A model generated the notes under the pieces. It saw nothing but the letters and a program-made list of their open reading frames with translations. It was not told where the DNA came from and searched no databases. Positions 1 to 64,000 of a stretch of 64,000 bases of DNA are shown piece by piece. The DNA comes from Salinirubrum litoreum (GTDB taxonomy: Archaea; Halobacteriota; Halobacteria; Halobacteriales; Haloferacaceae), in the NCBI RefSeq assembly GCF_020567425.1, contig NZ_JAJCVJ010000003.1, positions 434,001 through 498,000 of the forward strand, given 5' to 3'. How positions within the stretch are numbered: the first letter of the stretch is position 1; each line of letters opens with the position of its first letter. A program made the translations under genes and the position numbers.

Positions 1-42
1 CAGACACGACGACCATTCATCAACACAGGAGATGCGTTTCGT

Positions 43-3000
43 ATGCGAGACAGAGGTTCCGACGAGGTGGGGGAGCGACGCGCCAGCCAGCAGTTCGACC
101 GGCTGTCCAGTGTCGGCGATCTGACGGCAGTTCTCTGTGCCGTGCTGGTTCTCACGGGGACGCTCGTCCCGTTCGTCACGCCCGCAATCGCGGCAGGCGA
201 CCCGCCCGAGCCACGACTCACCGACGTCGACGTGCCCGACAGCGTGACGCTCGGCGAGTCGTTCGAGGTCACGGTCGAGGGGCGGAACGACGGCGGGCGC
301 GGCGGCCACTACTCGACCATCTCGGTCTCCTCGCCGACGTTCGACGACCCCGGTGACGGCGACCGCGTCCGGGTGACAGACGGATCGGATCACGCCTACG
401 ACACGGTCGTCTCGGCCGGCGAGACGGTCTACACGAAGTCCGGAGACGCGGTCACGGCCGACTACGCCGTCGCCGAGGCCGGCAGTACCGGGAACAGCTA
501 CTGGCAGGGTGGCGACGCCCGCGACCTCTCGGTCGAGTTCACGCCCGAGCAGGCGGGCACCGTGGTCGTCTACGTCCGGGTGACGATGCCCGACGACGAC
601 GACCAGGAGGCGAAGTACACCGCCCCCGAGTACGGCGACGACACCGACCAGCAGGGGTTCGAGGTGCGCCGGTACGAAGTCGAGGTACGCGAGGAGGCGG
701 ACCCCACCGCGACTATCGAGGACGTGAGGTACCCCTCCGGTGAGTTCTCGGTCGGCGACGAGGTCCGCACCGAAGTCGAGGTGAGGAATACTGGAGCCAG
801 CGACCACGAGTTCCACGTCGGCTACGCGGTCCGGGGCGAGGACGGCGAGTGGCGCGACAACGACGCCTCGACCGACGAGTCCATCCCGTTGCGGGCGGGC
901 GAGACGGACACCGTCACCGTCGAGTGGACCGTCCGCGACGACGCGCCGGTCGGCGAGTACGACGTGCTGACGAAGGTGTACACCGAGAAGTCCGGCGGCG
1001 ACCTCGAGGACTTCCAGGACGAGGACAGCGACCGCGACGCCTTCCGGGTCGTCTCGGCCACCAGTCCGCCCGACCTCGAAATCGACGCCCCGACCGACGA
1101 TCCGACCGTCGGACCCGGCGAGCGCGTCGACTTCTCGGTCGACGCCGAAGATTCCGACGGGGACCTCGACGGCGTGGAGTGGTACGTCGACGGCGACTAC
1201 CGCGACGACAGTTACCTCTCGGGCGCGAGCGACTCGACGTCGTGGGACACGACCTTCGACGACCCAGGCACCTACCGCGTCGAGGCGGTCGCCTACGACG
1301 AGGAGCGCGAGTACAGCGAGGCCGTCTCGTGGACGGTCGAGGTCCGCGCGGCCGACCCCGAGGGCGACATCGAACGCGTCGACTGGCCGGCAGGCGAGTA
1401 CGAACCGGGTGACGTCGTCCGGACCGAGGTCGACGTCGAGAACACCGGGGAGGCCGGCCACGAGTTCGCGGTCGGCTACAGCCTCCGCGGACCCGACGGC
1501 GAGTGGCACGACGACGACGGGACGACCCACGAGACGGTGTACGTCCCGGCGTTCGACGACCGCACGGTCACCGTCTCCTGGCGGGTCCCCGAGGACGCGC
1601 CTGCGGGCGAGTACGACGGCCAGGTCGCGCTGTACGAACGTGTCTCGGGCGACGAACTCGCCGGCTTCCTCGACGACCGCAGTGACCGGAACCTGTTCCG
1701 GGTCGCACCCGAGAACACCGCGCCCGACCTCGGTCGGGAGTCCCCGCGCGACGACGACGTGACCGCCGAAGTCGAGGAGTCGATCGACTTCGCGGTCGAC
1801 GCGGCGGACACGGAACGAAACCTCGACCGCGTGGAGTGGTACGTCGACGGCGACCGGGTCGACACCGAGTACACGAGTGGCGGGTCGGAGACCGCCGAAC
1901 TCGACTGGACCTTCGACGAGTCCGGCGACTACACGGTCAGTGCGGTCGCGGTCGACACGACCGGCGCGGAGAGCGCCTCCCTCTCGTGGGACGTGACCGT
2001 CGAGGCAGTGCGTCCCGAAGCGACCATCCGGGCCGTGGACTGGCCGACCGGCGAGTACGAACCGGGCGACCGCGTGACGGCGACGGTACTGGTCGAGAAC
2101 ACCGGATTGGTCGGGCACACGTTCCACCTCGGCTACAGCGTCCGGGGTCGTGACGGCGACTGGCAGTCGAACGACGGGACGACCGACGAGGACCGCTACC
2201 TCGCGCGCGGCGAGGACGACTACGTCGACGTGTCGTGGACCGTCCCGGAGGACGCCGCACCCGGCGAGTACGACGCACTCGTCGCGGTCTACAGACAGGA
2301 GACGACAGACGGTCTCACGGGTCGGATCGACGACGCGGACGAGGGTGACACCTTCTCTGTCGTCACGCCTCGCCCGACTACCGACCTCGACGTCGAGCGA
2401 CTCCCGGACGGCGAGTACACGCCCGGCGAGACGGTGACGACAGAGATCGACCTGCGAAACACCGGCGACCGGGAGACGATCTACGAGGTTCAGTACCGCC
2501 TCGTCGGTCCCGAAGGTCGGCTGGTGCCCGGCGCGGACCCACGAGAGATCAGCCTCCGCCCGGCCGAAGAAGACCCGATCACCCTCGACCGCACGCTTCC
2601 GACCGACGCGCCCGACGGCGCGTACGACGTGGTCGTCGTCGTGACCAGCGAGTACGAAAGCGACCGGGTGACCGTCGCCGAGTCCGACGAACGCGACGCG
2701 TTCCGGATCGCGGGCGCGGATGTGGCCGTCGGCGCGGTCGATTTCGATGACGACCGGTACACCGCCGGATCGGTCGCCAGTGGCACGCTCGACCTGCGGA
2801 ACCCGACCGGCACCGACCGACGGTACGACCTCGAACTGTCGGTCGTCGGCCCCGAGGGTCGCACGACCGAGGTGACGGTCGCCGACGACGACCCTGTGAC
2901 GATTCCGGCCGACTCGTCGGTCACGACCGACCTCCGGTGGTCGGTCGCCGACGGGACGCCGACCGGGACCTACGGGATCGACCTCTCGGTCTGGCCCGCA

Positions 3001-5496
3001 GACGCGGCCCACACCGACGCGAACCGCCTCACGCACGTCGATCGGGAGAGGATCGTCGAGATCATCGACAGACTCGACGACCGGGCGGCAGTCGGCGAGA
3101 TTCGGGCCGACCCCCGTATCGCACTTGTCGGCGACACCGTCCAGACGACCGCGACCGTCGAGAACACGGGCACGGAACGCCGGGCGTTCACGGTCACGAC
3201 CGGCCTGCGCGGGCCGAGTGGGATCGTCGCCGACGAACTCGAACGCACCGAGACCGTCCGACTCAGGCCCGACGAGACCGAGACGGTCGAGGCGGGGTTC
3301 GGACTCCCGGCGACGACCGCAGTCGGCGACTACGACGTGGTCGTGACGGTGCAGGAAGCCGACCGCGAGATCACGCGGCGAGTCAACGAGAGCGCCGTCG
3401 ACGTGTTCGGCGACGAGGGGCAGGGCGTCACGGTCGAGTCGGTGTTCACCGACTTCTACGCCCGACCCGGCGAGTCGATCACCGTCGGGATCGGTGTCTC
3501 CTCGGGCGCGGTCCCCCGAGAGGTGGCGGTTCGCTACCACCTCCGGGGACCGACGGGTGACGTCGTCACCCCGCCCGACGCCGAGCGAATCGTCGATCTG
3601 GACGACTTCGACTACGAACACCTGACGGTCGACGTGCCGATCACCGACGCGTTCACCAGTGGGAAGTACGACGTGATCGTCACGGTCGCCGATCCGGGGA
3701 CGGCGGTCGGCGAGTCACCACTCGCCCGGCAGGTCGCGGAGGAGCGCTTCACCGTGGACGCCGCAGAGAGTGGGTCGATCACCCTGGTCCCGACGAGCGA
3801 CTTCTCGGCGAGCGTCGACCTGCGGCGGGACGGCGATCTCGTGGACTCGAGTTTCGTCGACACGGGCGACGACGTCACGTTCACCGGTCTCGCGCGCGGC
3901 GAGTACACCGTCGAGTACCGAACCGTCGCGGTCTTCGGCGGCGGCGAGACGGTCACGCGGTCGGTCGAACTCGGCGAGGGCGACGACCGCGAGATCGAAC
4001 TGTCGCCGGAGCGGGCGTCCGCACGCGGGACCGTGGAGATAGACGGTCGGCGACTCACGGGCGCGACGGTCAACATCAGCGGAGAGCCGGCCAGCACGAA
4101 CGCGGACGGGGCGTTCCAGTTCGGCCGGGACCTCTCCGAAGGGGACCACACCCTGCTCGTCGAGTACGACGACCGGATCATCCACCGCGAGGTGGTCGAG
4201 ATCGACGCCGGCCAGAACGAACTCGACGTGGACATCGACTACGTCGACCCGTACCCCGGTGACGAGTTCGACGCCGACGAGTTCATGCTCGGCTTCTGGT
4301 GTGGCGACTTCTGTTACGGCGCTGACGGCAACGGCCACGCCAACGCCGAGTACATGCTCGGCTGGCTGATCGGGTCGATCAACCCCGCGTTCGACGTCCG
4401 GGACGGTCTCGCGGCGGCCGGTCGGGGCGACGTGGTCGGGGTCGGTCTCTCGCTGATCGGTCTCGCGCCGTACTACGGCGACGGCGTCTCCTTCGGCGGC
4501 CGGTTCGTGAAGTTCGTGGACGACGCGACGCCGCGACAGGTCCACCAACTCCGGGAGATGGTCAGACAGTCCGGACTCGACGCGAAGGATACGATCCTCG
4601 CCAAACTCTACGACGGCGCGGAGACGCGGAAGGTCCTCCGCGACGAGTTCGGTGTGAGTCGGTCGGCGACGACCAGGATGTCGACCGCCGACGCCCGGAC
4701 GCTCCGGCGGTCTGCGGGCCGACTCCGGAACGCCGGGTTCGACGACGACACCATCGGTCGGTTCGTCGAGACGAACAGTCACCAACCGAGTAAAGTCGCG
4801 GAGTTCGGCGACGCGGCCCGCGACTACGCGAAGGCCGCCGGGCAGTCGCCGAACGACGTCGACACAGTGCGTATCGCCAGCAACGCCGACATGCTGGAGG
4901 CGGTGTGGCTCTCCCGGGTCGCCGACGCCGAGCAAGCGACGGTCGCCGGGAAGTGGGACTACAGCAGCCTCGAACCGGGCGAGACCTACGTCACCTCGAA
5001 CGTGAAACTCGAATCGACGGCCGGCGAGACGGTCGGTGAACTCGACGTGGTCGTCTTCGAGGTCGCCGACGACGGCGGCGTCAGGGTGACGAAGGCCTAC
5101 GAGGTCGGCAGCGGGAAGTTGTCGAACAAGCCGGACCGACAGCTCCAGACTGCACTGGAGAACGCGAAGGACACCGGCAGTTCCACCCACGGCTACCTCG
5201 ACGCAGACGCCTTCGGGCGACAGTCGACCGACGAGATGCACGAGGGCTACGTCGGCCTGACCGACGAGTACGACTACGACCTCGCGCGCCAGGCGACCCC
5301 CGACCCCGGCTCGCCGACCTACCCACTGACCGAGTTCAACGACATGAGTCGTGATCTGGACCTCCAGGTCGAGGGCAAACTGATCGACTCGCAGAGCTTC
5401 ACGACGCCCGCCCTGCTCTCGCCAGGCGAACGGTCACAGTCGACGACGCGACCGATGCCGACGCGACTGATGACGCGGGGGACCGTCGATGCGTGA
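43..5496 (+). CDS. Giant secreted CARDB/Ig-repeat protein with pretoxin-like and nuclease-like C-terminus
   Basis: 1817 residues. An AGGAG Shine-Dalgarno at 27-31 supports the ATG at 43. Residues about 28-50 are a hydrophobic export signal ending near AIAAG. At least seven CARDB-like beta units follow, marked by GEYEPGD/ENTG motifs and starting near residues 223, 442, 660, 781, 892, 1016 and 1128. PKD/Ig-like units (WYVDGD) lie between the first three. A carboxypeptidase-regulatory-like segment spans about 1250-1400. The last 400 residues differ: a Cys-containing segment (LGFWCGDFCYG), then a Gly/hydrophobic stretch near 1446-1482 (NPAFDVRDGL, GVGLSLIGLAPYYGDG) resembling pretoxin modules of polymorphic toxins. 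A terminal domain carries GELDVVVFEV (about 1665) and YEVGSGK (about 1686), spaced like the D...E-x-K of PD-(D/E)XK nucleases. Export and repeats are seen; the toxin role is inferred. It overlaps the next gene by 8 nt. Confidence 0.85.
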   Translation: MRDRGSDEVGERRASQQFDRLSSVGDLTAVLCAVLVLTGTLVPFVTPAIAAGDPPEPRLTDVDVPDSVTLGESFEVTVEGRNDGGRGGHYSTISVSSPTFDDPGDGDRVRVTDGSDHAYDTVVSAGETVYTKSGDAVTADYAVAEAGSTGNSYWQGGDARDLSVEFTPEQAGTVVVYVRVTMPDDDDQEAKYTAPEYGDDTDQQGFEVRRYEVEVREEADPTATIEDVRYPSGEFSVGDEVRTEVEVRNTGASDHEFHVGYAVRGEDGEWRDNDASTDESIPLRAGETDTVTVEWTVRDDAPVGEYDVLTKVYTEKSGGDLEDFQDEDSDRDAFRVVSATSPPDLEIDAPTDDPTVGPGERVDFSVDAEDSDGDLDGVEWYVDGDYRDDSYLSGASDSTSWDTTFDDPGTYRVEAVAYDEEREYSEAVSWTVEVRAADPEGDIERVDWPAGEYEPGDVVRTEVDVENTGEAGHEFAVGYSLRGPDGEWHDDDGTTHETVYVPAFDDRTVTVSWRVPEDAPAGEYDGQVALYERVSGDELAGFLDDRSDRNLFRVAPENTAPDLGRESPRDDDVTAEVEESIDFAVDAADTERNLDRVEWYVDGDRVDTEYTSGGSETAELDWTFDESGDYTVSAVAVDTTGAESASLSWDVTVEAVRPEATIRAVDWPTGEYEPGDRVTATVLVENTGLVGHTFHLGYSVRGRDGDWQSNDGTTDEDRYLARGEDDYVDVSWTVPEDAAPGEYDALVAVYRQETTDGLTGRIDDADEGDTFSVVTPRPTTDLDVERLPDGEYTPGETVTTEIDLRNTGDRETIYEVQYRLVGPEGRLVPGADPREISLRPAEEDPITLDRTLPTDAPDGAYDVVVVVTSEYESDRVTVAESDERDAFRIAGADVAVGAVDFDDDRYTAGSVASGTLDLRNPTGTDRRYDLELSVVGPEGRTTEVTVADDDPVTIPADSSVTTDLRWSVADGTPTGTYGIDLSVWPADAAHTDANRLTHVDRERIVEIIDRLDDRAAVGEIRADPRIALVGDTVQTTATVENTGTERRAFTVTTGLRGPSGIVADELERTETVRLRPDETETVEAGFGLPATTAVGDYDVVVTVQEADREITRRVNESAVDVFGDEGQGVTVESVFTDFYARPGESITVGIGVSSGAVPREVAVRYHLRGPTGDVVTPPDAERIVDLDDFDYEHLTVDVPITDAFTSGKYDVIVTVADPGTAVGESPLARQVAEERFTVDAAESGSITLVPTSDFSASVDLRRDGDLVDSSFVDTGDDVTFTGLARGEYTVEYRTVAVFGGGETVTRSVELGEGDDREIELSPERASARGTVEIDGRRLTGATVNISGEPASTNADGAFQFGRDLSEGDHTLLVEYDDRIIHREVVEIDAGQNELDVDIDYVDPYPGDEFDADEFMLGFWCGDFCYGADGNGHANAEYMLGWLIGSINPAFDVRDGLAAAGRGDVVGVGLSLIGLAPYYGDGVSFGGRFVKFVDDATPRQVHQLREMVRQSGLDAKDTILAKLYDGAETRKVLRDEFGVSRSATTRMSTADARTLRRSAGRLRNAGFDDDTIGRFVETNSHQPSKVAEFGDAARDYAKAAGQSPNDVDTVRIASNADMLEAVWLSRVADAEQATVAGKWDYSSLEPGETYVTSNVKLESTAGETVGELDVVVFEVADDGGVRVTKAYEVGSGKLSNKPDRQLQTALENAKDTGSSTHGYLDADAFGRQSTDEMHEGYVGLTDEYDYDLARQATPDPGSPTYPLTEFNDMSRDLDLQVEGKLIDSQSFTTPALLSPGERSQSTTRPMPTRLMTRGTVDA

Positions 5497-6166
5497 GGCG
5501 TACCTCGCGGTCGGTCTCGCACTGCTCGTCTGTCTCGCTGGCTGTGGGATGCCGACCGGTCCCGACGACGTGCTCGGGTCGAACGGCGGGACCGTAGCCA
5601 CCGATTCGGCCCCGACCGGCGACGACTCGCAGTCGGCAGGTGACGACACGGCGACCCGGACCGTCGGCGGCGGTGGGCCCGCGTTCGCGGGCTCGCCGAC
5701 CGGCTTCCTCCCGTACTCCTCGGAGTTACCGGTCTCCGGCTACCTCCGAACCGACGAGGCGGCTGGCGAGCGTGGCGTCGGCGGGTCGGGGGGTGACGGG
5801 AGCGTCGACGCCTCGGCGGGCCGGACCTTCGAGCGAACCGACAGCGCGACCGAGTCCGGCCCGGCGGTCGTCGACGCGCGAGTGGTGCTGTACGACTCGC
5901 CCACGGCGGCGGCCGACGCGCTCTCGTCGCTGGTCGCCGACTCCCGGGCGAACGACTCGGCGGTCGCCTACCGGGAGACGCCGGTCGACGCGCCGGTCGT
6001 CACCGTAGAGACGGTCGAAGACGGCCAGGCGGTGACGCGGGCGATGGCCCAGTACGGCGAGGCGGTCGTCGTCGTCACCGCCAGAACCGACTCAGACTCG
6101 TACTTCTCGGGGTTCACGCGGGGGGCCGTGGATGTGACGCTCGTGAAACTCGCGTCGAGTGGCTGA
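5489..6166 (+). CDS. Small secreted lipoprotein, translationally coupled to the giant protein
   Basis: 225 residues starting with ATG inside the end of the preceding gene (8-nt overlap), which implies co-translation. The N-terminus has a short hydrophobic signal and a lipobox, LAGC, with Cys19 as the probable lipidated residue. A Gly/Ser/Thr/Asp-rich linker runs to about residue 60. A compact C-terminal half follows (VVDARVVLYDSPTAAADAL and later AMAQYGEAVVVVTARTDS). I recognise no family. The coupling to the toxin-like gene makes it a candidate immunity or chaperone partner, but its outward-facing location would not by itself protect the cytoplasm from a nuclease. It could equally be an unrelated surface protein. 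Confidence 0.8.
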   Translation: MREAYLAVGLALLVCLAGCGMPTGPDDVLGSNGGTVATDSAPTGDDSQSAGDDTATRTVGGGGPAFAGSPTGFLPYSSELPVSGYLRTDEAAGERGVGGSGGDGSVDASAGRTFERTDSATESGPAVVDARVVLYDSPTAAADALSSLVADSRANDSAVAYRETPVDAPVVTVETVEDGQAVTRAMAQYGEAVVVVTARTDSDSYFSGFTRGAVDVTLVKLASSG

Positions 6167-6258
6167 GCAGGCTGGGTTCTGGTCCGCCGAGTGACAGCGT
6201 GTCACACCTGGGGTACGCTTTTGCGGGGCTCACGCGACCGAACTGACGGAGGCGACCC

Positions 6259-6831
6259 GTGACGCGCTATCTCATCTCAGATCACCACTTCGGCCACGCG
6301 AACATCATCGAGTACTGCGACCGCCCGTTCTCCTCGCCCGGCGAGATGGACGGCGTCCTGCTGGACCGCCACTACGAGACGGTCGACCCGGACGACACGC
6401 TCGTCCACCTCGGCGACGTGGCGATGGACATGCGAGACGGCCGGGAGACCGTCGAACGGTTCGAGCAACTCGACGGCGACCTGCTCGTCCGCGGGAACCA
6501 CGACGTAGGCCTGACACCGGGTGAGGCCCCGTTCCCGGTCGTCGAGTCGTGCGTCCTCGCACAGGGCGACGAGGAGTTCTACTGCACCCACCGGCCGGAG
6601 AACGTCCCGGACTCGTGGGACGGCTGGGCGATCCACGGCCACGTCCACAACAACGACACCGAGCACTTCCCGTTCGTCGCCGGACAGGAACAGCGGGTGA
6701 ACGTCAGCGCCGAACTGCTCGACTACCGCCCGGTCGCACTCGACGCACTCGTCCACCTGCTCGACACCTGTGACGCCAGCACCCGACTCCGTGACGTAGA
6801 ACAGGCGCGGGCGTGGCTCGACGACCGCTGA
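6259..6831 (+). CDS. Calcineurin-like metallophosphoesterase
   Basis: 190 residues from a GTG preceded by GGAGG at 6248-6252, which fixes the start. The metallophosphoesterase signature motifs are present in order: SDHHFGH (residues 7-13), HLGDVAMD (about 52-59), GNHD (about 79-82), CTHRPE (about 111) and GHVHNN (about 128). These supply the two-metal site used by the YfcE/Mre11-like fold. The short, single-domain form resembles small phage- and bacterial-type phosphoesterases that act on phosphodiesters or nucleotides; the substrate cannot be inferred. It is cytoplasmic, with no signal or membrane segment. It sits alone between the lipoprotein gene and a convergent DoxX gene. Confidence 0.9.
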   Translation: MTRYLISDHHFGHANIIEYCDRPFSSPGEMDGVLLDRHYETVDPDDTLVHLGDVAMDMRDGRETVERFEQLDGDLLVRGNHDVGLTPGEAPFPVVESCVLAQGDEEFYCTHRPENVPDSWDGWAIHGHVHNNDTEHFPFVAGQEQRVNVSAELLDYRPVALDALVHLLDTCDASTRLRDVEQARAWLDDR

Positions 6832-6855
6832 ACCCACGAAAAGAGATCGACCGCG

Positions 6856-7431
6856 TCAGCCGAGAATCCAGCGGAGCCAGCCGTTCTTCTGGACGAACTC
6901 GAGCTTCTCGATCCGGGCGTCGAGTCCGAGGATCCTGCCCGCACCGATGGCACCGAGGCCGAACAGCAGGGCCGCGTAGACGAGGTGGTCGTCGACGACC
7001 CAGCCGTGTGCCAGCGGGAGGCCAGCCATCAGGCCGCCCTCCAGTGCCGCCGCCCAGAAGAACAGCATCATCACTGCCCCCCAGAAGGCGTTCCAGCGCA
7101 CCAGCGCACCGAGGATCAACCCGAGGCCGGTGAGCGTCAAGCCCCACATGACCAGTTGGTCGATCACCGGGTTCCCGGCCATGCCCGCCCAGACTCCTCC
7201 GAAGGGGTTCCCCTCGGGGATGGCGTTTGCGAGGTAGCCGGCGGCCGTCCAGTTGTTCTCCGGGTTCGCGTCGAGGTAGGTGACGAGTTTCGTCAGGCCA
7301 CCCTGCAGGAGCGTCCAGCCCATCACCACGCGGAGCGCGATGATCGCGTAGCCGATCCAGGTCTCGGAGTACTGGAAGTTGGTCTCACGTCCGAACAGTT
7401 CGGCGTCCATCGTACGAGTTCGAGTTGACAT
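6856..7431 (-). CDS. DoxX family membrane protein
   Basis: 191 residues. I place the start at the ATG at 7431 (MSTRTRTMDAELFGRETNF) because the open frame upstream is Arg/Pro-rich and lacks family similarity. The protein has about four membrane segments, beginning with IGYAIIALRVVMGWTLLQGG, followed by a loop containing NWTAAGYLA and a second hydrophobic half (LTLTGLGLILGALV, GAVMMLFFWAAALEGG, LVYAALLFGLGAIGAGRILG). This matches the DoxX/SURF4 fold; archaeal members include the small subunit of thiosulfate:quinone oxidoreductase. No DoxA partner is visible, so a specific thiosulfate role is not supported. Convergent with the phosphoesterase gene. Confidence 0.88.
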   Translation of the reverse strand: MSTRTRTMDAELFGRETNFQYSETWIGYAIIALRVVMGWTLLQGGLTKLVTYLDANPENNWTAAGYLANAIPEGNPFGGVWAGMAGNPVIDQLVMWGLTLTGLGLILGALVRWNAFWGAVMMLFFWAAALEGGLMAGLPLAHGWVVDDHLVYAALLFGLGAIGAGRILGLDARIEKLEFVQKNGWLRWILG

Positions 7432-7593
7432 TGGTGATCGTCCTCGTCCTGAAGGTGACGCTATCGGGGCATATAGCGGGTGAGTGATTCCCGGTTTTCG
7501 ATAATCGCCCGGGTCACGCGAACACCTGCTCTCTGTGACGGAGGATCGACAGACGACGACAACGCCTATGCCGAGGCGTGGCCACGGGTCGGT

Positions 7594-8370
7594 ATGGACG
7601 TGCCCTCGGAGTTCGACGCCCGTCTCGGTGGGGGCGACGTGACGCTGACCGAACGCGACGTGAGACTCCTCCGCCGGATCGACGACCACGGGTCGATCAA
7701 CGCCGCCGCCACCGACCTCGGGCGCTCCTACTCGCGGGCACAGCGCCGGGTCGTCGAACTCGAATCGGCCTTCGGCGACCTCGTCGAACGACAGCGCGGC
7801 GGCGCGGCAGGCGGCGGGAGTCGACTGACCGATCACGCGGTCGACCTGCTGTCACAGTACGACCGCCTCTGTGTCGAGTTCGCCAGCGTCGTCGAGACCC
7901 GCGAGACGGTGCTCTCGGGGACCGTAGCCGCGGTGGACGGCGATCTGGTCAGCGTCGAGACCCCGGCCGGGACCATCCGGGCGGTGGTCCCCGGTGACGG
8001 AACCGACCGTGACGGTGCCGACGGCGGAGTGGCAGATCGCGACGGGCGTGCTGCCGACAGAACAGACCGCGACGGTGCCGAGGTCCGACTGACGATTCGG
8101 GCCGACGCGGTGACGCTCCACGCCCCGGATCACGACCGCGACCCGAACGGGACGAGTGCCAGAAACCGGCTCTCGGGGACGGTCGGCGCGGTCGACCCCG
8201 GTGAGTCGGTCGCTGTCGTGACCGTCGATGTGGGCACCGCGACCCCGCTGTCGGCCATCGTCACCGACGAGAGTGTGGAACGTCTCGCGCTGTCGCCCGG
8301 TCGGGAGGTGGTCGCGTCGTTCAAAGCGACCGCGACTCACGGCGTGGTCGTCGGACGCGAGTCGGCGTGA
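7594..8370 (+). CDS. ModE-like regulator: LysR-type HTH plus TOBE domains
   Basis: 258 residues. The ATG at 7594 is preferred over the upstream frame because family similarity begins there. Residues about 20-75 form a LysR/ModE-type winged helix-turn-helix (RLLRRIDDHGSINAAATDLG, SYSRAQRRVVELE). The C-terminal part has two TOBE-like segments beginning LSGTVAAVDGD and LSGTVGAVDPGE, separated by a variable Asp/Arg-rich linker. TOBE domains bind molybdate or tungstate, so this is probably an oxyanion-responsive transcription factor. No modABC transporter lies next to it, so the regulon is unknown. The linker (about residues 135-185) is unusually rich in DRDGAD-type repeats. Confidence 0.85.
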   Translation: MDVPSEFDARLGGGDVTLTERDVRLLRRIDDHGSINAAATDLGRSYSRAQRRVVELESAFGDLVERQRGGAAGGGSRLTDHAVDLLSQYDRLCVEFASVVETRETVLSGTVAAVDGDLVSVETPAGTIRAVVPGDGTDRDGADGGVADRDGRAADRTDRDGAEVRLTIRADAVTLHAPDHDRDPNGTSARNRLSGTVGAVDPGESVAVVTVDVGTATPLSAIVTDESVERLALSPGREVVASFKATATHGVVVGRESA

Positions 8371-8477
8371 CACTCGCCGTCCGTGCGTGCCTCCGGTCGG
8401 GAGTCGGTGGCGAGGAGAGCAGAGAGTCTCTGGTGGCCGGGACAACTGAGATACCGTCGTCTGTCGTGTCTCTGATC

Positions 8478-8774
8478 ATGAACGAGCAAAGTGCCACCGA
8501 CCACGAGCAGTATCGAACCCACCTCGCGGAGGAACAGACGCGTCTCGCGCGCGAGCGAACCACCCTCTCGCACATCCGGACCGGCTTCGCCTCCTTTCTC
8601 TTCGGAGTCGCGATCTTCGGCCTCTTCGGCGACCTAATCTCGACTCTCGCGGGCGGCTTCTTCATCGCCGTCGGCCTGCTGTTTCTGGTCACCGGTTGGG
8701 TCTCCTACGTCAGGAGCAACCGCCGGACGCGCGAGCTGATCGAGGAACTCGAACACCCATTTCGCCGGCTGTGA
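8478..8774 (+). CDS. DUF202 (YidH-type) membrane protein
   Basis: 98 residues from the ATG at 8478 (MNEQSATDHEQYRTHLAEEQ). The family hallmark is visible: a charged N-terminal helix LAEEQTRLARERTTLSHIRT followed immediately by a membrane segment (GFASFLFGVAIFGLF), then a second one (GGFFIAVGLLFLVTGWVSYV), and a charged tail. DUF202 proteins are small integral membrane proteins of unknown function. The overlapping longer frame from 8367 has no family features in its first 37 codons. There is a 107-nt gap from the ModE-like gene, so it may have its own promoter. Confidence 0.85.
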   Translation: MNEQSATDHEQYRTHLAEEQTRLARERTTLSHIRTGFASFLFGVAIFGLFGDLISTLAGGFFIAVGLLFLVTGWVSYVRSNRRTRELIEELEHPFRRL

Positions 8775-8830
8775 GGAGAGCTACCCTGCCGGTCGGCGGG
8801 TGAGTCCTCGCCTCGCCGAGGGACCGGCGG

Positions 8831-10882
8831 TCACTCACGCGGTGCGAGGCCGTACGGTTCTCCTCGGGCCAGACTCTCGACGAGGAGGACGTACGTCGCC
8901 TGCGCCCACTGGAGGTTCGAGTTCCACCGCACGCGGCCCGCACCGTCCACTCGCTCCGGGAGCAATCCGGCCTCCGTCCGCCACGGCTGGCTGTGCGTGA
9001 AGACGTGATCGTGGACCGCGTCCGGGTCGACGCCGGACTGCCAGCGAACCACGTCGGTGTACGCCTCACACAGTGGCCAGCCGCCGTCTTCGACCGCGCC
9101 CGTGGGAGTGTAGTCGTCGCCCGGATACCGCCCGACGCAGGGACTCTGGTCGGCACGCCACGACTGGTCGGCCGCGAGGTCGGCCGTCGCTCGCATCGGC
9201 TCGTGGTCGGCGTCGACCACGTTCCACGGCCAGTAGGCCATGAACGCCGCCGCGTCCGGGCGCTCGTCGGCACGGGGTTTGTCCGCCTGTTCCGGACTGG
9301 TCGCCGTCACGTAGTGTGCCCCGAGCAGGCCGTCGTGCCGGAAACAGTAGTCGTCGAAGTTGTCGGCCCACCGGGTCGCCGTCTCCCGACAACGGTCGGC
9401 GTAGTCGGGCTCACCCATCGCGTCCGCGAGAGCGGCCATCGACCGCAGGCCCGCGATGGCGGCGGCACTCCCCGCTGTCGTGTACCCCCACGTCTCCTCC
9501 CACGGATCCTGGTGACGGCTCGGAAAGTCGCCGTCGTCCCACCGAAGCAGGAAGTCTGCGGCGCGTCTGCTCGTCGGGTAGTACGCGGTCAGCAGTGACT
9601 CCTCGCCCGTCTCCCGCCAGCAGAGCCAGTGGGCGTAGATCGGTCCCCCGACCTGATCCAGTTGGAGGGCGCGCCAGTGCGGGTCCCAGTTCGCGTAGTA
9701 GTTCTGCCACCACGACCCGTAGCGGTCGATCCCGCGACTGTCGGTCACGTCCTCGGTGATCTGGGCGTGTGAGAGCCAGTCGAGTGCCTCCCGCGCCTCG
9801 ACGTGAGCCCCGACCGAGAGAAACGCCTGCACGACGACCACGAGATCGCGGGGCCAGACGAACCGGTACGCGAAGTCTCGCGGCTTGAACGCGCCGGCGA
9901 CGATGCCACCCCGTCGGTCCTGTGCACACTTCATGCTCGTCAGAGAGAGTTCGTAGGTCTCGGTCGCGTACGCGTCGTCCACCGGAGACCCGGAACAGCT
10001 CTCGTGCCAGTCCTCCCAGACGGCCGTGAACAGGGATCGCTCCGCCCGGTAGCCGCGCCAGAGCGTCTGGATCGCGTGTTCGATCGCCTCTCGTTCGCTG
10101 TCGCCGAAGCCCACGGCCGTCAGCCAGGTCACGTCGGTCGACTCGCCGACGAACAGGCCGAAGCCAGCGTCGACCTTCCCCCGGAGGTGGTCGCTGTCGT
10201 CGATCTGGCCGTCGTTCTCCACGTAGATGTCCTGCCACGCGCTCCGGTCGGGACCGCTCGTCACCCCTTGATGGCCGACACGGTGGCCGTCGAAGGTGGT
10301 CTGGCCGGTCGCCGTCTCGCGCTGAGCGATGGCGAGGTACCGGCCCGCGTCGTGTGCGACCACGAAGTCGTAGCCGTGGTCGTGTCGGTAGTACGCCTCG
10401 TCTACGTCGTCACTCCCGGCGCCGTCGTGGATGCCGAGGCCGAACAGGGTGTAGACGGTGCGGGTCGCAGGCCCCGAGAACTGGAGTCGGTTCCGGACGA
10501 GCAGTGCGGCGGTGTCGACGCTGACGAGGACGTCCTGATCGAGGCTCGCCGTCGCACCGCTTCGGAACCGGAAGTCGTTGTGGACGTGGACCTCGGGGAC
10601 TCTGCTCGACTCGTATCGCACGTCGCTGTCCAGTGCGTCGTCGCGCACGTCGAGCGTCTGACCCGCCGACTCGTCCCACAGGAGGACGTGCATGTCGTAG
10701 AACTGCTCGACGTCGAGGCGGAACGCCGACGTCTCCTCGATCAGCGCGCCGTGCCAGTCGCGGCGCGCGACGCCGGGGTAAGAGTTGACCGTGGCGAGAA
10801 CCTCGGTTCCGTCGCCCAGCGGCGCGCTGACGATGGCGTCCTTGTCGCTTGAGCGGGCACCGCTCGCGTCGTCCGGATGCAT
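8831..10882 (-). CDS. Glycoside hydrolase family 15 glucoamylase / glucodextranase-like
   Basis: 683 residues, cytoplasmic (no signal peptide). The N-terminal beta-sandwich domain of prokaryotic GH15 enzymes spans about 1-280 (NSYPGVARRDWHGALIEE). The (alpha/alpha)6 barrel follows with family motifs: FVWPRDLVV, the general-acid region QDPWEETWGYTT, and the second catalytic glutamate in GLLPERVDG. The family releases glucose from the non-reducing ends of alpha-glucans, or hydrolyses trehalose or isomaltose-type substrates; which applies here is not determined. The ATG at 10882 lies 207 nt from the divergent subunit-D-like gene at 11090. Full family length, no visible defects. Confidence 0.93.
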   Translation of the reverse strand: MHPDDASGARSSDKDAIVSAPLGDGTEVLATVNSYPGVARRDWHGALIEETSAFRLDVEQFYDMHVLLWDESAGQTLDVRDDALDSDVRYESSRVPEVHVHNDFRFRSGATASLDQDVLVSVDTAALLVRNRLQFSGPATRTVYTLFGLGIHDGAGSDDVDEAYYRHDHGYDFVVAHDAGRYLAIAQRETATGQTTFDGHRVGHQGVTSGPDRSAWQDIYVENDGQIDDSDHLRGKVDAGFGLFVGESTDVTWLTAVGFGDSEREAIEHAIQTLWRGYRAERSLFTAVWEDWHESCSGSPVDDAYATETYELSLTSMKCAQDRRGGIVAGAFKPRDFAYRFVWPRDLVVVVQAFLSVGAHVEAREALDWLSHAQITEDVTDSRGIDRYGSWWQNYYANWDPHWRALQLDQVGGPIYAHWLCWRETGEESLLTAYYPTSRRAADFLLRWDDGDFPSRHQDPWEETWGYTTAGSAAAIAGLRSMAALADAMGEPDYADRCRETATRWADNFDDYCFRHDGLLGAHYVTATSPEQADKPRADERPDAAAFMAYWPWNVVDADHEPMRATADLAADQSWRADQSPCVGRYPGDDYTPTGAVEDGGWPLCEAYTDVVRWQSGVDPDAVHDHVFTHSQPWRTEAGLLPERVDGAGRVRWNSNLQWAQATYVLLVESLARGEPYGLAPRE

Positions 10883-11089
10883 GCAAGCCCGCAGACACGA
10901 GATTCCGACATAACCGTTCGTACCAACTCGGTAGGTCTCGGCCGACGATACGTCGGGAGAGGGGCGACGCGGTCGTCACGGACGACAGGGACGGACTCCA
11001 GCCGACAAGGGAACAACCGACACGCGAGGCCACCGGTGAGGTATCCAGGTGAACGCCTATCCCGATCGCAGTCGACACGTAGAGACGGG

Positions 11090-11773
11090 ATGACGAGACG
11101 GCGTGGTCGGGTGGCACCGACTCACCACGAACTGCTCAACTTACAGCGGGAGATCAAAATCGCGACGAAGGGCGTCGGGATTCTGCGACAACGCCGAGAC
11201 GGACTCGTCTTCGTCTTGCTCGATCTCCTAGACCGGTGGCGTGACCTCCAGCACGAGATGGACGCGGCCTTTCGGTCGGCGACACGCCTCCACGACCGCG
11301 CGATGGAACAGGAGGGCGAGAGTGTCCTGCGGCCGCTGGCGAACTCCCGGTCGAGTCACCCCGAACTGCTGTTCGACGAGACGAAACTCCTCGGGCTTCC
11401 GATCCCGATGATCCTCTCCGACCACGTCACGACACCGGTCGCCGAACGTGGCTACGGACTGCTCGGGACGACCGCCCTTGACGATGCGGTGGTCTCGGCG
11501 TTCGAGATGGTACTCGAACTCGTGATCAGGATCGCCGAGTTTCGACTCGTTCTCAGCGTGCTACTGGCCGAGATTCGGCGACTGCGGGTGCGCGTCAACT
11601 ACCTCGAACGGTATCTGCTCCCGAATCTGGACGCCGAACGCGAGTACGTCCAGCGCTATCTGAACGAGCGGGACCGCGAAGAACGGTACCGGCAGTTCCG
11701 GGCGAAACGCCGGAAGGAAGAACGCCGAGAAGCGACCCAACGGCGCACCGATCGCCGACCGGCCGGCACATAG
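11090..11773 (+). CDS. Stand-alone A/V-type ATPase subunit D-like protein
   Basis: 227 residues from the ATG at 11090. The N-terminal helix carries the subunit-D signature LLNLQREIKIATKGVGILRQ then RRDGLVFVLLDLLDRW. The C-terminal helix has EIRRLRVRVNYLERYLLPNL followed by a very basic and acidic tail (RFRAKRRKEERREA). These correspond to the antiparallel coiled coil that forms the central rotor stalk in A-type ATP synthase. No other ATPase subunit gene is in the window, and the sequence is clearly diverged, so this is probably a paralogue of the operon-encoded AtpD. What it does is unknown; an alternative rotor or a repurposed coiled coil are both possible. Confidence 0.85.
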   Translation: MTRRRGRVAPTHHELLNLQREIKIATKGVGILRQRRDGLVFVLLDLLDRWRDLQHEMDAAFRSATRLHDRAMEQEGESVLRPLANSRSSHPELLFDETKLLGLPIPMILSDHVTTPVAERGYGLLGTTALDDAVVSAFEMVLELVIRIAEFRLVLSVLLAEIRRLRVRVNYLERYLLPNLDAEREYVQRYLNERDREERYRQFRAKRRKEERREATQRRTDRRPAGT

Positions 11774-11974
11774 CGGAGTGTCTAGCACTATCTCACGTCC
11801 GACACGTAGTGGAGAATCTAGCTCGCGTCCTCGAATTGTTCGCCCTCCGCGGCGACCGGACGAAATCGGTGGTGACCACTCCCGCGTCCGTCGGTCGGCT
11901 CTCTCCACGGTCGAACCGAGACCGGCTGCGGTCGGTCCCGAAACACTTTGCGTCCGACGTGTCTCAGTGGTGGT

Positions 11975-12181
11975 ATGGTCCATTGCCCCGACTGCGATTC
12001 GACCCTCTCTGACGCCGACGACGTGGAGTTCGTCGAGACCGACGCCCGACTTGGGTTCATCAGGGCGTCGAAGCGCTTCTACACAATCGAGTGTGCCGAC
12101 TGCGGGAACGTCCTCGGGAACGGCGTGGCCGCAGCACAGGGGAACGGCGGCGCGGCGGGCGGTGCAGGCGGCGCTGATTGA
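11975..12181 (+). CDS. Small two-CxxC zinc-ribbon protein, tandem copy 1
   Basis: 68 residues from the ATG at 11975. It has CPDC at residues 4-7 and CADC near residue 45, enclosing DDVEFVETDARLGFIRASKR, which suggests one zinc-ribbon fold. The tail is Gly/Ala-rich (GNGGAAGGAGGAD). It is clearly homologous to the next gene (about two thirds identical over the ribbon), so the pair is a tandem duplication. Such small zinc-finger proteins are numerous in haloarchaea and mostly uncharacterised. There are about 200 nt of upstream sequence without another gene. Confidence 0.8.
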   Translation: MVHCPDCDSTLSDADDVEFVETDARLGFIRASKRFYTIECADCGNVLGNGVAAAQGNGGAAGGAGGAD

Positions 12182-12258
12182 CGACCGTCTGGTGAACTCC
12201 CAACGCACTGCCGGACTCGAAGCCAAAGGTTTTGCCCGGCCCCCGAGTGGTCGGGGAC

Positions 12259-12426
12259 ATGGCACACTGCCCTGAATGTGACGCCAGCCTCTCCGAACAG
12301 GACGACGTGGAGTTCGTCGAGATGGACGCCCGAACCGGCTTCATCAAAGCCTCGAAGCGGTTCTATCTCGTGGCCTGCAACGACTGCGGTGCCGCGATCG
12401 GTGGCGGTGTCGCCGGGGCGAAGTAG
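12259..12426 (+). CDS. Small two-CxxC zinc-ribbon protein, tandem copy 2
   Basis: 55 residues from the ATG at 12259. CPEC (residues 4-7) and CNDC near residue 45 flank the conserved core DDVEFVEMDARTGFIKASKR shared with copy 1, but it lacks the long Gly/Ala tail. The 77-nt gap between the copies allows co-transcription or separate promoters. Function unknown; nucleic-acid or protein binding through a zinc ribbon is the family-level expectation. Confidence 0.8.
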   Translation: MAHCPECDASLSEQDDVEFVEMDARTGFIKASKRFYLVACNDCGAAIGGGVAGAK

Positions 12427-12524
12427 GACCGGTCCGCTCCCGTCGGTCCGCTCCGGCGGTCGTCTCTCGTTGGTTTCTTTTTCGGCCGAAGTGTGTTCGT
12501 TGTTTGCCTCACTCGCGGACTGTC

Positions 12525-12731
12525 TCACTCCTCGTCGAGCAGTCCCATGTCCTCGACGACGAGGTTCGCCAGTTGGTCGGCGAGGTCCGGATCGACCGTG
12601 GCGACCTCCTCGCCGTCGTGGTGACGGTCGTTGTGTGCGTCCAGTTTGTCGGCCACGTCGTCGAGTGGAATCCGGGCGTCGGTCCCGCAGTCGGTGCAGA
12701 CGATCGGGACTCTCGGCTCGTCGTCGCTCAT
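12525..12731 (-). CDS. Small C2H2-like putative zinc protein
   Basis: 68 residues, convergent with the zinc-ribbon pair. The start is the ATG at 12731 (MSDDEPRVPIVCTDC). CTDC (12-15) followed by HNDRHH (33-38) gives a plausible CxxC...HxxxH zinc site. The rest is acidic, ending VVEDMGLLDEE. The open frame continues upstream through the 25-bp tandem repeats, but that part would be Arg/His-rich and unlike any neighbour, so it is excluded. Function unknown. Confidence 0.72.
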   Translation of the reverse strand: MSDDEPRVPIVCTDCGTDARIPLDDVADKLDAHNDRHHDGEEVATVDPDLADQLANLVVEDMGLLDEE

Positions 12732-12790
12732 GTCGGTAGCTGTGACGACTGTCGACAAAACGCCGACGGTTCGGCGCTGGCTTCCGAGAC

Positions 12791-12890
12791 TGGCGTGCCG
12801 CGAGATGAGCTGTTTTGGTGTGCCGCGAGGTGAGGCGTTCTGGTGTGCCGCGACGTGAGGCGTTCTGGTGTGCCGCGACGTGAGGCTTTT
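12791..12890 (+). repeat. Four tandem 25-bp repeats upstream of the dehydrogenase
   Basis: Units start at 12791, 12816, 12841 and 12866, each close to TGGTGTGCCGCGACGTGAGG plus GCGTTC. Copies 2 and 3 differ at one base; copy 1 is most diverged; copy 4 ends GCTTTT instead of GCGTTC. The array ends 26 nt before the dehydrogenase ATG, so the T-run of copy 4 sits at about -30, where an archaeal TATA box would be. Confidence 0.9.
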
Positions 12891-12916
12891 TGCGGCGAGC
12901 GTCCGCCTGTGTCGAT

Positions 12917-13954
12917 ATGCGAGCTGCGACTTACCACGGACCGGGCGACATCCGGGTCGAGTCGGTTCCCGATCCCGAATTGGAGTCCTCGAAGGGTGCC
13001 ATCGTGCGCGTGACACACACCGCGATCTGCGGCTCCGACCTCTGGTTCTATCGCGGTGAGAGCGACCGCGACGTCCCCTCTCGCGTCGGCCACGAGCCGA
13101 TGGGTATCGTCGAGGAGGTCGGCGAGGACGTCGTGTCGGTCGAGCAGGGCGACCGTGCCTCCGCTCCGTTTCTCGTCAGTTGTGGCCGCTGTGAGTTCTG
13201 TCGGAAGGGACTCCACACCTCCTGTGTGAACGGCGACGGCTGGGGCGGTGAGAACGGCGGGGCTCAGAGCGAGTACGTCCGGTGTCCCGAAGCCGACGGG
13301 ACGCTGGTCCGCGTGCCGGACCGCCACGCCGACGACGAGGAAACGCTTCGGTCGCTCCTCCCGCTGACGGACGTGATGGGCACCGGGCACCACGCCGCCG
13401 TGAACGCGGGTGTCGAAGCCGGGGCGACCTGTGCGGTCGTCGGCGACGGTGCGGTCGGACTGTGTGGCGTGCTCGCGGCCCGTCGACTCGGTGCAGAGCG
13501 TATCATCGCGCTCGGTCACCACGAGGATCGACTAGCGATCGCGGAGGAGTTCGGCGCGACCGACGTCGTGACGGCGCGCGGAGAGGAGGCGATCGAAGAG
13601 GTCCGGGAGTTGACCGGCGGCGGCGTGAACCACGTGCTGGAGGCGGTCGGTGCCAGCTCGGCGATGGAGACGGCGGCCGGTATCGCCCGCCCCGGCGGGA
13701 CCGTCGGCTACGTCGGCGTCCCGCACGGGATGGGCGACGGTCTCGACCTCGGGCCGTTCTTCTCCGACAACGTCACACTGAGCGGTGGCGTCGCGCCCGT
13801 CCGTGCCTACGCCGAAGAGTTGATGGCCGACGTACTCCAGGGGACGCTCGACCCGTCCCCGGTGTTCACGAAGACGGTCGATCTCGACGGCGTGCCGGAG
13901 GGCTACCGCGCGATGGACGAACGCGACGCGATCAAAGTCCTCGTGAAACCCTGA
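12917..13954 (+). CDS. Zinc-dependent alcohol dehydrogenase (MDR superfamily)
   Basis: 345 residues from the ATG at 12917 (MRAATYHGPGDIRVE). The catalytic zinc ligand region AICGSDLWFY (Cys about residue 39), the GHEPMG histidine (about 64) and the four-Cys structural zinc lobe CGRCEFCRKGLHTSC (about 94-108) are intact. A Rossmann motif, VVGDGAVGLCGVLAA, lies near 177-191. This is a cytoplasmic medium-chain NAD(P)-dependent dehydrogenase; the substrate cannot be assigned from sequence. The preceding tandem repeats probably contain its promoter. It is convergent with nothing and faces the origin region downstream. Confidence 0.92.
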   Translation: MRAATYHGPGDIRVESVPDPELESSKGAIVRVTHTAICGSDLWFYRGESDRDVPSRVGHEPMGIVEEVGEDVVSVEQGDRASAPFLVSCGRCEFCRKGLHTSCVNGDGWGGENGGAQSEYVRCPEADGTLVRVPDRHADDEETLRSLLPLTDVMGTGHHAAVNAGVEAGATCAVVGDGAVGLCGVLAARRLGAERIIALGHHEDRLAIAEEFGATDVVTARGEEAIEEVRELTGGGVNHVLEAVGASSAMETAAGIARPGGTVGYVGVPHGMGDGLDLGPFFSDNVTLSGGVAPVRAYAEELMADVLQGTLDPSPVFTKTVDLDGVPEGYRAMDERDAIKVLVKP

Positions 13955-14300
13955 GTCCACAGGTCGTTTGCCGTCCTCGAAGAGTCTATGAAACCCAACT
14001 TCACCCTCAGGTCAGAGCCATCTGGAACCCAGCCTCGTCCTCTGCTCACAGCCCCTGGAACACCACCATGTCCGGAGTTCTCGCGCGCTGATCGCGTGCG
14101 CTAACTCCCGCTCACTACGGCTTCGAAGCCCCGAAGCACCCGGAAACAGCGGACATCGTGGTGTTGCGTCGGTGATCGGTGTCGGAGAGTCGTCTGGAGG
14201 GAGAGATCGAGATTCGACAGTCCTCTCGGAGAAGTATCTGGACTGGTTCTCGGTCGTGTCGACGGACCGTCTCGAACGCGCACTGTCTCAGATGGTGGCT

Positions 14301-14428
14301 CGTCTCGGATGTGAACCGTCTCGATTGCGGACCGTCTCGGATGTGAACCGTCTCGATTGCGGACCGTCTCGGATGTGAACCGTCTCGATTGCGGACCGTC
14401 TCGAATGTTGATCCGCCTCAGATGGTGA
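14301..14428 (+). repeat. Iteron-like 32-bp tandem repeats in the origin region
   Basis: Three identical 32-bp units start at 14301, 14333 and 14365. Each is two related 16-mers, CGTCTCGGATGTGAAC and CGTCTCGATTGCGGAC. A degraded copy follows (CGTCTCGAATGTTGAT, 14397), and CGTCTCGAACGCGCAC precedes at about 14269. The block is bracketed by identical CTCAGATGGTG at 14287 and 14417. The short period, high identity and position inside the origin resemble plasmid iterons; they are unlike the ORB-like motif. Confidence 0.85.
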
Positions 14429-14910
14429 ATTCGGTGTTCTCACTGACTTCGCTCGGGAGTTGCTCGGTCGGTGCGACCGGTGGACACACCACGATGTCCG
14501 CAGTTCCGGTGTCGGTCGTCGGAACAGCGGACACGGTGGGGTGCTATCGGGCCAGTTGGAGGCCGGTCGGGCGGATCTGATCCGGTTGCCGAAGTGACCT
14601 GTCGCAGAAACCGCCTAGTACCAGTGGGTGAGAACGGTTCACACATTCATACCGGTGAGAGCGGTTTCATCACTCTCGCAGGATGGGATCGATTCAACCG
14701 ATCTCCTCGACTGAACACGAGGAAGTTGCCGAGACGAACACCCCACCGTGTCCGCCGTTCTAGTGACACGTTCGGGGGAGAACAGCGGACATCGTGGTGT
14801 TCGGGTGGTTCAGCAGTGGACCAGCCGGAGTCGATTCTGTGGAAACAGTCGAGAAGAGACGGTTAGACACGGGAGTAGCAGTTACACGAGGGACGAGAGG
14901 AAGGCCGACC

Positions 14911-15144
14911 ACACTCTCCCCCCACTTTGTCCGCGGTTCCGTCGCGAGGAACGGGGAGGGGGGTCGGCCAGACGTTCTTTTGACCCGTGAACGAGTCAAA
15001 AAAACACCACACTAGTGCCGTACGGACTAACTCGCATCGGTAAGTAATAAAGGTGGCGGTAGTAATATAGGCAATATTCCCCGGAGCAGACAGGGGGTGG
15101 TGTTCTTGGAGCCGAGAACAGCGGACACAGTGGGGGGAGTGTGT
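14911..15144. other. Origin core: inverted long ORB-like boxes flanking an AT-rich unwinding element
   Basis: The two copies with the longest G-strings face outward: minus-strand 14911-14939 (reading GAACCGCGGACAAAGTGGGG then GGAGAG) and plus-strand 15115-15144 (GAACAGCGGACACAGTGGGG then GGAGTG). Between them lie a TTTTGAC/GTCAAAA inverted repeat (14978-15001) and the AT-rich stretch 15041-15080 (TAAGTAATAAAGG, AGTAATATAGGCAATATT), the best candidate duplex-unwinding element. Symmetric ORBs around such an element are the usual core of haloarchaeal origins. Confidence 0.75.
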
Positions 15145-15280
15145 CCCCGGCTGTTTCGTGCTTATTTTATATATGAGCAGAACAGCGGACATCGTGGTGT
15201 TCGCCCGCAAGAACTGCGGACACGGTGGTGTCTGACGGACGGGACTCCCGGTGCCCGACTCCAGTCAACAGTCCGCCGAC

Positions 15281-15395
15281 CCGTGACTCTCGAGCCTCGA
15301 CCTTCGACCTTCGACTCGTGACCCTCGACCCTCAACTCTCAACTCCCAACTCTCAACCATTGACTCCGACGTCGACTCTCGACTGTCGACCCCGG
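15281..15395. repeat. Degenerate short-period CTCGACC/CTCAACTC repeat tract
   Basis: About 115 bases of imperfect 7-14-base repetition (CCTCGACCTTCGACC, CCTCAACTCTCAACTC, GTCGACTCTCGACTGTCGAC). It has strong pyrimidine bias on the plus strand and lies between clusters of ORB-like motifs. It codes for nothing convincing. It may be a structural spacer of the origin. Confidence 0.6.
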
Positions 15396-15895
15396 AGCCG
15401 TGACCGTCGCCTCTCCGACCACCGATCTATCGCCCAGCGGCCCTCCAACTTCCACCACGACGGCCTGCCGACCTCCTGCAGGCTCTCCGGGAGAACGGCG
15501 GATGGAGTGCCGGGAGAACAGCGGACGGAGTGGTGTGGCGACGAATATTGTGGTCTCCCAGACGACTCAGAGCTCAGTGCTCGGAGCCGTCCGAGGTCGG
15601 GTTTCTGACCTCGACGGGCGTTCACGGCAATAGCGTCTGTGGCCGAACGAGTGGTGCACGTCGGAGTGTTCCCCCGAGTCTGGTCACGGCCACACCGACA
15701 CCGAGACCGGTAGACGCGTAGGTGTCGCCCGACACACATCGTCGACACACGTCGTTTCGTCATCCCCGAACAGCGGACGTAGTGGTGTCGCCCCTCGCCG
15801 GTTTACTTATAAATGCGGAGAACGGCGGACACTCCGGACACTCCGGACACGGTGGTTTTATGTGACGTGGGGCACACGTGACGCCCGAGTAGCCG

Positions 15896-17164
15896 ATGGG
15901 ACTCTTCGAGCGCGACACCGAAATCTACCGGGACCGCGACGCCCTCCGCGAGGACTACCAGCCGGAGGAGTTGGTCGGACGAGACGACGAACTCGCGACC
16001 TACCGCACCGCCCTCCAACCAGTGATCAACGGCGAGCAACCGAACAACGTCTTTCTGTACGGGAAGACCGGGGTCGGCAAGACCGCCGCGACGCGATATC
16101 TCCTCACGCATCTCGAAGCCGACGCCGCCCAGTACGACGACATCAATCTGACGGTCGTCACGATGAACTGCGACGGTCTCACCTCTTCGTACCAGATTGC
16201 CACGCGACTCGTCAACGAGTTCCGCGACGAGGGAAGCCGGATCAGCACGACCGGCTATCCGCGTGCGAGCGTCTACGAGATGCTGTGGACGGAACTCGAC
16301 GACTGTGGGGGGACCGTTCTCGTCGTCCTCGACGAGGTGGACCACGTCGAAGACGACTCGATCCTCTATCAACTCCCGCGTGCCCGCGCGAACGACAACC
16401 TCTCCGAGGCGAAGATCGGGATCATCGGTATCTCGAACGACTTCTCGTTCCGGGAGGACCTCTCGCCGAAGGTCAGATCGTCGCTGTGTGAACAGGAGAT
16501 CCACTTCCCGGCGTACGACGCCTCCGATCTGCAGATGATCCTCGAACAGCGTGTCTCGGTCGCGTTCCACGAGGACGTGCTCGAACCGGGTGTCATCCCG
16601 CTGTGTGCCGCCTACGGTGCGAAAGACGCCGGTGACGCCCGGCAGTCGATCGACCTGCTGATGAAAGCCGGGGACCTCGCGCGCGACGAAGACACCCAGA
16701 CGGTCACCGAAGATCACGTCGAGCGCGGTCGCCGGGAACTCGAGCGCGGCCGCATCAAGGAGGGGATCACCGGGCTGACTCAACACGGACATCTCGTGCT
16801 CTACGCACTCCTGACACTCGATCTGGAGGGCGAGGCCCCGGTCCGATCACGCGACGTGCGGCCGCGATACACCCGGTTCACCGAGATGGCCGACCGTGAT
16901 CCACTCGTCCCGCGTCGGATGCGCGATCACCTCTCCGAACTGGCGATGCTCGGCATCGTCTCGGTGACCGAACGCAACGAGGGCCGACGCGGCGGGACCT
17001 ACCGCGAGTACGCAATCGACATGGACGTCGATCTGTTGCTCGACGCCATCGAAGACACGGTCCGGGAGGTCGGCATCCACCAGTCGGTCAAGCGATTTCT
17101 CGTGGACGACGAACTCGACCACGGCGACACGGACCTCTCCGACTTCGCTCCCGAGAGTCGGTGA
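15896..17164 (+). CDS. Orc1/Cdc6 family replication initiator
   Basis: 422 residues from the ATG at 15896. The AAA+ domain begins with the family's ELVGRDDEL (25-33). Walker A GKTGVGKT is at 56-63, Walker B VVLDEVDHVE near 141-150, and sensor-1 GISND near 178-182. The C-terminal third (about 300-420) is the winged-helix domain that contacts ORBs. It binds origin repeats and loads MCM. A TATA-like TTTTATG (15856) and TTACTTATAAATG (15803) lie upstream, each next to ORB-like copies, so autoregulation is likely. Haloarchaea carry many orc1/cdc6 paralogues, each pairing with its own adjacent motif; I give no number to this one. Confidence 0.95.
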   Translation: MGLFERDTEIYRDRDALREDYQPEELVGRDDELATYRTALQPVINGEQPNNVFLYGKTGVGKTAATRYLLTHLEADAAQYDDINLTVVTMNCDGLTSSYQIATRLVNEFRDEGSRISTTGYPRASVYEMLWTELDDCGGTVLVVLDEVDHVEDDSILYQLPRARANDNLSEAKIGIIGISNDFSFREDLSPKVRSSLCEQEIHFPAYDASDLQMILEQRVSVAFHEDVLEPGVIPLCAAYGAKDAGDARQSIDLLMKAGDLARDEDTQTVTEDHVERGRRELERGRIKEGITGLTQHGHLVLYALLTLDLEGEAPVRSRDVRPRYTRFTEMADRDPLVPRRMRDHLSELAMLGIVSVTERNEGRRGGTYREYAIDMDVDLLLDAIEDTVREVGIHQSVKRFLVDDELDHGDTDLSDFAPESR

Positions 17165-17480
17165 CGACCACTGCGCGCTCTCGTCGACGAACGACGATCT
17201 GCCCCGGCAGGGAGCGCAGTTTTCTCCGGACATGGTGGTGTACCTCGGTGCCCTCTCGGCCGACGTTCGAACGGTCTCCCGGTCGCCAGGCTCACTGCCG
17301 ACTCCGGCACTCGGCAAAACCGCTGGTGACACCTCACCCCGACACCACCGTGTCCGGTGTAACTCGGTAGAGTCCTCCTCTCGGCTGTTGACGCTCGGTC
17401 CTCGTCGAACACCACCCTGTCCGCAGTAACCGTCGGCTTCAGGCGCTGAAACGAGTGCAGAAGCGACCTCGGTTTACTCG

Positions 17481-17726
17481 CTACTCGTCGGTCACCGTGT
17501 TCGGGACGTCCGAGAGCGGCGAGTCGGTCGCACACTCCGGGCGACCGCAGACACCTGCCTCGTCGCCGGCGCGTTCGACACCCGAACTCAGCCGGCCCAA
17601 CTCCCAGATCGCTTCGTGATCGGTCTCCTCGCGGTGGGTCTCGATCAGCGACCGGGCAGCAGCCAACCTGTCGAACGTCTCGTGAAGCGCGCAGTCGGGA
17701 CAGGTGACGGTCGCTCTGCTCGCCAT
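17481..17726 (-). CDS. Small conserved-looking zinc-binding hypothetical protein
   Basis: 81 residues from the ATG at 17726 (MASRATVTCPDC). CPDC near the N-terminus, a His-rich helix (THREETDHEAIWELGRL) and CGRPEC in the C-terminal half suggest a zinc-binding fold. The SRATVTCPDC...WELGRLSSGVERAG pattern is one I have seen in haloarchaeal uncharacterised families, but I cannot name it with certainty. It reads toward the orc1/cdc6 gene and ends inside the downstream ORB-like cluster boundary. Confidence 0.7.
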   Translation of the reverse strand: MASRATVTCPDCALHETFDRLAAARSLIETHREETDHEAIWELGRLSSGVERAGDEAGVCGRPECATDSPLSDVPNTVTDE

Positions 17727-17780
17727 AGTCGTCGGGAAGAACCGTGGCGACAAAGAAGATTCGGCTCCGACTCGGAGAAT

Positions 17781-17874
17781 ACCGACCGAACGATCGGACG
17801 AGATGCCGGTCGAACTGTCGGACGCGATGCCGGTCGAACTGTCGGACGCGATGCCGGTCGAACCGTCGGCCGAG
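17781..17874 (+). repeat. 24-bp tandem repeats between two small zinc-protein genes
   Basis: Units close to ATGCCGGTCGAACTGTCGGA plus CGCG start at 17803, 17827 and 17851. The first two are identical and the third has three changes. A partial diverged unit starts near 17781. The period is a multiple of three and the tract is open in several frames, but it is not part of a recognisable protein. It lies in the divergent promoter space of the genes starting at 17726 and 17959. Confidence 0.85.
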
Positions 17875-17958
17875 TGTGTCGTGACCGCTCACCACTTCGG
17901 GACCGAGTGACGATGCCGCGACCGACGCGCTCTTTCACCTCCGGGCCGAACAGTTCGT

Positions 17959-18246
17959 GTGAGCGACTACAGCTACGAGTGTCTGAACTGTCACGAGTTC
18001 AGCGTCTCTCGAGGGTTCGACGTGGCGTTCCTCTCGGTCACGTGTGAGGTCTGCGACTCCTTCGAGCGACTGGTCAACGGGACGATCCTCGATCAGTTCC
18101 GGGCCTTCGAGGAGTCGCCGCCCGACGAGTTCGACTGGGACCGACTGGACCGCAGAGAGAAGCTGATGGTCAGCGAGAAGATCGTTCGGCAGGGCCGATC
18201 TGTCGACGACTTCGAGATCACCGACCTGACAGACGACGAGAAGTGA
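17959..18246 (+). CDS. Small zinc-ribbon hypothetical protein near parA
   Basis: 95 residues from a GTG (MSDYSYECLNCHEF). CLNC (8-11) and CEVC (29-32) enclose FSVSRGFDVAFLSVT, a clear two-knuckle zinc ribbon. The remainder is helical and acidic (DRREKLMVSEKIVRQGRS), ending DLTDDEK. No family name recognised. It converges on the parA-partner gene (ending at 18329), and its position in the partition/origin block may be functional or incidental. Confidence 0.78.
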   Translation: MSDYSYECLNCHEFSVSRGFDVAFLSVTCEVCDSFERLVNGTILDQFRAFEESPPDEFDWDRLDRREKLMVSEKIVRQGRSVDDFEITDLTDDEK

Positions 18247-18328
18247 CCCTCGAAAAGCGTTCGAGCGTCTCGACGAGACAATCGCAGTGCGGGCGAAGAG
18301 ATCGCGCAGTCGTCGCCTGTGGAGTCGG

Positions 18329-18727
18329 TCACTCCTCGTCTGCCCGTTCGGCGTCGATCTGTGCTGCGATCTCGTCGACGTGTTCGGCCGCGACGTGGAC
18401 GACCGCGTCGTGGAACTCACGGCTCGTCAGGTCCCTGATCCCGTGTTCCGAGCGAAGCGCCGCCTCTACGCCGAACTCGGTGTCTTCGAACAGTTCGAGC
18501 GTTCCGTCGCGCACGTAGAGACTCTTCGCGCTCGTTTCGTCGAAGGCGAACGCCGGTCCCCCGGCGCGATCGGCCTCCGTCTCCTCTGTCGACTCGGACG
18601 TATCGGTCCCGTCTCCGCCGGCGGTCGCATCCGTGGCGGTGGCGTCGTCCGATCCGGACACGTCTTCCACTTGCTCGGGGTCGTCCAACTGCTCGCCGAT
18701 CCCGGCGAAGCGGTTGTCGTCCGGCAT
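18329..18727 (-). CDS. ParA-partner candidate (acidic, N-terminal disordered)
   Basis: 132 residues; its ATG overlaps the parA stop by one base, so the two are one operon. The first 65 residues are disordered and acidic (SGSDDATATDATAGGDGTDT). A short folded C-terminal domain follows (SAKSLYVRDGTLELFEDTEF, REFHDAVVHVAAEHVDEIAA). Small proteins directly downstream of archaeal parA genes often replace ParB, but this one shows no ParB or ribbon-helix-helix motif. The partner role is inferred from position only. Confidence 0.75.
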   Translation of the reverse strand: MPDDNRFAGIGEQLDDPEQVEDVSGSDDATATDATAGGDGTDTSESTEETEADRAGGPAFAFDETSAKSLYVRDGTLELFEDTEFGVEAALRSEHGIRDLTSREFHDAVVHVAAEHVDEIAAQIDAERADEE

Positions 18728-19587
18728 CAGTCACTCCCTCCGGGCGGTCGGGTTGTCGTCCCACCGTTCTCTACGATCCGTGCGAGTTCGTCCAGTCTGT
18801 CGAGCATGTCGTTGTCGGGGTCGTACTCTCTGAGCGTCTGTCCGTCGCGCCACGCCCTGCTGAAGGCGATCCGGTGGCGGATTCCCGGGCCGGCACTCGC
18901 CGGTTCGTCGAACTCCACCGACCGCGCGAACTCCGGTAAGAACTCGGCGAACGGCGAGTCTTCCAGATCCTCGATGATCCGGCGCTCCTCGTTGTTCCCC
19001 GTCAGATCGTTCGGGACGATGGCCAGCAAGTCCAGATCGACCTCGTTTCTGATGGGTTGAATCTGGTGGCTCCACATCCGCTCGAAGCCGCTGACGCTCG
19101 GTTCGCTCATCAGCAGTGGCACGATCACGTGCTGGGACCCGATCAGTGCCGCGTCGGACAACGGGCCGAGGTTCGGCGGGGAGTCCATGACGAGGTAGTC
19201 GTACTCGTCGCCGACCAGTGGGTCGACGATCCGGCGCTGGACCCACAGCATCCCGAACGTCGAGTTCCGGATCTTGTCTTCGGCCTGATCCAGATCGACG
19301 TTCGCCGGGAGCACGTCGAACGTCTCGCCGTCCCCCTGGGCCGGTCGTTCCCGGATCACTTCGCGCACGTCCACCGGATCGGTGTCGGTCAGTACGTCGC
19401 CGACGTGTGGTGATCCGGACTCGTACACGTCGCTCATGCCGACGCCTTCGGTCGCGTTCCCCTGCTGGTCGAGGTCCACCAGCAGGACGTCGTTCCCCCG
19501 CGCGACCAGTGCGTCCGCGAGGTTGATCGCCAGCGTGGTCTTGCCGACCCCACCCTTCTGGAGGGAGACGCTCACCGCACGACTCAC
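18727..19587 (-). CDS. ParA/Soj family partition ATPase
   Basis: 286 residues. The deviant Walker A of the ParA/MinD family is at 11-18 (KGGVGKTT), Walker A-prime DLDQQGNATEG at 38-48 and Walker B LVMDSPPNLG at 132-141. ParA ATPases bind DNA as ATP-dimers and segregate replicons with a centromere-binding partner. Here a 132-residue protein follows in the same operon, and paired AT-rich repeats lie just upstream of the start. Located 1.6 kb from the orc1/cdc6 gene, it suggests an active partition module for this replicon, though orphan chromosomal ParA paralogues also exist. Confidence 0.93.
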   Translation of the reverse strand: MSRAVSVSLQKGGVGKTTLAINLADALVARGNDVLLVDLDQQGNATEGVGMSDVYESGSPHVGDVLTDTDPVDVREVIRERPAQGDGETFDVLPANVDLDQAEDKIRNSTFGMLWVQRRIVDPLVGDEYDYLVMDSPPNLGPLSDAALIGSQHVIVPLLMSEPSVSGFERMWSHQIQPIRNEVDLDLLAIVPNDLTGNNEERRIIEDLEDSPFAEFLPEFARSVEFDEPASAGPGIRHRIAFSRAWRDGQTLREYDPDNDMLDRLDELARIVENGGTTTRPPGGSD

Positions 19588-19609
19588 GTGTGACGCCCCC
19601 TGCGTCGCT

Positions 19610-19754
19610 CACAAATTCTACAATTTTTGAACCGTGTGAGCTGTCTACAAATCATGGTCTGCGTACGACACACTGCACCGCGATCCAGTATAAATGTTCG
19701 TCAGACGCTCTCTCCCCGAAACTCCACGAATTCTACACTTTTTACAAATTTTAG
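19610..19754. promoter_or_regulatory. Paired AT-rich repeats upstream of parA
   Basis: CACAAATTCTACAATTTTT (19610-19628) and CACGAATTCTACACTTTTT (19725-19743) match at 17 of 19 bases, 115 bp apart, in the same orientation. Partial copies CTACAAATC (19643) and TACAAATTTTAG (19743) are nearby. The first copy is 23 bp from the parA start. They stand out sharply in this GC-rich DNA and are candidates for a ParA-system operator or centromere; the promoters of parA and of the divergent amphi-Trp gene also have to be here. Confidence 0.65.
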
Positions 19755-19822
19755 ACGGTCTCTATTCCCAATCGGGCTTCGAGTTCCGAGAGGGTTTTCT
19801 CTCGCCAGCCGAACGGGGAACT

Positions 19823-20113
19823 ATGTCCGGAGAACACGACGAGACAGAGAAGACCCTCATCAGAAGCGGCCGCGACTTCGAGCAGGAGTACCGACTCGAC
19901 GCGAGCGAGGCGGGGGAGTTCCTGATCGCACTCGGCGAACAACTGCGCGACGGCGACGAACTCACCATCTCGACCGACGAGTGGGAGCTCCCCTTCGCGT
20001 TCGGGGAACCGGTCGAACTCGAGATCGACTACGAGGGCGTCGGGGAGCCGGAACTGGAGATCGAACTGGAACTCCCCGGTCGGACGGACGAGGACGCACC
20101 GAACGTCGAGTAG
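19823..20113 (+). CDS. Amphi-Trp domain protein
   Basis: 96 residues from the ATG at 19823 (MSGEHDETEKTLIRSGRDFE). The sequence follows the amphi-Trp pattern: an N-terminal strand and helix (FEQEYRLDASEAGEFLIALG), ISTDEWELPFAF carrying the conserved Trp, then alternating acidic/hydrophobic strands (VELEIDYEGVGEPELEIELE). Function of the family is not established; many haloarchaeal genomes encode several copies. Divergent from parA across 235 bp that contain the AT-rich repeats. Confidence 0.8.
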   Translation: MSGEHDETEKTLIRSGRDFEQEYRLDASEAGEFLIALGEQLRDGDELTISTDEWELPFAFGEPVELEIDYEGVGEPELEIELELPGRTDEDAPNVE

Positions 20114-20202
20114 TCGACCGACCTGCTCGATCCTCGCCTCGGAACCGGTTCTTCACCTCAGAAGCCGAGTCGGGCGATCACTGGTCTGTAAGCCGAGAGA
20201 GG

Positions 20203-20255
20203 TTTTGGCCCGCCTAAATTTCGAAAGCGGCTTATAGTTTTAGGGAGGCCTAAAA
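20203..20255 (+). promoter_or_regulatory. Iron-responsive promoter 1: DtxR-type box, TATA, DtxR-type box
   Basis: TTTTGGCCCGCCTAAA (20203-20218) and TTTAGGGAGGCCTAAA (20239-20254) are inverted repeats of the DtxR/IdeR/SirR class (TTAGGNNNNCCTAA). CTTATA (20231-20236) lies between them, about 27 nt before the ATG at 20261, so the transcript is probably leaderless and the second box covers the start site. Binding of a metal-loaded DtxR-family repressor would block transcription under iron sufficiency. Confidence 0.85.
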
Positions 20256-20260
20256 AGTGT

Positions 20261-21520
20261 ATGCCGAGAGAGACGGACGATCACGACGATCCGACACGAC
20301 GAACGTATCTGCGGTACGGTGCGGCCCTCGCAGGCGCGGGGCTGTTCGCTGGCTGTGCGGGCGAGGCGGATCCGGTACCGGAACAGACGGAGACTCCCCG
20401 GACAGACGAACCCGGGACCACGACGGAGACGACGAGCAGTGGCCAGGCCCGCGAGGCGTGTCTGTTCCCCGTCGGATGCCGTGAGTTCACAGATCCTCCG
20501 GACTCCGTGACGACCTACAACATGGGTTGGGCCGACATGGTCGTCGCGCTCGGCCACGCAGACAGGCTCCGGACGAACCGACTCACCGCGCCGACGCTGT
20601 TCTACGACCGGTTCGACATCGACTACGAGGCCGGCTACCCGGCGCTGTGGCAGGACGGCGGTTTCTCGAAAGAGGTGTTCTACGAACTCGACTCCGACCT
20701 GTTTCTGCTCGATCCGAACCTGCTCGAAGCGTGGGACGACAACTGGGACGAGAGCGACACTGCGGAGATCGAATCGACCGTCGCCCCCTTCTTCGGCTGT
20801 TACAACCGACGCATCCGTGGCGAGTGGCAACTGGACCTCGGCTACCCGGAACAGGCCCCGACCATGCTGGAGTCGTTCGACGCCGTGGGGACTGTCTTCG
20901 ACGAACGCGCCCGCACCGACGCGTGGCTCGAACTCCACGCGGATCTCCAGGCCCGGATCGACGATCGACTCCCGGCCGACCCCGACCCACCGTCGATCGC
21001 GCTGATCAACGGCGGATCCGCACCCGGCGACGGCGAGTTCTACGTCCTGTCGCTGGCGGACGACGGCTACGAGATGAAACCGTACCGTGATCTCGGACTC
21101 GTGGACGCGGACGGCTTCGCGGGCATCGAGACGGGCCAGTACGGCCTGACCGACTACGAGACGATGTTAGAGGTCGATCCGGACCTGATCCTCGTCCACT
21201 GGGGGATCACCACGGGATCGGTGACCTTCGGCGGTGACGGGGCCTTCGACGCGACCCAGTTCCGCGAACAGTTCGTCGACCCGATGGCGTCCCACGACGT
21301 CGGAAGCCAACTGACCGCCGTCGCGGAGGACCGAGTGCTTCCGGGACCGACCGCCGAACAGGGACCACTCGTCAACGCCTTCCAGACCGAACTCACCGCC
21401 CGACTGTTCTACCCCGACGAGTTCGGCGTGCTCGACCTCGACGCGCCACTGGACGTGCCGGAGTCGGAGCAGTTGTTCGACCGGGAACGGGTCCGAGACA
21501 TCCTCGCAGGCGACCTGTAG
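20261..21520 (+). CDS. Iron/siderophore ABC transporter substrate-binding lipoprotein, copy 1
   Basis: 419 residues. Tat signal TRRTYLRYGAALAGAGLFAG with lipobox Cys32, then a Thr/Glu/Pro linker. The mature part is a class III (BtuF/FhuD-type) solute-binding protein, with ADMVVALGHADRL early and typical late elements MLEVDPDLILVHWG, QLTAVAEDRVLPG and LFDRERVRDILAG. It would present ferric siderophore or another chelate to a FecCD-type permease, which is not encoded in the window. A Cys pair in the mature N-terminus (EACLFPVGC) is a distinguishing feature. Directly controlled by the boxed promoter upstream. Confidence 0.9.
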   Translation: MPRETDDHDDPTRRTYLRYGAALAGAGLFAGCAGEADPVPEQTETPRTDEPGTTTETTSSGQAREACLFPVGCREFTDPPDSVTTYNMGWADMVVALGHADRLRTNRLTAPTLFYDRFDIDYEAGYPALWQDGGFSKEVFYELDSDLFLLDPNLLEAWDDNWDESDTAEIESTVAPFFGCYNRRIRGEWQLDLGYPEQAPTMLESFDAVGTVFDERARTDAWLELHADLQARIDDRLPADPDPPSIALINGGSAPGDGEFYVLSLADDGYEMKPYRDLGLVDADGFAGIETGQYGLTDYETMLEVDPDLILVHWGITTGSVTFGGDGAFDATQFREQFVDPMASHDVGSQLTAVAEDRVLPGPTAEQGPLVNAFQTELTARLFYPDEFGVLDLDAPLDVPESEQLFDRERVRDILAGDL

Positions 21521-21577
21521 CCAGTCGCACCCGACTACGACGCCCCCTCTCGACGTTCCCGTGTCGAACTGTCGATA

Positions 21578-21629
21578 TTTAGGCCCGCCTAAAATTCGAA
21601 AGTCGCTTATACCTTTAGGTGAGCCTAAA
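21578..21629 (+). promoter_or_regulatory. Iron-responsive promoter 2, duplicated architecture
   Basis: TTTAGGCCCGCCTAAA (21578-21593), an exact palindrome except the centre, then TATA-like CTTATA (21606-21611), then TTTAGGTGAGCCTAAA (21614-21629), five nt before the ATG at 21634. The box-to-box distance is 36 bp, exactly as in promoter 1, and the intervening sequence is nearly identical, so promoter and gene were duplicated together. Confidence 0.88.
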
Positions 21630-21633
21630 ACGT

Positions 21634-22893
21634 ATGTCGAGACAGAGAGCCGATCACGACGCCCCGACACGCCGCGCCTATCTGCGGTACGGCGCGGCAC
21701 TGGCGGGCGGCGGACTGCTCGCCGGGTGTACCGGCGCGTCTGAAGAGCCGACCGAACCGCCGACAGAATCGCCCTCCGACTCGGAGACCGAGACACCGAC
21801 CGAGACTGCGACCGAGGCGGACACCGAGACGAACGAGTCGTACTCGGTCACGCTGTCGCCCGCCGGCACCGTCCAGTTCACGGAGCCACCGTCGAACGTG
21901 ATGGTGTACAGCCTGCTCTACGCGGACATGGCCGTCGCGTACGGCCACGGCGACGCGGTGAACTCGCTCGGGTTCAGCGCCGAAGCAGGCGGCAACACTC
22001 TCGACGCGTACTACGGCCGACTCGACGGCGTCTCCTTCGACCGTGAGGGGTTGGCACAGCTCAACACCGGATCGGGGAACCTGACGGTCGACCGGGAACT
22101 GTTCTACGAACTCGACAGCGACCTCCACCTCGTCGACCCCGCGCTCGTCGTCTCGTTCGACGACTGGAGCGTCTCCGACGTGGAGACCATCGAGGAGGAG
22201 GTCGCGCCGTGGTTCGGCAACGTCTACAGCAGAAACAACACCGAACCGCCGGCACCCTACGCGGGCGACTACGACTACTACACCCTCTGGGAACTCGCCG
22301 AGACGGTCGCCGAGGTGTTTCAGGAGCGGCAGCGATACGAGCAACTTCGCGCGGTCCACGACGACCTCCTGACTCGGATCGAGAGTGACCTCCCGCCCGA
22401 GGACGACCGCCCGACGGTCGCGTCGGTGATCTACGTGGACGAGACGTTCTACCCCTTCCGGAGCGACACGCCGGGCTTCGCGAACGCGCACGTCCGACCG
22501 CTCGGCGCACCGGACGCCTTCACGTCGGGTGACGTCTCCTACGAGTCGGCCTACGACTTCGAGACGATGCTGGAGATCGATCCGGAGGTGATCCTCCACC
22601 GGTTCGGGGTCGCCTCGTACTACGACGTGAACGAGATTCGCCAGACGCTGGCGGAGCACCCGATCGGCGGGCAGTTGACGGCGGTCGAAACCGACCGCGT
22701 CTACCCCTCCGGCAACCCGCTCCAGGGACCCCTGATGAACCTGTTCCAACTGGAGATGACCGCGAAACAGCTCTACCCCGAGCAGTTCGGCGCGTGGCCC
22801 GACTACGACGGGGGCGCGTACCCCGAGATTCCGCCCGAGGAGCGACTGTTCGACCGCGAGCGTGTCGCCGAGATCGTCTCTGGCGACGCCTGA
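21634..22893 (+). CDS. Iron/siderophore substrate-binding lipoprotein, copy 2
   Basis: 419 residues from the ATG at 21634; the five codons before it lie in the operator and are excluded. Tat motif TRRAYLRYGAALAGGGLLAG with lipobox Cys32, then a long acidic Thr linker (ETETPTETATEADTETN). The mature domain parallels copy 1: ADMAVAYGHGDAVNSLG, MLEIDPEVILHRFG, QLTAVETDRVYPSG and LFDRERVAEIVSG. It lacks the Cys pair of copy 1, so ligand preference may differ. It has its own promoter but may also be read from copy 1. Confidence 0.9.
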   Translation: MSRQRADHDAPTRRAYLRYGAALAGGGLLAGCTGASEEPTEPPTESPSDSETETPTETATEADTETNESYSVTLSPAGTVQFTEPPSNVMVYSLLYADMAVAYGHGDAVNSLGFSAEAGGNTLDAYYGRLDGVSFDREGLAQLNTGSGNLTVDRELFYELDSDLHLVDPALVVSFDDWSVSDVETIEEEVAPWFGNVYSRNNTEPPAPYAGDYDYYTLWELAETVAEVFQERQRYEQLRAVHDDLLTRIESDLPPEDDRPTVASVIYVDETFYPFRSDTPGFANAHVRPLGAPDAFTSGDVSYESAYDFETMLEIDPEVILHRFGVASYYDVNEIRQTLAEHPIGGQLTAVETDRVYPSGNPLQGPLMNLFQLEMTAKQLYPEQFGAWPDYDGGAYPEIPPEERLFDRERVAEIVSGDA

Positions 22894-22968
22894 GTCTGAC
22901 CGACGACAGCACCGGAACCGGCGACGGACGACCGCCGCGACCCACCCGACGAAGACACCGAACCGACG

Positions 22969-24222
22969 ATGCACGAACACGACGCCGACGACACCGACAC
23001 GACCGACGTACCGACCCGCAGACAGTACCTCGGCTACGGCAGTGCCCTCGCACTCTCCGGCCTGCTCGCTGGCTGTACCGGCGACACCGACTCCGGGACC
23101 GAGTCAACAGCATCGCAGACGACCACGGACACCGAGACCGACACGGCGACCGAGACGGAGAGCGGAACCGAGACCGAGACCAGCTACGAGGTCTGTATGG
23201 AGCCGAACGGCTGTCACACGCTCGACTCGGTTCCCGAGACGTTCGTGGCCTATCACCAGGGTCCGGTCGACATGATGCTCTCGCTGGGGCAGGCCGACGG
23301 CCTCGTCGCCGCCGGCTTCCCGTCGACGTTCCCCACCGAGTACTACGACCGGCTTCCGGGCGTCTCGGTCGACCTCTCGGACGTGACCGCGCTGGCAGAA
23401 GAGGGCACGCCCGACAAGGAACTGTTCTACCAACTCGACGTGGACATCCACCTCGTGGGTCACCACCCGGCGATGGAGTACTTCGGGCTGGACGAGTCCG
23501 ACCTCGCCGAACTGGAGACGAGCGTCGCCCCGTTCCACGGGAGTTGGATGCGCCGGCCGGACTACACCGACGGCCACCCGTACTACGGACTCTACGAGGG
23601 CCTCGACAGGTACGCCGAGGTGTTCCAGACACAGGCACGCGGCGACGCCTTCCGGGAACTCCACGACGAACTCGTCGCCGACATCACCGCCGAACTCCCG
23701 CCGGCCGAGGAGCGCCCGACCGTCGCGTATCTCAACACCAACTACTGGGACAACGGCGAGACGGTGTTCGTCCGCGACCCGACTGTTCCGGGCTACCAGA
23801 CCAAACCGATCCGCGATCTCGACCTCCCGAGTCACGACGCCTTCGCCGGCCAGTACCCGTCCGACAGCAACTTCATCCGGGGTGACTACGAACTGCTGCT
23901 GGAGGTCGACCCGGAGATCGTCGTCTACCACGCCGGCATGAACATCGTCCGGGATACGGAGACGAGCTTCGAGGCCGACATCGTCGAACCCCTGCAGAAC
24001 GACCCGGTCGCGGGCGAGGTGACGGCGATCCGCGAGGGGCGCGTCTACCCGCACCACGAGTTCGAGCAGGGCCCGGTGATCAACCTGTTCAACACCGAGC
24101 AGTTGGCGAAGGCGCTGTACCCGGAGGCGTTCGGCGAGCCGACCGGGATGGAGCCAGTGCCCGAGGCCGACCGACTGTTCGACCGCGCACGTGTCGCCGA
24201 GGTCGTCTCGGGGGATCTGTAG
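22969..24222 (+). CDS. Iron/siderophore substrate-binding lipoprotein, copy 3
   Basis: 417 residues from the ATG at 22969. Tat-type signal PTRRQYLGYGSALALSGLLA, lipobox Cys36, and a Thr/Glu-rich linker. The mature part has VCMEPNGCHTLDSVPETFVA (a Cys pair like copy 1), VDMMLSLGQADGLVA, LLEVDPEIVVYHAG and LFDRARVAEVVSG. No DtxR box lies in the 75-nt gap before it, so it is presumably transcribed from promoter 2. Its stop directly abuts the next ATG (24223), tying it to the flavoprotein. Confidence 0.9.
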   Translation: MHEHDADDTDTTDVPTRRQYLGYGSALALSGLLAGCTGDTDSGTESTASQTTTDTETDTATETESGTETETSYEVCMEPNGCHTLDSVPETFVAYHQGPVDMMLSLGQADGLVAAGFPSTFPTEYYDRLPGVSVDLSDVTALAEEGTPDKELFYQLDVDIHLVGHHPAMEYFGLDESDLAELETSVAPFHGSWMRRPDYTDGHPYYGLYEGLDRYAEVFQTQARGDAFRELHDELVADITAELPPAEERPTVAYLNTNYWDNGETVFVRDPTVPGYQTKPIRDLDLPSHDAFAGQYPSDSNFIRGDYELLLEVDPEIVVYHAGMNIVRDTETSFEADIVEPLQNDPVAGEVTAIREGRVYPHHEFEQGPVINLFNTEQLAKALYPEAFGEPTGMEPVPEADRLFDRARVAEVVSGDL

Positions 24223-25128
24223 ATGTCCACACTCCCAGAGGAGACGCCAGCGACCGACCCGGACAGCCGACCCGACTGGGACGTGGTCGTGGCCGGTGGC
24301 GGCACGGCCGGACTCTCGGCGGCGGTGTTCCTCGCGCGCTACGGACTCGAAACGCTGGTGCTGGCTCGGGGGAAGTCGGCGATCCATCAGTGTGCCCACC
24401 TGGAGAACTACCTCGGTTTTCCCGGCGGGATCAGCCCGGAGCGGTTTCTCGCGCTGGGCGAGACACAGGCCGAACACGAGGGAGCGACGGTCGACGACGA
24501 CATGATCGAGTCGGTCGAGCCACACGACGACGGCTTCGTGATCTCCACACAGGAGGGCCGTGAAATCGTGACCACCCACGTGCTCGCGGCGAGTGCGTAC
24601 GACGGTGACTACCTCTCGGCGTTCGCGGAGGACCTCCGGACGGCAGACGCCGACGACTCGGACAGCGACCACGAGTTTCTCGACACGGACGCCGGGCGAA
24701 CCCCGATCGAGGGACTGTACGCCGGTGGCTGGCTCACCGACGAATCGGTCCATCAGGCGGTGACCAACGCGGGCGACGGTGCCCGCGCCGCGCTCTCCCT
24801 GATCCGCGACGATCTGACCGACCGCTACTGGGCCGAGATCGGCGACATCTACGTCGACTGGGTGGTAGACGCCGACCGGTACGGCGGCGAGGAGTGGCAC
24901 GAGAACGTCGACGGCTGGTTCGACCGCGAGATCGCCCCCGGCGCACCGGACGAGATGGACGACGAGACGCTCGCCGAGGTTCGAGACGACCTGAAGACGG
25001 CGTTTCTCGACCGGGGGATCACCGCCGACGAACGCGACCGGCGGGAGTGTGAGGGCCAACGACACCTCCTCGACGCCCTCGACGACGACGTGATCAGGGA
25101 GTACGTCGCCGAGATCGACGCGGACTGA
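24223..25128 (+). CDS. Reduced TrxR-like flavoprotein (candidate ferric-chelate reductase)
   Basis: 301 residues, ATG immediately after the previous stop. The FAD dinucleotide motif VVVAGGGTAGLSAAVFLARY (21-40) and the TrxR-type NYLGFPGGISP (62-72) are present, as is the C-terminal FAD segment TPIEGLYAGGWLTDESVHQA (160-179). Between about residues 120 and 155, where thioredoxin reductase carries its NAD(P)H domain with a CxxC pair, there is only a short acidic linker and no such pair. A 100-residue helical tail of unknown nature follows. Co-transcription with siderophore-binding proteins suggests reductive iron release, with an electron donor other than directly bound NAD(P)H. This is inference. 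Confidence 0.82.
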   Translation: MSTLPEETPATDPDSRPDWDVVVAGGGTAGLSAAVFLARYGLETLVLARGKSAIHQCAHLENYLGFPGGISPERFLALGETQAEHEGATVDDDMIESVEPHDDGFVISTQEGREIVTTHVLAASAYDGDYLSAFAEDLRTADADDSDSDHEFLDTDAGRTPIEGLYAGGWLTDESVHQAVTNAGDGARAALSLIRDDLTDRYWAEIGDIYVDWVVDADRYGGEEWHENVDGWFDREIAPGAPDEMDDETLAEVRDDLKTAFLDRGITADERDRRECEGQRHLLDALDDDVIREYVAEIDAD

Positions 25129-25255
25129 ACGCGGGTCGAATCGGGCGATTCGCCCGATTCGCCCGAGTCGACTGGTTCGATCTTGCCTCCTGACCCACTG
25201 CCCAAACCTACATACCGGATCGGGGCCACGCTTCTGACGACACTCGCGACGACCC

Positions 25256-26533
25256 ATGCCACGCTACGCCCACTTCGAGGACCTCGACGACTTCGCCGCC
25301 TGCTACCGCGAGGAGATCGCCCCCGCGATGCGGGCCGACCCCGACGCGCCCGATCCGGAGGTCGACACCCCGACGTACGCGTGGCTGAAGTCGAACTTCT
25401 CTGGGTTCGTCGAACGACTCCGCCGGGACCACGACTGCTCTCCCGGCGAGTTCTACGACGCGGTCGGCCTGCCGCCGGCGACCGGCGACGGGAGTGAGAC
25501 GGACGAGTCCGCCGACAGCGACTGGGGACTCGCTCACACCCCGACCGTGCAGGCGCTGGACGACTACCTCGAGGAACTCCGGCGTGATCGCGGCCGCGCG
25601 GAGACCACGGTCGGCCCGCGACGCTCCCGCCTGCGGACCTACGTGACCACCTACCGCGACGTGAACGACACCGACGACCTGCTCTCGCCACTGCTCGACG
25701 AGTCGGCCAGACCCGACGAGATCGCCCGCGTCCGCGACACCTTCCGGGTGCTCGACGACGAGTTGGGGACGCTCGCCTCGAAGAAGAAGTACGTCTCGGC
25801 GGTGTCGAACTGGTACACGTTCTGTGTCGAGATGGGTCGGGCGATCTACAACCCGGCCGAGAACCTCACGCGCCGCTTCGGGTGGGACGAGACCCCGATC
25901 TACGACCACCCCGCGCTGTCGCCCGCCGACATCGAGGCGATGCTCGCGGTCGCCGACGACGCCCAGCGATTCCTGCTCCTCGCGCTCGCCGGGTGGGGCC
26001 TCCGGCCGGTCGAGGCCTGTGAACTCCACGTCGAGCAGTTGGTCCTCTCGCCCGAGGCGGGCGACGTGCCGTACATCGAGTTCGCGCCCGGCGAGCGAAA
26101 GAACGCCCGGCGCACGCGGAACACGGTCGAACTGCTCGTGGGGCGGGAGGCGGTCGAACGGCGTATCGCCCGGCTCTCTGATCGGGCGGGGTGGACCGGT
26201 TACCTGCTCCCCGGCCAGTCTGTCGGTCGCCCCATCTCGACCGCGACGGCCCGGCGCTGGCTCCGCCAGTTGGGTGAGGAGGCGGGCGTGCAAATCGACG
26301 GGAGTCACCCGCTCCCGAAGATGGGCAGACGCACGTGGTACCGCCTCTACCGCCAGCAACGGCCGACTATCGACGCCGGGACGGCGGCGGTCGCAGACGC
26401 CCAGGGGAGCCGTGACGCGGGCGTCTCCGAGCGCAACTATCTCGACGAGCGCACGCGCCGGGAAGCCAGAGCCGACGCGATGCGCGAGTTGGTCCGCCAG
26501 GAACTCGCAGACGTCTTCGAGTCGTCGCTGTAG
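25256..26533 (+). CDS. Tyrosine recombinase / integrase family protein
   Basis: 425 residues from the ATG at 25256. An unrelated N-terminal extension covers about 1-95, then a SAM-like core-binding domain (TVQALDDYLEELRRDRG and later ASKKKYVSAVSNWYTFCVEM). The catalytic domain has the box-I arginine in GWGLRPVEACELH, an RRTWYRLY box-II arginine preceded by KMG rather than a canonical HxxR, and a terminal tyrosine in SERNYLDE. DNA cutting and rejoining through the Tyr is the family mechanism. No att repeats or phage genes adjoin it, so it may be a resident XerC-like enzyme or the remnant of an element. Confidence 0.85.
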   Translation: MPRYAHFEDLDDFAACYREEIAPAMRADPDAPDPEVDTPTYAWLKSNFSGFVERLRRDHDCSPGEFYDAVGLPPATGDGSETDESADSDWGLAHTPTVQALDDYLEELRRDRGRAETTVGPRRSRLRTYVTTYRDVNDTDDLLSPLLDESARPDEIARVRDTFRVLDDELGTLASKKKYVSAVSNWYTFCVEMGRAIYNPAENLTRRFGWDETPIYDHPALSPADIEAMLAVADDAQRFLLLALAGWGLRPVEACELHVEQLVLSPEAGDVPYIEFAPGERKNARRTRNTVELLVGREAVERRIARLSDRAGWTGYLLPGQSVGRPISTATARRWLRQLGEEAGVQIDGSHPLPKMGRRTWYRLYRQQRPTIDAGTAAVADAQGSRDAGVSERNYLDERTRREARADAMRELVRQELADVFESSL

Positions 26534-26635
26534 TCGCTCGGCGAACGACGTCGGCTCTCTCAACGGGTTATTGAAGCTTTCTTTAGGGTGAGTATCCTGT
26601 GACTAACTTAGTAATGACAGCAGAGCTAACATTCT

Positions 26636-27940
26636 ATGTCCAGAAACGTTGCGTTGATCGTTCTCGACACGCTCCGGTACGATGCCTTCGAGTCGGAGTT
26701 CGGCTTTCTTGACGGGGTGACCTTCACCAACTGTTATTCGCCGTCTCACTGGACGATCCCAGCTCACGCATCCCTGTTCACCGGGTACTCCCCATCCGAG
26801 GTGCAGGCCCACGCAAAATCGACGGCACTCGATACTCCCAACTCGACGCTAGCCGAAGCACTCTCGGCGGCGGGGTACCGAACACGAATGTGGACCACCA
26901 ATGTCCAACTGAACATCAATCCTGGGTGGAGGCGTGGGTTCGACGAGCTTCGTGGGCCACAGAACCTCGACCCTGCCGCAGACGATCTGTTCAACTGGAC
27001 CGAGGCACTCGCCGATATCGACGCCACTGGACTCCGGAAGTACGCTCGGGCGGGACTTGAGTGCCTCCGGAGTGACGCCGCAACGGTCCCTTCGATGTTC
27101 GACATGGCTCGACGACACGTAACTGAACGACACACCGAGAACGACTCGCCCAAGGTACGTCGTCGGCTGGCAGAGACTTCTTTCGGTGACGGGAACGAGT
27201 TCCTCTACGTAAACTTGATGGAAGCACACACCCCTTACTGGTCGGGGCAGGACTTCGGCCTGGACGAACCGGTCGACGTGGTCGTTTCACAGTCGTTCCT
27301 CCCGGAGACGATCGACAGAGACCGTATCGTCGACGCGTACGGGGAGGTCGTTCAGTATCTCGCCAGTGAGTACGAACGACTGTTCACGTCGCTCACCGAG
27401 CAGTTCGACTGTGTGATCACGGTCGCGGACCACGGTGAGATGTTGGGTGAGGGTGGCTGGTGGAACCACGGCTACGGTCTCTTTCCGGAACTCGTCCACG
27501 TCCCATGCCACGTCTGGTATGACGGGGTCTCCGACAGAACCGTCGACCGACCTGTCTCGCTGCTGGACGTCCCCGCGACCGTGGCCGAGTTCACGGACAT
27601 CCAACCGCTCGGCCGTGGTTACGACCTCCTCGGAGAGGACGCACCGAACGACCGTGCGGTCGTGACCGAATATCACGGTGTCCTGCCGTGGCTCTTCGAC
27701 CAGGCGGAGAGCTACGGGGTGGATACGACGGAGTACGAACGACGGGACACGCCGCTTTTCGGGATCGCGGACGCAGACGGTTACCGGTTCCAGCGACACG
27801 GTCGAACGGATGAACTCACCGACACGGACCGCGACAGACTCGACGAGAAAGTGGACATTCGATCGATCGACTTGGAACACAAGCAGACGGACGTCAGTGA
27901 CGATGCGATTAGTCGGTTGGAACACCTGGGCTACGCCTGA
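26636..27940 (+). CDS. Sulfatase/alkaline-phosphatase superfamily hydrolase
   Basis: 434 residues. The metal site is visible: ALIVLDTLRYDAF (Asp11), SPSHWTIPAHASLFTG in which Thr40 occupies the nucleophile position, and VADHGEMLGEGGWWNHGYG near 263-281. There is no CxPxR formylglycine motif, so it may act on phosphate esters rather than sulfates. No signal peptide. Third positions hold visibly more A/T than in neighbouring genes (ttt, aat, act codons are common) and the flanks are AT-richer, consistent with acquisition from elsewhere. Similar proteins are often part of haloarchaeal surface-glycan loci. Confidence 0.85.
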   Translation: MSRNVALIVLDTLRYDAFESEFGFLDGVTFTNCYSPSHWTIPAHASLFTGYSPSEVQAHAKSTALDTPNSTLAEALSAAGYRTRMWTTNVQLNINPGWRRGFDELRGPQNLDPAADDLFNWTEALADIDATGLRKYARAGLECLRSDAATVPSMFDMARRHVTERHTENDSPKVRRRLAETSFGDGNEFLYVNLMEAHTPYWSGQDFGLDEPVDVVVSQSFLPETIDRDRIVDAYGEVVQYLASEYERLFTSLTEQFDCVITVADHGEMLGEGGWWNHGYGLFPELVHVPCHVWYDGVSDRTVDRPVSLLDVPATVAEFTDIQPLGRGYDLLGEDAPNDRAVVTEYHGVLPWLFDQAESYGVDTTEYERRDTPLFGIADADGYRFQRHGRTDELTDTDRDRLDEKVDIRSIDLEHKQTDVSDDAISRLEHLGYA

Positions 27941-28378
27941 ACGCTCGCCCTTGCTCCCTGTTCGACAGAACGCTCGTTCTCGCCGGACGAACCACTCGTC
28001 GGTCATGTCTCCGTAGAAGACGGCCGTCCGGGTCGCGGCCGTCTCGACTCGTCGACCGAGAACGTGGGGCCGTGCCGAAGGTCTCGTGATCTCGGTCACG
28101 CGGTACCCACGGGAAGTGCGGACCGCGTTGCGAGCGCTACAACCCCCGAACGCCACTGCCGTGTCGCACGAGGGTCACTCCTACAGTTCGGGTAGCGCTA
28201 CTTGGTTATTGAGCGACTACGTCAGACGCTATCTCGCTGCAGGCTGGCGTTTCTTTCGCCTGTAGCTGGTTAACGCGGGTCTTATACCCCCGACGCTGTG
28301 TGTCGGCTGCTCACACGCACTAGACGCCGAGCGGAGCGGCCGGATCGTGTCTCGTTCCGGACTGTTCGTGTCGTTCAT
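27941..28378. other. Intergenic region before glmM, no gene recognised
   Basis: About 440 bases with no convincing coding frame. Base composition is mixed; AT-richer patches occur at 28196-28215 and 28262-28295 (GGTTAACGCGGGTCTTATAC). It continues the atypical composition of the sulfatase gene. No tRNA, att duplication or terminator hairpin was found. Confidence 0.6.
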
Positions 28379-28404
28379 CGGTTTAGGCATGATATACTAA
28401 ACCG
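28379..28404 (+). promoter_or_regulatory. glmM promoter with palindrome spanning the TATA box
   Basis: CGGTTTAG (28379-28386) and CTAAACCG (28397-28404) form a perfect 8-bp inverted repeat around a 10-nt spacer containing GATATA (28391-28396), which sits 30-35 nt upstream of the glmM ATG at 28426. A protein binding this palindrome would occlude TBP, so glmM is probably under repressor control. Confidence 0.65.
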
Positions 28405-28425
28405 CGTTCGGGTCGGAGACGAGGT

Positions 28426-29754
28426 ATGTTCGGAACCAGCGGTATCCGGGGTCCCGTCGGTGACATCGTCACCTCCGATCTAGCCCTCCGACTCGGTCGC
28501 GGACTCGGCAGTACCAACGCAGAGACGGTCGTCGTCGGCCGTGACACACGCGCCACCGGCGAGTTCCTCGAAGACGCCCTCGCCGCCGGGCTTCGGGAGT
28601 CCGGCGTCGACGTGATCCGCGTCGGCGTCGCCTCGACGCCGACGATCGCCCGCAACGTCGGGTGGCTCGGCGCGGACGCCGGGGTCTCGATCACCGCCTC
28701 GCACAACCCGCCCGCCGACAACGGTCTGAAGTTCTGGGGTGCCGACGGCCGCGCGTTCGATACCGAGCGCCGCCGTTCGCTGATCCAGGGCGTCAACGCC
28801 TGTGCCTTCTCGCTGGTCCCGTGGGACGAGGCCGGCTCTCAGCGGACCGACACCGAGGCCGAAGAACGCCACGTGGAGGCCCTCCTGGACGCCGTGGGCG
28901 TACCGAACCCGGAAGACCTCTCGGTCGTCGTCGACGTGGGTCACGGGGCCGGCGGCGTCACGGTCGAGGCTCTCACTCGACTCGGCTGTCACGTCACGAC
29001 GCTGAACGCACAGGAGGACGGCCGGTTCCCCGGCCGAGAGAGCGAACCGACCGCCGAGACCTGTACCGCGCTGCAAGCGACAGTCGCCGGGACCGACGCC
29101 GACCTCGGGATCGCCCACGACGGGGACGCCGACCGGATGATGGCGGTCGCCGAGGACGGCACCTTCCTCTCGGGTGACGCACTGCTCGCGCTGTTCGCTG
29201 GCGAGGCAGTCTCCCCCGGCAAACGCATCGCCGTGCCCCTGAACACGAGTCTGCTCGTGGACGAGGTCGTCGCGAGACACGGTGGGAGCGTCGAACGCAC
29301 CCGCGTCGGCGACGTGTACATCGCGGAGACGGCGACCGACCCGGACGTGGTGTTCGGCGGCGAACCCAGCGGCGCGTGGATCTGGCCCGACGAGACGCTG
29401 TGTCCGGACGGCCCACTCGCGGCGGTCAAACTCGTCGAACTCGTCGCCACACGCGGTCGTCTCTCCGAGTTGACGGCCGACTTCGGTGGCTACACGCTCC
29501 GCCGGGAGAAGGTCGAGACCGACCACAAGGAGTCCACGATGGAGCGTGTCCAGGCGCGGGTCACCGCCGAGTTCGACGACGTGCAGACGATGGACGGCGT
29601 CCGGGTCGCGGTAGACGACGGCTGGTTCCTGATCCGGGCGAGTGGGACGCAACCGCTGATCCGGATCACGGCCGAAGCCCCGACCGCCGACCGTGCCGAC
29701 GAACTGCTCGCTCGTGCGGGTGACATCCTCACGGGTGAGGCGCTCGAAGCGTGA
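28426..29754 (+). CDS. glmM: Phosphoglucosamine mutase-like phosphohexomutase
   Basis: 442 residues. Alpha-D-phosphohexomutase signatures: the phosphoserine loop GVSITASHNPPADNG with Ser92, the metal loop DGDADR at 232-237, a sugar-binding GGEPSGAW loop near 310, and the phosphate-binding RASGTQPLIRI near the C-terminus. The enzyme interconverts glucosamine-6-phosphate and glucosamine-1-phosphate, the step between GlmS and GlmU; the window encodes both of those activities. Assignment as GlmM rather than phosphomannomutase or phosphoglucomutase rests on length and context. Cytoplasmic, stand-alone, with a palindromic promoter. Confidence 0.85.
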   Translation: MFGTSGIRGPVGDIVTSDLALRLGRGLGSTNAETVVVGRDTRATGEFLEDALAAGLRESGVDVIRVGVASTPTIARNVGWLGADAGVSITASHNPPADNGLKFWGADGRAFDTERRRSLIQGVNACAFSLVPWDEAGSQRTDTEAEERHVEALLDAVGVPNPEDLSVVVDVGHGAGGVTVEALTRLGCHVTTLNAQEDGRFPGRESEPTAETCTALQATVAGTDADLGIAHDGDADRMMAVAEDGTFLSGDALLALFAGEAVSPGKRIAVPLNTSLLVDEVVARHGGSVERTRVGDVYIAETATDPDVVFGGEPSGAWIWPDETLCPDGPLAAVKLVELVATRGRLSELTADFGGYTLRREKVETDHKESTMERVQARVTAEFDDVQTMDGVRVAVDDGWFLIRASGTQPLIRITAEAPTADRADELLARAGDILTGEALEA

Positions 29755-29955
29755 TTCTCGTCGGAGGCCGGGAGGGTAGTCTCGCCAGTGGTCGGGCACA
29801 GTGTCGGCAGGGACAGACTGGAAGCCCACCCGTGAAAGATTGTTGCCACACGACCGTCCAGGGGCGGGCTACGCGCTGGGCGCGTGTGCAGAAGTAGCAC
29901 GACCAACGAAATAAAACTGTGGGTGGATTGTTCACCCCCGAGAGACGCGGCAGAC

Positions 29956-30279
29956 TTACTCTATCGTCGAGATCGGTGAGGCGGTGATCCGCCCGTCGTG
30001 GACCGTGACGGTGTAGCCCGCGTACTCGAACTTGACCGTCCCGACGGGGTGGCCGTTCCGCGCGCTCGGTTCGAACAGTCGTTCGAGCGCGTCGGTGTCG
30101 ACGTACTCTCCCAGCGGCACGACCTCGGTCGGCTGTCTGTCTTCGAGTGCGGCGACCAACTCGACGATGGCGTACGGGATCGAGTCGATCTCGTCGTCGC
30201 CCCACTCGACGGCGTAGGTGCCGTGACGGTCGTCGTATTCGATCTCTCGCCCGGATGGTAGTGCCCGCCCTCGGCTCAT
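29956..30279 (-). CDS. HalOD1 output-domain protein
   Basis: 107 residues, ATG at 30279 (MSRGRALPSGREIEYDDRHG). The core has DSIPYAIVELVAALEDRQPT, VPLGEYVDTDALERLF and VKFEYAGYTVTVHDGRITAS, which follows the HalOD1 pattern. HalOD1 is a haloarchaeal domain found alone or at the ends of bacterio-opsin-activator-type regulators and response regulators; its activity is unknown. Convergent with glmM across a 200-bp space. Confidence 0.82.
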   Translation of the reverse strand: MSRGRALPSGREIEYDDRHGTYAVEWGDDEIDSIPYAIVELVAALEDRQPTEVVPLGEYVDTDALERLFEPSARNGHPVGTVKFEYAGYTVTVHDGRITASPISTIE

Positions 30280-30493
30280 ACTTCTTTTTCTACTCGGTCG
30301 GTGATCGCATATGAAAATACCGTTCTCGCCGAGATGATGTTGTTGGAGCAACACGATTTGTCGCACATTACTTGCGGGGTCGACTCCGTCTGGTATCGGT
30401 CTTGTGGCCGGTTCTGTGACTCGTGGCACCGGTCTCCCGGAGTCGCTCACCGACGGTGGCACACGCCGGACCGGTGATCGTGCGGGCGCTCCG

Positions 30494-31675
30494 TCACCGG
30501 TCCCGAAGCACCGTCTCGCCGGGCGTGCTCGTCGCGCCGGCCGAGAAGGTGACGCCAGCGTTGACGCTCGTGTTGATCCCGGTCTTCGCGCCGGGCCCGA
30601 ACACGGCACCGAACTTCCGGCGACCGGTCGAGACGCGCTCGCCTTTCACCGTCAGTTCCACGTCGGCGTCGTCGTGCCGGAGGTTCGCGACTTTCGTCCC
30701 CGCCCCGAGGTTCACGTCGGGGGCGAGCAGACTGTCGCCGACGTACGAGAGGTGCGGCACTGCGGCGTCGGCCATGACGACGCTGTTCTTCACCTCGACC
30801 GCGTGACCGACCGTCGCGCCGGGGCCGACGTACACCGCCCCCCGGAGGTAGGCGTTCGGGCCGACCTCGGCTCCGGCACAGATGCGTGCCGGTCCCGCGA
30901 TGGTGACGCCCGAGTGGACCGTCGCGCCCGCCTCGACGACGACACCCTCGGCGAGGGTCGCACCCTCCGCGACCTCGCCGTCGATCCGTGTCTCCTGTTC
31001 TGCCAGCTTCCACTCGTTTGCCTCCAACAACTCCCACGGGCGACCCACGTCCAGCCAGTGGTCGAACTCGACTGGTGTCACGGCGCGTTCCCGGATCACC
31101 CGCGCGAGGACGTCCGTGATCTCGAACTCGCCTCGGTCGCTCTCTGCCACGTCGAGCCAGTCGACAGCTTCCTCGGGAAAGACGTACGCGCCGGCGTTGA
31201 CCAGCGAGGAAGGGGGGTGCTCGGGTTTCTCGACGATGCCCGTCACCACGCCGTCTTCTACGTCGAGGACGCCGTAGTTGCTCGGTTCGGCGACACGGGT
31301 CGCGCCCACCGCGGGACCAGACTGGAACAGTCGACGCAGGGAGTCGGCGTCGTAGAGGTTGTCGCCGTTCAACACCGCGAAGTCGCCGTCGAGTTCCGCG
31401 CGGGCGACCCGGAGTGCGTCGGCGGTGCCTCGGCGCTGCTCCTGTTCGACGTAGCTGACCGGCACGCCCTCGTACTCCCCGCCGAAGTAGTCGCGGACCG
31501 TCTGTGCCTCGTAGCCGACGACGAAGACGAGTTCGTCCGCGCCGGCCGCCACCGCGTCGCGGGCGACGTGACCGCAGATCGGTCGCCCGGCCACGGGGAG
31601 CATCGGTTTCGGAATCGTGTCGGTCAGCGGCCGCATCCGGGTGCCGGTCCCGGCTGACAGGACGACTGCTTGCAT
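30494..31675 (-). CDS. GlmU-like bifunctional sugar-1-phosphate nucleotidylyltransferase/acetyltransferase, copy 1
   Basis: 393 residues. N-terminal nucleotidyltransferase: VVLSAGTGTRMRPLTDTIPK (4-23), the Q/GT-A region RRGTADALRVA, metal-binding VLNGDNLYD and EKPEHPPSSLVNAGAYVF. The C-terminal left-handed beta-helix (about 235-393) has hexapeptides such as GVTIAGPARICAGAEVGPNA and ends with the acetyltransferase-type NLRHDDADVELTVKGERV and GINTSVNAG. It likely forms UDP-GlcNAc (or another NDP-sugar) and may acetylate GlcN-1-P. A second, co-operonic paralogue is upstream of glmS. Archaeal GlmU-type and glucose-1-P thymidylyltransferase-type enzymes are hard to separate by eye. Confidence 0.87.
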   Translation of the reverse strand: MQAVVLSAGTGTRMRPLTDTIPKPMLPVAGRPICGHVARDAVAAGADELVFVVGYEAQTVRDYFGGEYEGVPVSYVEQEQRRGTADALRVARAELDGDFAVLNGDNLYDADSLRRLFQSGPAVGATRVAEPSNYGVLDVEDGVVTGIVEKPEHPPSSLVNAGAYVFPEEAVDWLDVAESDRGEFEITDVLARVIRERAVTPVEFDHWLDVGRPWELLEANEWKLAEQETRIDGEVAEGATLAEGVVVEAGATVHSGVTIAGPARICAGAEVGPNAYLRGAVYVGPGATVGHAVEVKNSVVMADAAVPHLSYVGDSLLAPDVNLGAGTKVANLRHDDADVELTVKGERVSTGRRKFGAVFGPGAKTGINTSVNAGVTFSAGATSTPGETVLRDR

Positions 31676-31802
31676 AGCTCTCGAAACTGGCCGTAGCCGC
31701 TTCGTTATAGTTCAGCTACCGGCCGCGACGCGAGAAAAGTGCGTTCGACGGTCGAGTCAGTCGGCGGCTTCCGCCGCCGAGCCCGTCGGTGCTGTCGCCG
31801 AC

Positions 31803-34800
31803 TTACGACCGCCTGCGCGCGAGCAGTGCGGCCGCGAGGAGCGCGAGCAGTGCGACGAGCACACCGAAGCCGGGTGTCGTCGTGGTCGTCTCCTCGCCGG
31901 GGTCCTCGGCACCACTGCCGCCGTCGTCGCCCGGTTCGACCGTCACAGTCACCCGTTCGCCACCGACGAGCACGTCGTACTCGCCGACCGCATTGAACTG
32001 CTGGACGAACGTCACCGTCGCCGTCTCGCCGGCCTGGAGTGCGATCTGTTCGGTCGCGACCTCGTCGCCGAAGACGGTCAGACTCACGTCCTCGGTGCCC
32101 TCGGCGGTCCCGGTGTTCTCGACCGTCGCGGTGACGAGCACCGACCCGCCGGCCGACAGCGTCGTGCGGTTCAACTCGACCGAGCTGACGCCGATGTCGG
32201 GTTGGCGTTCGGTGACGACCACGGTCTGGTTCTCGGTGCCGATGCCGCTGCTCGTCCGGACGTGGACGCCCACGTCGTAGGTGCCGGGTTCGTCGAACTG
32301 GCGGCTGATCTCGATCGCCCGCCGGTTGCCGGTCGGGACACCGATCTGTCGCTGATCGACGCGCTCGCCGTCGACGAACACCGAGATGTCGGCGTTACCG
32401 AGCACCTCGCCGGTGTTCCGCAGGTTGACGGTCACGGCGTAGGGGTCGCCGACGAACACCTCGTCGGTCGCGTTCAGGCCGGTGAAGCCGACGTTGGCGC
32501 TCGGGACGTTCCCGCCGCCACCGCCGCCGCCGCCACCACCGCCGCCTCCGCCGCCGCCACCACCGGAGTTCTGGACGGAGATGGTTCGGTTGGCGGTCGC
32601 GGCGTTACCCTCGGTGTCCACGACACGGACGCTCGCGTTCTGCTCGCCGTCCGACTCGTAGGTGTGCTGGACGGTCGCCGACGCCGTGGTCCGGTCGATC
32701 TGGCCGTCGCCGTCGAAGTCCCACTCGTACTCGGCGATCTGCCCGTTGTCGGTCGAGTTCCCCGCGTTCATCCTGATGGGGTCGTCCTCGTCCACCTCGT
32801 CGGGAGCGTAGAGGTCGGCGGTCGGCTTCGTGGTGTCGGTCACCTCGACGCTCTGTTGGGCCGTGTCGCTGTTGCCGTCGGCGTCTTCCACGGTCAGGAT
32901 GATCTGATAGGTGCCGGTCGCCGAGTAGGTGTGCGTCGCGGTCTCTCCCGAGGCGCTCGTGCCGTCGCCGAAGGTCCACTCGTAGTTCGTGATGCCCTCG
33001 GCGTCGCTGGAGTTCGAGGCGTCGACAGCGACCTGCGTCCCGGCCTCGACCGTCTCCGGTGCGTCGAACTCGGCCTGCGGGATCGACCGGTCGACGACCG
33101 TGATCGACACCGAGTCGTTCGCGGTGTTGCCCGCGTCGTCGACGACCGTGACGGTCGCCGTGACGGGACCAGCGCGGTCGTAACTGGTGTCGATGGACGA
33201 TGCGGTGGTCGCCTCCTCGGCGGTTCCGTCGCCGTCGAAGTCCCACCGGTACTCCGTGATCGCCGTGTTGTCCGACGATCCCGAGGCGTCGAGCGTGATC
33301 GTCTCGCCGATCCCGACCTCGCTCGGCGTGGCGGTGAGATCGGCGATCGGGTCGTCCTCGTCGCGTTCCTCCACAGTGATCGTCGCGGTCGCCGTGGCCG
33401 TGTTCCCGCTGGCGTCCTCGACGGTCAGTCGCACCTCGTAGGTGCCGGCCGTCTCGTAGGCGAACTCGGGAGTCGCGCCGGTCGCGTCGACCGCGGTGTC
33501 GTCGCTCGTGTCGAAGTCCCACTCGTAGGAGACGACCTCGTCGTTGTCGGAGGAACCGGAGCCGTTCGCGACGAACGTCTCGCCGGTCTTCCGGGTCGTC
33601 GGCACGTCGATCTCAGCGACCGGATCTTCGTCGTCGGTGACGCTGATCTCCTGTGTCACGGTGCCGGTGTTCCCGTTCGCGTCCGTGACCGTCAACGTGA
33701 CCGGGTACGTTCCGCCGTCGGGGAGCGTGGTGTAGGTGTGTTCGACCACCTCGCCCGAACCGGTCGCACTGTCCCCGAAGGACCACTCGTAGTCGGTGAT
33801 CCCGCTGGCGTCACTCGACGCGCCCGCGTCGAACTCGACTGTCCCGCCGAGTGACACGCTGGTCGGATCAGCGGTGAAGTCGGCGACCGGATCTGTCGTG
33901 TCCTGCACGGTGACGGTCACCTCGTCGGTGGCCGAGCCACCGTTCTGGCCGACGACGACCAGCGTGACGGTGTACTGCCCGGTCGCCTCGTAGGTGTGCG
34001 GGACGGTCGGCGAGGCCGTCTGCGTCGTGTTCCCGTCGTCGAAGTTCCACTCGTAGCTCTCGATCTCGCCGGTCGAACTGGAGGCGTTGAACGTCACCGT
34101 GTTCCCGAGTTCGACGGTCTGCTGGTCCGCGGTGACGTTGGCGGTCAGTTCCTCGGCCGGTTCCGTCACCGTGACCTCGCGAGTCGTGGTGTCCGTCGCG
34201 CCGTCGTCGTCGGTGACGGTCAGTTCGACCGTGTACGTGCCCGAGCCACCGTAGACGTTCGTCGCGGTCTCGCCGGTCGAGGTGTTGCCGTCGCCGAAGT
34301 CCCACTCGTAGCTCTCGATCTGGCCGTCCACGTCTGAGGAGGCGGCGGCGTCGAACTGCACGTCGTCGCCGACGGTCGGGTTCGCGGATACGGTGAAGTT
34401 CGCCGTGGGTGGCGTGTTGCCCGCTTCGGTCACTTCGATGACCTGACTCGTGGTGTTCGACGCGCCCGCGTCGTCGGTGACGGTCAACGTGATCGTGTAC
34501 GTGCCGGCGGTCTCGTAGGTGTGACCCACGGTGACGCCAGTGTCGGTCTGCCCGTCGCCGTAGTCCCACGTGTAATTCGCGATCGTGTCGTCCCCGTTCG
34601 GATCGGTCGAGCCGAGTCCGTCGAGACTGACCGACTCGCCGACCGTCGCGTTCTCCGGCGCGTCGATCCGAGCGGTCGGCGGCGCGTTCTCGTCGACGAT
34701 CTCCACCTGCACGCTGTCGAACGAGGTGTTGTTGTCCGAATCGACGACTGCGAGGGTCGCCTCGTAGGTGCCGGTCTCGTCGTAGGTGTGTTCGACGACC

Positions 34801-37625
34801 GCCGTGTCGGTCGTCGTCAGATCTGTCGTGTCGTCGCCGTCGAAGTCCCACCGGTACTCCGCGATGGCACCGGTCGACCCGGTGCCGCTGAACTCGACTG
34901 GCTGGCCGAGCGTCTGTTGGGTCGTGTTGGCAGTGACGTTCGCCGACAGCCCCTCTTCGACGTTGACGATCTGGCCGACCGTGTCGGTGTTGCCCGCCGA
35001 GTCTGTGACGGTCAAGCTGACGTTGTAGACACCGGGCGTCGTGTAGGTGTACGTCGGTGCGACACCCGATCCGCTTCCGCCGTCACCGAAGCTCCAGTCG
35101 TAGCTAACGATGCCCACGTCGTCCGAGGAGGCGGAGGCGTCGAAGGTCAGCTCCTCGCCGGTCCGGGGATTCTCGGGGGCGTCGAAGCTGGCGACCGGGT
35201 CCTCGGTGTCCTCCTCAACTTGGCCGACGGGCGCGTAGAAGTACTGCCGACCGCTGGGCAGCGCGCTCCCGGACTGCTGGATCAGCACCTCGTTCGCCGC
35301 CGTGTCGACACCCGAGGGGTCACCGACCGACTCCCACTGACCACCGGGTCGGTCGTACCGCTGGAGGTTCAGCGTGCTCTCGGTCACCGGCGGCACGTCA
35401 CTGTCCGCGTACGTGAGAGTCAGGTCGAGGACGCGTCCGGCGTCCCCGCCCGCCCCGACGACCTTCAGTTGCCGACCGATTGTCTGGTTGTTCGGTGGCT
35501 GCGTCGAGAGATCGTTCCGCTCGAGGCCACCGAGACCGAGGTTCTGTGCCTCACTGAAGGAGACCGTCTCGCGGTTCAGCCCGAGCGTGAAGTTCTCCGC
35601 CTGCATGTTCGCGGTCCGGCTCTGATCGTCGTAGACGAAGTGGAGGTAGTCGTACCGTTCGTTGTCGACCGATCGACTGTCGAAGATCGACACGTCCGTC
35701 ACGGCCTCCTCGAAGTGGAAGCCCCAGAGGTTGCCGACTGCGGTGTTGTTCCGGAGGACGATGCCACTCGCTTGCCGGTGGGCGAACCCGAGGGAGTTGT
35801 CCTCGGCACGACTGTCGGCGATCAACACCTCGTCGGCCTCGATGGCCCACGTGCCGTCGATGCTCCCTCGGGCGGTGACGTTCCGCATCTCGCCGCCGGT
35901 GAGGAATCTGTAGTGGACGCCGACGAGCCAGTCGTTCGTCTCGACGTTCGTGACTGTGACGTTGCCGATCCGGTCGCCGTTGCCGGTGCCGTGCGCGTAG
36001 ACGCCGTACGTCCCCGCCCTGTTGGCGGCCGCGCGGTCGAAGTCGAGCAAGTGGTCGTTCCCGTCGAAGTTCACGTCGCTAGTGGTGATCTCGATACAGT
36101 AGTCGACCGTCTGGTCGGGCTGATCGCTCGTCAGTTCGTAGCTGCCCTCGCCGACGATCAGCGTACACTGATCGAGCGCGAGCGTCTCACCCGACTCGGC
36201 GAACCCCACGTCGCGGGTGCTTGTCGCGGTGTCCGTGTTTCCGTTCCCATCCGTCACCGTTACGGTCGGCTCGAACAGTCCGGGGTCGGTGTACTCGGTG
36301 GTGATCGTCGGGCCGGTCGTCGTCTCGTCGACCTCGCCGTCGCCCTGGAAGTCCCACTGGTACTCGTCGATCCCGCTGTCGTCGGTCGACGCCGAGGCGT
36401 TCAGCCGGACCGTCTGCTGGCCGGCCGACTCCACCGAGAGGCTCGCGGTAGGTGACTCGGTGTCACCGGGCGCGTTCACCGTGACGGTCGCTTCGTCGGT
36501 GTTCCCGCCGGGATCAACCGCCGTGACGGTCGCGTCGTAGGTTCCGGATGCCACGTACTCGTGTTGGACGACCGGCTTCTCGGTCTCGCGGTCGATCTCG
36601 CCGTCACCGTCGAAGTCCCAGAGATAGCCGACGACGCTCCCGTTGTCCGTCGACCCGGTCGCGTCGAAGGTGAACGTGTCGCCGTTCTGTGTCGCCGAGA
36701 GATCGGCGGCTGGCGGATCAGTGTCACAGCCCCCGCGTGTAATCGTCACGTTCCGGTTCATGTCGAGGGTACCGGCCGAGCCCTCCACACCCCGGACGAA
36801 CCAGTTCTCGATGCTGTTGTCGTCGAGGTAGTCACCGTCACCGTCGGCGTCTTCCCAGCCCTCCTCGGTGACGAACTCCTCGGTCAGCGGGAAGTCAGAC
36901 TCCCCGTTGAACTGCGGCTGAATCTGGACGACGCCGAGATCGGCACCCTCGAAGCCTTCGATGGCCCCGCCGTCGTTCCGGTCGTTCGCCCAGAACCATT
37001 GGTAGTGTGACCGGCCGGCGTCCCGGTCGTGGCGAACCACGTCGTCACGGAAGTTATTGGACTCCGGCTGGAAGTAGAAATCGTCCTCAACCGCCCAGCG
37101 TGTCGTGACGCCGCGATCGATGGCGGCCTGGTCCTCGACGTCTTGGAAGCCCTCGGACGGGATCCCGGAGACGTTGAACGTCACAGTCCCGCCGTGGTCG
37201 GTGTCGTCGTCGAACCTGTCGTGCAGGAAGACGAGGCTGGTGCCGTTCGTTCCGTTGTAGAGGAACAACTGGGACTCGCTGTCGACTTGGAGGTCACGTG
37301 TCCCATAGGAACTGAACTGCCCGGTGGGGTCCGTGGTCGGGCTCCGGTAGTCGTAGAAGTCCTCAACCGACTCGGTGCCGTCCCCGAGCGGGGAGACGAC
37401 GTAACAGACGCCGGGTTGGGAGACAGAGTAGTGAGCGGCGTCTTCCGTGTTCGCCGCGTGGTCCGCGAGTGCGACTCCGACGCCACCGACCGTCATCGTC
37501 GAGGTTACGACGAGCAGACTCAGTGCGAGGGAGAGTATCCGGCGGACCTGTTCTGTAGACGAGACCGTCGGCCGATGAACAGGGCGTTCGTCAGTCACGC
37601 CAGAAGGGTCGCCCCTGATACCCAT
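31803..37625 (-). CDS. Giant PKD-repeat, beta-helix, CARDB surface protein with PGF-CTERM anchor
   Basis: 1940 residues. Start taken at the ATG at 37625, from which a Sec signal (RRILSLALSLLVVTSTMTVG) follows; the frame upstream is Pro/Arg-rich and excluded. After about 300 residues of unique N-terminus come 2 PKD domains, a NosD-like right-handed beta-helix (roughly residues 480-760, LLDFDRAAANRAGTYGVYAH), then 10 more PKD domains (EYEWDFDGDG, GTYTITLTVTD). An 18-Gly linker, two CARDB domains and TTTTTPGFGVLVALLALLAA followed by RRRS complete it: a PGF-CTERM signal for archaeosortase-mediated lipid anchoring. Many NxT/S sequons make it a likely glycoprotein. Adhesion or matrix role is inferred from architecture. 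Confidence 0.93.
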   Translation of the reverse strand: MGIRGDPSGVTDERPVHRPTVSSTEQVRRILSLALSLLVVTSTMTVGGVGVALADHAANTEDAAHYSVSQPGVCYVVSPLGDGTESVEDFYDYRSPTTDPTGQFSSYGTRDLQVDSESQLFLYNGTNGTSLVFLHDRFDDDTDHGGTVTFNVSGIPSEGFQDVEDQAAIDRGVTTRWAVEDDFYFQPESNNFRDDVVRHDRDAGRSHYQWFWANDRNDGGAIEGFEGADLGVVQIQPQFNGESDFPLTEEFVTEEGWEDADGDGDYLDDNSIENWFVRGVEGSAGTLDMNRNVTITRGGCDTDPPAADLSATQNGDTFTFDATGSTDNGSVVGYLWDFDGDGEIDRETEKPVVQHEYVASGTYDATVTAVDPGGNTDEATVTVNAPGDTESPTASLSVESAGQQTVRLNASASTDDSGIDEYQWDFQGDGEVDETTTGPTITTEYTDPGLFEPTVTVTDGNGNTDTATSTRDVGFAESGETLALDQCTLIVGEGSYELTSDQPDQTVDYCIEITTSDVNFDGNDHLLDFDRAAANRAGTYGVYAHGTGNGDRIGNVTVTNVETNDWLVGVHYRFLTGGEMRNVTARGSIDGTWAIEADEVLIADSRAEDNSLGFAHRQASGIVLRNNTAVGNLWGFHFEEAVTDVSIFDSRSVDNERYDYLHFVYDDQSRTANMQAENFTLGLNRETVSFSEAQNLGLGGLERNDLSTQPPNNQTIGRQLKVVGAGGDAGRVLDLTLTYADSDVPPVTESTLNLQRYDRPGGQWESVGDPSGVDTAANEVLIQQSGSALPSGRQYFYAPVGQVEEDTEDPVASFDAPENPRTGEELTFDASASSDDVGIVSYDWSFGDGGSGSGVAPTYTYTTPGVYNVSLTVTDSAGNTDTVGQIVNVEEGLSANVTANTTQQTLGQPVEFSGTGSTGAIAEYRWDFDGDDTTDLTTTDTAVVEHTYDETGTYEATLAVVDSDNNTSFDSVQVEIVDENAPPTARIDAPENATVGESVSLDGLGSTDPNGDDTIANYTWDYGDGQTDTGVTVGHTYETAGTYTITLTVTDDAGASNTTSQVIEVTEAGNTPPTANFTVSANPTVGDDVQFDAAASSDVDGQIESYEWDFGDGNTSTGETATNVYGGSGTYTVELTVTDDDGATDTTTREVTVTEPAEELTANVTADQQTVELGNTVTFNASSSTGEIESYEWNFDDGNTTQTASPTVPHTYEATGQYTVTLVVVGQNGGSATDEVTVTVQDTTDPVADFTADPTSVSLGGTVEFDAGASSDASGITDYEWSFGDSATGSGEVVEHTYTTLPDGGTYPVTLTVTDANGNTGTVTQEISVTDDEDPVAEIDVPTTRKTGETFVANGSGSSDNDEVVSYEWDFDTSDDTAVDATGATPEFAYETAGTYEVRLTVEDASGNTATATATITVEERDEDDPIADLTATPSEVGIGETITLDASGSSDNTAITEYRWDFDGDGTAEEATTASSIDTSYDRAGPVTATVTVVDDAGNTANDSVSITVVDRSIPQAEFDAPETVEAGTQVAVDASNSSDAEGITNYEWTFGDGTSASGETATHTYSATGTYQIILTVEDADGNSDTAQQSVEVTDTTKPTADLYAPDEVDEDDPIRMNAGNSTDNGQIAEYEWDFDGDGQIDRTTASATVQHTYESDGEQNASVRVVDTEGNAATANRTISVQNSGGGGGGGGGGGGGGGGGGNVPSANVGFTGLNATDEVFVGDPYAVTVNLRNTGEVLGNADISVFVDGERVDQRQIGVPTGNRRAIEISRQFDEPGTYDVGVHVRTSSGIGTENQTVVVTERQPDIGVSSVELNRTTLSAGGSVLVTATVENTGTAEGTEDVSLTVFGDEVATEQIALQAGETATVTFVQQFNAVGEYDVLVGGERVTVTVEPGDDGGSGAEDPGEETTTTTPGFGVLVALLALLAAALLARRRS
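32511..32564 (-). repeat. Trinucleotide run encoding 18 consecutive glycines
   Basis: 54 bases of GGN codons (on the plus strand GCC/ACC/TCC triplets) inside the PKD protein gene, between the last PKD and first CARDB domain. The codons are mixed (GGT, GGC, GGA, GGG), so it is partly degenerate and not a pure microsatellite, but it is the kind of tract that can change length by slippage and so alter stalk flexibility. Confidence 0.9.
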
Positions 37626-37884
37626 TGTTATGGATGGACTATGCGCGCTCACACGCGGAAAGTGGAACCGAGGCGGCGACTGACAGGGTCTCACCGGCGG
37701 TGGAGAGGGACGAAGTGGCGACTGAAAGAAACAGCCCGAGGAGTGACCGGCGGCACTACCGGCGATAACGAGTGTTCGACCGCGAGACGCGATCGGTTGG
37801 TGAGGCCACACAGCGAGGGCCGCGTGGACAGCGACGACAGCGACCGTCGGACGACGGCCGACTCGGTGCTCGCGACCGCGACGG

Positions 37885-38160
37885 CTAGATCATGTCGGTC
37901 GCCTCCATGCGGTCCCAGACGCGTTCGCCCTCCTCGGTGATGCCGTAGACGCGGCCCTTCCGCTGGTCTTCGGAGACGAGCAACTCGACGAGCTCCTTCT
38001 CTCGGAGTTCGCCGAGCGCCCGCGAGACGTGTGCGATGGCGAAGTCGGCCTCGCCAGCGATCTGTGAGGGGGTCGCCGGCCCGTCGACGAGTCGGCGCAG
38101 TACGGCAGTTCGATACTGCGAGCGGATCACGTAGCTTACTAAATCCCAGTCGTTCGTCAT
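37885..38160 (-). CDS. Winged helix-turn-helix transcription regulator
   Basis: 91 residues from the ATG at 38160 (MTNDWDLVSYVIRSQ); an in-frame GTG at 38178 would add six residues. The sequence follows the haloarchaeal MarR/ArsR-like pattern: YRTAVLRRLVDGPATPSQIA, recognition helix AIAHVSRALGELREKELVEL, then a wing (EDQRKGRVYGITEEGERVWD). Single-domain DNA-binding protein, with no sensor. It is divergent across an AT-rich 456-bp region from the gene at 38617, and may regulate that region or the PKD gene. Target unknown. Confidence 0.87.
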   Translation of the reverse strand: MTNDWDLVSYVIRSQYRTAVLRRLVDGPATPSQIAGEADFAIAHVSRALGELREKELVELLVSEDQRKGRVYGITEEGERVWDRMEATDMI

Positions 38161-38616
38161 GAGTTGGTGGTCGGTCACTCACCTTCGAACGGGAGGCTAC
38201 ATAATGGGTTGTGATAATACACCGGATAAACGACCAATTAACTAATCTTTGTACCATGATTAACTGCGTATGGTTATCTTTATCGAACTGTCGTCCCGAT
38301 GAGAGTCAGAAACTTCTCAGTTGTAAGTTCGGTCTACACACCCCGCGCGTGAGGGTCGATCCACCCAGAAGTATTCATTCGGTAGTGTGTACGGGGGGTC
38401 TCCCGGCGGCCTGCTGACCGGCGATCAATCGGTCCGCTGGCTTGAACGGATTGGCGTATATATCTGTGATTAACGTCGTACGTGATCGGGTCGAGTTCGC
38501 CACGAACGGGAGACAGATTTCTGACTAGACAGAATTCGTATGTGTACGGCAGGAACTGCGTACCGACCGTTATCGGCTCAATAGTTATGAGGTGATCCTG
38601 ACAGGGTACTCCTGCG
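38161..38616. promoter_or_regulatory. AT-rich divergent intergenic region
   Basis: 456 bases noticeably AT-richer than the surroundings (for example ACCAATTAACTAATC near 38232, TGGTTATCTTTATCG near 38271, GGCGTATATATCTGTGATTA near 38453). No convincing gene. A TATA-like AGTTATGAG is about 31 nt before the ATG at 38617. Both flanking genes encode winged-helix proteins, so regulatory sites are expected here. Confidence 0.6.
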
Positions 38617-39294
38617 ATGTCAAGCCGTGCCACCAACCCCACGGGAAGCCGACAGCTACAGGACGACGACAGTGGAGACGCTGGCGACGAGCAACAGGAC
38701 GCTGCCGAGCAGACACAGGCCGAGGCCGAGCGTGAACCGGTCGAGTTGTCGCTCGATACGATCTTCGAGATCCTGAAGAACCAGCGCCGCCGCTACGTGC
38801 TGAAGTACCTGCGCGAGGCGACCGGGACGGTCCAGCTCAACGAACTGGCCGATCAGGTCGCCGCCTGGGAGAACGACAAGGCGGTCGGACTCGTCTCCTC
38901 GAACGAGCGCAAGCGCGTCTACGTCGGCCTCTACCAGTGCCATCTGACAAAGATGGACGACTCGGGCGTCATCGACTTCGATCAGTACCGCGGCACCATC
39001 GAGGTGCGCCCGGCCATCGACCGACTCTACGAGTATCTCGACTTCGGCGAGGAGACCGAGGAGGAACCGGAACCGGCCTGGGACCGCTACTACACCGGTA
39101 TCGCGGTCGGCGGTCTCGCACTGGCGCTCGCCGGGCTGGCGATTCCGACGGTCCCGCTCGGACTGCTGGGCTTCCTGCTCGCGACCGTCCTCGCGGTGGC
39201 CGTCGTCGGTGTGACGGCCGCGTCCACGCTCCAGGCACAGGACCTCTCGCTCGACGCCGTTCCCGCACAGTTCGTCGCCGATGACGAGGCGTAA
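38617..39294 (+). CDS. Winged-helix domain plus two-membrane-segment protein (DUF7344 type), copy A
   Basis: 225 residues. A disordered acidic N-terminus (1-40), then the winged-helix domain ELSLDTIFEILKNQRRRYVL through GLYQCHLTKMDDSGVIDFDQ, then two membrane helices (YYTGIAVGGLALALAGLAI, LLGFLLATVLAVAVVGVTAA). I believe the wHTH domain is the haloarchaeal DUF7344 family. The layout suggests a membrane-tethered DNA-binding or signalling protein. A paralogue with the same layout is at 44959-45561. A 24-nt gap precedes the DUF1616 gene, so probably co-transcribed. Confidence 0.8.
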   Translation: MSSRATNPTGSRQLQDDDSGDAGDEQQDAAEQTQAEAEREPVELSLDTIFEILKNQRRRYVLKYLREATGTVQLNELADQVAAWENDKAVGLVSSNERKRVYVGLYQCHLTKMDDSGVIDFDQYRGTIEVRPAIDRLYEYLDFGEETEEEPEPAWDRYYTGIAVGGLALALAGLAIPTVPLGLLGFLLATVLAVAVVGVTAASTLQAQDLSLDAVPAQFVADDEA

Positions 39295-39318
39295 GTCGCC
39301 GGCCCCTCCGGAGTTTCA

Positions 39319-40389
39319 ATGATCAGAACTATCGTGACACAGGTCATCGAGATGGCCGCCCTGCGACGCCGTGCCGGACTCCTGCTCCGTGCGATCACGG
39401 AGTTCCCGGCCGACCTCGCGGTGGTCCTCCTCTACACGCTGGTCTCGTCGGTGCTCCTCGCCCGCCCGGCCCTGACCAGCGACGCCTTCCGGACCGCGCT
39501 GGCGGTCCCCCTGCTGTTCGTCGTCCCCGGCTACGTCCTCCTCGCGGTGCTGTTTCCCAGACGAAGCCGCCCGGACCCCGCGACCGCCTCCCCGCTAGTC
39601 GCCAGCCCCACCTCGTCGCTCCCGCTCCACGCCCGCGGTATCGACGGAGTCGAGCGTGGCGTCCTCTCGTTCGGTCTGAGCCTTGTCGTCGTTCCGCTGT
39701 TGGCCGTGACCTACGTACTGCTGCCGGTGTCCTTCACCCCGCAGACGGCGGTCGCGGTCGCCGGCGGGTTCGTCCTGCTCTGTATCGCGGTCGCCGCGAT
39801 CAGGCGTGCGGCGGTCCCGCGCGAGGACCGGTTCTCGCTGGCGCTCGGCCACTACGCCGAGCGTGCCCGTGCCGGACTCACGGAGACGACGAGACTGGAC
39901 GCGGGGCTGAACGTCCTGCTGGCGATCTGTGTCGTCGTCGGCCTCTCGGCGGTCGGCTACGCCGCCGTGAACCCGCAGGACGCGACACAGTACACGGAGG
40001 TCACGCTCCTCACGCAGTCGGACTCGGGCGACCTCGTCGCCGGAAACTACCCCGACGAGTTCGTACGCGGGGAGCCACAGCCCCTGACCGTCTCGATCAC
40101 GAACCGTGAAGACGCCCGCCAGACCTACGAGGTGGTGGTGGTCGTCCAGCGCGTCCGTGACGAGGGTGGATCGCCGACGATCCTCGAACAGCGACGCGTC
40201 GACGACTTCAGTTTGACAGCCGATGCCGGCGAGACCACGCAGGTCCAACACGCCGCCCAGTCACCCATCTCGGGTGAGAACCTGCGGCTGGTCTACCTCG
40301 TCTACGACGGGACCCCGCCGGACCGCCCGACGACCGACAACGCCTACCGCTACGTCCACCTCTGGATAGACGTGAGTGATCCCGCATAA
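39319..40389 (+). CDS. DUF1616 membrane protein
   Basis: 356 residues. N-terminal membrane helices include ADLAVVLLYTLVSSVLLARP and AVPLLFVVPGYVLLAVLFPR, then LSFGLSLVVVPLLAVTYVLL and FVLLCIAVAAI, and a fifth near LNVLLAICVVVGLSAVGYAA. An extracytoplasmic C-terminal beta domain follows (EVTLLTQSDSGDLVAGNYPD, LTVSITNREDARQTYEVVVV), typical of DUF1616 proteins. These often occur in archaeal surface-glycan loci, though their function is not known. Start could also be the internal Met at residue 12 (MAALRRR). Confidence 0.87.
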   Translation: MIRTIVTQVIEMAALRRRAGLLLRAITEFPADLAVVLLYTLVSSVLLARPALTSDAFRTALAVPLLFVVPGYVLLAVLFPRRSRPDPATASPLVASPTSSLPLHARGIDGVERGVLSFGLSLVVVPLLAVTYVLLPVSFTPQTAVAVAGGFVLLCIAVAAIRRAAVPREDRFSLALGHYAERARAGLTETTRLDAGLNVLLAICVVVGLSAVGYAAVNPQDATQYTEVTLLTQSDSGDLVAGNYPDEFVRGEPQPLTVSITNREDARQTYEVVVVVQRVRDEGGSPTILEQRRVDDFSLTADAGETTQVQHAAQSPISGENLRLVYLVYDGTPPDRPTTDNAYRYVHLWIDVSDPA

Positions 40390-40440
40390 CCCGCCCCCTG
40401 CCACGTCAGCCGGCGTTCACGACTGCGTGAGGTCCGACTG

Positions 40441-41046
40441 ATGTGGCCGTGGGAACACGCCGCCGTCGCGTATCTCGCCTACTCGCTGAGCGTCCGCGCC
40501 GCGACCGGCCGCGCTCCCCGCGAGTGGCCGGTGGTCGCGGTCGCGTTCGGCTCGCAGTTCCCCGACCTGATCGACAAGCCGGCCGAGTGGGTGTTCGCGG
40601 TCCTGCCCTCCACGGGTGTCGCGCACAGCGTCTTCACCGCGATTCCGCTGACGCTCGTCCTGCTGGCGGTCGGCTACCGCCGGGGCTGGTTACAGGTCTC
40701 GACCGGCTTCTCGGTCGGCTACCTCCTCCACCTGCCGGGTGACGTCTACTACGGGGTGATCCTCGGCAACGAGCCCTCGTACGACACGGTGCTCTGGCCG
40801 CTGGTGCCCGGCGACGTGCAGTCGAACGTGGACCTGTTCGCCCTGCTCACGCGCTTCTTCGACCGCTACGCCGAGTTCATCCTCTCGCCGGCGGGCCTCC
40901 CGTACCTGCTCGGCGAGGTGGCGCTGGTCGGCGGTGTGATCGTGCTCTGGCTGGTGGACGGCCGGCCGGGACTCGGCGTCCTCCGGCGACTGCTCTGGCG
41001 GATGATCGGTCGGCCGGGGCGGTCGGTGCGGCCCGAGGATCGGTAG
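40441..41046 (+). CDS. YdjM-like membrane-bound metal-dependent hydrolase
   Basis: 201 residues. It begins MWPWEHAAVAYLAYSL with the conserved His, followed by FGSQFPDLIDKPAEW (the PDL/ID motif of the LexA-regulated YdjM family), STGVAHSVFTAIPLTLVLLA and HLPGDVYYGVIL with further His/Asp. Several hydrophobic helices make it an integral membrane protein. The family's hydrolase label comes from similarity to phospholipase C-like folds; substrate is unknown. It may belong to the same transcription unit as the two genes before it (51-nt gap). Confidence 0.85.
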   Translation: MWPWEHAAVAYLAYSLSVRAATGRAPREWPVVAVAFGSQFPDLIDKPAEWVFAVLPSTGVAHSVFTAIPLTLVLLAVGYRRGWLQVSTGFSVGYLLHLPGDVYYGVILGNEPSYDTVLWPLVPGDVQSNVDLFALLTRFFDRYAEFILSPAGLPYLLGEVALVGGVIVLWLVDGRPGLGVLRRLLWRMIGRPGRSVRPEDR

Positions 41047-41090
41047 CCGTCGCTGATCGCCGGTGGTGTCACTTCCGAGTCGGCGACGGC

Positions 41091-41639
41091 TCAGCAGTGA
41101 TAGTACTTCACGTCGCCGTCGGTGACGTCGATGCAGAACCGCTCGTCCTCGCGTGCGAGCCACACCGGCCAGACCGGATCGGGACCCTGTTCGTCGGGGT
41201 GTGCTTCCTCGTACCTCTCCTTTTGCCGGACGTATCGGTCGAAGATGGCCTGCGTGAGTTCGTCGAGTCCCTCGGTCTTCTCGGTGTCCGGGAAGCGGTT
41301 CCCGCGCTCGTAGGTCACCTCGTAGCCGCCGGCGCTGTCGGCCTGATCGAGAATCTCCTGGTGCGGTGTCGGCAGGTCGGCGTACACCAGTGGGTCCACG
41401 TACTCCGCGTACTCGGTCGGGAACTGGTGTTGAACGAGTCGGATCAGGACGGTCTGCCGTGGTGGCGTCTCGGTCGTCGTGGACTGTGGTGTCGTCGGCG
41501 TGTCGGTCGGTGTCGCCCTGTCAGTCGTCTTCTTCGTCGTCTGGCCCTCGCCGGGTGTCGCACTCCGACCGCGCTCGCCGAGACAACCGCCGAGTACGAC
41601 CGCGCCGAACAGACCGAGGATCGTTCGTCGTGCGGGGAT
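41091..41639 (-). CDS. Tat-type lipoprotein without a standard start codon
   Basis: About 182 residues if read from codon ATC at 41639, giving IPARRTILGLFGAVVLGGCL, a near-ideal twin-arginine lipoprotein signal with lipobox Cys. No ATG, GTG or TTG exists in this frame near that point; the only ATG (41975) lies deep inside the neighbouring acetyltransferase gene. A Thr/Pro linker follows (TTKKTTDRATPTDTPTTPQS), then a folded domain (VLIRLVQHQFPTEYAEYVDP, ERFCIDVTDGDVKYYHC). No family recognised. Either an ATC start is used, or the start codon was lost by mutation or sequencing error. Confidence 0.6.
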   Translation of the reverse strand: MPARRTILGLFGAVVLGGCLGERGRSATPGEGQTTKKTTDRATPTDTPTTPQSTTTETPPRQTVLIRLVQHQFPTEYAEYVDPLVYADLPTPHQEILDQADSAGGYEVTYERGNRFPDTEKTEGLDELTQAIFDRYVRQKERYEEAHPDEQGPDPVWPVWLAREDERFCIDVTDGDVKYYHC

Positions 41640-41699
41640 CCGACCAGAACGCGGTGGCTCCCGGGTAAGTGCTTTCCTGTGCCGAAAAATCGTCGCGTG

Positions 41700-41748
41700 T
41701 CGCCGACGCTTAGCCGTACTCCGAGTCTCGCCGACGCTCAGCCGTACT
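41700..41748. repeat. 28-bp period duplication at the acetyltransferase 3' end
   Basis: TCGCCGACGCTTAGCCGTAC (from 41700) and TCGCCGACGCTCAGCCGTAC (from 41728) extend over 21 bases with one mismatch. The second copy contains the real stop of the GNAT gene (TGA on the minus strand); the first copy carries a duplicated relic of it as TAA. It lies just upstream of the lipoprotein gene that lacks a normal start. Confidence 0.85.
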
Positions 41749-42763
41749 GCTTGTAGAGGTGTGCGGCCGCCCGAATTACCGGATGGCCGAACTCCGCGAC
41801 GTGGTACGCCGACAGCTCCGGACTCCACTTCGCCTTGTACTTGTTCAGGCGTTGTGTGTTCGCCCCGATCAGGTCGTAGGCGGTCGCGCCGCGTTCTCTC
41901 CCTGCTGTCATCAGGTGCCAGTCGAGCAGGTCGTTCACCGGCAGGTCGCAGTCGAAGTCCACCGCGCCCTGCCACCGGTAGATCGTCTCCCCGCCGTCGA
42001 CCGCGAGAATCCCACCGACGAACTCGCCGTCGGCGTGGCAGACGGTCGGGCGGATCGAACCCTCGGGAAGGGCCTCGTACAGGTCGACCGCGAACTCGGG
42101 CGTCAGGTCGTAGGGCTCGTCCTGTTCGGCGTAGCGGTCTGCGACCATCCCGACGATTCGCCGCACGTCGCTCGCGTCACCCTCAGTGATCTCGTAGGCG
42201 TCCGCGTCCGTGTTCCGGACGTTCTTCCGGGCGTCACTGCTGAAGGAGGCCAGCATCTCGTCGTCCGGCCGGTCGACGTCGACGACGTAGGTGTACGCCG
42301 GCGACACCTCGAAGCCGCCCCACTGGAGCGGCCTGAGGTCGTCGTACCGGGTCGTCGTCCGGAGGTGGCCGTAGCGGTAGCCGACCTCCTGGGCCAGCAG
42401 GTCGAGACAGCTCTCGACGAACTGCTGGTGTCTGCGCTCTGCCTTCCGGGTCGAGAGCTTCTGGTGGTTCAGCAGCGCCGGTCCGAGATACGGCACCAGC
42501 AGGTTCGGCGGCGGCGAGAACAGGGTGCCGAGACCCGCAGTCGTCAGCCCGAAGCCGGGGAAGATGCCGACCGGTTCCTGGCCTTTGTAGCCGACCAGCG
42601 TGTGCAGGTCGCTCCCCGAGTGGTCGGCACAGGCTTCCAGTGCCTCGTACCGGTGGAAGGGCGTCCCCTGTGGCGACTGCTCGACGAACCGGTTCCACTG
42701 CTCTGCGTCCGCGTCTGTCCCCCCTGTGTCCACCGATCCGAGTCGTTTCACGTCGATGCTCAT
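41738..42763 (-). CDS. FemAB-like GNAT acyltransferase, copy 1
   Basis: 341 residues from the ATG at 42763, which overlaps the stop of the upstream phosphatase gene by ATGA. The N-terminal GNAT lobe has TPFHRYEALEACADHSGSDL and VGIFPGFGLTTAGLGTLFSP; the C-terminal lobe (DUF1479/BioF2-like) has YAEQDEPYDLTPEFAVDLYE, GGILAVDGGETIYRWQGAV and AYDLIGANTQRLNKYKAKW. Such lipid II aminoacyltransferase-like proteins occur widely in archaeal and bacterial exopolysaccharide clusters, but their acyl donor and acceptor are unknown. A clear paralogue is at 54069. Confidence 0.88.
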   Translation of the reverse strand: MSIDVKRLGSVDTGGTDADAEQWNRFVEQSPQGTPFHRYEALEACADHSGSDLHTLVGYKGQEPVGIFPGFGLTTAGLGTLFSPPPNLLVPYLGPALLNHQKLSTRKAERRHQQFVESCLDLLAQEVGYRYGHLRTTTRYDDLRPLQWGGFEVSPAYTYVVDVDRPDDEMLASFSSDARKNVRNTDADAYEITEGDASDVRRIVGMVADRYAEQDEPYDLTPEFAVDLYEALPEGSIRPTVCHADGEFVGGILAVDGGETIYRWQGAVDFDCDLPVNDLLDWHLMTAGRERGATAYDLIGANTQRLNKYKAKWSPELSAYHVAEFGHPVIRAAAHLYKQYG

Positions 42764-44358
42764 GAGTCGAGATACCCCAACTGTTCCAGATGTTCCTCGA
42801 CGGTCTCGTCGGCGGTCTCCCGCCGGTCGCCCGCGTCCCACGCCGGATACGTGATGCGCTCCCGCGACTCGGGGACGAGCGACCGCCCGTCCATGCGTTC
42901 GTCCGCCGGCAGATCCAGCAGCGCGAGGACCGTCGGTGCCACGTCGAACAGGTGTGCGCCCGCGAGGTCGGCCGACTCGGTGCCCGGTCCCGACAACGCG
43001 ATCACGCCGTCCCACTTGTGGTTGTACGGCTCGCGTGGCTCGCCGAACACCGACTCCCGAAGCTGTGCCGAGAGGAACTGATCGAAGTCCGCCGGCACGA
43101 CGATCACGTCGGGGGCGTCCTCGACGCGTGGCCCGTCGAACACCTCTTCTCTGCGTGCGACACGCTCGAAGACCGGATCGCCATCGGGCGTCTCGACCGA
43201 CTGGAAGAGCTCGATCAGTCGATCTCGCAGGGGCTCGTACTCCTCATCCGAGACGACGCCCGCCGGTTCCCTGCCGGCGAGGTTGATCCGGACGCCGCAC
43301 TCGATGCGGGAGCGCATGTAGACCTGCGAGGCCGGGAAGTCCACACGCTCGATACCGGCCCGGACGACGTCTTCGGGGACGATGCGCTGGACGACGCCCG
43401 CGAGCCGGAGCGTCGAGAGGACGCCCGCGATTCGCTGGCTCGTGATCCCGACGCTCGCGGCGGTCGCCATCGCTCGCTCCGCGAGACCCGGTGTGTCCTC
43501 GCCCGCGAGTGCGCCGTCGCGGACGTCGCCCCACTCGGGCATCCCGCCGGCACCGCGCGTCCCGGTCACCAGCCCCTCGCGTCGCAGGTGTTCGTTCACC
43601 CGGTACTCGTAGCCGCCGTACTCGCCCATCCCGTGGTCGCTGGCGACGACGACGATCCGAGGCTCGGTCGCCTCGATTGTCTCTCTGATTTCGCGGTCGA
43701 TGCGTTCGTACACCGCCGCGACCGCCTCGTCGTCGCCCGGCAGTTCGTGGAAGACGGTGTCGGACTGCTGGAACTGGAGGAAGCCGAAGTCCGGATCGAA
43801 CCGATCCGCGAGATACCGGAACGCCGAGCCACGCTGGCCGACGAGGCGCGTGTACGCCGACACGCGCTCCTCACGCGACGGCGTCCGGTCGGTGCCGGTC
43901 CAGTCGGGGTAGACGCGGTAGTCGCCGACCGCCTCGCGCACCTCGTCGAGGAGGCCGTCGGGGTGACACGGCGGGTTCTCCGGGGCGGTGTAGCCGGGGA
44001 TCAGCGCACCGTCGAACGGTTCTGGTGGGCCGGTGACGGGGACGTTGACGACGACGCTCGACAGGCCGTGGTGGTCGAGCGTGTGCCAGAGCGGGCGCTC
44101 CCGAACGTGGGTCGCGTTCACCACGTCGTAGTCGTAGCCGTCGAACGTCAGAAACCCGAAGACGCCGTGTTTGCCGGGGTTCGTCCCGGTGTACAGCGAG
44201 GGCCACGCACTGGCCGTCCACGGCGGCACCTGCGACCGGAGGGGACCACGCTCGCCGTCGTCGAACAGTCGAGCGAGTGTCGGAATCCGCCCCTCCCGCG
44301 CGAGGGGGTCTGTGACCCCCGCGCAGGCGGCGTCGATCCCGACGAGTAACAACTCCAT
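42760..44358 (-). CDS. Alkaline phosphatase superfamily (type I phosphodiesterase) protein
   Basis: 532 residues. ELLLVGIDAACAGVTDPLAR begins the fold, with the nucleophile in PPWTASAWPSLYTGTNPGKH (Thr48), then NVPVTGPPEPFDGALIPGYT, FLQFQQSDTVFHEL and VVVASDHGMGEYGG. This layout matches the archaeal AP-family phosphodiesterase/nucleotide pyrophosphatase group found beside glycan genes. Cytoplasmic by sequence. It is translationally coupled to the FemAB-like gene, so the two probably act in one surface-polymer modification. Substrate unknown. Confidence 0.88.
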   Translation of the reverse strand: MELLLVGIDAACAGVTDPLAREGRIPTLARLFDDGERGPLRSQVPPWTASAWPSLYTGTNPGKHGVFGFLTFDGYDYDVVNATHVRERPLWHTLDHHGLSSVVVNVPVTGPPEPFDGALIPGYTAPENPPCHPDGLLDEVREAVGDYRVYPDWTGTDRTPSREERVSAYTRLVGQRGSAFRYLADRFDPDFGFLQFQQSDTVFHELPGDDEAVAAVYERIDREIRETIEATEPRIVVVASDHGMGEYGGYEYRVNEHLRREGLVTGTRGAGGMPEWGDVRDGALAGEDTPGLAERAMATAASVGITSQRIAGVLSTLRLAGVVQRIVPEDVVRAGIERVDFPASQVYMRSRIECGVRINLAGREPAGVVSDEEYEPLRDRLIELFQSVETPDGDPVFERVARREEVFDGPRVEDAPDVIVVPADFDQFLSAQLRESVFGEPREPYNHKWDGVIALSGPGTESADLAGAHLFDVAPTVLALLDLPADERMDGRSLVPESRERITYPAWDAGDRRETADETVEEHLEQLGYLDS

Positions 44359-44689
44359 GGGACACGAGAGGCCACCGATCCGCTTTGTTATGCTCCGGTT
44401 GGTGGCCGGCGCGCGGCGTAGCCACCCCCTTCTCGACCGATCGATCCACCGAAACCGAAGTTAAACGTGTCACTCGAAGTGAGTGTATTCGGAGATAACG
44501 ACCGGGTACGAGCAGTTTGCCTACCGATTCGATTCGTTTGATTCTGCTTACGTTCCGATTCGTGGAGGTGTGTCGTCGGTTTGCATCTCACCGAGTTTCC
44601 GGGCGCGAACGACGCGCTCCGTCCAGTCGCATCCGTCACGGTCGAAGACACACGGTAATTTTTTCTGTTTAAGCTGTGATTACGGGAGT
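44359..44689. promoter_or_regulatory. Divergent intergenic region between phosphatase operon and small ORF
   Basis: 331 bases, no gene seen. It holds a short inverted repeat TCACTcgaAGTGA near 44471 and an AT-rich TAATTTTTTCTGTTTAAGC at 44656-44674, the likely promoter of the gene starting at 44690. Promoter elements for the minus-strand operon are expected near 44390. Confidence 0.5.
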
Positions 44690-44896
44690 ATGCCACACGA
44701 CCAGCCGCCATCCGACACTGCCGGGACGCGCGACGAACCGCGCGAGACGGCGGGTGTCGAGTGGGAGGCGAAGTGGACGCGGAAGGACCGCGCCGACCAC
44801 CTCCTGTTCGTTCCCTCTGCGTCCGACCGGGACTCGATCGAGGAGTTCCTGGTCGTCGATCCGGCCAGCCTCAGGGACCTCAGCGAGTGGCGGTGA
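44690..44896 (+). CDS. Small haloarchaeal hypothetical protein
   Basis: 68 residues from the ATG at 44690, 16-30 nt after an AT-rich promoter-like stretch. Acidic N-terminus (DTAGTRDEPRETAG) then a compact motif VEWEAKWTRKDRADHLLFVP and SIEEFLVVDPASLRDLSEWR. No signal or membrane segment. I recognise no named domain; the folded half is the kind of short conserved protein common in haloarchaea. It is convergent with the winged-helix membrane gene. Confidence 0.65.
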   Translation: MPHDQPPSDTAGTRDEPRETAGVEWEAKWTRKDRADHLLFVPSASDRDSIEEFLVVDPASLRDLSEWR

Positions 44897-44958
44897 CACA
44901 CCGCCGCCGTCTGCGGCGTCACACGGCGTGAGCGACTGCGTTCGTCGTGACCGGGCGT

Positions 44959-45561
44959 CTACTCCTCGCGCAGTTGCTTGCGTTCGGAGGCGTCTCGCGG
45001 CGTTCCGGACTGCTGGGCGTGTGCGAGTGCGAGAACGACGAGCGCCAGCGAGACGAGCAAGAGGAGGTTCGCACCGGAGACGAGTCCGGCGGGCGGGAGT
45101 CCGAGCGAGACGAGTACCCCCAGCAGGACACCGAACAGGCCGACGGCGAGGTAGTACACCTGCCACGCCGGCCCCTCGTCGTGGGGGTTGAGATACGGGT
45201 CGAGGAGTCGCACGCGGTCGGTGAGTCTGATCGTCCCGGTGTCGTCGTGTTCGATCAGGCCGACCTCGGTCAGTCGCGGGACGTGACTCTGGTACAGCGA
45301 GACGTACACGCGTCGGCTCTGCTTCTCGGTCACGTCCTCCGGGTCCTCGTCTTCTTCCCAACCGGCGACCGCGTTCGCCACGTCGCGGAGCGGTGCCTCG
45401 CCGCCGTGCTCCTGGAGGTAGTAGATGATCTGTCGCCGCCGGCGGTTGCTGAGGATGTCGAAGACGGTGTCTTCGTCCAGCGGTTCGGCGTTCGAACCGG
45501 CGACTCCCGACAGCACCTCGCCGATGAGCCGTCTCGGGCGGCTCGACGAATCGCTCGACAT
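44959..45561 (-). CDS. Winged-helix domain plus two-membrane-segment protein (DUF7344 type), copy B
   Basis: 200 residues from the ATG at 45561 (MSSDSSSRPRRLIGEVLSGV). wHTH: LDEDTVFDILSNRRRRQIIY, RDVANAVAGWEEDEDPEDVT, VSLYQSHVPRLTEVGLIEHD; then two membrane helices (YYLAVGLFGVLLGVLVSLGL, NLLLLVSLALVVLALAHA). Same layout as the protein at 38617. Copies A and B bracket the phosphatase/GNAT block, and copy B lies next to the start of the glycan operon, so a regulatory link to surface-polymer genes is plausible but unproven. Confidence 0.82.
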   Translation of the reverse strand: MSSDSSSRPRRLIGEVLSGVAGSNAEPLDEDTVFDILSNRRRRQIIYYLQEHGGEAPLRDVANAVAGWEEDEDPEDVTEKQSRRVYVSLYQSHVPRLTEVGLIEHDDTGTIRLTDRVRLLDPYLNPHDEGPAWQVYYLAVGLFGVLLGVLVSLGLPPAGLVSGANLLLLVSLALVVLALAHAQQSGTPRDASERKQLREE

Positions 45562-45839
45562 CGGGAGGCTACGCCCACCGCCTCGGCGTCCGCCGCTGGT
45601 CTGGTACACGATAGATCGACATGGGTACTTCTGCAATGTGTCCGGGCTTTGTTACGATGTTCCTACCCGCTGAACGGTTGGTTATTCGGTAGGTAGCACC
45701 TCGCTGGCGACGGAGCGCGTCTGACGCTTCGAGCGGCGAAAACCGCCCGCCTGCGACCGACCGACCATCTCCATCCGTGGTAAAGAGACCCATAACAAAG
45801 GGGGAACTCGGCATCTCTTCTCACCGAGCAACGCTAACG

Positions 45840-46529
45840 ATGGAACAGGAAGACGACGGACGACAGTTCGACGACACGGTCGGGTCGCCGGCGACTGCCG
45901 GTGAGCACGCAGTCGACCGACGGGAACCAGCCGACACGGCAGGTCCGGACACGGCCGAGTTCGGCACGAACGTCTCGGTCGCGGCCGACGCACGCGTCGG
46001 ACTCCGGTACACAGACGACGCCGGTCCCGCCGTGATCGGCGACGACGCCACGATCAGGTCCGGGTCGGTGATCTACGCCGACACCACCGCCGGGGCCGGG
46101 CTGACGACCGGCCACCGGGTGCTGATCCGCGAGCAGACGACGCTCGGCGAGGATGTCCTCGTCGGCACCGACACCGTCGTCGAGGACCACTGCGAGATCG
46201 GCTCGCACGTCAGACTCCAGACCGGCGTGTACCTCCCGTCGTACACGACCGTCGGCGACCGGGTGTTCGTCGGGCCGCGCGCCACGATGACGAACGACCC
46301 GTACCCCGTCCGCCAGACGGCCGACCTCGTGGGACCGACCCTCGCGGACGACGCGACCGTCGGCGCGAACGCGACACTGCTGCCCGGCGTCCACGTCGGG
46401 GAGCGCGCGTTTGTCGCCGCCGGCGCGGTCGTCACCGAAGACGTTCCACCCGACACATTGGCCGTCGGCGCACCTGCCCGTCACCGACCGCTCCCCGCCG
46501 AACTGGCAGGAGGCAACGACTTACCGTGA
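45840..46529 (+). CDS. WbpD-like N-acetyltransferase (left-handed beta-helix)
   Basis: 229 residues from the ATG at 45840. A 40-residue acidic leader precedes the hexapeptide-repeat beta-helix (GPAVIGDDATIRSGSVIYAD, HRVLIREQTTLGEDVLVGTD, GVYLPSYTTVGDRVFVGPRA). It ends AFVAAGAVVTEDVPPDTLAV then GAPARHRP, typical of sugar N-acetyltransferases. First gene of an operon: its stop overlaps the next GTG by 4 nt. By gene content I assign it the WbpD step, acetylation of the 3-amino group of a UDP-2-acetamido-3-amino uronic acid. That is a pathway inference, not a motif-level certainty. Confidence 0.85.
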   Translation: MEQEDDGRQFDDTVGSPATAGEHAVDRREPADTAGPDTAEFGTNVSVAADARVGLRYTDDAGPAVIGDDATIRSGSVIYADTTAGAGLTTGHRVLIREQTTLGEDVLVGTDTVVEDHCEIGSHVRLQTGVYLPSYTTVGDRVFVGPRATMTNDPYPVRQTADLVGPTLADDATVGANATLLPGVHVGERAFVAAGAVVTEDVPPDTLAVGAPARHRPLPAELAGGNDLP

Positions 46530-47647
46530 TCCCTATCGCACGCCCCCGACTCGGTCCGACCGAACGCGACCGCCTCCTCGCTGTCCTCGACTCCGGCTAT
46601 CTGGCCGACGGTCCCGAGGTCCGCGAGTTCGAGACGAACTTCGCCGACTACTGTGGCACCGCCCACGGGGTCGCCGCCTCGAACGGGACGACCGCGCTCC
46701 ACGCCGCGCTGGTCGCCCTCGGTGTCGACCCCGGCGACCGCGTGGTGACCACGCCCTTCTCGTTCGTCGCCACGGCCTCGGCGATCAGCCACGCCGGCGC
46801 GGAACCGGTCTTCGCCGACGTCGACCCGCTGACGTACAACCTCGACCCGCACGCCGTCGAGTCGGCACTCCGGGCCGACCCCGACATCACCGCCATCCTG
46901 CCGGTCCACCTCTACGGACTGGCCTGTCCGATGGACCACTTCCGCGAGTTGGCCGACGAGTACGACTGTGCGCTCCTCGCGGACGCCGCGCAGGCCCACG
47001 GCGCGACCTACCGAGGGACCCCGGTCGGTTCGCACGCCGACGCCGCCTGTTTCTCCTTCTACCCGACGAAGAACATGACGACGGGCGAGGGCGGGATGAT
47101 CGTCACCGACGACAGCGCGGTCGCAGAGCGCGCCCGCCGGTTCGTCGACCACGGCCGGACCGAGGGGTACGAACACGTCTCGCTCGGGCACAACTTCCGA
47201 CTGTCCAGTCTCGGCGCGGCGCTCGGCAACGCGCAACTCGACAAACTGCCGGCGTTCGTCGGCACCCGCCGGGACAACGCCGCCAGACTCGACGAGGCGG
47301 TCGCCGAGTCCGACCTCCGTGCCCCCGTCGAGCCACCGCACCGGGAACACGCCTACCACCAGTACACGGTTCGGTGTCCGCCGGGTGACCGCGACGCGGT
47401 CGCCGACGCCCTCGAGTCGCGGGGTGTCGCCAGTCGGGTCTACTACCCGACGCCGATCCACCGACAACCGCTGTACGCCGGTGGTCCGTCGGTCGCCGAC
47501 CCGCTTCCCTCCCACGGCGGGGACTGTCCGGTCGCCGAGCAGGCGGCCGAGGAGGTCCTCTCGATTCCGGTCCATCCCGGCCTGACCGACGAGGAGTTGG
47601 CGACCGTCGCCGACGCGGTCGCGTCGATCCGGGGGGTGATCGCGTGA
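46526..47647 (+). CDS. DegT/DnrJ/EryC1 sugar aminotransferase (WbpE-like)
   Basis: 373 residues from GTG in the GTGA overlap; AGGAGG at 46508-46513 supports it. PLP-fold landmarks: GVAASNGTTALHAALVALGV, TTPFSFVATASAISHAGAEP, ADAAQAHGATYRG, and the Schiff-base lysine in FSFYPTKNMTTGEGGM (Lys182). The class transfers an amino group from glutamate to a keto nucleotide sugar. Next to a WbpD-like, a Gfo/Idh and a nucleotide-sugar dehydrogenase gene, the likely product is UDP-2-acetamido-3-amino uronic acid. Overlaps the next gene by 4 nt. Confidence 0.92.
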   Translation: MIPIARPRLGPTERDRLLAVLDSGYLADGPEVREFETNFADYCGTAHGVAASNGTTALHAALVALGVDPGDRVVTTPFSFVATASAISHAGAEPVFADVDPLTYNLDPHAVESALRADPDITAILPVHLYGLACPMDHFRELADEYDCALLADAAQAHGATYRGTPVGSHADAACFSFYPTKNMTTGEGGMIVTDDSAVAERARRFVDHGRTEGYEHVSLGHNFRLSSLGAALGNAQLDKLPAFVGTRRDNAARLDEAVAESDLRAPVEPPHREHAYHQYTVRCPPGDRDAVADALESRGVASRVYYPTPIHRQPLYAGGPSVADPLPSHGGDCPVAEQAAEEVLSIPVHPGLTDEELATVADAVASIRGVIA

Positions 47648-48609
47648 CCCTCGCGGTCGGCGTGATCGGTGTCGGGCGGATGGGTCGGAACCACGTCCGC
47701 GTCTACAACGAACTGCCGGGTGTCGAACTCGTGGGTGTCGCCGACGCCGACGAGTCGCGTGCCGCGCACATCGCTCGCGAGTACGGCACCGCCGCACTCG
47801 ACACGGACGACCTCCTCGCGGCCGCCGACGCCGTCTCGGTCGCGGTCCCCAGCGAGTACCACTACCGAATCGCTCGCGACGCGCTGTCTACGGGCGTCCA
47901 CGCGCTGGTCGAGAAACCGTTCGTCCGGCGGGTCGACCACGGCGAGGAACTGATCGCGCTCGCCGAGCGCCACGACTGCCGACTGCAGGTCGGCCACGTC
48001 GAGCGGTTCAACCCGGCGGTCCGGGAGATCGGCGACGTGATCCGCGGCATGGACGTGGTCGCCGTCGAGAGCAAACGACTGGGCCCGCCGGTCGATCCGG
48101 TGCCGGACGACGACCCGGTGATGGATCTGATGATCCACGACCTCGACGTGTTGTTCTCGCTGTTCGGCGAGGACGTGACCGCGGCCAGCGCGACCGCACC
48201 CTCCCCGGAACACGTGCTCGCGCAGTTGACGTTCGCGGACGGGCCGACCGCCTCGCTGACCGCGAGTCGGTGTACCCAGAAGAAGGTCCGGACCCTGACC
48301 GTCACGGCCGAGGAGGCACTGGTCGAACTCGACTACACCGACCAATCGATCCGCGTCCACCGCCACTCGGTACCGGAGTACATCGAGCAGAACGGCGACG
48401 TGCGCTACCGCCACGGGAGCATCGTCGAGCACCCGCTCGTGGAGAGCGCCGAACCGCTCCGCGCCGAACTCGCCGGCTTCCGGGACGCCGTGACCGAGGG
48501 GACCGACCCCCGCGTCACCGGGCGTGACGGCCTGCGCGCCGTCGAGTTCGCCCAGCGCCTCCAGCGACTCGCCGGTCTGGTGCCGGGCGAGGAGGTGGAG
48601 CCGTGGTGA
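47644..48609 (+). CDS. Gfo/Idh/MocA family oxidoreductase (WbpB-like)
   Basis: 321 residues from GTG in a GTGA overlap. Rossmann motif VGVIGVGRMGRNHVRVYNEL (4-23), the EKPFV loop with catalytic-region Lys (about 97-101), and GHVERFNPAVREIGDV in the C-terminal fold. In the WbpA-B-E-D-I pathway the WbpB enzyme oxidises the sugar C3 hydroxyl of UDP-GlcNAcA to a ketone, with 2-oxoglutarate recycling NADH. The length matches WbpB. Without the neighbours it could only be called a generic sugar oxidoreductase. Confidence 0.9.
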   Translation: MTLAVGVIGVGRMGRNHVRVYNELPGVELVGVADADESRAAHIAREYGTAALDTDDLLAAADAVSVAVPSEYHYRIARDALSTGVHALVEKPFVRRVDHGEELIALAERHDCRLQVGHVERFNPAVREIGDVIRGMDVVAVESKRLGPPVDPVPDDDPVMDLMIHDLDVLFSLFGEDVTAASATAPSPEHVLAQLTFADGPTASLTASRCTQKKVRTLTVTAEEALVELDYTDQSIRVHRHSVPEYIEQNGDVRYRHGSIVEHPLVESAEPLRAELAGFRDAVTEGTDPRVTGRDGLRAVEFAQRLQRLAGLVPGEEVEPW

Positions 48610-49970
48610 GTTCCGACGCCGAGCAGGTGACGTGGCTCTACGAGAACGAAGGACCGACAGAGCGCCAGCGCGAGGCGTTCCTGTCGGGGCAGGTCCCGGT
48701 CGCGGTGTACGGCCTCGGGAAGATGGGCCTCCCGCTTGCGGCCGTCTTCGCGGACGTGACCGGCAACGTCGTCGGCGCGGACATCGACCCGGCGGTCGTC
48801 GACAGTTTGAATCGCGGCCAGTCGACCGTGGACCGGGAACCCGGACTGGACGCCCTCGTCACCGACCTCGTGTCCGACGGCGACTTCCGCGCGGTCACCG
48901 ACGCCAAGCGCGCCGCGAGCGACGCCGCGATCCACGTCGTCATCGTCCCGACCGGCGTCAACGACGACGGCACCCTCGATCTCGGCGCGCTCCGAACCGT
49001 GCTGTGTGACGTGGGCGACGGACTCTCGCCGGGCGACACCGTCTTCGTCGAGTGTACGGTCCCGCCGGGCACCTGCGCGAAACTCGTCGAACCGATCCTC
49101 GCGTCGGTCTCCGGGCTCGACCCTGGCGACTTCGGTGTCGCGTTCTGCCCGGAACGCACCGCGAGCGGGCGCGCGCTCCGTGACATCCGCGGGGCGTACC
49201 CGAAGATCGTCGGCGGCCTGAACGACGAGAGCACGCGAGTCGCCGAACTCGTCTACGAGACGATCAACGAGTCGGGCGTCGTGACCGTCTCGGACGCGAC
49301 CACCGCAGAGGCGGTGAAGGTGTTCGAGGGGATCTACCGCGACGTGAACATCGCGCTGGCGAACGAACTGGCGACCTACACCGACACGCTCGGGATCGAC
49401 GTCCGGGAGGCCATCGACGCCGCCAACACCCAGCCGTACTCCCACATCCACACGCCGGGACCGGGCGTCGGGGGCCACTGCATCCCCTTCTACCCGTACT
49501 TCCTCACGACGCCGTTCGACGTGGACGCCCAACTGATCCGGACCGCGCGCCGGATCAACGACGGGATGCCGGTCTACACGGTCCAGCGCCTCCAGGACTG
49601 TCTGGAGGCGGTCGGTCGTGACATCGCCGACTCGTCGGTGCTCGTCCTCGGTGTCACCTACCGCGCCGGCGTCAAGGAGACGACAGAGTCGCCCGCGCTG
49701 GGGATCATCGAGGGACTCCGGACGCTCGGCGCGACCGTCTTCGCCAGCGACCCGATGGTCGACGATCTGGAACAGTTCGGAGCCACCACGGTGCCGATCG
49801 AGTCCATCCACGAGGCGGACGTCGACGCGGTGATCCTCGTCACCGACCACGAGGAGTTCGGTGAGATCGAGTGGGACCGCTTCGACCGCCGGTTGGTGGT
49901 CGTCGACGGCCGGGACGCACTCGACCTGGGCGACACCGACCACTACGTCTACACCATCGGGAGTGGCTGA
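48603..49970 (+). CDS. UDP-sugar 6-dehydrogenase (WbpA/WecC family)
   Basis: 455 residues from GTG, overlapping the previous gene by 7 nt, after a GAGGAGGTGGAG stretch. NAD domain: VAVYGLGKMGLPLAAVFADV; Pro-rich VECTVPPGTC; FCPERTASGRALRDI; a linker helix EAVKVFEGIYRDVNIALANE; and the catalytic Cys293 in GVGGHCIPFYPYF. It oxidises the C6 alcohol of a UDP-N-acetylhexosamine to a uronate in two steps. UDP-GlcNAc (WbpA) and UDP-ManNAc (WecC) are both possible substrates; the adjacent WbpB/E/D-like genes favour UDP-GlcNAc. Confidence 0.93.
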   Translation: MVSSDAEQVTWLYENEGPTERQREAFLSGQVPVAVYGLGKMGLPLAAVFADVTGNVVGADIDPAVVDSLNRGQSTVDREPGLDALVTDLVSDGDFRAVTDAKRAASDAAIHVVIVPTGVNDDGTLDLGALRTVLCDVGDGLSPGDTVFVECTVPPGTCAKLVEPILASVSGLDPGDFGVAFCPERTASGRALRDIRGAYPKIVGGLNDESTRVAELVYETINESGVVTVSDATTAEAVKVFEGIYRDVNIALANELATYTDTLGIDVREAIDAANTQPYSHIHTPGPGVGGHCIPFYPYFLTTPFDVDAQLIRTARRINDGMPVYTVQRLQDCLEAVGRDIADSSVLVLGVTYRAGVKETTESPALGIIEGLRTLGATVFASDPMVDDLEQFGATTVPIESIHEADVDAVILVTDHEEFGEIEWDRFDRRLVVVDGRDALDLGDTDHYVYTIGSG

Positions 49971-50995
49971 TGTACCGGAACAAACACGTCGCGGTCGTCG
50001 TCCCGGCGTACAACGAGGGCGGCTTCGTCGGCGAGGTGATCGAGACGGTCCCCGACTTCGTGGACCGGGTGTACGCCGTCGACGACCGCTCGACCGACGG
50101 GACGTGGGACGAGATCTGCGAGTCGGCCGACCGGATGAACGCCTCGGATCGCGTCGACACCCCCCTCGCGGACGGCGGGCAGGGAGACGACGCGTTCGTC
50201 GTCCCGATCCGCCACGAGCAGAACACCGGCGTCGGCGGGGCGATCAAGACCGGCTACCGCCGGGCCTACGCCGACGGGATGGACGCGGTCGCGGTGATGA
50301 ACGGCGACGGGCAGATGGACCCGGCGATCCTCGACCGCATCCTCGATCCGGTCGTCTCCGGCCGGGCCGACTACGCGAAGGGGAACCGACTGGCGCGTGG
50401 GACCGACCGCCGGGGGATGCCACCGGTTCGGCTGTTCGGCAACCTCCTCCTCTCGCTGTTGACGAAGATCGCAAGCGGCTACTGGCGGATGCTCGACCCG
50501 CAGAACGGCTACACCGCCGTCTCGCGGCGGGCACTGGAGACGCTGGAGATCGACGAACTGTACGATCAGTACGGCTTCGCCAACGACGTGCTGATCCGGT
50601 GTAACGCGGCCGGTCTCCGAGTCGCGGACGTCCCGATGCGCGCCCGGTACGGCGACGAGCGGAGTCACATCCGGATGTCCACGTTCGTCCCGAGCGTGAG
50701 TCGACTCCTGCTGTCCGGCCTGCTGTGGCGACTCCGGACCCGGTATCTCGTCTTCGACTTCCACCCGCTGGTCGCGCTGTTCCCCCTCGCGCTGTTCGGC
50801 TTAGCGTCCGGCCTCCTGGGTGCGGGTGCGGTCGCACTCGGCGTCGGCACCGCCGGTGACGGCGCGGTCGCCCGGACGCTCGTTCTGGCGGTCGTCGGGA
50901 TCAGCGCGGTGCTGTTCTCGACCGGCTTGCTGTTGGACCGGCACGCCAGCGACCCGCTGTGGGTCCACGTCGAGGAGGAGGTCGGGCCGCGATGA
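49970..50995 (+). CDS. Family 2 glycosyltransferase with C-terminal membrane helices
   Basis: 341 residues; the ATG shares one base with the previous stop (TGATG). GT-A fold: VAVVVPAYNEGGFVGEVIET, YAVDDRSTDGTWDEI, NTGVGGAIKTGYRRAYADGM and the metal motif AVMNGDGQMDP. Two C-terminal membrane helices (LVALFPLALFGLASGLLGAG, LVLAVVGISAVLFSTGLLLD) place it at the membrane. It resembles AglD/Dpm1-type transferases that load sugar onto dolichol phosphate or extend a lipid-linked glycan. Its substrate may be the product of the operon, by context only. Confidence 0.92.
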   Translation: MYRNKHVAVVVPAYNEGGFVGEVIETVPDFVDRVYAVDDRSTDGTWDEICESADRMNASDRVDTPLADGGQGDDAFVVPIRHEQNTGVGGAIKTGYRRAYADGMDAVAVMNGDGQMDPAILDRILDPVVSGRADYAKGNRLARGTDRRGMPPVRLFGNLLLSLLTKIASGYWRMLDPQNGYTAVSRRALETLEIDELYDQYGFANDVLIRCNAAGLRVADVPMRARYGDERSHIRMSTFVPSVSRLLLSGLLWRLRTRYLVFDFHPLVALFPLALFGLASGLLGAGAVALGVGTAGDGAVARTLVLAVVGISAVLFSTGLLLDRHASDPLWVHVEEEVGPR

Positions 50996-51047
50996 GGACT
51001 CGTCTCGCCGCGAGCGAGTCGGCGACTCCGATCCGGAGGAGCCGACG

Positions 51048-52151
51048 ATGAAGGTGCTCTCCGTCGTCGGCGCTCGCCCGCAGTTCGTGAAGGCGTTCCC
51101 CGTCTCCCGTGCCCTGCGAGCGCGCGGCGAGGAGGTGCTGGTCCACACCGGCCAGCACTACGACGAGGAACTCTCCGACGTCTTCTTCACCGAACTCGGC
51201 ATCCCCGAACCCGACTACCACCTCGGGGTCGGCAGCGGGAGTCACGCGACCCAGACCGCCCGCGTCATGGAACGACTCGACCCGGTCGTCGTCGACGAGG
51301 ACCCGGACGCACTGCTCGTCTACGGCGACACGAACTCGACGGTCGCCGCCGGACTGGTCGGGGCGAAACGCGACACCGCGGTCGTCCACGTCGAGGCCGG
51401 TCTGCGGAGTTTCGACCGGGAGATGCCCGAGGAGGTGAACCGCGTCGTCACCGACCACGTGGCCGACCTCCTGCTGTCGCCCACGGAGAAGGGAGCCGAG
51501 AACCTCGCGCGCGAAGGACTCGCGGACCGAACGGTCGTCACCGGCGACGTGATGTACGACGCCCTGCTGTGGGCACGCGACCGGGTCGGTGACGCGACGA
51601 CGGTCCTCGCCGACAACGATCTGACGCCCGGCGAGTACGTCCTCGCCACGGTCCACCGGGCGAAGAACACCGACGATCCCGCCCGCCTGTCGGCCATCCT
51701 CGACGGTCTCGCGGGCGTGTCCGATCCGGTCGTCGTCCCGGTCCACCCGCGCACCGAGACGGCTCTGCGGGAGCACGACCTGTGGGACCGTGCCTGCGAC
51801 GAGTTGCGGGTGATCGACCCGGTGGGCTACCTCCCCTTCGTCCGTCTGCTCGACGGCGCGCGCCGGATCGCCACCGACTCCGGCGGGGTCCAGAAGGAGG
51901 CGTTCTTCCTCGACACGCCCTGCGTGACCCTCCGCGAGGAGACCGAGTGGGTCGAGACCGTCGAGGCAGGCTGGAACGAACTTGTCGGGGCCGACGCCGA
52001 CGCGATCACGACCGCGCTGACCCGCGACTGGCCGCTCGGTGAGAAGCCACACCCCTACGGCGACGGTGACGCCGCGTCGGTCGTCGCCGAGGCTATCGAC
52101 GCGTACCTCCAAGACGGCGCGACGCCACCGACCGACGACGCTTCGAGGTGA
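51048..52151 (+). CDS. wecB: UDP-N-acetylglucosamine 2-epimerase family (WecB/WbpI-like)
   Basis: 367 residues from the ATG at 51048, with GGAGGAG at 51035-51041. Family landmarks: VLSVVGARPQFVKAFPVSRA (3-22), HTGQHYDEELSDVFF, VYGDTNSTVAAGLVGAK, HVEAGLRSFDREMPEEVNR and ATDSGGVQKEAFFLDTPCVT. It inverts C2 of UDP-GlcNAc (WecB) or of the 2,3-diacetamido uronic acid (WbpI). Gene order after the WbpA/B/E/D-like set favours the latter and hence a manno-configured product; enzymology would decide. Followed by a deacetylase-like gene with an 8-nt gap. Confidence 0.92.
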   Translation: MKVLSVVGARPQFVKAFPVSRALRARGEEVLVHTGQHYDEELSDVFFTELGIPEPDYHLGVGSGSHATQTARVMERLDPVVVDEDPDALLVYGDTNSTVAAGLVGAKRDTAVVHVEAGLRSFDREMPEEVNRVVTDHVADLLLSPTEKGAENLAREGLADRTVVTGDVMYDALLWARDRVGDATTVLADNDLTPGEYVLATVHRAKNTDDPARLSAILDGLAGVSDPVVVPVHPRTETALREHDLWDRACDELRVIDPVGYLPFVRLLDGARRIATDSGGVQKEAFFLDTPCVTLREETEWVETVEAGWNELVGADADAITTALTRDWPLGEKPHPYGDGDAASVVAEAIDAYLQDGATPPTDDASR

Positions 52152-52158
52152 ACTGGCC

Positions 52159-53052
52159 GTGTTCGACGACTACTCCTTCGCGCTCTGTCTCACCCACGAT
52201 ATCGACCGCCCGTTCAAGACCTACCAGTGGCTCCACGAGGCGGTTCGCGACCGCGATCCGAGCGCCCTCCGGCGGTGGTACGCGGGCGAGAACCCCTTCT
52301 GGCAGTTCGAGACGATCCGGCGACTGGAGGCCGACATGGACGTCCGGTCGTCGTTCTACGCCCTCCAGACACCACGACTCCGTGACGGCCCCGCGAGCAG
52401 ACTGACGGACCCGAAGCGACTGCTCGACGCGGTGGGTCGGTACGAGTTCGCGGACGAGCGAATCGGGCCGATGCTCCGGAATCTCGACGCCGACGGCTGG
52501 GAGGTCGGACTCCACGGCTCGTTCGAGTCGGCGGTCGATCCGGGTCGCTTGTGGGAGGAGAAACGACTGCTGGAGGAGACGCTCGGCCACGAGGTCGGCG
52601 GCTGTCGCCAGCACTACCTGCGACTGGCCGACCCCCCGACCGAGACGTGGCGCGCCCAGCGAGACGCCGGCCTCGTCTACGACGCCTCGCCGGGTTCGAG
52701 TGCGACGGTCGGCTTCGACCACGGCGACCGGCCCTTCCGCCCCTTCGACGACGACTTCCTGGTCTTCCCACTGACCGCGATGGAGGTCGCCCTCCCGGCG
52801 GACCCCGACGAGCGCTGGCTGACTTGCGAGCGACTGCTCCGGGAGGCTGTGGAGCGTGAGGCGGTGGCGACCGTGCTGTGGCACCCGCGCTACTTCGCGC
52901 CGGAGTTCCCCGGCTACCGCGAGACGTACCGCCGGCTGATCGAACGCGCACGGGAGTTGGGTGCGTGGGTCGGACCCGTGGGCGACGCCTACGCCCGGAT
53001 CGACCCCGACGACTGTCCTCGCTGGCCCCGTGAGAGTCCGATCCCCGAGTAG
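52159..53052 (+). CDS. Polysaccharide deacetylase-like protein
   Basis: 297 residues. The best start is GTG at 52159 (VFDDYSFALCLTHDIDR), because the NodB-type motif CLTHDIDR begins only ten residues later. Other elements: DVRSSFYALQTPRL, WEVGLHGSFESAVDPGRLWE (His), CRQHYLRLADPPT, and ATVLWHPRYFAPEFPGYRET. Family enzymes remove N- or O-acetyl groups from carbohydrate polymers using a metal bound by Asp and two His. End of the glycan operon; no signal peptide, so it probably acts on a lipid-linked or nucleotide-linked intermediate. Confidence 0.85.
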   Translation: MFDDYSFALCLTHDIDRPFKTYQWLHEAVRDRDPSALRRWYAGENPFWQFETIRRLEADMDVRSSFYALQTPRLRDGPASRLTDPKRLLDAVGRYEFADERIGPMLRNLDADGWEVGLHGSFESAVDPGRLWEEKRLLEETLGHEVGGCRQHYLRLADPPTETWRAQRDAGLVYDASPGSSATVGFDHGDRPFRPFDDDFLVFPLTAMEVALPADPDERWLTCERLLREAVEREAVATVLWHPRYFAPEFPGYRETYRRLIERARELGAWVGPVGDAYARIDPDDCPRWPRESPIPE

Positions 53053-53232
53053 TCCACGCACCGACAGTGGCACCGCGTCTCGCAGCGGGTACGGTCGGTT
53101 CCGGGTCGGTTCTCTCTCCCTCGCGTGACCCGTCGAGAGCCGGTCGAGCCACGGGATTTAGCAGACACGACGGGGGTGAACTGTGGGGGGGTCCGAAAGC
53201 CTGATAAGAACACGGCGTAATAAACAGACGTT

Positions 53233-53970
53233 ATGAACGAGGACGCCGCGTCGCAGCTTTTGGGGACTAACAGCGGAACTGACGGGCGAATCGGCGAACT
53301 GCCGACCGACGAGATTCCGAACTCGTTCGGCGCCGCCGGCGAGAGCGGTGACGTCGAGGAACTGAAGACCGGGACGACCACCATCGGTATCACTGCGACT
53401 GACGGCGTCGTCCTCGCGGCCGACCGCCGTGCGAGCATGCAGAACATGGTCGCCAGCAAGACCTCGGTGAAGATTCACCAGATCCACCCGAGCGCCGCGA
53501 TGACCATCGCCGGCAGCGTCTCCGCGGCACAGGCGCTCGTCAAGCAGATTCAGGCCGAGGGTCGCCTCTACGAGACCCGTCGCGGCAAGGAGATGAGCAT
53601 GACCGCCCTCTCGACGATGCTCGGGAACCTGCTCCGCTCCGGACAGTTCCTCATCGTGTCGCCGGTGCTGGGCGGCGTCGACGAGGACGGCCCGCACGTC
53701 TACTCGTTCGACCCCATCGGGGGCGGCGGCGAGGAGGAGTACACCGTCAGCGGCTCCGGGTCGATGTACGCGCTCGGTGTGCTCGAAGACAAGTACCACT
53801 CGGAGCTCAGCCTCGACGAGGCACGCGACGTCGCCATCCAGTGTATCCGCAGTGCCACCTCGCGTGACACCGCCAGTGGCAACGGGATGATGCTCACCAC
53901 GATCACCGAAGACGGCGTCGAGACCGAGACGTTCGAGACGATGGACGACGTGCCGGTCGTCTCCGAGTAA
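53233..53970 (+). CDS. psmB: 20S proteasome beta subunit precursor
   Basis: 245 residues. A 47-residue propeptide ends ELKTG, and cleavage before Thr48 (TTTIGITATDGVVLAADRRA) exposes the catalytic nucleophile. The catalytic-site Asp in AADRRASM, Lys in SKTSVKIHQIHP and GSGSMYALGVLEDKY are present. With alpha subunits it forms the 20S core that degrades unfolded proteins. A TATA-like GATAAGAAC/GTAATAAAC stretch lies at about 53201-53224. A chromosomal housekeeping gene: its presence argues that this window is chromosome or an essential replicon. Confidence 0.97.
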   Translation: MNEDAASQLLGTNSGTDGRIGELPTDEIPNSFGAAGESGDVEELKTGTTTIGITATDGVVLAADRRASMQNMVASKTSVKIHQIHPSAAMTIAGSVSAAQALVKQIQAEGRLYETRRGKEMSMTALSTMLGNLLRSGQFLIVSPVLGGVDEDGPHVYSFDPIGGGGEEEYTVSGSGSMYALGVLEDKYHSELSLDEARDVAIQCIRSATSRDTASGNGMMLTTITEDGVETETFETMDDVPVVSE

Positions 53971-54068
53971 GCGCCCGCTCACCGCCGGCGAGCACTCACA
54001 CAGTCGGACACTTCTCCGGGTAGCGAGGGGATAACCAAGCCCCACAGGGTCGTAGGTCGGCGCAAGCT

Positions 54069-55079
54069 GTGAACGTCGAATCTACGACCCTCGACGAGTG
54101 GGACGCCCTGCTCCCGTCGAGCGACATCGAACCTTTCCACCGGTCGGCAGCCCTGCGTGTCCTCGACACCCACGCCGCCGGCGACCTCCAGTTGTACGCC
54201 GGCTTCCGGGGCGAGCAACCGGTCGCACTGTTCCCCGCGTTCGTCCGCGAGACACCGGTCGGTCGCATCGTCACCTCCCCGCCGCCCGGCCTGCTGGTCC
54301 CGCGACTCGGCCCGGTGCTGATGCCGACCAGTCCGAAACAGCGCAAACGTGAGAAGCTGAACGTCACGTTCACCGACGCCCTGGTCGAGGCACTCGACCT
54401 CGACGCCCCGACCGCACTGTTCCGGACGCTCACGCCGGTCGGCTACGGCGACCCGCGACCGTTCGAGTGGCGCGGCCTGTCGGTGACGCCGGAGTTCACC
54501 TATCGCCTCGCGCTCGCGGACAGATCTGTCGACGACGTGCACGCGAGTTTCAGCAAGAGCCTCCGCCGGGAGGTACGAGACGGCGAGGACCTACCGATCA
54601 CCGTCGAGGTGGAACCGGACGCCGCCGAGACGGTCAGGCGTGACGTGGCCGACTACTACGCCGAACAGGACGAACCGTTCGGCGTGACCCCCGACTACGC
54701 TCGGGATCTCGTCGAGGCGATGGGCGAGGACGCGCGCGTCTACGTCGCCCGAGGCCCGGACGGCGAGTACCTCACGGGCATCGTCGTCCTCTACGGTGGC
54801 GGGTCGGCGTACTTCTGGCTCGGGGGGACCAGAGCGACCTACGACGGGACGAGTGTCAACACGCTCGTCCACGACCGCATCCTCCGAGACGTGATCGAGG
54901 ACCCCGACCTCGCGGACGTGACGGCCTACGATCTGGTCGGTGCGAACACCGAGCGACTCTGCCAGTACAAGGCGAAGTTCGGTGCCGACCTGACGCCGTA
55001 CTACACCGTGGAGTCGGCCGGTGCGCCGATTCGTGTGGCGAAGAAGGTCTACGGTGTGGTGCGTGGGCTTCGGGGGTAA
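54069..55079 (+). CDS. FemAB-like GNAT acyltransferase, copy 2
   Basis: 336 residues from GTG (MNVESTTLDEWDALLPSSDI). It shares with the copy at 41738 the tripartite pattern: EPFHRSAALRVLDTHAAGDL, YAEQDEPFGVTPDYARDLVE, and AYDLVGANTERLCQYKAKFG near the end. Same fold and probably same chemistry class (acyl or amino-acid transfer to a carbohydrate or lipid carrier), substrate unknown. It is 98 nt downstream of psmB in the same direction and otherwise unlinked to a glycan operon. Confidence 0.87.
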   Translation: MNVESTTLDEWDALLPSSDIEPFHRSAALRVLDTHAAGDLQLYAGFRGEQPVALFPAFVRETPVGRIVTSPPPGLLVPRLGPVLMPTSPKQRKREKLNVTFTDALVEALDLDAPTALFRTLTPVGYGDPRPFEWRGLSVTPEFTYRLALADRSVDDVHASFSKSLRREVRDGEDLPITVEVEPDAAETVRRDVADYYAEQDEPFGVTPDYARDLVEAMGEDARVYVARGPDGEYLTGIVVLYGGGSAYFWLGGTRATYDGTSVNTLVHDRILRDVIEDPDLADVTAYDLVGANTERLCQYKAKFGADLTPYYTVESAGAPIRVAKKVYGVVRGLRG

Positions 55080-55136
55080 GTCGCACACCCAACGAGTCGG
55101 GGAGGCACTTATCGTCCGGACCGATCAACTGCAGTC

Positions 55137-56327
55137 GTGTCTCCCGCACCGCCAATCGACGGTAACGTGGCCCCGGGTTTCGAGCCAGTCCACGAGACCT
55201 TCCGCGAGAATTTCGAGTCACGCCGGGAACTCGGTGCGGCCTGCGCCGTCGTCCACGAGGGAGCGGTCGTCGTGGACCTGTGGGGTGGCTACCGCGACAC
55301 CGGTCGGACCGACCCGTGGACCGCCGACACACTCGTCCTCGTCTTCTCCACCACGAAGGGCATCGCCGGCGGCGTGATGGCCCACGCCCACAGCGAGGGG
55401 CTGTTCGACTACGACGACCCGGCCGCCGACTACTGGCCGGCGTTCGGCCAGCAGGGGAAAGACGACGTGACGATCCGACAACTGCTCGCGCACCAGGCCG
55501 GCCTCGCCGGGATCGAGACGACCCTGACACCTGCGAAGATCGCGGACCGTGACGGTCTCGTCGATCTGCTCGCCCGGAAAGAGCCGGACTGGGAGCCGGG
55601 CACTCGCCACGGCTACCACGCGTGGTCACTCGGCTGGTACGAGAGCGAACTGCTCCGACGAGCAGCCCCCGGATCTCGGACCCTCGGGCGCTACCTCCGG
55701 GAGGAACTCGCCGGGCCACTGGACGCCGACATCTACGTCGGTCTGCCGGACGAGGACGGCGGGGTGAGCGAGACCCGGATCGCCGAGGTGCAGAGTTTCG
55801 GCCCGCTCGACCTGTTGCGGAGTGTCGGCTCGTTCCCGCCGGGGATGCTCCTCGGCTTGGCGAACCCGTGGTCGCTGACGACGCGCGCGATGAGCCCCTT
55901 CGACGTGTCGACGCCCGCCGAGTTGAACGACCCCGCGTACCGCCGACTGGAGATTCCGGCCGGCAACGGCGTCTGTCGCGTCCGGGACCTCGCGCGGTTC
56001 TACGCTGACCTGATCGACGAGGATGGGTTCCTCGATGCCGAAACGCGGGAGGCACTGGCCGCGTCCGGCACGCCACCCACCGACGGCACGCACGACGTGA
56101 TCCTCCACACCGACACCGCGTACTCGCTGGGCTTCTGGAAACCGTTCGACGGCTTCCGGTTCGGCTCCTCCTCGGCCTTCGGTGCGCCGGGTGCCGGCGG
56201 GTCGTTCGCCTTCGCCGACCCCGAGCGTGAGTTGGCGTTCGCCTACGCGCCGAACCGGATGGGCACCCACGTCTGGGACGATCCACGCGAGACGGCGCTT
56301 CGGGAGGCGGTGCTCGACTGTCTCTGA
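55137..56327 (+). CDS. Serine beta-lactamase-like hydrolase (class C/esterase group)
   Basis: 396 residues from GTG at 55137. The SxxK nucleophile motif STTKGIAGG lies near residues 73-81, the Tyr motif in HGYHAWSLGWYESELLRRA (YxW/N-type), and the third motif region in GAPGAGGSFAFADPERELAF. No signal peptide. This group includes EstB-like esterases and D-aminopeptidases; in archaea they are usually esterases rather than drug-resistance enzymes. Stand-alone, upstream of a methyltransferase gene. Confidence 0.88.
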   Translation: MSPAPPIDGNVAPGFEPVHETFRENFESRRELGAACAVVHEGAVVVDLWGGYRDTGRTDPWTADTLVLVFSTTKGIAGGVMAHAHSEGLFDYDDPAADYWPAFGQQGKDDVTIRQLLAHQAGLAGIETTLTPAKIADRDGLVDLLARKEPDWEPGTRHGYHAWSLGWYESELLRRAAPGSRTLGRYLREELAGPLDADIYVGLPDEDGGVSETRIAEVQSFGPLDLLRSVGSFPPGMLLGLANPWSLTTRAMSPFDVSTPAELNDPAYRRLEIPAGNGVCRVRDLARFYADLIDEDGFLDAETREALAASGTPPTDGTHDVILHTDTAYSLGFWKPFDGFRFGSSSAFGAPGAGGSFAFADPERELAFAYAPNRMGTHVWDDPRETALREAVLDCL

Positions 56328-56414
56328 GTCGGTGGTGCTCCGTCGACCACTCTCGTCGCGTCTCTGCCCCCCGACCGCCACATTCATGCCGACCGGCCGA
56401 CAGCACCAGACCCC

Positions 56415-57257
56415 ATGTCGCCCGGAGACCTCCCCTTCACCAGCACGGTCGAGTTCTACGCCGACTACCGCCCCGCGTATCCCGACAGCGTGTTCGCTCA
56501 CGTCGCCGACTTCTTCGCGCTCGATGCCGACGACCGCGTTCTCGACCTGGGCTGTGGCCCCGGTACGGTCACGCTCCCGCTTGCGGAGTACGCCGGGCAC
56601 GTCGTCGGGATGGACCCGGACGAGACGATGCTGGCGGCGGCTCGCGCTCGTTCCGACGCTGGCGGGCCTGCGGACACCGCTGGGTCGCCCGACACTCGGG
56701 GATCGGTCGAGTGGGTCGTCGGCTCCGACGCCGACCTGCGGACCGACGACAGACTGGTCGACCGCCTCCGACCACTCCGACTGACGACGATGGGTCGCTC
56801 GTTCCACTGGATGGAGCAGGGACCGACACTGGAGCGCCTGCGCGACATCACCGAACCGGGTGGCGGCGTCGCACTGCTGAACGACACAGGGTGGCTCACA
56901 CGCGGGACCGCCGACTGGCAGGACGCGGTGTACGCGGTGCTCGACGACTATCTCGACGACCCACCAGAGCGCACCGGCCCGGTCAAGTACGACGACCCGT
57001 GGCACGAACTGCTCGCCGACCACGGCTTCGTGGAGACCGGCGAGGACCGCTTCCCGGTCGAGCGCGACTGGACAGCCGAGGCGGTCGTCGGCTACCTCCT
57101 GTCGCTCTCCTTCTGCTCGCCAGCGATTCTCGGCGACCGGCAGGCAGACTTCGAGCACAACGTACGGCAGGCTCTCGCGGAGTTCGACCGCGAGACGTTC
57201 CGGGAGATCGGCGACGTGCGAGTGACGCGCGGTCGGGTGCCGAGGACGGACGAATGA
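56415..57257 (+). CDS. Class I SAM-dependent methyltransferase
   Basis: 280 residues. SAM-binding motif I VLDLGCGPGTVTLPLAEYAG near 46-65, the acidic motif II VVGMDPDETMLAAARAR, and motif VALLNDTGWLTRG; TTMGRSFHWMEQGPTLERLR resembles the UbiE/trans-aconitate methyltransferase group. Small-molecule methylation is expected; substrate unknown. Its stop overlaps the next start (ATGA), so both genes are coupled. Confidence 0.9.
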   Translation: MSPGDLPFTSTVEFYADYRPAYPDSVFAHVADFFALDADDRVLDLGCGPGTVTLPLAEYAGHVVGMDPDETMLAAARARSDAGGPADTAGSPDTRGSVEWVVGSDADLRTDDRLVDRLRPLRLTTMGRSFHWMEQGPTLERLRDITEPGGGVALLNDTGWLTRGTADWQDAVYAVLDDYLDDPPERTGPVKYDDPWHELLADHGFVETGEDRFPVERDWTAEAVVGYLLSLSFCSPAILGDRQADFEHNVRQALAEFDRETFREIGDVRVTRGRVPRTDE

Positions 57258-58327
57258 CGGCTGGTGAGTGGGAGTCGGTGGTGTCCGCGTGCTGTGCTCG
57301 TCACGCCGACGACGTCCGGGTCACTCGTCTGCTTCACGCGGTCCCGCCCCACTGCGTCGCCGACGTCGAGTTCGCCGGGAGACGGGCGGTCTGCAAGGTG
57401 TCACTCGCCGAACGCGGCCGGGCAGGTGTCGAGGGGCGCGTCCTCCGGTACGTCGACCGCGAGACCTCGGTTCCGGTGCCGGCGGTGCTGGCGACAGACG
57501 ACGCAGGCTTCGTCGCCGACTACCGTGAGGACGCGCCGACAAGCGACCGGTCCGCAGCCGGGTCGCCGGGAGACACCGACTCGTCTGCCGGAGACACCGA
57601 CTCCCACGTCACCACCGAGTGGCTCAGCGCCGCCGGCCGCACGTTGGCGACACTCCACGACGAAGCGACGTTCGACCGGAGTGGAACGCTGGCGGTCGAG
57701 AGCGAGTCGTCGTCGGCTGAGTCCGAGCGCGACTCGCTCACGGTCGGCGAGTGCGGGCTCCGAATCGAGTCGCTACCCGGTGTGAAGACATCTGACGCGA
57801 GGTGGCCGGCCGCCCTCGACGCGCAACTCGCAGTCTACGAAGACTCACTCGCGGGGACGGGCTACGCCGACGTGGCGCGTGACGCCCGGCGGTTCGTCAC
57901 GACCCACGCCGACCGCGTCGCGCTCCCGGCCGACTGGCGACCGTCGCTGTGCCACGGTTGGTTCTCACCGGACCACGTCGCGGTGCGGGACGGCTCGGTC
58001 GCCTGTGTCGTCGACTTCGAACACGCGCTGGTCGGGAGTCCCGAGTGGGACTACTGGCGGACGGTGGTGCCGCTGGTCTCGGGGCGAGGCTGGTCGGTCC
58101 CCGCCGGTGGGCGGGAGACGTTCCGAGCGAGTTACGAGTCGGTTCGGTCGCTCCCGCCCGGCACCGACGAGCGGGAACCGGCCTACCGCGCCCTGCTCGC
58201 GGTCTCGTATCTCGACTCCCTGCACGCTCAGCAGGGAATCGACGCCGAGACCCGCGACCGGGCCGAGTTCTTCCGGGAGCGCGCGACCGAAGGGTTCGAC
58301 AGGCTCAGTGTGCAGTGGTCCGAGTGA
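57254..58327 (+). CDS. Aminoglycoside phosphotransferase (APH)-like kinase
   Basis: 357 residues from the ATG at 57254 in an ATGA overlap. Kinase-like fold: VEFAGRRAVCKVSLAERGRA (ATP-binding Lys), then a linker, catalytic loop SLCHGWFSPDHVAVRDGSVA (HGWFSPDH replacing HGDxxxxN) and VVDFEHALVGSPEWDYWRTV (metal Asp). The catalytic Asp in the usual HGD is Trp here, so activity is uncertain. An acidic insert (about 100-160, SSAGDTDSH) is unusual. The family phosphorylates small hydroxyl compounds such as choline, homoserine and fructosamine. Substrate unknown. Confidence 0.82.
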   Translation: MTAGEWESVVSACCARHADDVRVTRLLHAVPPHCVADVEFAGRRAVCKVSLAERGRAGVEGRVLRYVDRETSVPVPAVLATDDAGFVADYREDAPTSDRSAAGSPGDTDSSAGDTDSHVTTEWLSAAGRTLATLHDEATFDRSGTLAVESESSSAESERDSLTVGECGLRIESLPGVKTSDARWPAALDAQLAVYEDSLAGTGYADVARDARRFVTTHADRVALPADWRPSLCHGWFSPDHVAVRDGSVACVVDFEHALVGSPEWDYWRTVVPLVSGRGWSVPAGGRETFRASYESVRSLPPGTDEREPAYRALLAVSYLDSLHAQQGIDAETRDRAEFFRERATEGFDRLSVQWSE

Positions 58328-58343
58328 GAGAGAAGCCGCCGGC

Positions 58344-59465
58344 TCACTCGGGGCTACTCAGCCCCGGGCGGTCCACGCCCCTGTTGGCGGTGCCGGCGGT
58401 CAGCCCCGAGACCGCACTGACCTCGTCGCGGTTGTACGCCACCGCCACGAGAAGATCGGTGAGGTTCACCATCTCCGAGAGGTAGTCGTGTGCCCGGCGC
58501 TCCCAGCGCGCTTCCGCGTCGGGGTCGGCCAGCAGGCGATGGGCGCTGTCGACCACCGCGTCGAAGTCGGCGTGGTTTACGATCAGATCGGCCGCCTCGA
58601 GTTCGACGAAGTTCCGCATGTCGGTCCCCCCGACGAAGGAGTTCGACCGGACTGCGGGCGTCCCGAGCAGGGCCGCCTCCGCGACCATCGTCTGGGTGTC
58701 GGCGACGAGCAGACTCGCCTCCGCCAGCGCGTCGTGCATCAGCGCCGGGTGCAGATCGTACGGTTCGGCGTCCAGGTCGTCGAAGTCCAGCCGGCCCCCC
58801 TCGTCGGAGACGAAGACGGTCACGTCCTCGCTCAACTCCTCGATCAGTCGCCGGCGGTCGCCCGGCGAGAAGCCCGACTGGCCCACGTCGTGGTGTGAAC
58901 CGAAGGCGTTCAGTCGGACGATGGCGAACCGCTCGTCCTCGGCGACACCCAACTGCTCGCGTACGTCGCCCGAGGGACTGAACGTCTCCGGGTGGAGGTA
59001 CGCACACTCTTTGAACCCCCGGAATCGGTAGTGGCGCGGGCCGAGGTCCTTGCCGAAGACGTGCGGCGTCAGGATCGCACGCGAGAAGGGACGCGAGAGC
59101 GCGTGATCCAGCGTGTCGGTCTCGGAGTCCACGACGAGAATCGTCGGTGCCCCCGTGATCGCCCCGGCGTGGGCGGCGTAGCTCCCGCGACCGAAGATGC
59201 AGTCCGGATCGAACTCGCGGGCGTGCCGGACGATGTTGTAGTAGTGTTTCGGTAGTTCGCGCGCCAGCGACCACTTCGTCGTGTCGAGGGTGCCGTAGAC
59301 GCGGTGTGGGAGGTCGTAGTACTCGAGGAGGGCGACGGTGCAACCGTAGTCCCGCGCGAGGACCAGGACGTCGTGGCCGTCGTCGCGGAGTCGCCGAACG
59401 AGCCCCTTGTAGACGTGGACGTGGGCGGGGGTGTTCGTGAAGAACAGGAACTTCTCGGCGGTCAT
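58344..59465 (-). CDS. DUF354 glycosyltransferase-like protein
   Basis: 373 residues from the ATG at 59465. KFLFFTNTPAHVHVYKGLVR, VLARDYGCTVALLEYYDLPH, CIFGRGSYAAHAGAITGAPT, then TQTMVAEAALLGTPAVRSNS, GGTDMRNFVELEAADLIVNH: the DUF354 pattern of archaeal proteins related in fold to UDP-GlcNAc 2-epimerase and GT-B transferases. Usually found near glycan genes; the biochemical role is not established. It converges on the APH-like gene. Confidence 0.87.
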   Translation of the reverse strand: MTAEKFLFFTNTPAHVHVYKGLVRRLRDDGHDVLVLARDYGCTVALLEYYDLPHRVYGTLDTTKWSLARELPKHYYNIVRHAREFDPDCIFGRGSYAAHAGAITGAPTILVVDSETDTLDHALSRPFSRAILTPHVFGKDLGPRHYRFRGFKECAYLHPETFSPSGDVREQLGVAEDERFAIVRLNAFGSHHDVGQSGFSPGDRRRLIEELSEDVTVFVSDEGGRLDFDDLDAEPYDLHPALMHDALAEASLLVADTQTMVAEAALLGTPAVRSNSFVGGTDMRNFVELEAADLIVNHADFDAVVDSAHRLLADPDAEARWERRAHDYLSEMVNLTDLLVAVAYNRDEVSAVSGLTAGTANRGVDRPGLSSPE

Positions 59466-59814
59466 CTCGTCACCATCTCGGCCCGAGAGACGTTAAGTTA
59501 CTCACCGCTTACCCGCAACGCGACCGAATTCACCGGAGCAGTCGGGTCGGTATCCGGTAACTACCCAGTTTACAGACGAGGACTACGCGATCCGAACCGG
59601 TCGTTCACCGGCGTCGAATCGGTCGTTTCTGATACTCAATCGGTCGTTCACCGACGCGCTCGCGTCGGTAGTCGGCGAGGATCCGACACGACTCGTCGGT
59701 GGTGACCGGTCGTGGGCGGTGACGAGAGAAACAGGAGTCGAGTGGACAGGGAAGGTGCCGCAGATCGTACAGGGGGTCGAGTGATCCGGAGACGCGCCAC
59801 AGCGAGCACAGCAG
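59466..59814. other. Intergenic region with three TCGGTCGTTCACCG-type direct repeats
   Basis: 349 bases, no gene seen. AACCGGTCGTTCACCGG (59594), AATCGGTCGTTTCTGAT (59617) and AATCGGTCGTTCACCGA (59638) are related direct repeats about 21-23 bp apart. TATA-like or regulatory sites for the DUF354 gene should lie near 59490-59510 (GTTAAGTTACTCACC). Confidence 0.55.
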
Positions 59815-59851
59815 GTCGAGTGAGGCGCGACCGACCCGCGCCTCACTCGAC
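59815..59851. terminator. Perfect 15-bp hairpin at the glmS stop codon
   Basis: GTCGAGTGAGGCGCG (59815-59829) and CGCGCCTCACTCGAC (59837-59851) are exact inverted repeats around a 7-nt loop. The right arm includes the glmS stop codon. There is no following T-run on the glmS-sense strand, so it is a structural 3' end (terminator or mRNA stabiliser) by inference. Confidence 0.7.
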
Positions 59852-61657
59852 GGTGACGCTCTTGGCGAGGTTCCGTGGCTTGTCGATCGGTCGACCCAGC
59901 CGCCGGGCGGCGTGGTACGCCACGAGCTGGAGCTGGACGTTCGCCATGATTCCTGATGCGTACGCGGGGGCCTCCGGGAACGTCAACACCTCGTCGGCGA
60001 CCCGGTGGACCTCCTCGCTCTCGTCGCCGACGACCGCGATCACGGGTGCCCCGCGCGACTGTACCTCCTTCACGTTGTTCAGCATCTTCTCGGTGTGCTG
60101 GCCGGTGAACACCGCGAAGACTGGCGTGTCGGGTGTCACCAGCGCGAGGGGGCCGTGCTTCAGTTCGCCGGCCGCGAACCCCTCGGCGTGTTCGTAGGAG
60201 ATCTCCTTGAACTTCAGCGCGCCCTCCAGCGCGACGGGGTAGCCGAGTCCCCGTCCGATGAAGAAGTACGCGTCGCTCCCGTCGAACAACTCGGCGAGTT
60301 CGTCCGCCGTGGAGTCGTCCAGCGTCTGCTGGACGTCGCTCGGGAGCCGCGAGAGCGAGTCGAGCAGCTCGGCCGAGAACCGACTCGGCGTCCCGGTCAC
60401 GTCCCGGATCAGGCGCTCGCCGAGCAGTGCCAGCGAGGCGACCTGCGAGGTGAACGTCTTCGTCGCCGCGACGCCGATCTCAGGGCCGGCCCGGATGTAC
60501 ATCGCGTCCGTACACTCGCGCGCGGCCGTCGAGCCGACGACGTTCGTCACGACCAGCGTCCGCGCACCCACGGCGTCCGCGTACCGCAGTGCTTCGAGCG
60601 TGTCGGCCGTCTCGCCGGACTGACTGACGCCGACGACCAGCGCGTTCTCCGGGATCGGTGGCTCGCTGACGCCGTACTCGTTGGCGAGGTACGCCTGTGC
60701 CGGGACGCCAGACTCGTTCAGCAGGCCCGCCGCGTAGACGGCGGCGTGGTAGGAGGTGCCGCAGGCGACGAACTGGACGCTCGTCACCTCGTCGAACGAC
60801 CCCGGCGGGAACGAGTCGAGGATCACGTCGTCGTTCAGCGTGTCGATCCGCCCCCGGATCGTCTGCCGGAGGGCGGTCGGCTGTTCGTAGATCTCCTTCA
60901 GCATGTAGTGATCGTAGCCGCCCTTCCCCACGTCTTCGGGGTCCCAGTCGACCGTCTGGATCGGCCGCTCGACCGGTCGGCTGTCGCCGTCGGTGACGCG
61001 GTAGCCGTCGGGCGTCAGGTGGACCACGTCGCCGTCGTCGAGGTAGATCACCTCCGAGGTGTGTTCGAGGAACGCCGGGATGTCGCTGGCGAGGAAGTAC
61101 TCGCCGTCACCCAGTCCGAGGACGAGTGGCGACCCTCGCCGGGTGGCGAAGACGGCGTCTTCGTCTCTGACGAGCATGGCGACCGCGTAACTGCCCGACA
61201 GTTCGCCGATGGTCCGCCGGAAGGCGGTCTCGGGATCGGTGTGCCGGAGGTGTTCTTCCATCAGGTGCGGGATGACCTCGGTGTCGGTCTCGCTGACGAA
61301 CTCGTGGCCGGCCTCCGAGAGGCGATCACGGAGTTCGGCGTAGTTCTCGATGATCCCGTTGTGGACGACCGCGACCTCACCGTGGCAGTCGGTGTGCGGG
61401 TGAGCGTTCTCGTCGCTCGGCGCGCCGTGGGTACTCCACCGGGTGTGGCCGATGCCGACGCTCCCGGAGATCGTCTGGCCGGCGACCGCCGACTCGAGGT
61501 CGGCGATGCGACCCTCGCGCTTGTGGACCTCGATGCCGTGGCCGTTCTGGACCGCGATGCCGGCCGAGTCGTAGCCCCGGTACTCCAGTGTCCGGAGTGC
61601 GCCCAACAGGTCGCCGATCGCGTCGTCGTGGCCGACGCGGGCGATGATTCCGCACAT
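59843..61657 (-). CDS. glmS: Glutamine-fructose-6-phosphate aminotransferase (isomerizing)
   Basis: 604 residues, full family length. The glutaminase nucleophile Cys2 follows the start Met (MCGIIARVGHDDAIGDLLGA). Also HTRWSTHGAPSDENAHPH, NGIIENYAELRD, the inter-domain region, and two SIS isomerase domains with FVACGTSYHAAVYAAGL, GVSQSGETADTLEALRYADA and GRGLGYPVALEGALKFKEIS. It makes glucosamine-6-phosphate from fructose-6-phosphate and glutamine, the entry to amino-sugar nucleotides. Its ATG follows the GlmU-like stop without any spacer, so both are one unit transcribed from about 62830. Confidence 0.96.
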   Translation of the reverse strand: MCGIIARVGHDDAIGDLLGALRTLEYRGYDSAGIAVQNGHGIEVHKREGRIADLESAVAGQTISGSVGIGHTRWSTHGAPSDENAHPHTDCHGEVAVVHNGIIENYAELRDRLSEAGHEFVSETDTEVIPHLMEEHLRHTDPETAFRRTIGELSGSYAVAMLVRDEDAVFATRRGSPLVLGLGDGEYFLASDIPAFLEHTSEVIYLDDGDVVHLTPDGYRVTDGDSRPVERPIQTVDWDPEDVGKGGYDHYMLKEIYEQPTALRQTIRGRIDTLNDDVILDSFPPGSFDEVTSVQFVACGTSYHAAVYAAGLLNESGVPAQAYLANEYGVSEPPIPENALVVGVSQSGETADTLEALRYADAVGARTLVVTNVVGSTAARECTDAMYIRAGPEIGVAATKTFTSQVASLALLGERLIRDVTGTPSRFSAELLDSLSRLPSDVQQTLDDSTADELAELFDGSDAYFFIGRGLGYPVALEGALKFKEISYEHAEGFAAGELKHGPLALVTPDTPVFAVFTGQHTEKMLNNVKEVQSRGAPVIAVVGDESEEVHRVADEVLTFPEAPAYASGIMANVQLQLVAYHAARRLGRPIDKPRNLAKSVTVE

Positions 61658-62830
61658 CTAGATCACCTCCACGTTCGCCTCGACCGTTCCGCTGACGACC
61701 GTCCCCGGGGCGGCGTTCGCGCCGGTACCGAACCGGGTGCCGGGTCGGCAGGTGGCGTTCCCGCCGACGCTGGCTCGATCACCGAACAGCGAGCCGATCT
61801 TGACGGGGTAGACGCGCCCGCCGACCGGGAGGTCCACCTCGCCCGACGAGAGGGTCGCGCCGGGACCGACGACCACGCCTTCGCCGATCACGCTGTCGTG
61901 GAGGACGGCGTTCGCTCCGATCTCGACGTCGGCACCGACGACGCTCCGGGTGACGATCGCACCGGGGCCGACCCGGACGTTCTCGCCGAGACAGCTTCCC
62001 CGCCGGACGACAGCACCGGGGCCGACCCGGCAGTCCTCCCCGAGGACGACCGGGGCTTCAACGACGGCCGTCTCGTGGACGCGGGCCGACTCGGCGATCA
62101 CCGGTTCGCGGGTGTCGCCGATCATGTCGCCGTGTTCACGCAGGAGTTCTTCGGTCACGTCCAGCACCTCCCAGGGGTAGGAGGGGTCGAGCCACACGCC
62201 GTCGGACTGCGCCCGGCGCACGCGCCCGGTGAGGTTCATCAGCGCGTCGGTCAGGTGGATGTCGCCGTTCCGCGAGTCGGTCTCCGCCAGCGCGTCGAAG
62301 ATGGCGTGCGGGAGGACGTACACCCCGGCGTTGACGGCGTGGCTCGGCGCGTCGACGGGGTTCTCGATGACCGCCTCGATGTAGCCGTCGTCGGCGACGA
62401 CCGCACCGTAGTCCTGCGGGTGTCGAGAGGTCGAGACGGCGGCCGTGGCGACGGCGTCACCCGCTTCGTGGGTCGCGATCGTGTCTCTGACCACGGTCGC
62501 GTCGATCACGTTGTCGCCGTTGACGACGAGGAACGGATCGGACTCGACGATGTCACGGGTCTGGAGGAGCGCGTGGCCGCTTCCCAGTTGGTTCTCCTGC
62601 GTGACGTAGGTCAGATCGACACCCCGGAAACTGCTCCCGAGGTGGGTCCGGATCCGGTCGCCACGGTAGCCGACGACGACCGTGATCCGGTCGATGCCGG
62701 CACCGACGAGCGCGTCGAGCACGTACTCGAGGATCGGCCGGTTGGCGACGTGGAGTAACGGTTTGGGGCGGCGCTCGGTGAGCGGCCGGAGTCTGGAGCC
62801 TTCACCGCCTGCGAGGACGACGGCTTCCAT
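61658..62830 (-). CDS. glmU: GlmU-like bifunctional nucleotidylyltransferase/acetyltransferase, copy 2
   Basis: 390 residues from the ATG at 62830 (MEAVVLAGGEGSRLRPLTER). N-terminal Rossmann-like nucleotidyltransferase with GGEGSRLRPLTERRPKPLL, GSGHALLQTRDIV, VVNGDNVID and NPVDAPSHAVNAGVYVLPHA; C-terminal beta-helix with IAESARVHETAVVEAPVVLG and a Gly/Val-rich end. Directly upstream of and abutting glmS in the same direction, supporting the role GlcN-1-P to UDP-GlcNAc. The start at 62866 (GTG) is less likely. Paralogue of the protein at 30494. Confidence 0.9.
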   Translation of the reverse strand: MEAVVLAGGEGSRLRPLTERRPKPLLHVANRPILEYVLDALVGAGIDRITVVVGYRGDRIRTHLGSSFRGVDLTYVTQENQLGSGHALLQTRDIVESDPFLVVNGDNVIDATVVRDTIATHEAGDAVATAAVSTSRHPQDYGAVVADDGYIEAVIENPVDAPSHAVNAGVYVLPHAIFDALAETDSRNGDIHLTDALMNLTGRVRRAQSDGVWLDPSYPWEVLDVTEELLREHGDMIGDTREPVIAESARVHETAVVEAPVVLGEDCRVGPGAVVRRGSCLGENVRVGPGAIVTRSVVGADVEIGANAVLHDSVIGEGVVVGPGATLSSGEVDLPVGGRVYPVKIGSLFGDRASVGGNATCRPGTRFGTGANAAPGTVVSGTVEANVEVI

Positions 62831-63460
62831 GCTAGCTGTGGTGGCGCGAGAGGTTCTCGCGTCCACCGTGGTCGGTCGTGTAGGTGTGTCGTTTCATCGG
62901 AAGTCACCGGACAGTGATGTCTACACATGTAGACCTCCTCTCGCGGGTTTGTTATTGAGAGACTACGTGAGGCGGTCGCACGGGTACGGAGTGCCGACTC
63001 GGCACGAGTGCCCGTGCCCGACCTCGCTCACGCCCGGTGCTCGCCGACGGTCCGTCCGCCCCGTCCCTGCGAACCACTCGCACATCGATCGATCGTTCGG
63101 CCGATCACCGTGTCGCGTGTCGTGGATCGACACCTACTTTAGCGACGTTTCCGACCCCTCGAACGACGACCGTTCGCTCGACGCTCGCTCTCGGCCGCCG
63201 GCGCTGTCTTCTGCGCCGTCGATCCGGCCACCCGCGCCGAGGCTCCGACCCGTCAGAGTAGTCAAACAGTCGACACTGTGTCCGTAAAGCACAGCTTAAA
63301 CTGTGTAAATACGCTTGTAACTCCGGAGAAGGCGGTCTACTCTGTCGTTCCAGCCTGTCGAAAGGTACTGTGGTAATGGTAGGCATACGGCAGGCATCAG
63401 ACAACCACTTTGCTACAAGCTGGCCAAATCTGTTTTATCCTTAATCGGCCATTAACGAGT
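62831..63460. promoter_or_regulatory. Divergent intergenic region between glmU-glmS and the Tat gene
   Basis: 630 bases with no convincing gene. A 7-bp inverted repeat GTCTACA/TGTAGAC with a 2-nt centre lies at 62919-62934, about 90 nt upstream of the glmU-like ATG: a possible operator. Around 63280-63320 and 63426-63455 are AT-rich patches; TTTTATCC at 63433 is about 28 nt from the ATG at 63461 and is the likely TATA for the Tat-exported gene. Remaining sequence shows nothing recognisable. Confidence 0.6.
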
Positions 63461-64000
63461 ATGCCACACGACCATGAAGACAGTCCCGGAGGGATACCTT
63501 CCGGACTCGACAGACGCAGTTTCCTTCGCCTCGGCGGTGCCGCCGTCGGGACGGCGGCGCTGGCCTCCTCGTCGGCAGCAGCGGCGGTCACTCGGTACGA
63601 CATCACCTTCTCCCGGTCCGTGAACGTGGTTGAGGAGTACGGCGTCGATCCGACCGGGTCCGAGCGAGTCGACGACGTGTTACAGGAGCACATCGAAGAC
63701 GACACGCTCTTGATCTTCCCGGAGGGCGAGTACCGGTTCGAGGGCAAACTCGCCGAGTACGGCATGGACCGACTGGGCTTCTACGGCGACGGCGACGTGC
63801 GGTTCGTCGCGCCGGACGGCTTCAACGACATGCTGATCGACTACAACATGATCGGCGAGATCCTCGTCGAGGGGATCACGCTGGACATGACCGCGCCGAA
63901 CACCGTGACCGGGATCGACATCGACGCGAAGTACCGGGCGGTCGTCGAGGACGTGACCTACGAGGGTCGCGGCGTCCACGAGGACACCGGGACGACGAGC
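63461..64000 (+). CDS. Tat-exported protein, 5' part (runs off the window)
   Basis: The first 180 codons are open to the end of the window. The start ATG (63461) is about 28 nt after TTTTATCC, suggesting a leaderless transcript. Twin-arginine signal: LDRRSFLRLGGAAVGTAALA then SSSAAAAVTRY, with no lipobox Cys, so released or otherwise anchored. The mature start has EEYGVDPTGSERVDDVLQEH and EGEYRFEGKLAEYGMDRLGF, ILVEGITLDMTAPNTVTGID, reminiscent of right-handed beta-helix (pectate-lyase/NosD-like) surface proteins. Product unknown because the C-terminus is missing. Confidence 0.78.
   Translation, partial: MPHDHEDSPGGIPSGLDRRSFLRLGGAAVGTAALASSSAAAAVTRYDITFSRSVNVVEEYGVDPTGSERVDDVLQEHIEDDTLLIFPEGEYRFEGKLAEYGMDRLGFYGDGDVRFVAPDGFNDMLIDYNMIGEILVEGITLDMTAPNTVTGIDIDAKYRAVVEDVTYEGRGVHEDTGTTS

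Follow-up and report, generated by a model that had tools for sequence, protein, structure and literature searches.

Initiator gene, boxes and probable origin core

The analysed window, a stretch of 64,000 nucleotides, corresponds to bases 434001–498000 of contig C3 (596,033 bp), one of five contigs of a 4.06-Mb haloarchaeal genome. The locus is built around a gene at 15896–17164 (+ strand) coding for a full-length Orc1/Cdc6 initiator of 422 aa, in which profile matches identify an AAA+ domain, a Cdc6 lid and a C-terminal winged helix (TIGR02928, 437 bits; Pfam AAA_22, Cdc6_lid, and Cdc6_C). The closest relatives with solved structures are A. pernix ORC1 and S. solfataricus Orc1-1 (PDB 2v1u, 1e-63, and 2qby, 4e-61). 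A profile search of the contig found no second full-length Orc1 on C3. The C-terminal part of another Orc1/Cdc6 (profile positions 183–359, in a 216-aa frame), probably a remnant, is located at G000:C3:337622-338161 (L018).

The gene is flanked by repeated boxes of the ORB type. With the consensus AACNSCGGACRNNGTGGTGT and up to two mismatches allowed, the scan of the whole genome found 19 copies, of which 16 lie at 14060–17428, ten on the + and six on the − strand, and three elsewhere; at up to one mismatch all 12 copies in the genome (12/12) lie inside this region. The initial annotation, which had counted about 16 copies on both strands, was therefore right in number as well as in coordinates, and the motif is not common elsewhere in the genome. 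The exact 20-mer that it had singled out has three perfect copies (14145, 14781, and 15181) and nine copies at up to three mismatches, as against none expected from 100 dinucleotide shuffles. Two of the 16 boxes belong to an inverted repeat, one lies within a composite element at the promoter of the gene, and 13 are distributed around the core and 3′ of the gene. Eight of these 13 match the consensus perfectly: 14060–14079 (−), which is of the plain GTGGTGT type, 14145–14164 (+), 14486–14505 (−), 14781–14800 (+), 15181–15200 (+), 15212–15231 (+), 15517–15536 (+), and 15769–15788 (+). Single mismatches are found at 14523–14542 (+) and 14740–14759 (−) and in two of the three downstream boxes, 17342–17361 (−) and 17409–17428 (−), the third, 17222–17241 (+), having two.

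The box skeleton, CA-S-Y-GGA-M-AC-NNN-GG, recurs, with one or two mismatches, near other Orc genes in this genome. The view that the motif is unlike the chromosomal haloarchaeal ORB thus needs correction, as the ORB skeleton is retained and it is the exact boxes that differ between Orc genes; those in the intergenic regions flanking this gene are specific to its Orc. A motif unrelated to ORBs is ruled out by the retained skeleton, and a genome-wide repeat or mobile element by the exclusivity of the boxes to the locus. The repeats found at the other Orc genes are TTTCACCGGAAAC (C1; L109/L014), GTTCCACCTGAAACNNAGGGG (C2, oriC1-like; L111), and TTACAACTCGAAAA (C5; L015). Among the boxes to the left of the core there is also a tandem array of period 32 with about 4.5 copies of CGGACCGTCTCGGATGTGAACCGTCTCGATTG (14263–14425).

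The core consists of an inverted repeat whose 36-nt arms, 14904–14939 (−) and 15116–15151 (+), are 83% complementary and 176 nt apart. Each arm holds one box, 14919–14938 (−) in the left and 15117–15136 (+) in the right, with the G-run directed outward, and both boxes end in GTGGGGGG, the halophile-specific G-string feature. Between them lies an AT-rich stretch at 15019–15078 (no strand), the probable duplex-unwinding element; it is modest, with 58% AT in a replicon of 66% GC, and as the best 60 bp it belongs to the top 0.35% of the window. The two outward-facing long-G copies bracketing an AT-rich core, noticed earlier, are thus real, and at 14904–15151 an AT-rich element is flanked by inverted ORBs. 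The core is separated from the orc start codon by 779 nt, as compared with 110–125 nt in most relatives, because of a long interval that is partly of low complexity, with degenerate heptamer repeats (CGACCCT / GACTCTC) at 15277–15390; the relatives are without such a long interval. With the spacing thus altered, the origin could be a weaker one.

On the other side of the gene, a ParA-type partition ATPase is encoded at 18727–19587 (−; profile matches), overlapped by a small ORF at 18329–18727 (−) that is the partner of ParA in relatives too. ParA is found near this orc in 19 of the compared loci, in 14 of which, all from Haloferax, it is 77–80% identical; ParA and the small ORF stay near this orc in the Haloferax relatives, but the side of orc on which they lie varies. 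Boxes targeting the parA promoter were ruled out, none being present near 19.6 kb at up to three mismatches. A further tandem array, of period 24 with 3.7 copies (CGAACTGTCGGACGAGATGCCGGT), occupies 17787–17874, between the DUF7542 gene and the next gene.

Position on the replicon and related origins

On C3 the cumulative GC skew is highest at 449,243, which is position 15,243 of the window, and its range is larger than in block shuffles (P 0 to 0.004). When the locus is masked the maximum shifts only to 452.3 kb (within 3.2 kb); with 444–456 kb masked, the detrended maximum lies at 440 kb. The raw curve forms a broad plateau over 409–456 kb, and where exactly it peaks depends in part on the origin region. 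Two relatives for which origin maps have been published also have a high local skew maximum close to this gene, pHH400 at 3,099, with cdc6K at 1–1245, and pHME505 at 337,998, with orc at 334760–336004, although the global maximum lies 17–31 kb from orc in both.

The initiator is 74–88% identical to Orc1 proteins from many haloarchaeal genera, referred to here as the F1 family. Boxes are present at all 47 analysed F1 loci, 4–15 upstream (median 8) and 0–11 downstream (median 3) of the gene, with 3 of 540 inside it, and in four complete plasmids most boxes concentrate at the gene of this family, with a few scattered extras. The initial annotation had proposed a new initiator–motif pair. This fails, since the same boxes accompany the same Orc1 family at some 47 haloarchaeal loci, including pHH400 and pHM500, and a motif scan of haloarchaeal orc1/cdc6 flanks finds the motif beside this family in dozens of haloarchaea. 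Linked Orc/Cdc6 and ORB families were already described by Wu et al. 2012 (PMC3528665), who printed a close box, TAACAGCGGAAACAGTGGGGTGGGGGGGT. A literature search with the literal CAGCGGACA and archaea returned no origin paper; published logos sit in figures and supplements. A search at the genus level returned no genome besides the present one.

The initiator shares 75.8% identity with cdc6K, 79.3% with the orc of pHM500, and 86% with Halobaculum plasmid orcs. The first two values fall narrowly short of the 80% Orc/Cdc6 identity that Wu et al. 2012 (PMC3528665) set as the minimum for grouping. Sister Orc families with other boxes show about 62% identity or less, and the lineage is therefore distinct despite this narrow miss. 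The ORB consensus is the same as in the oriP-cdc6K / cdc6M lineage, and the locus is a further member of this known, widespread lineage of orc/cdc6-adjacent origins (oriP-cdc6K / oriP2-cdc6M / ori-pHV4-orc3). As the lineage is spread over many genera, the results obtained for cdc6K and cdc6M become transferable. The pHH400 oriP has ARS activity (PMC3528665), MFA and nucleotide disparity indicate one origin on this plasmid (PMC3936714), and oriP and cdc6K resisted deletion (PMC3936714). cdc6M is 98% identical to H. volcanii orc3 and marks the sole MFA peak of pHM500 (PMC4595724). The origins of pHH400 and pHM500 were thus established experimentally, by ARS assay, attempted deletion, and marker frequency (PMC3936714, PMC4595724). 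H. volcanii orc3 was matched to plasmid genes through the published primer MHorc3R1, which agrees with the F1-family orc of pHME505 in 27 of 28 aligned bases, with one extra base creating a BamHI site, and gave no match when aligned to the other pHME505 orc. As the link is made through a primer and not a stated accession, we infer that the pHM500 initiator of this family is cdc6M, the counterpart of orc3/ori-pHV4.

oriP-cdc6K of H. hispanica pHH400 (PMC3528665, PMC3936714, PMC4441112) shares with the present locus the box consensus, with the initially annotated 20-mer present twice in unaltered form, the G-rich boxes 5′ of the gene, the composite before orc and a high local skew maximum nearby. 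It differs in having 11 boxes (up to two mismatches) instead of 16, a distance of 127 nt instead of 779 nt from the G-rich box to the gene, and G-rich boxes of the form GTGGGGTGGG instead of GTGGGGGG. oriP2-cdc6M of Haloferax mediterranei pHM500, with H. volcanii orc3 (ori-pHV4), is alike in the boxes, the promoter composite, and the downstream ParA pair, but its composite has two ORB cores (three here) and its right core box lies 112 nt from orc (779 nt here). The closest annotated plasmid relatives, by the Orc1 identity given above, are Halobaculum plasmid origins (e.g. NZ_CP081960 and NZ_CP120469); NZ_CP081960, the one whose composite was read, has the boxes and the composite, though with a shorter core–gene distance and four composite cores. 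In H. magnesiiphilum, unlike here, TnpB genes adjoin the origin. Two other loci carry iteron-like direct arrays of the box 3′ of orc, one of eight copies about 39 bp apart (L060, 3074–3367) and one of seven copies 34 bp apart (L029, 5507–5730).

Candidate origin of C3 and competing explanations

The exclusive boxes, the inverted G-string pair with its AT-rich core, the adjoining initiator gene, the C3 skew maximum, and the mapped relatives together support well the initial reading of the locus as a replication origin. The region 14060–17428, initiator gene included, is very probably (roughly 0.88) the Orc1/Cdc6-dependent origin of C3, a secondary replicon of 596 kb, for which a candidate origin is thereby mapped. 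From the features computed here, namely the boxes and their exclusivity, the cross-species Orc pairing, the skew peak, and the promoter composite, we infer that the origin is active in this strain and works by the following scheme, in which Orc1 may also repress its own gene. Orc1 would recognise and bind the inverted pair of G-string boxes, open the AT-rich stretch that they enclose, and load MCM. G-strings are essential at H. hispanica oriC1 (PMC3936714). The plain boxes on either side of the gene are probably also bound by this Orc1 and would keep it in reserve by titration, an effect shown for H. hispanica oriC2.

A structurally complete locus might nevertheless be a dormant origin, C3 normally replicating from elsewhere or firing here only once other origins are lost. 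Dormant origins with inverted ORBs are known from H. mediterranei (oriC4-cdc6H and oriP1-cdc6L; PMC4595724), and, compared with its relatives, the locus has its core displaced from orc by a further 650 nt or so. Yet C3 carries no other full-length Orc1 and has its skew maximum at this locus, and the mapped members of the family, those of pHH400, pHM500, and H. volcanii ori-pHV4, are active, so dormancy appears unlikely.

The two remaining explanations leave the boxes in place but assign them another task. If they formed mainly a titration or incompatibility cluster similar to datA or oriC2D, the origin proper would lie elsewhere. H. hispanica provides the precedent in oriC2D, a set of 11 ORBs 3′ of cdc6E which is inactive as an origin and represses oriC2 (PMC3936714), and many boxes of the present locus are likewise without G-strings. 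oriC2-cdc6E with oriC2D resembles the locus in its extra ORBs 3′ of the initiator gene, but it belongs to another Orc and packs its 11 ORBs into 722 bp, as against three downstream boxes here. The presence of the G-string pair and AT-rich core as a 36-nt inverted repeat and the ARS activity of the homologous pHH400 region make a pure titration cluster improbable, and titration and origin function can coexist. Still more remote is the idea that the boxes serve transcription only, Orc1 being a regulator and no initiator, as is Orc1-2 of S. islandicus, a paralog of Orc1 that does not act as an initiator and binds the promoter of its own gene (PMC9738581). Against it stand the inverted G-string pair, the AT-rich core, the skew peak, and the active origins of relatives; moreover, the boxes are not scattered over other promoters.

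A composite element at the orc promoter

Directly 5′ of orc, at 15819–15861 (+), lies an operator-like composite element, AGAACGGCGGACACTCCGGACACTCCGGACACGGTGG-TTTTAT, with three 9-bp ORB cores, which includes the ORB match at 15839–15858. It is preceded by a TATA-like box (CTTATAAA) at 15806–15813 (+), which starts 50 nt before TTTTAT. In nearly all relatives an element of the general form GAAC(N2CGGAMRC)2-4GGTGG-TTTTAT occupies the same place, its two to four 9-bp units (N2CGGAMRC) arranged head to tail and its TTTTAT nearly invariant; from its end to the aligned orc start there are 24–40 nt. Of 50 loci, some of them from sister families, 41 have a TATA-like hexamer upstream, as against 1.4% of control stretches. 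The distance from the TATA-like box to the first core is 19–25 bp (about 21) regardless of the number of cores (two, three, or four), and additional cores therefore displace the TATA-like box outward by about 9 bp per step. The usual archaeal spacing between TATA box and transcription start would place the start inside the composite.

The association of the composite with this initiator was surveyed by searching 119 genomes, all from the taxonomic family to which the present one belongs, for a 32-nt pattern. The pattern is present in 42 of them and this Orc in 42, both together in 41; thus, the composite accompanies 41 of the 42 genomes with this Orc and one of the 77 without it (Fisher P 1e-29). 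It occurs about once per genome, and in the present genome the 32-nt core pattern occurs once. In most other Orc families the composite is similar to that family's own boxes, as in CACTGGACAC (the 61% family), CGTTGGAAG (Halorussus vallis plasmid 4), and TCGACACGGTGG (pR1SE2). The co-change of boxes and composite is uneven, being weak for family L161 and for the F4 loci L162 and L165; the boxes of F1 and F4 are alike.

To our knowledge the composite is a new element; in the part of the literature covered we found no paper on an operator derived from ORBs at the promoter of a haloarchaeal initiator gene. Orc1 may repress its own transcription by binding the composite, which lies 3′ of the TATA-like box. 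In other Orc families the composite usually changes together with the boxes. This co-change, the fixed distance to the TATA-like box, and the tie to this Orc family point to autoregulation of the initiator. We consider it an even chance that a box variant fixed at the initiator promoter lets the initiator control its own production. The broader reading, with odds that are equally balanced, is that a dedicated operator of two to four fused ORB cores over the presumed start site makes autoregulation a property of initiators of this class, and, as part of the same reading, that the operator may co-evolve with the origin boxes as Orc specificity changes. Such co-evolution would mean that one protein–DNA code serves both origin firing and initiator supply. 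Alternatively, TTTTAT itself could serve as TATA element for a transcript with a short leader, and Orc1 binding would then hinder transcription as well. Autoregulation through the composite offers a testable model for the setting of initiator level in archaea, comparable to the role of the DnaA boxes that the dnaA promoter carries. An extra copy of the composite was observed in genome G092, 386 nt before the end of a contig of 250,847 bases, and a plasmid record of 250,847 bases contains a second orc place (H7).
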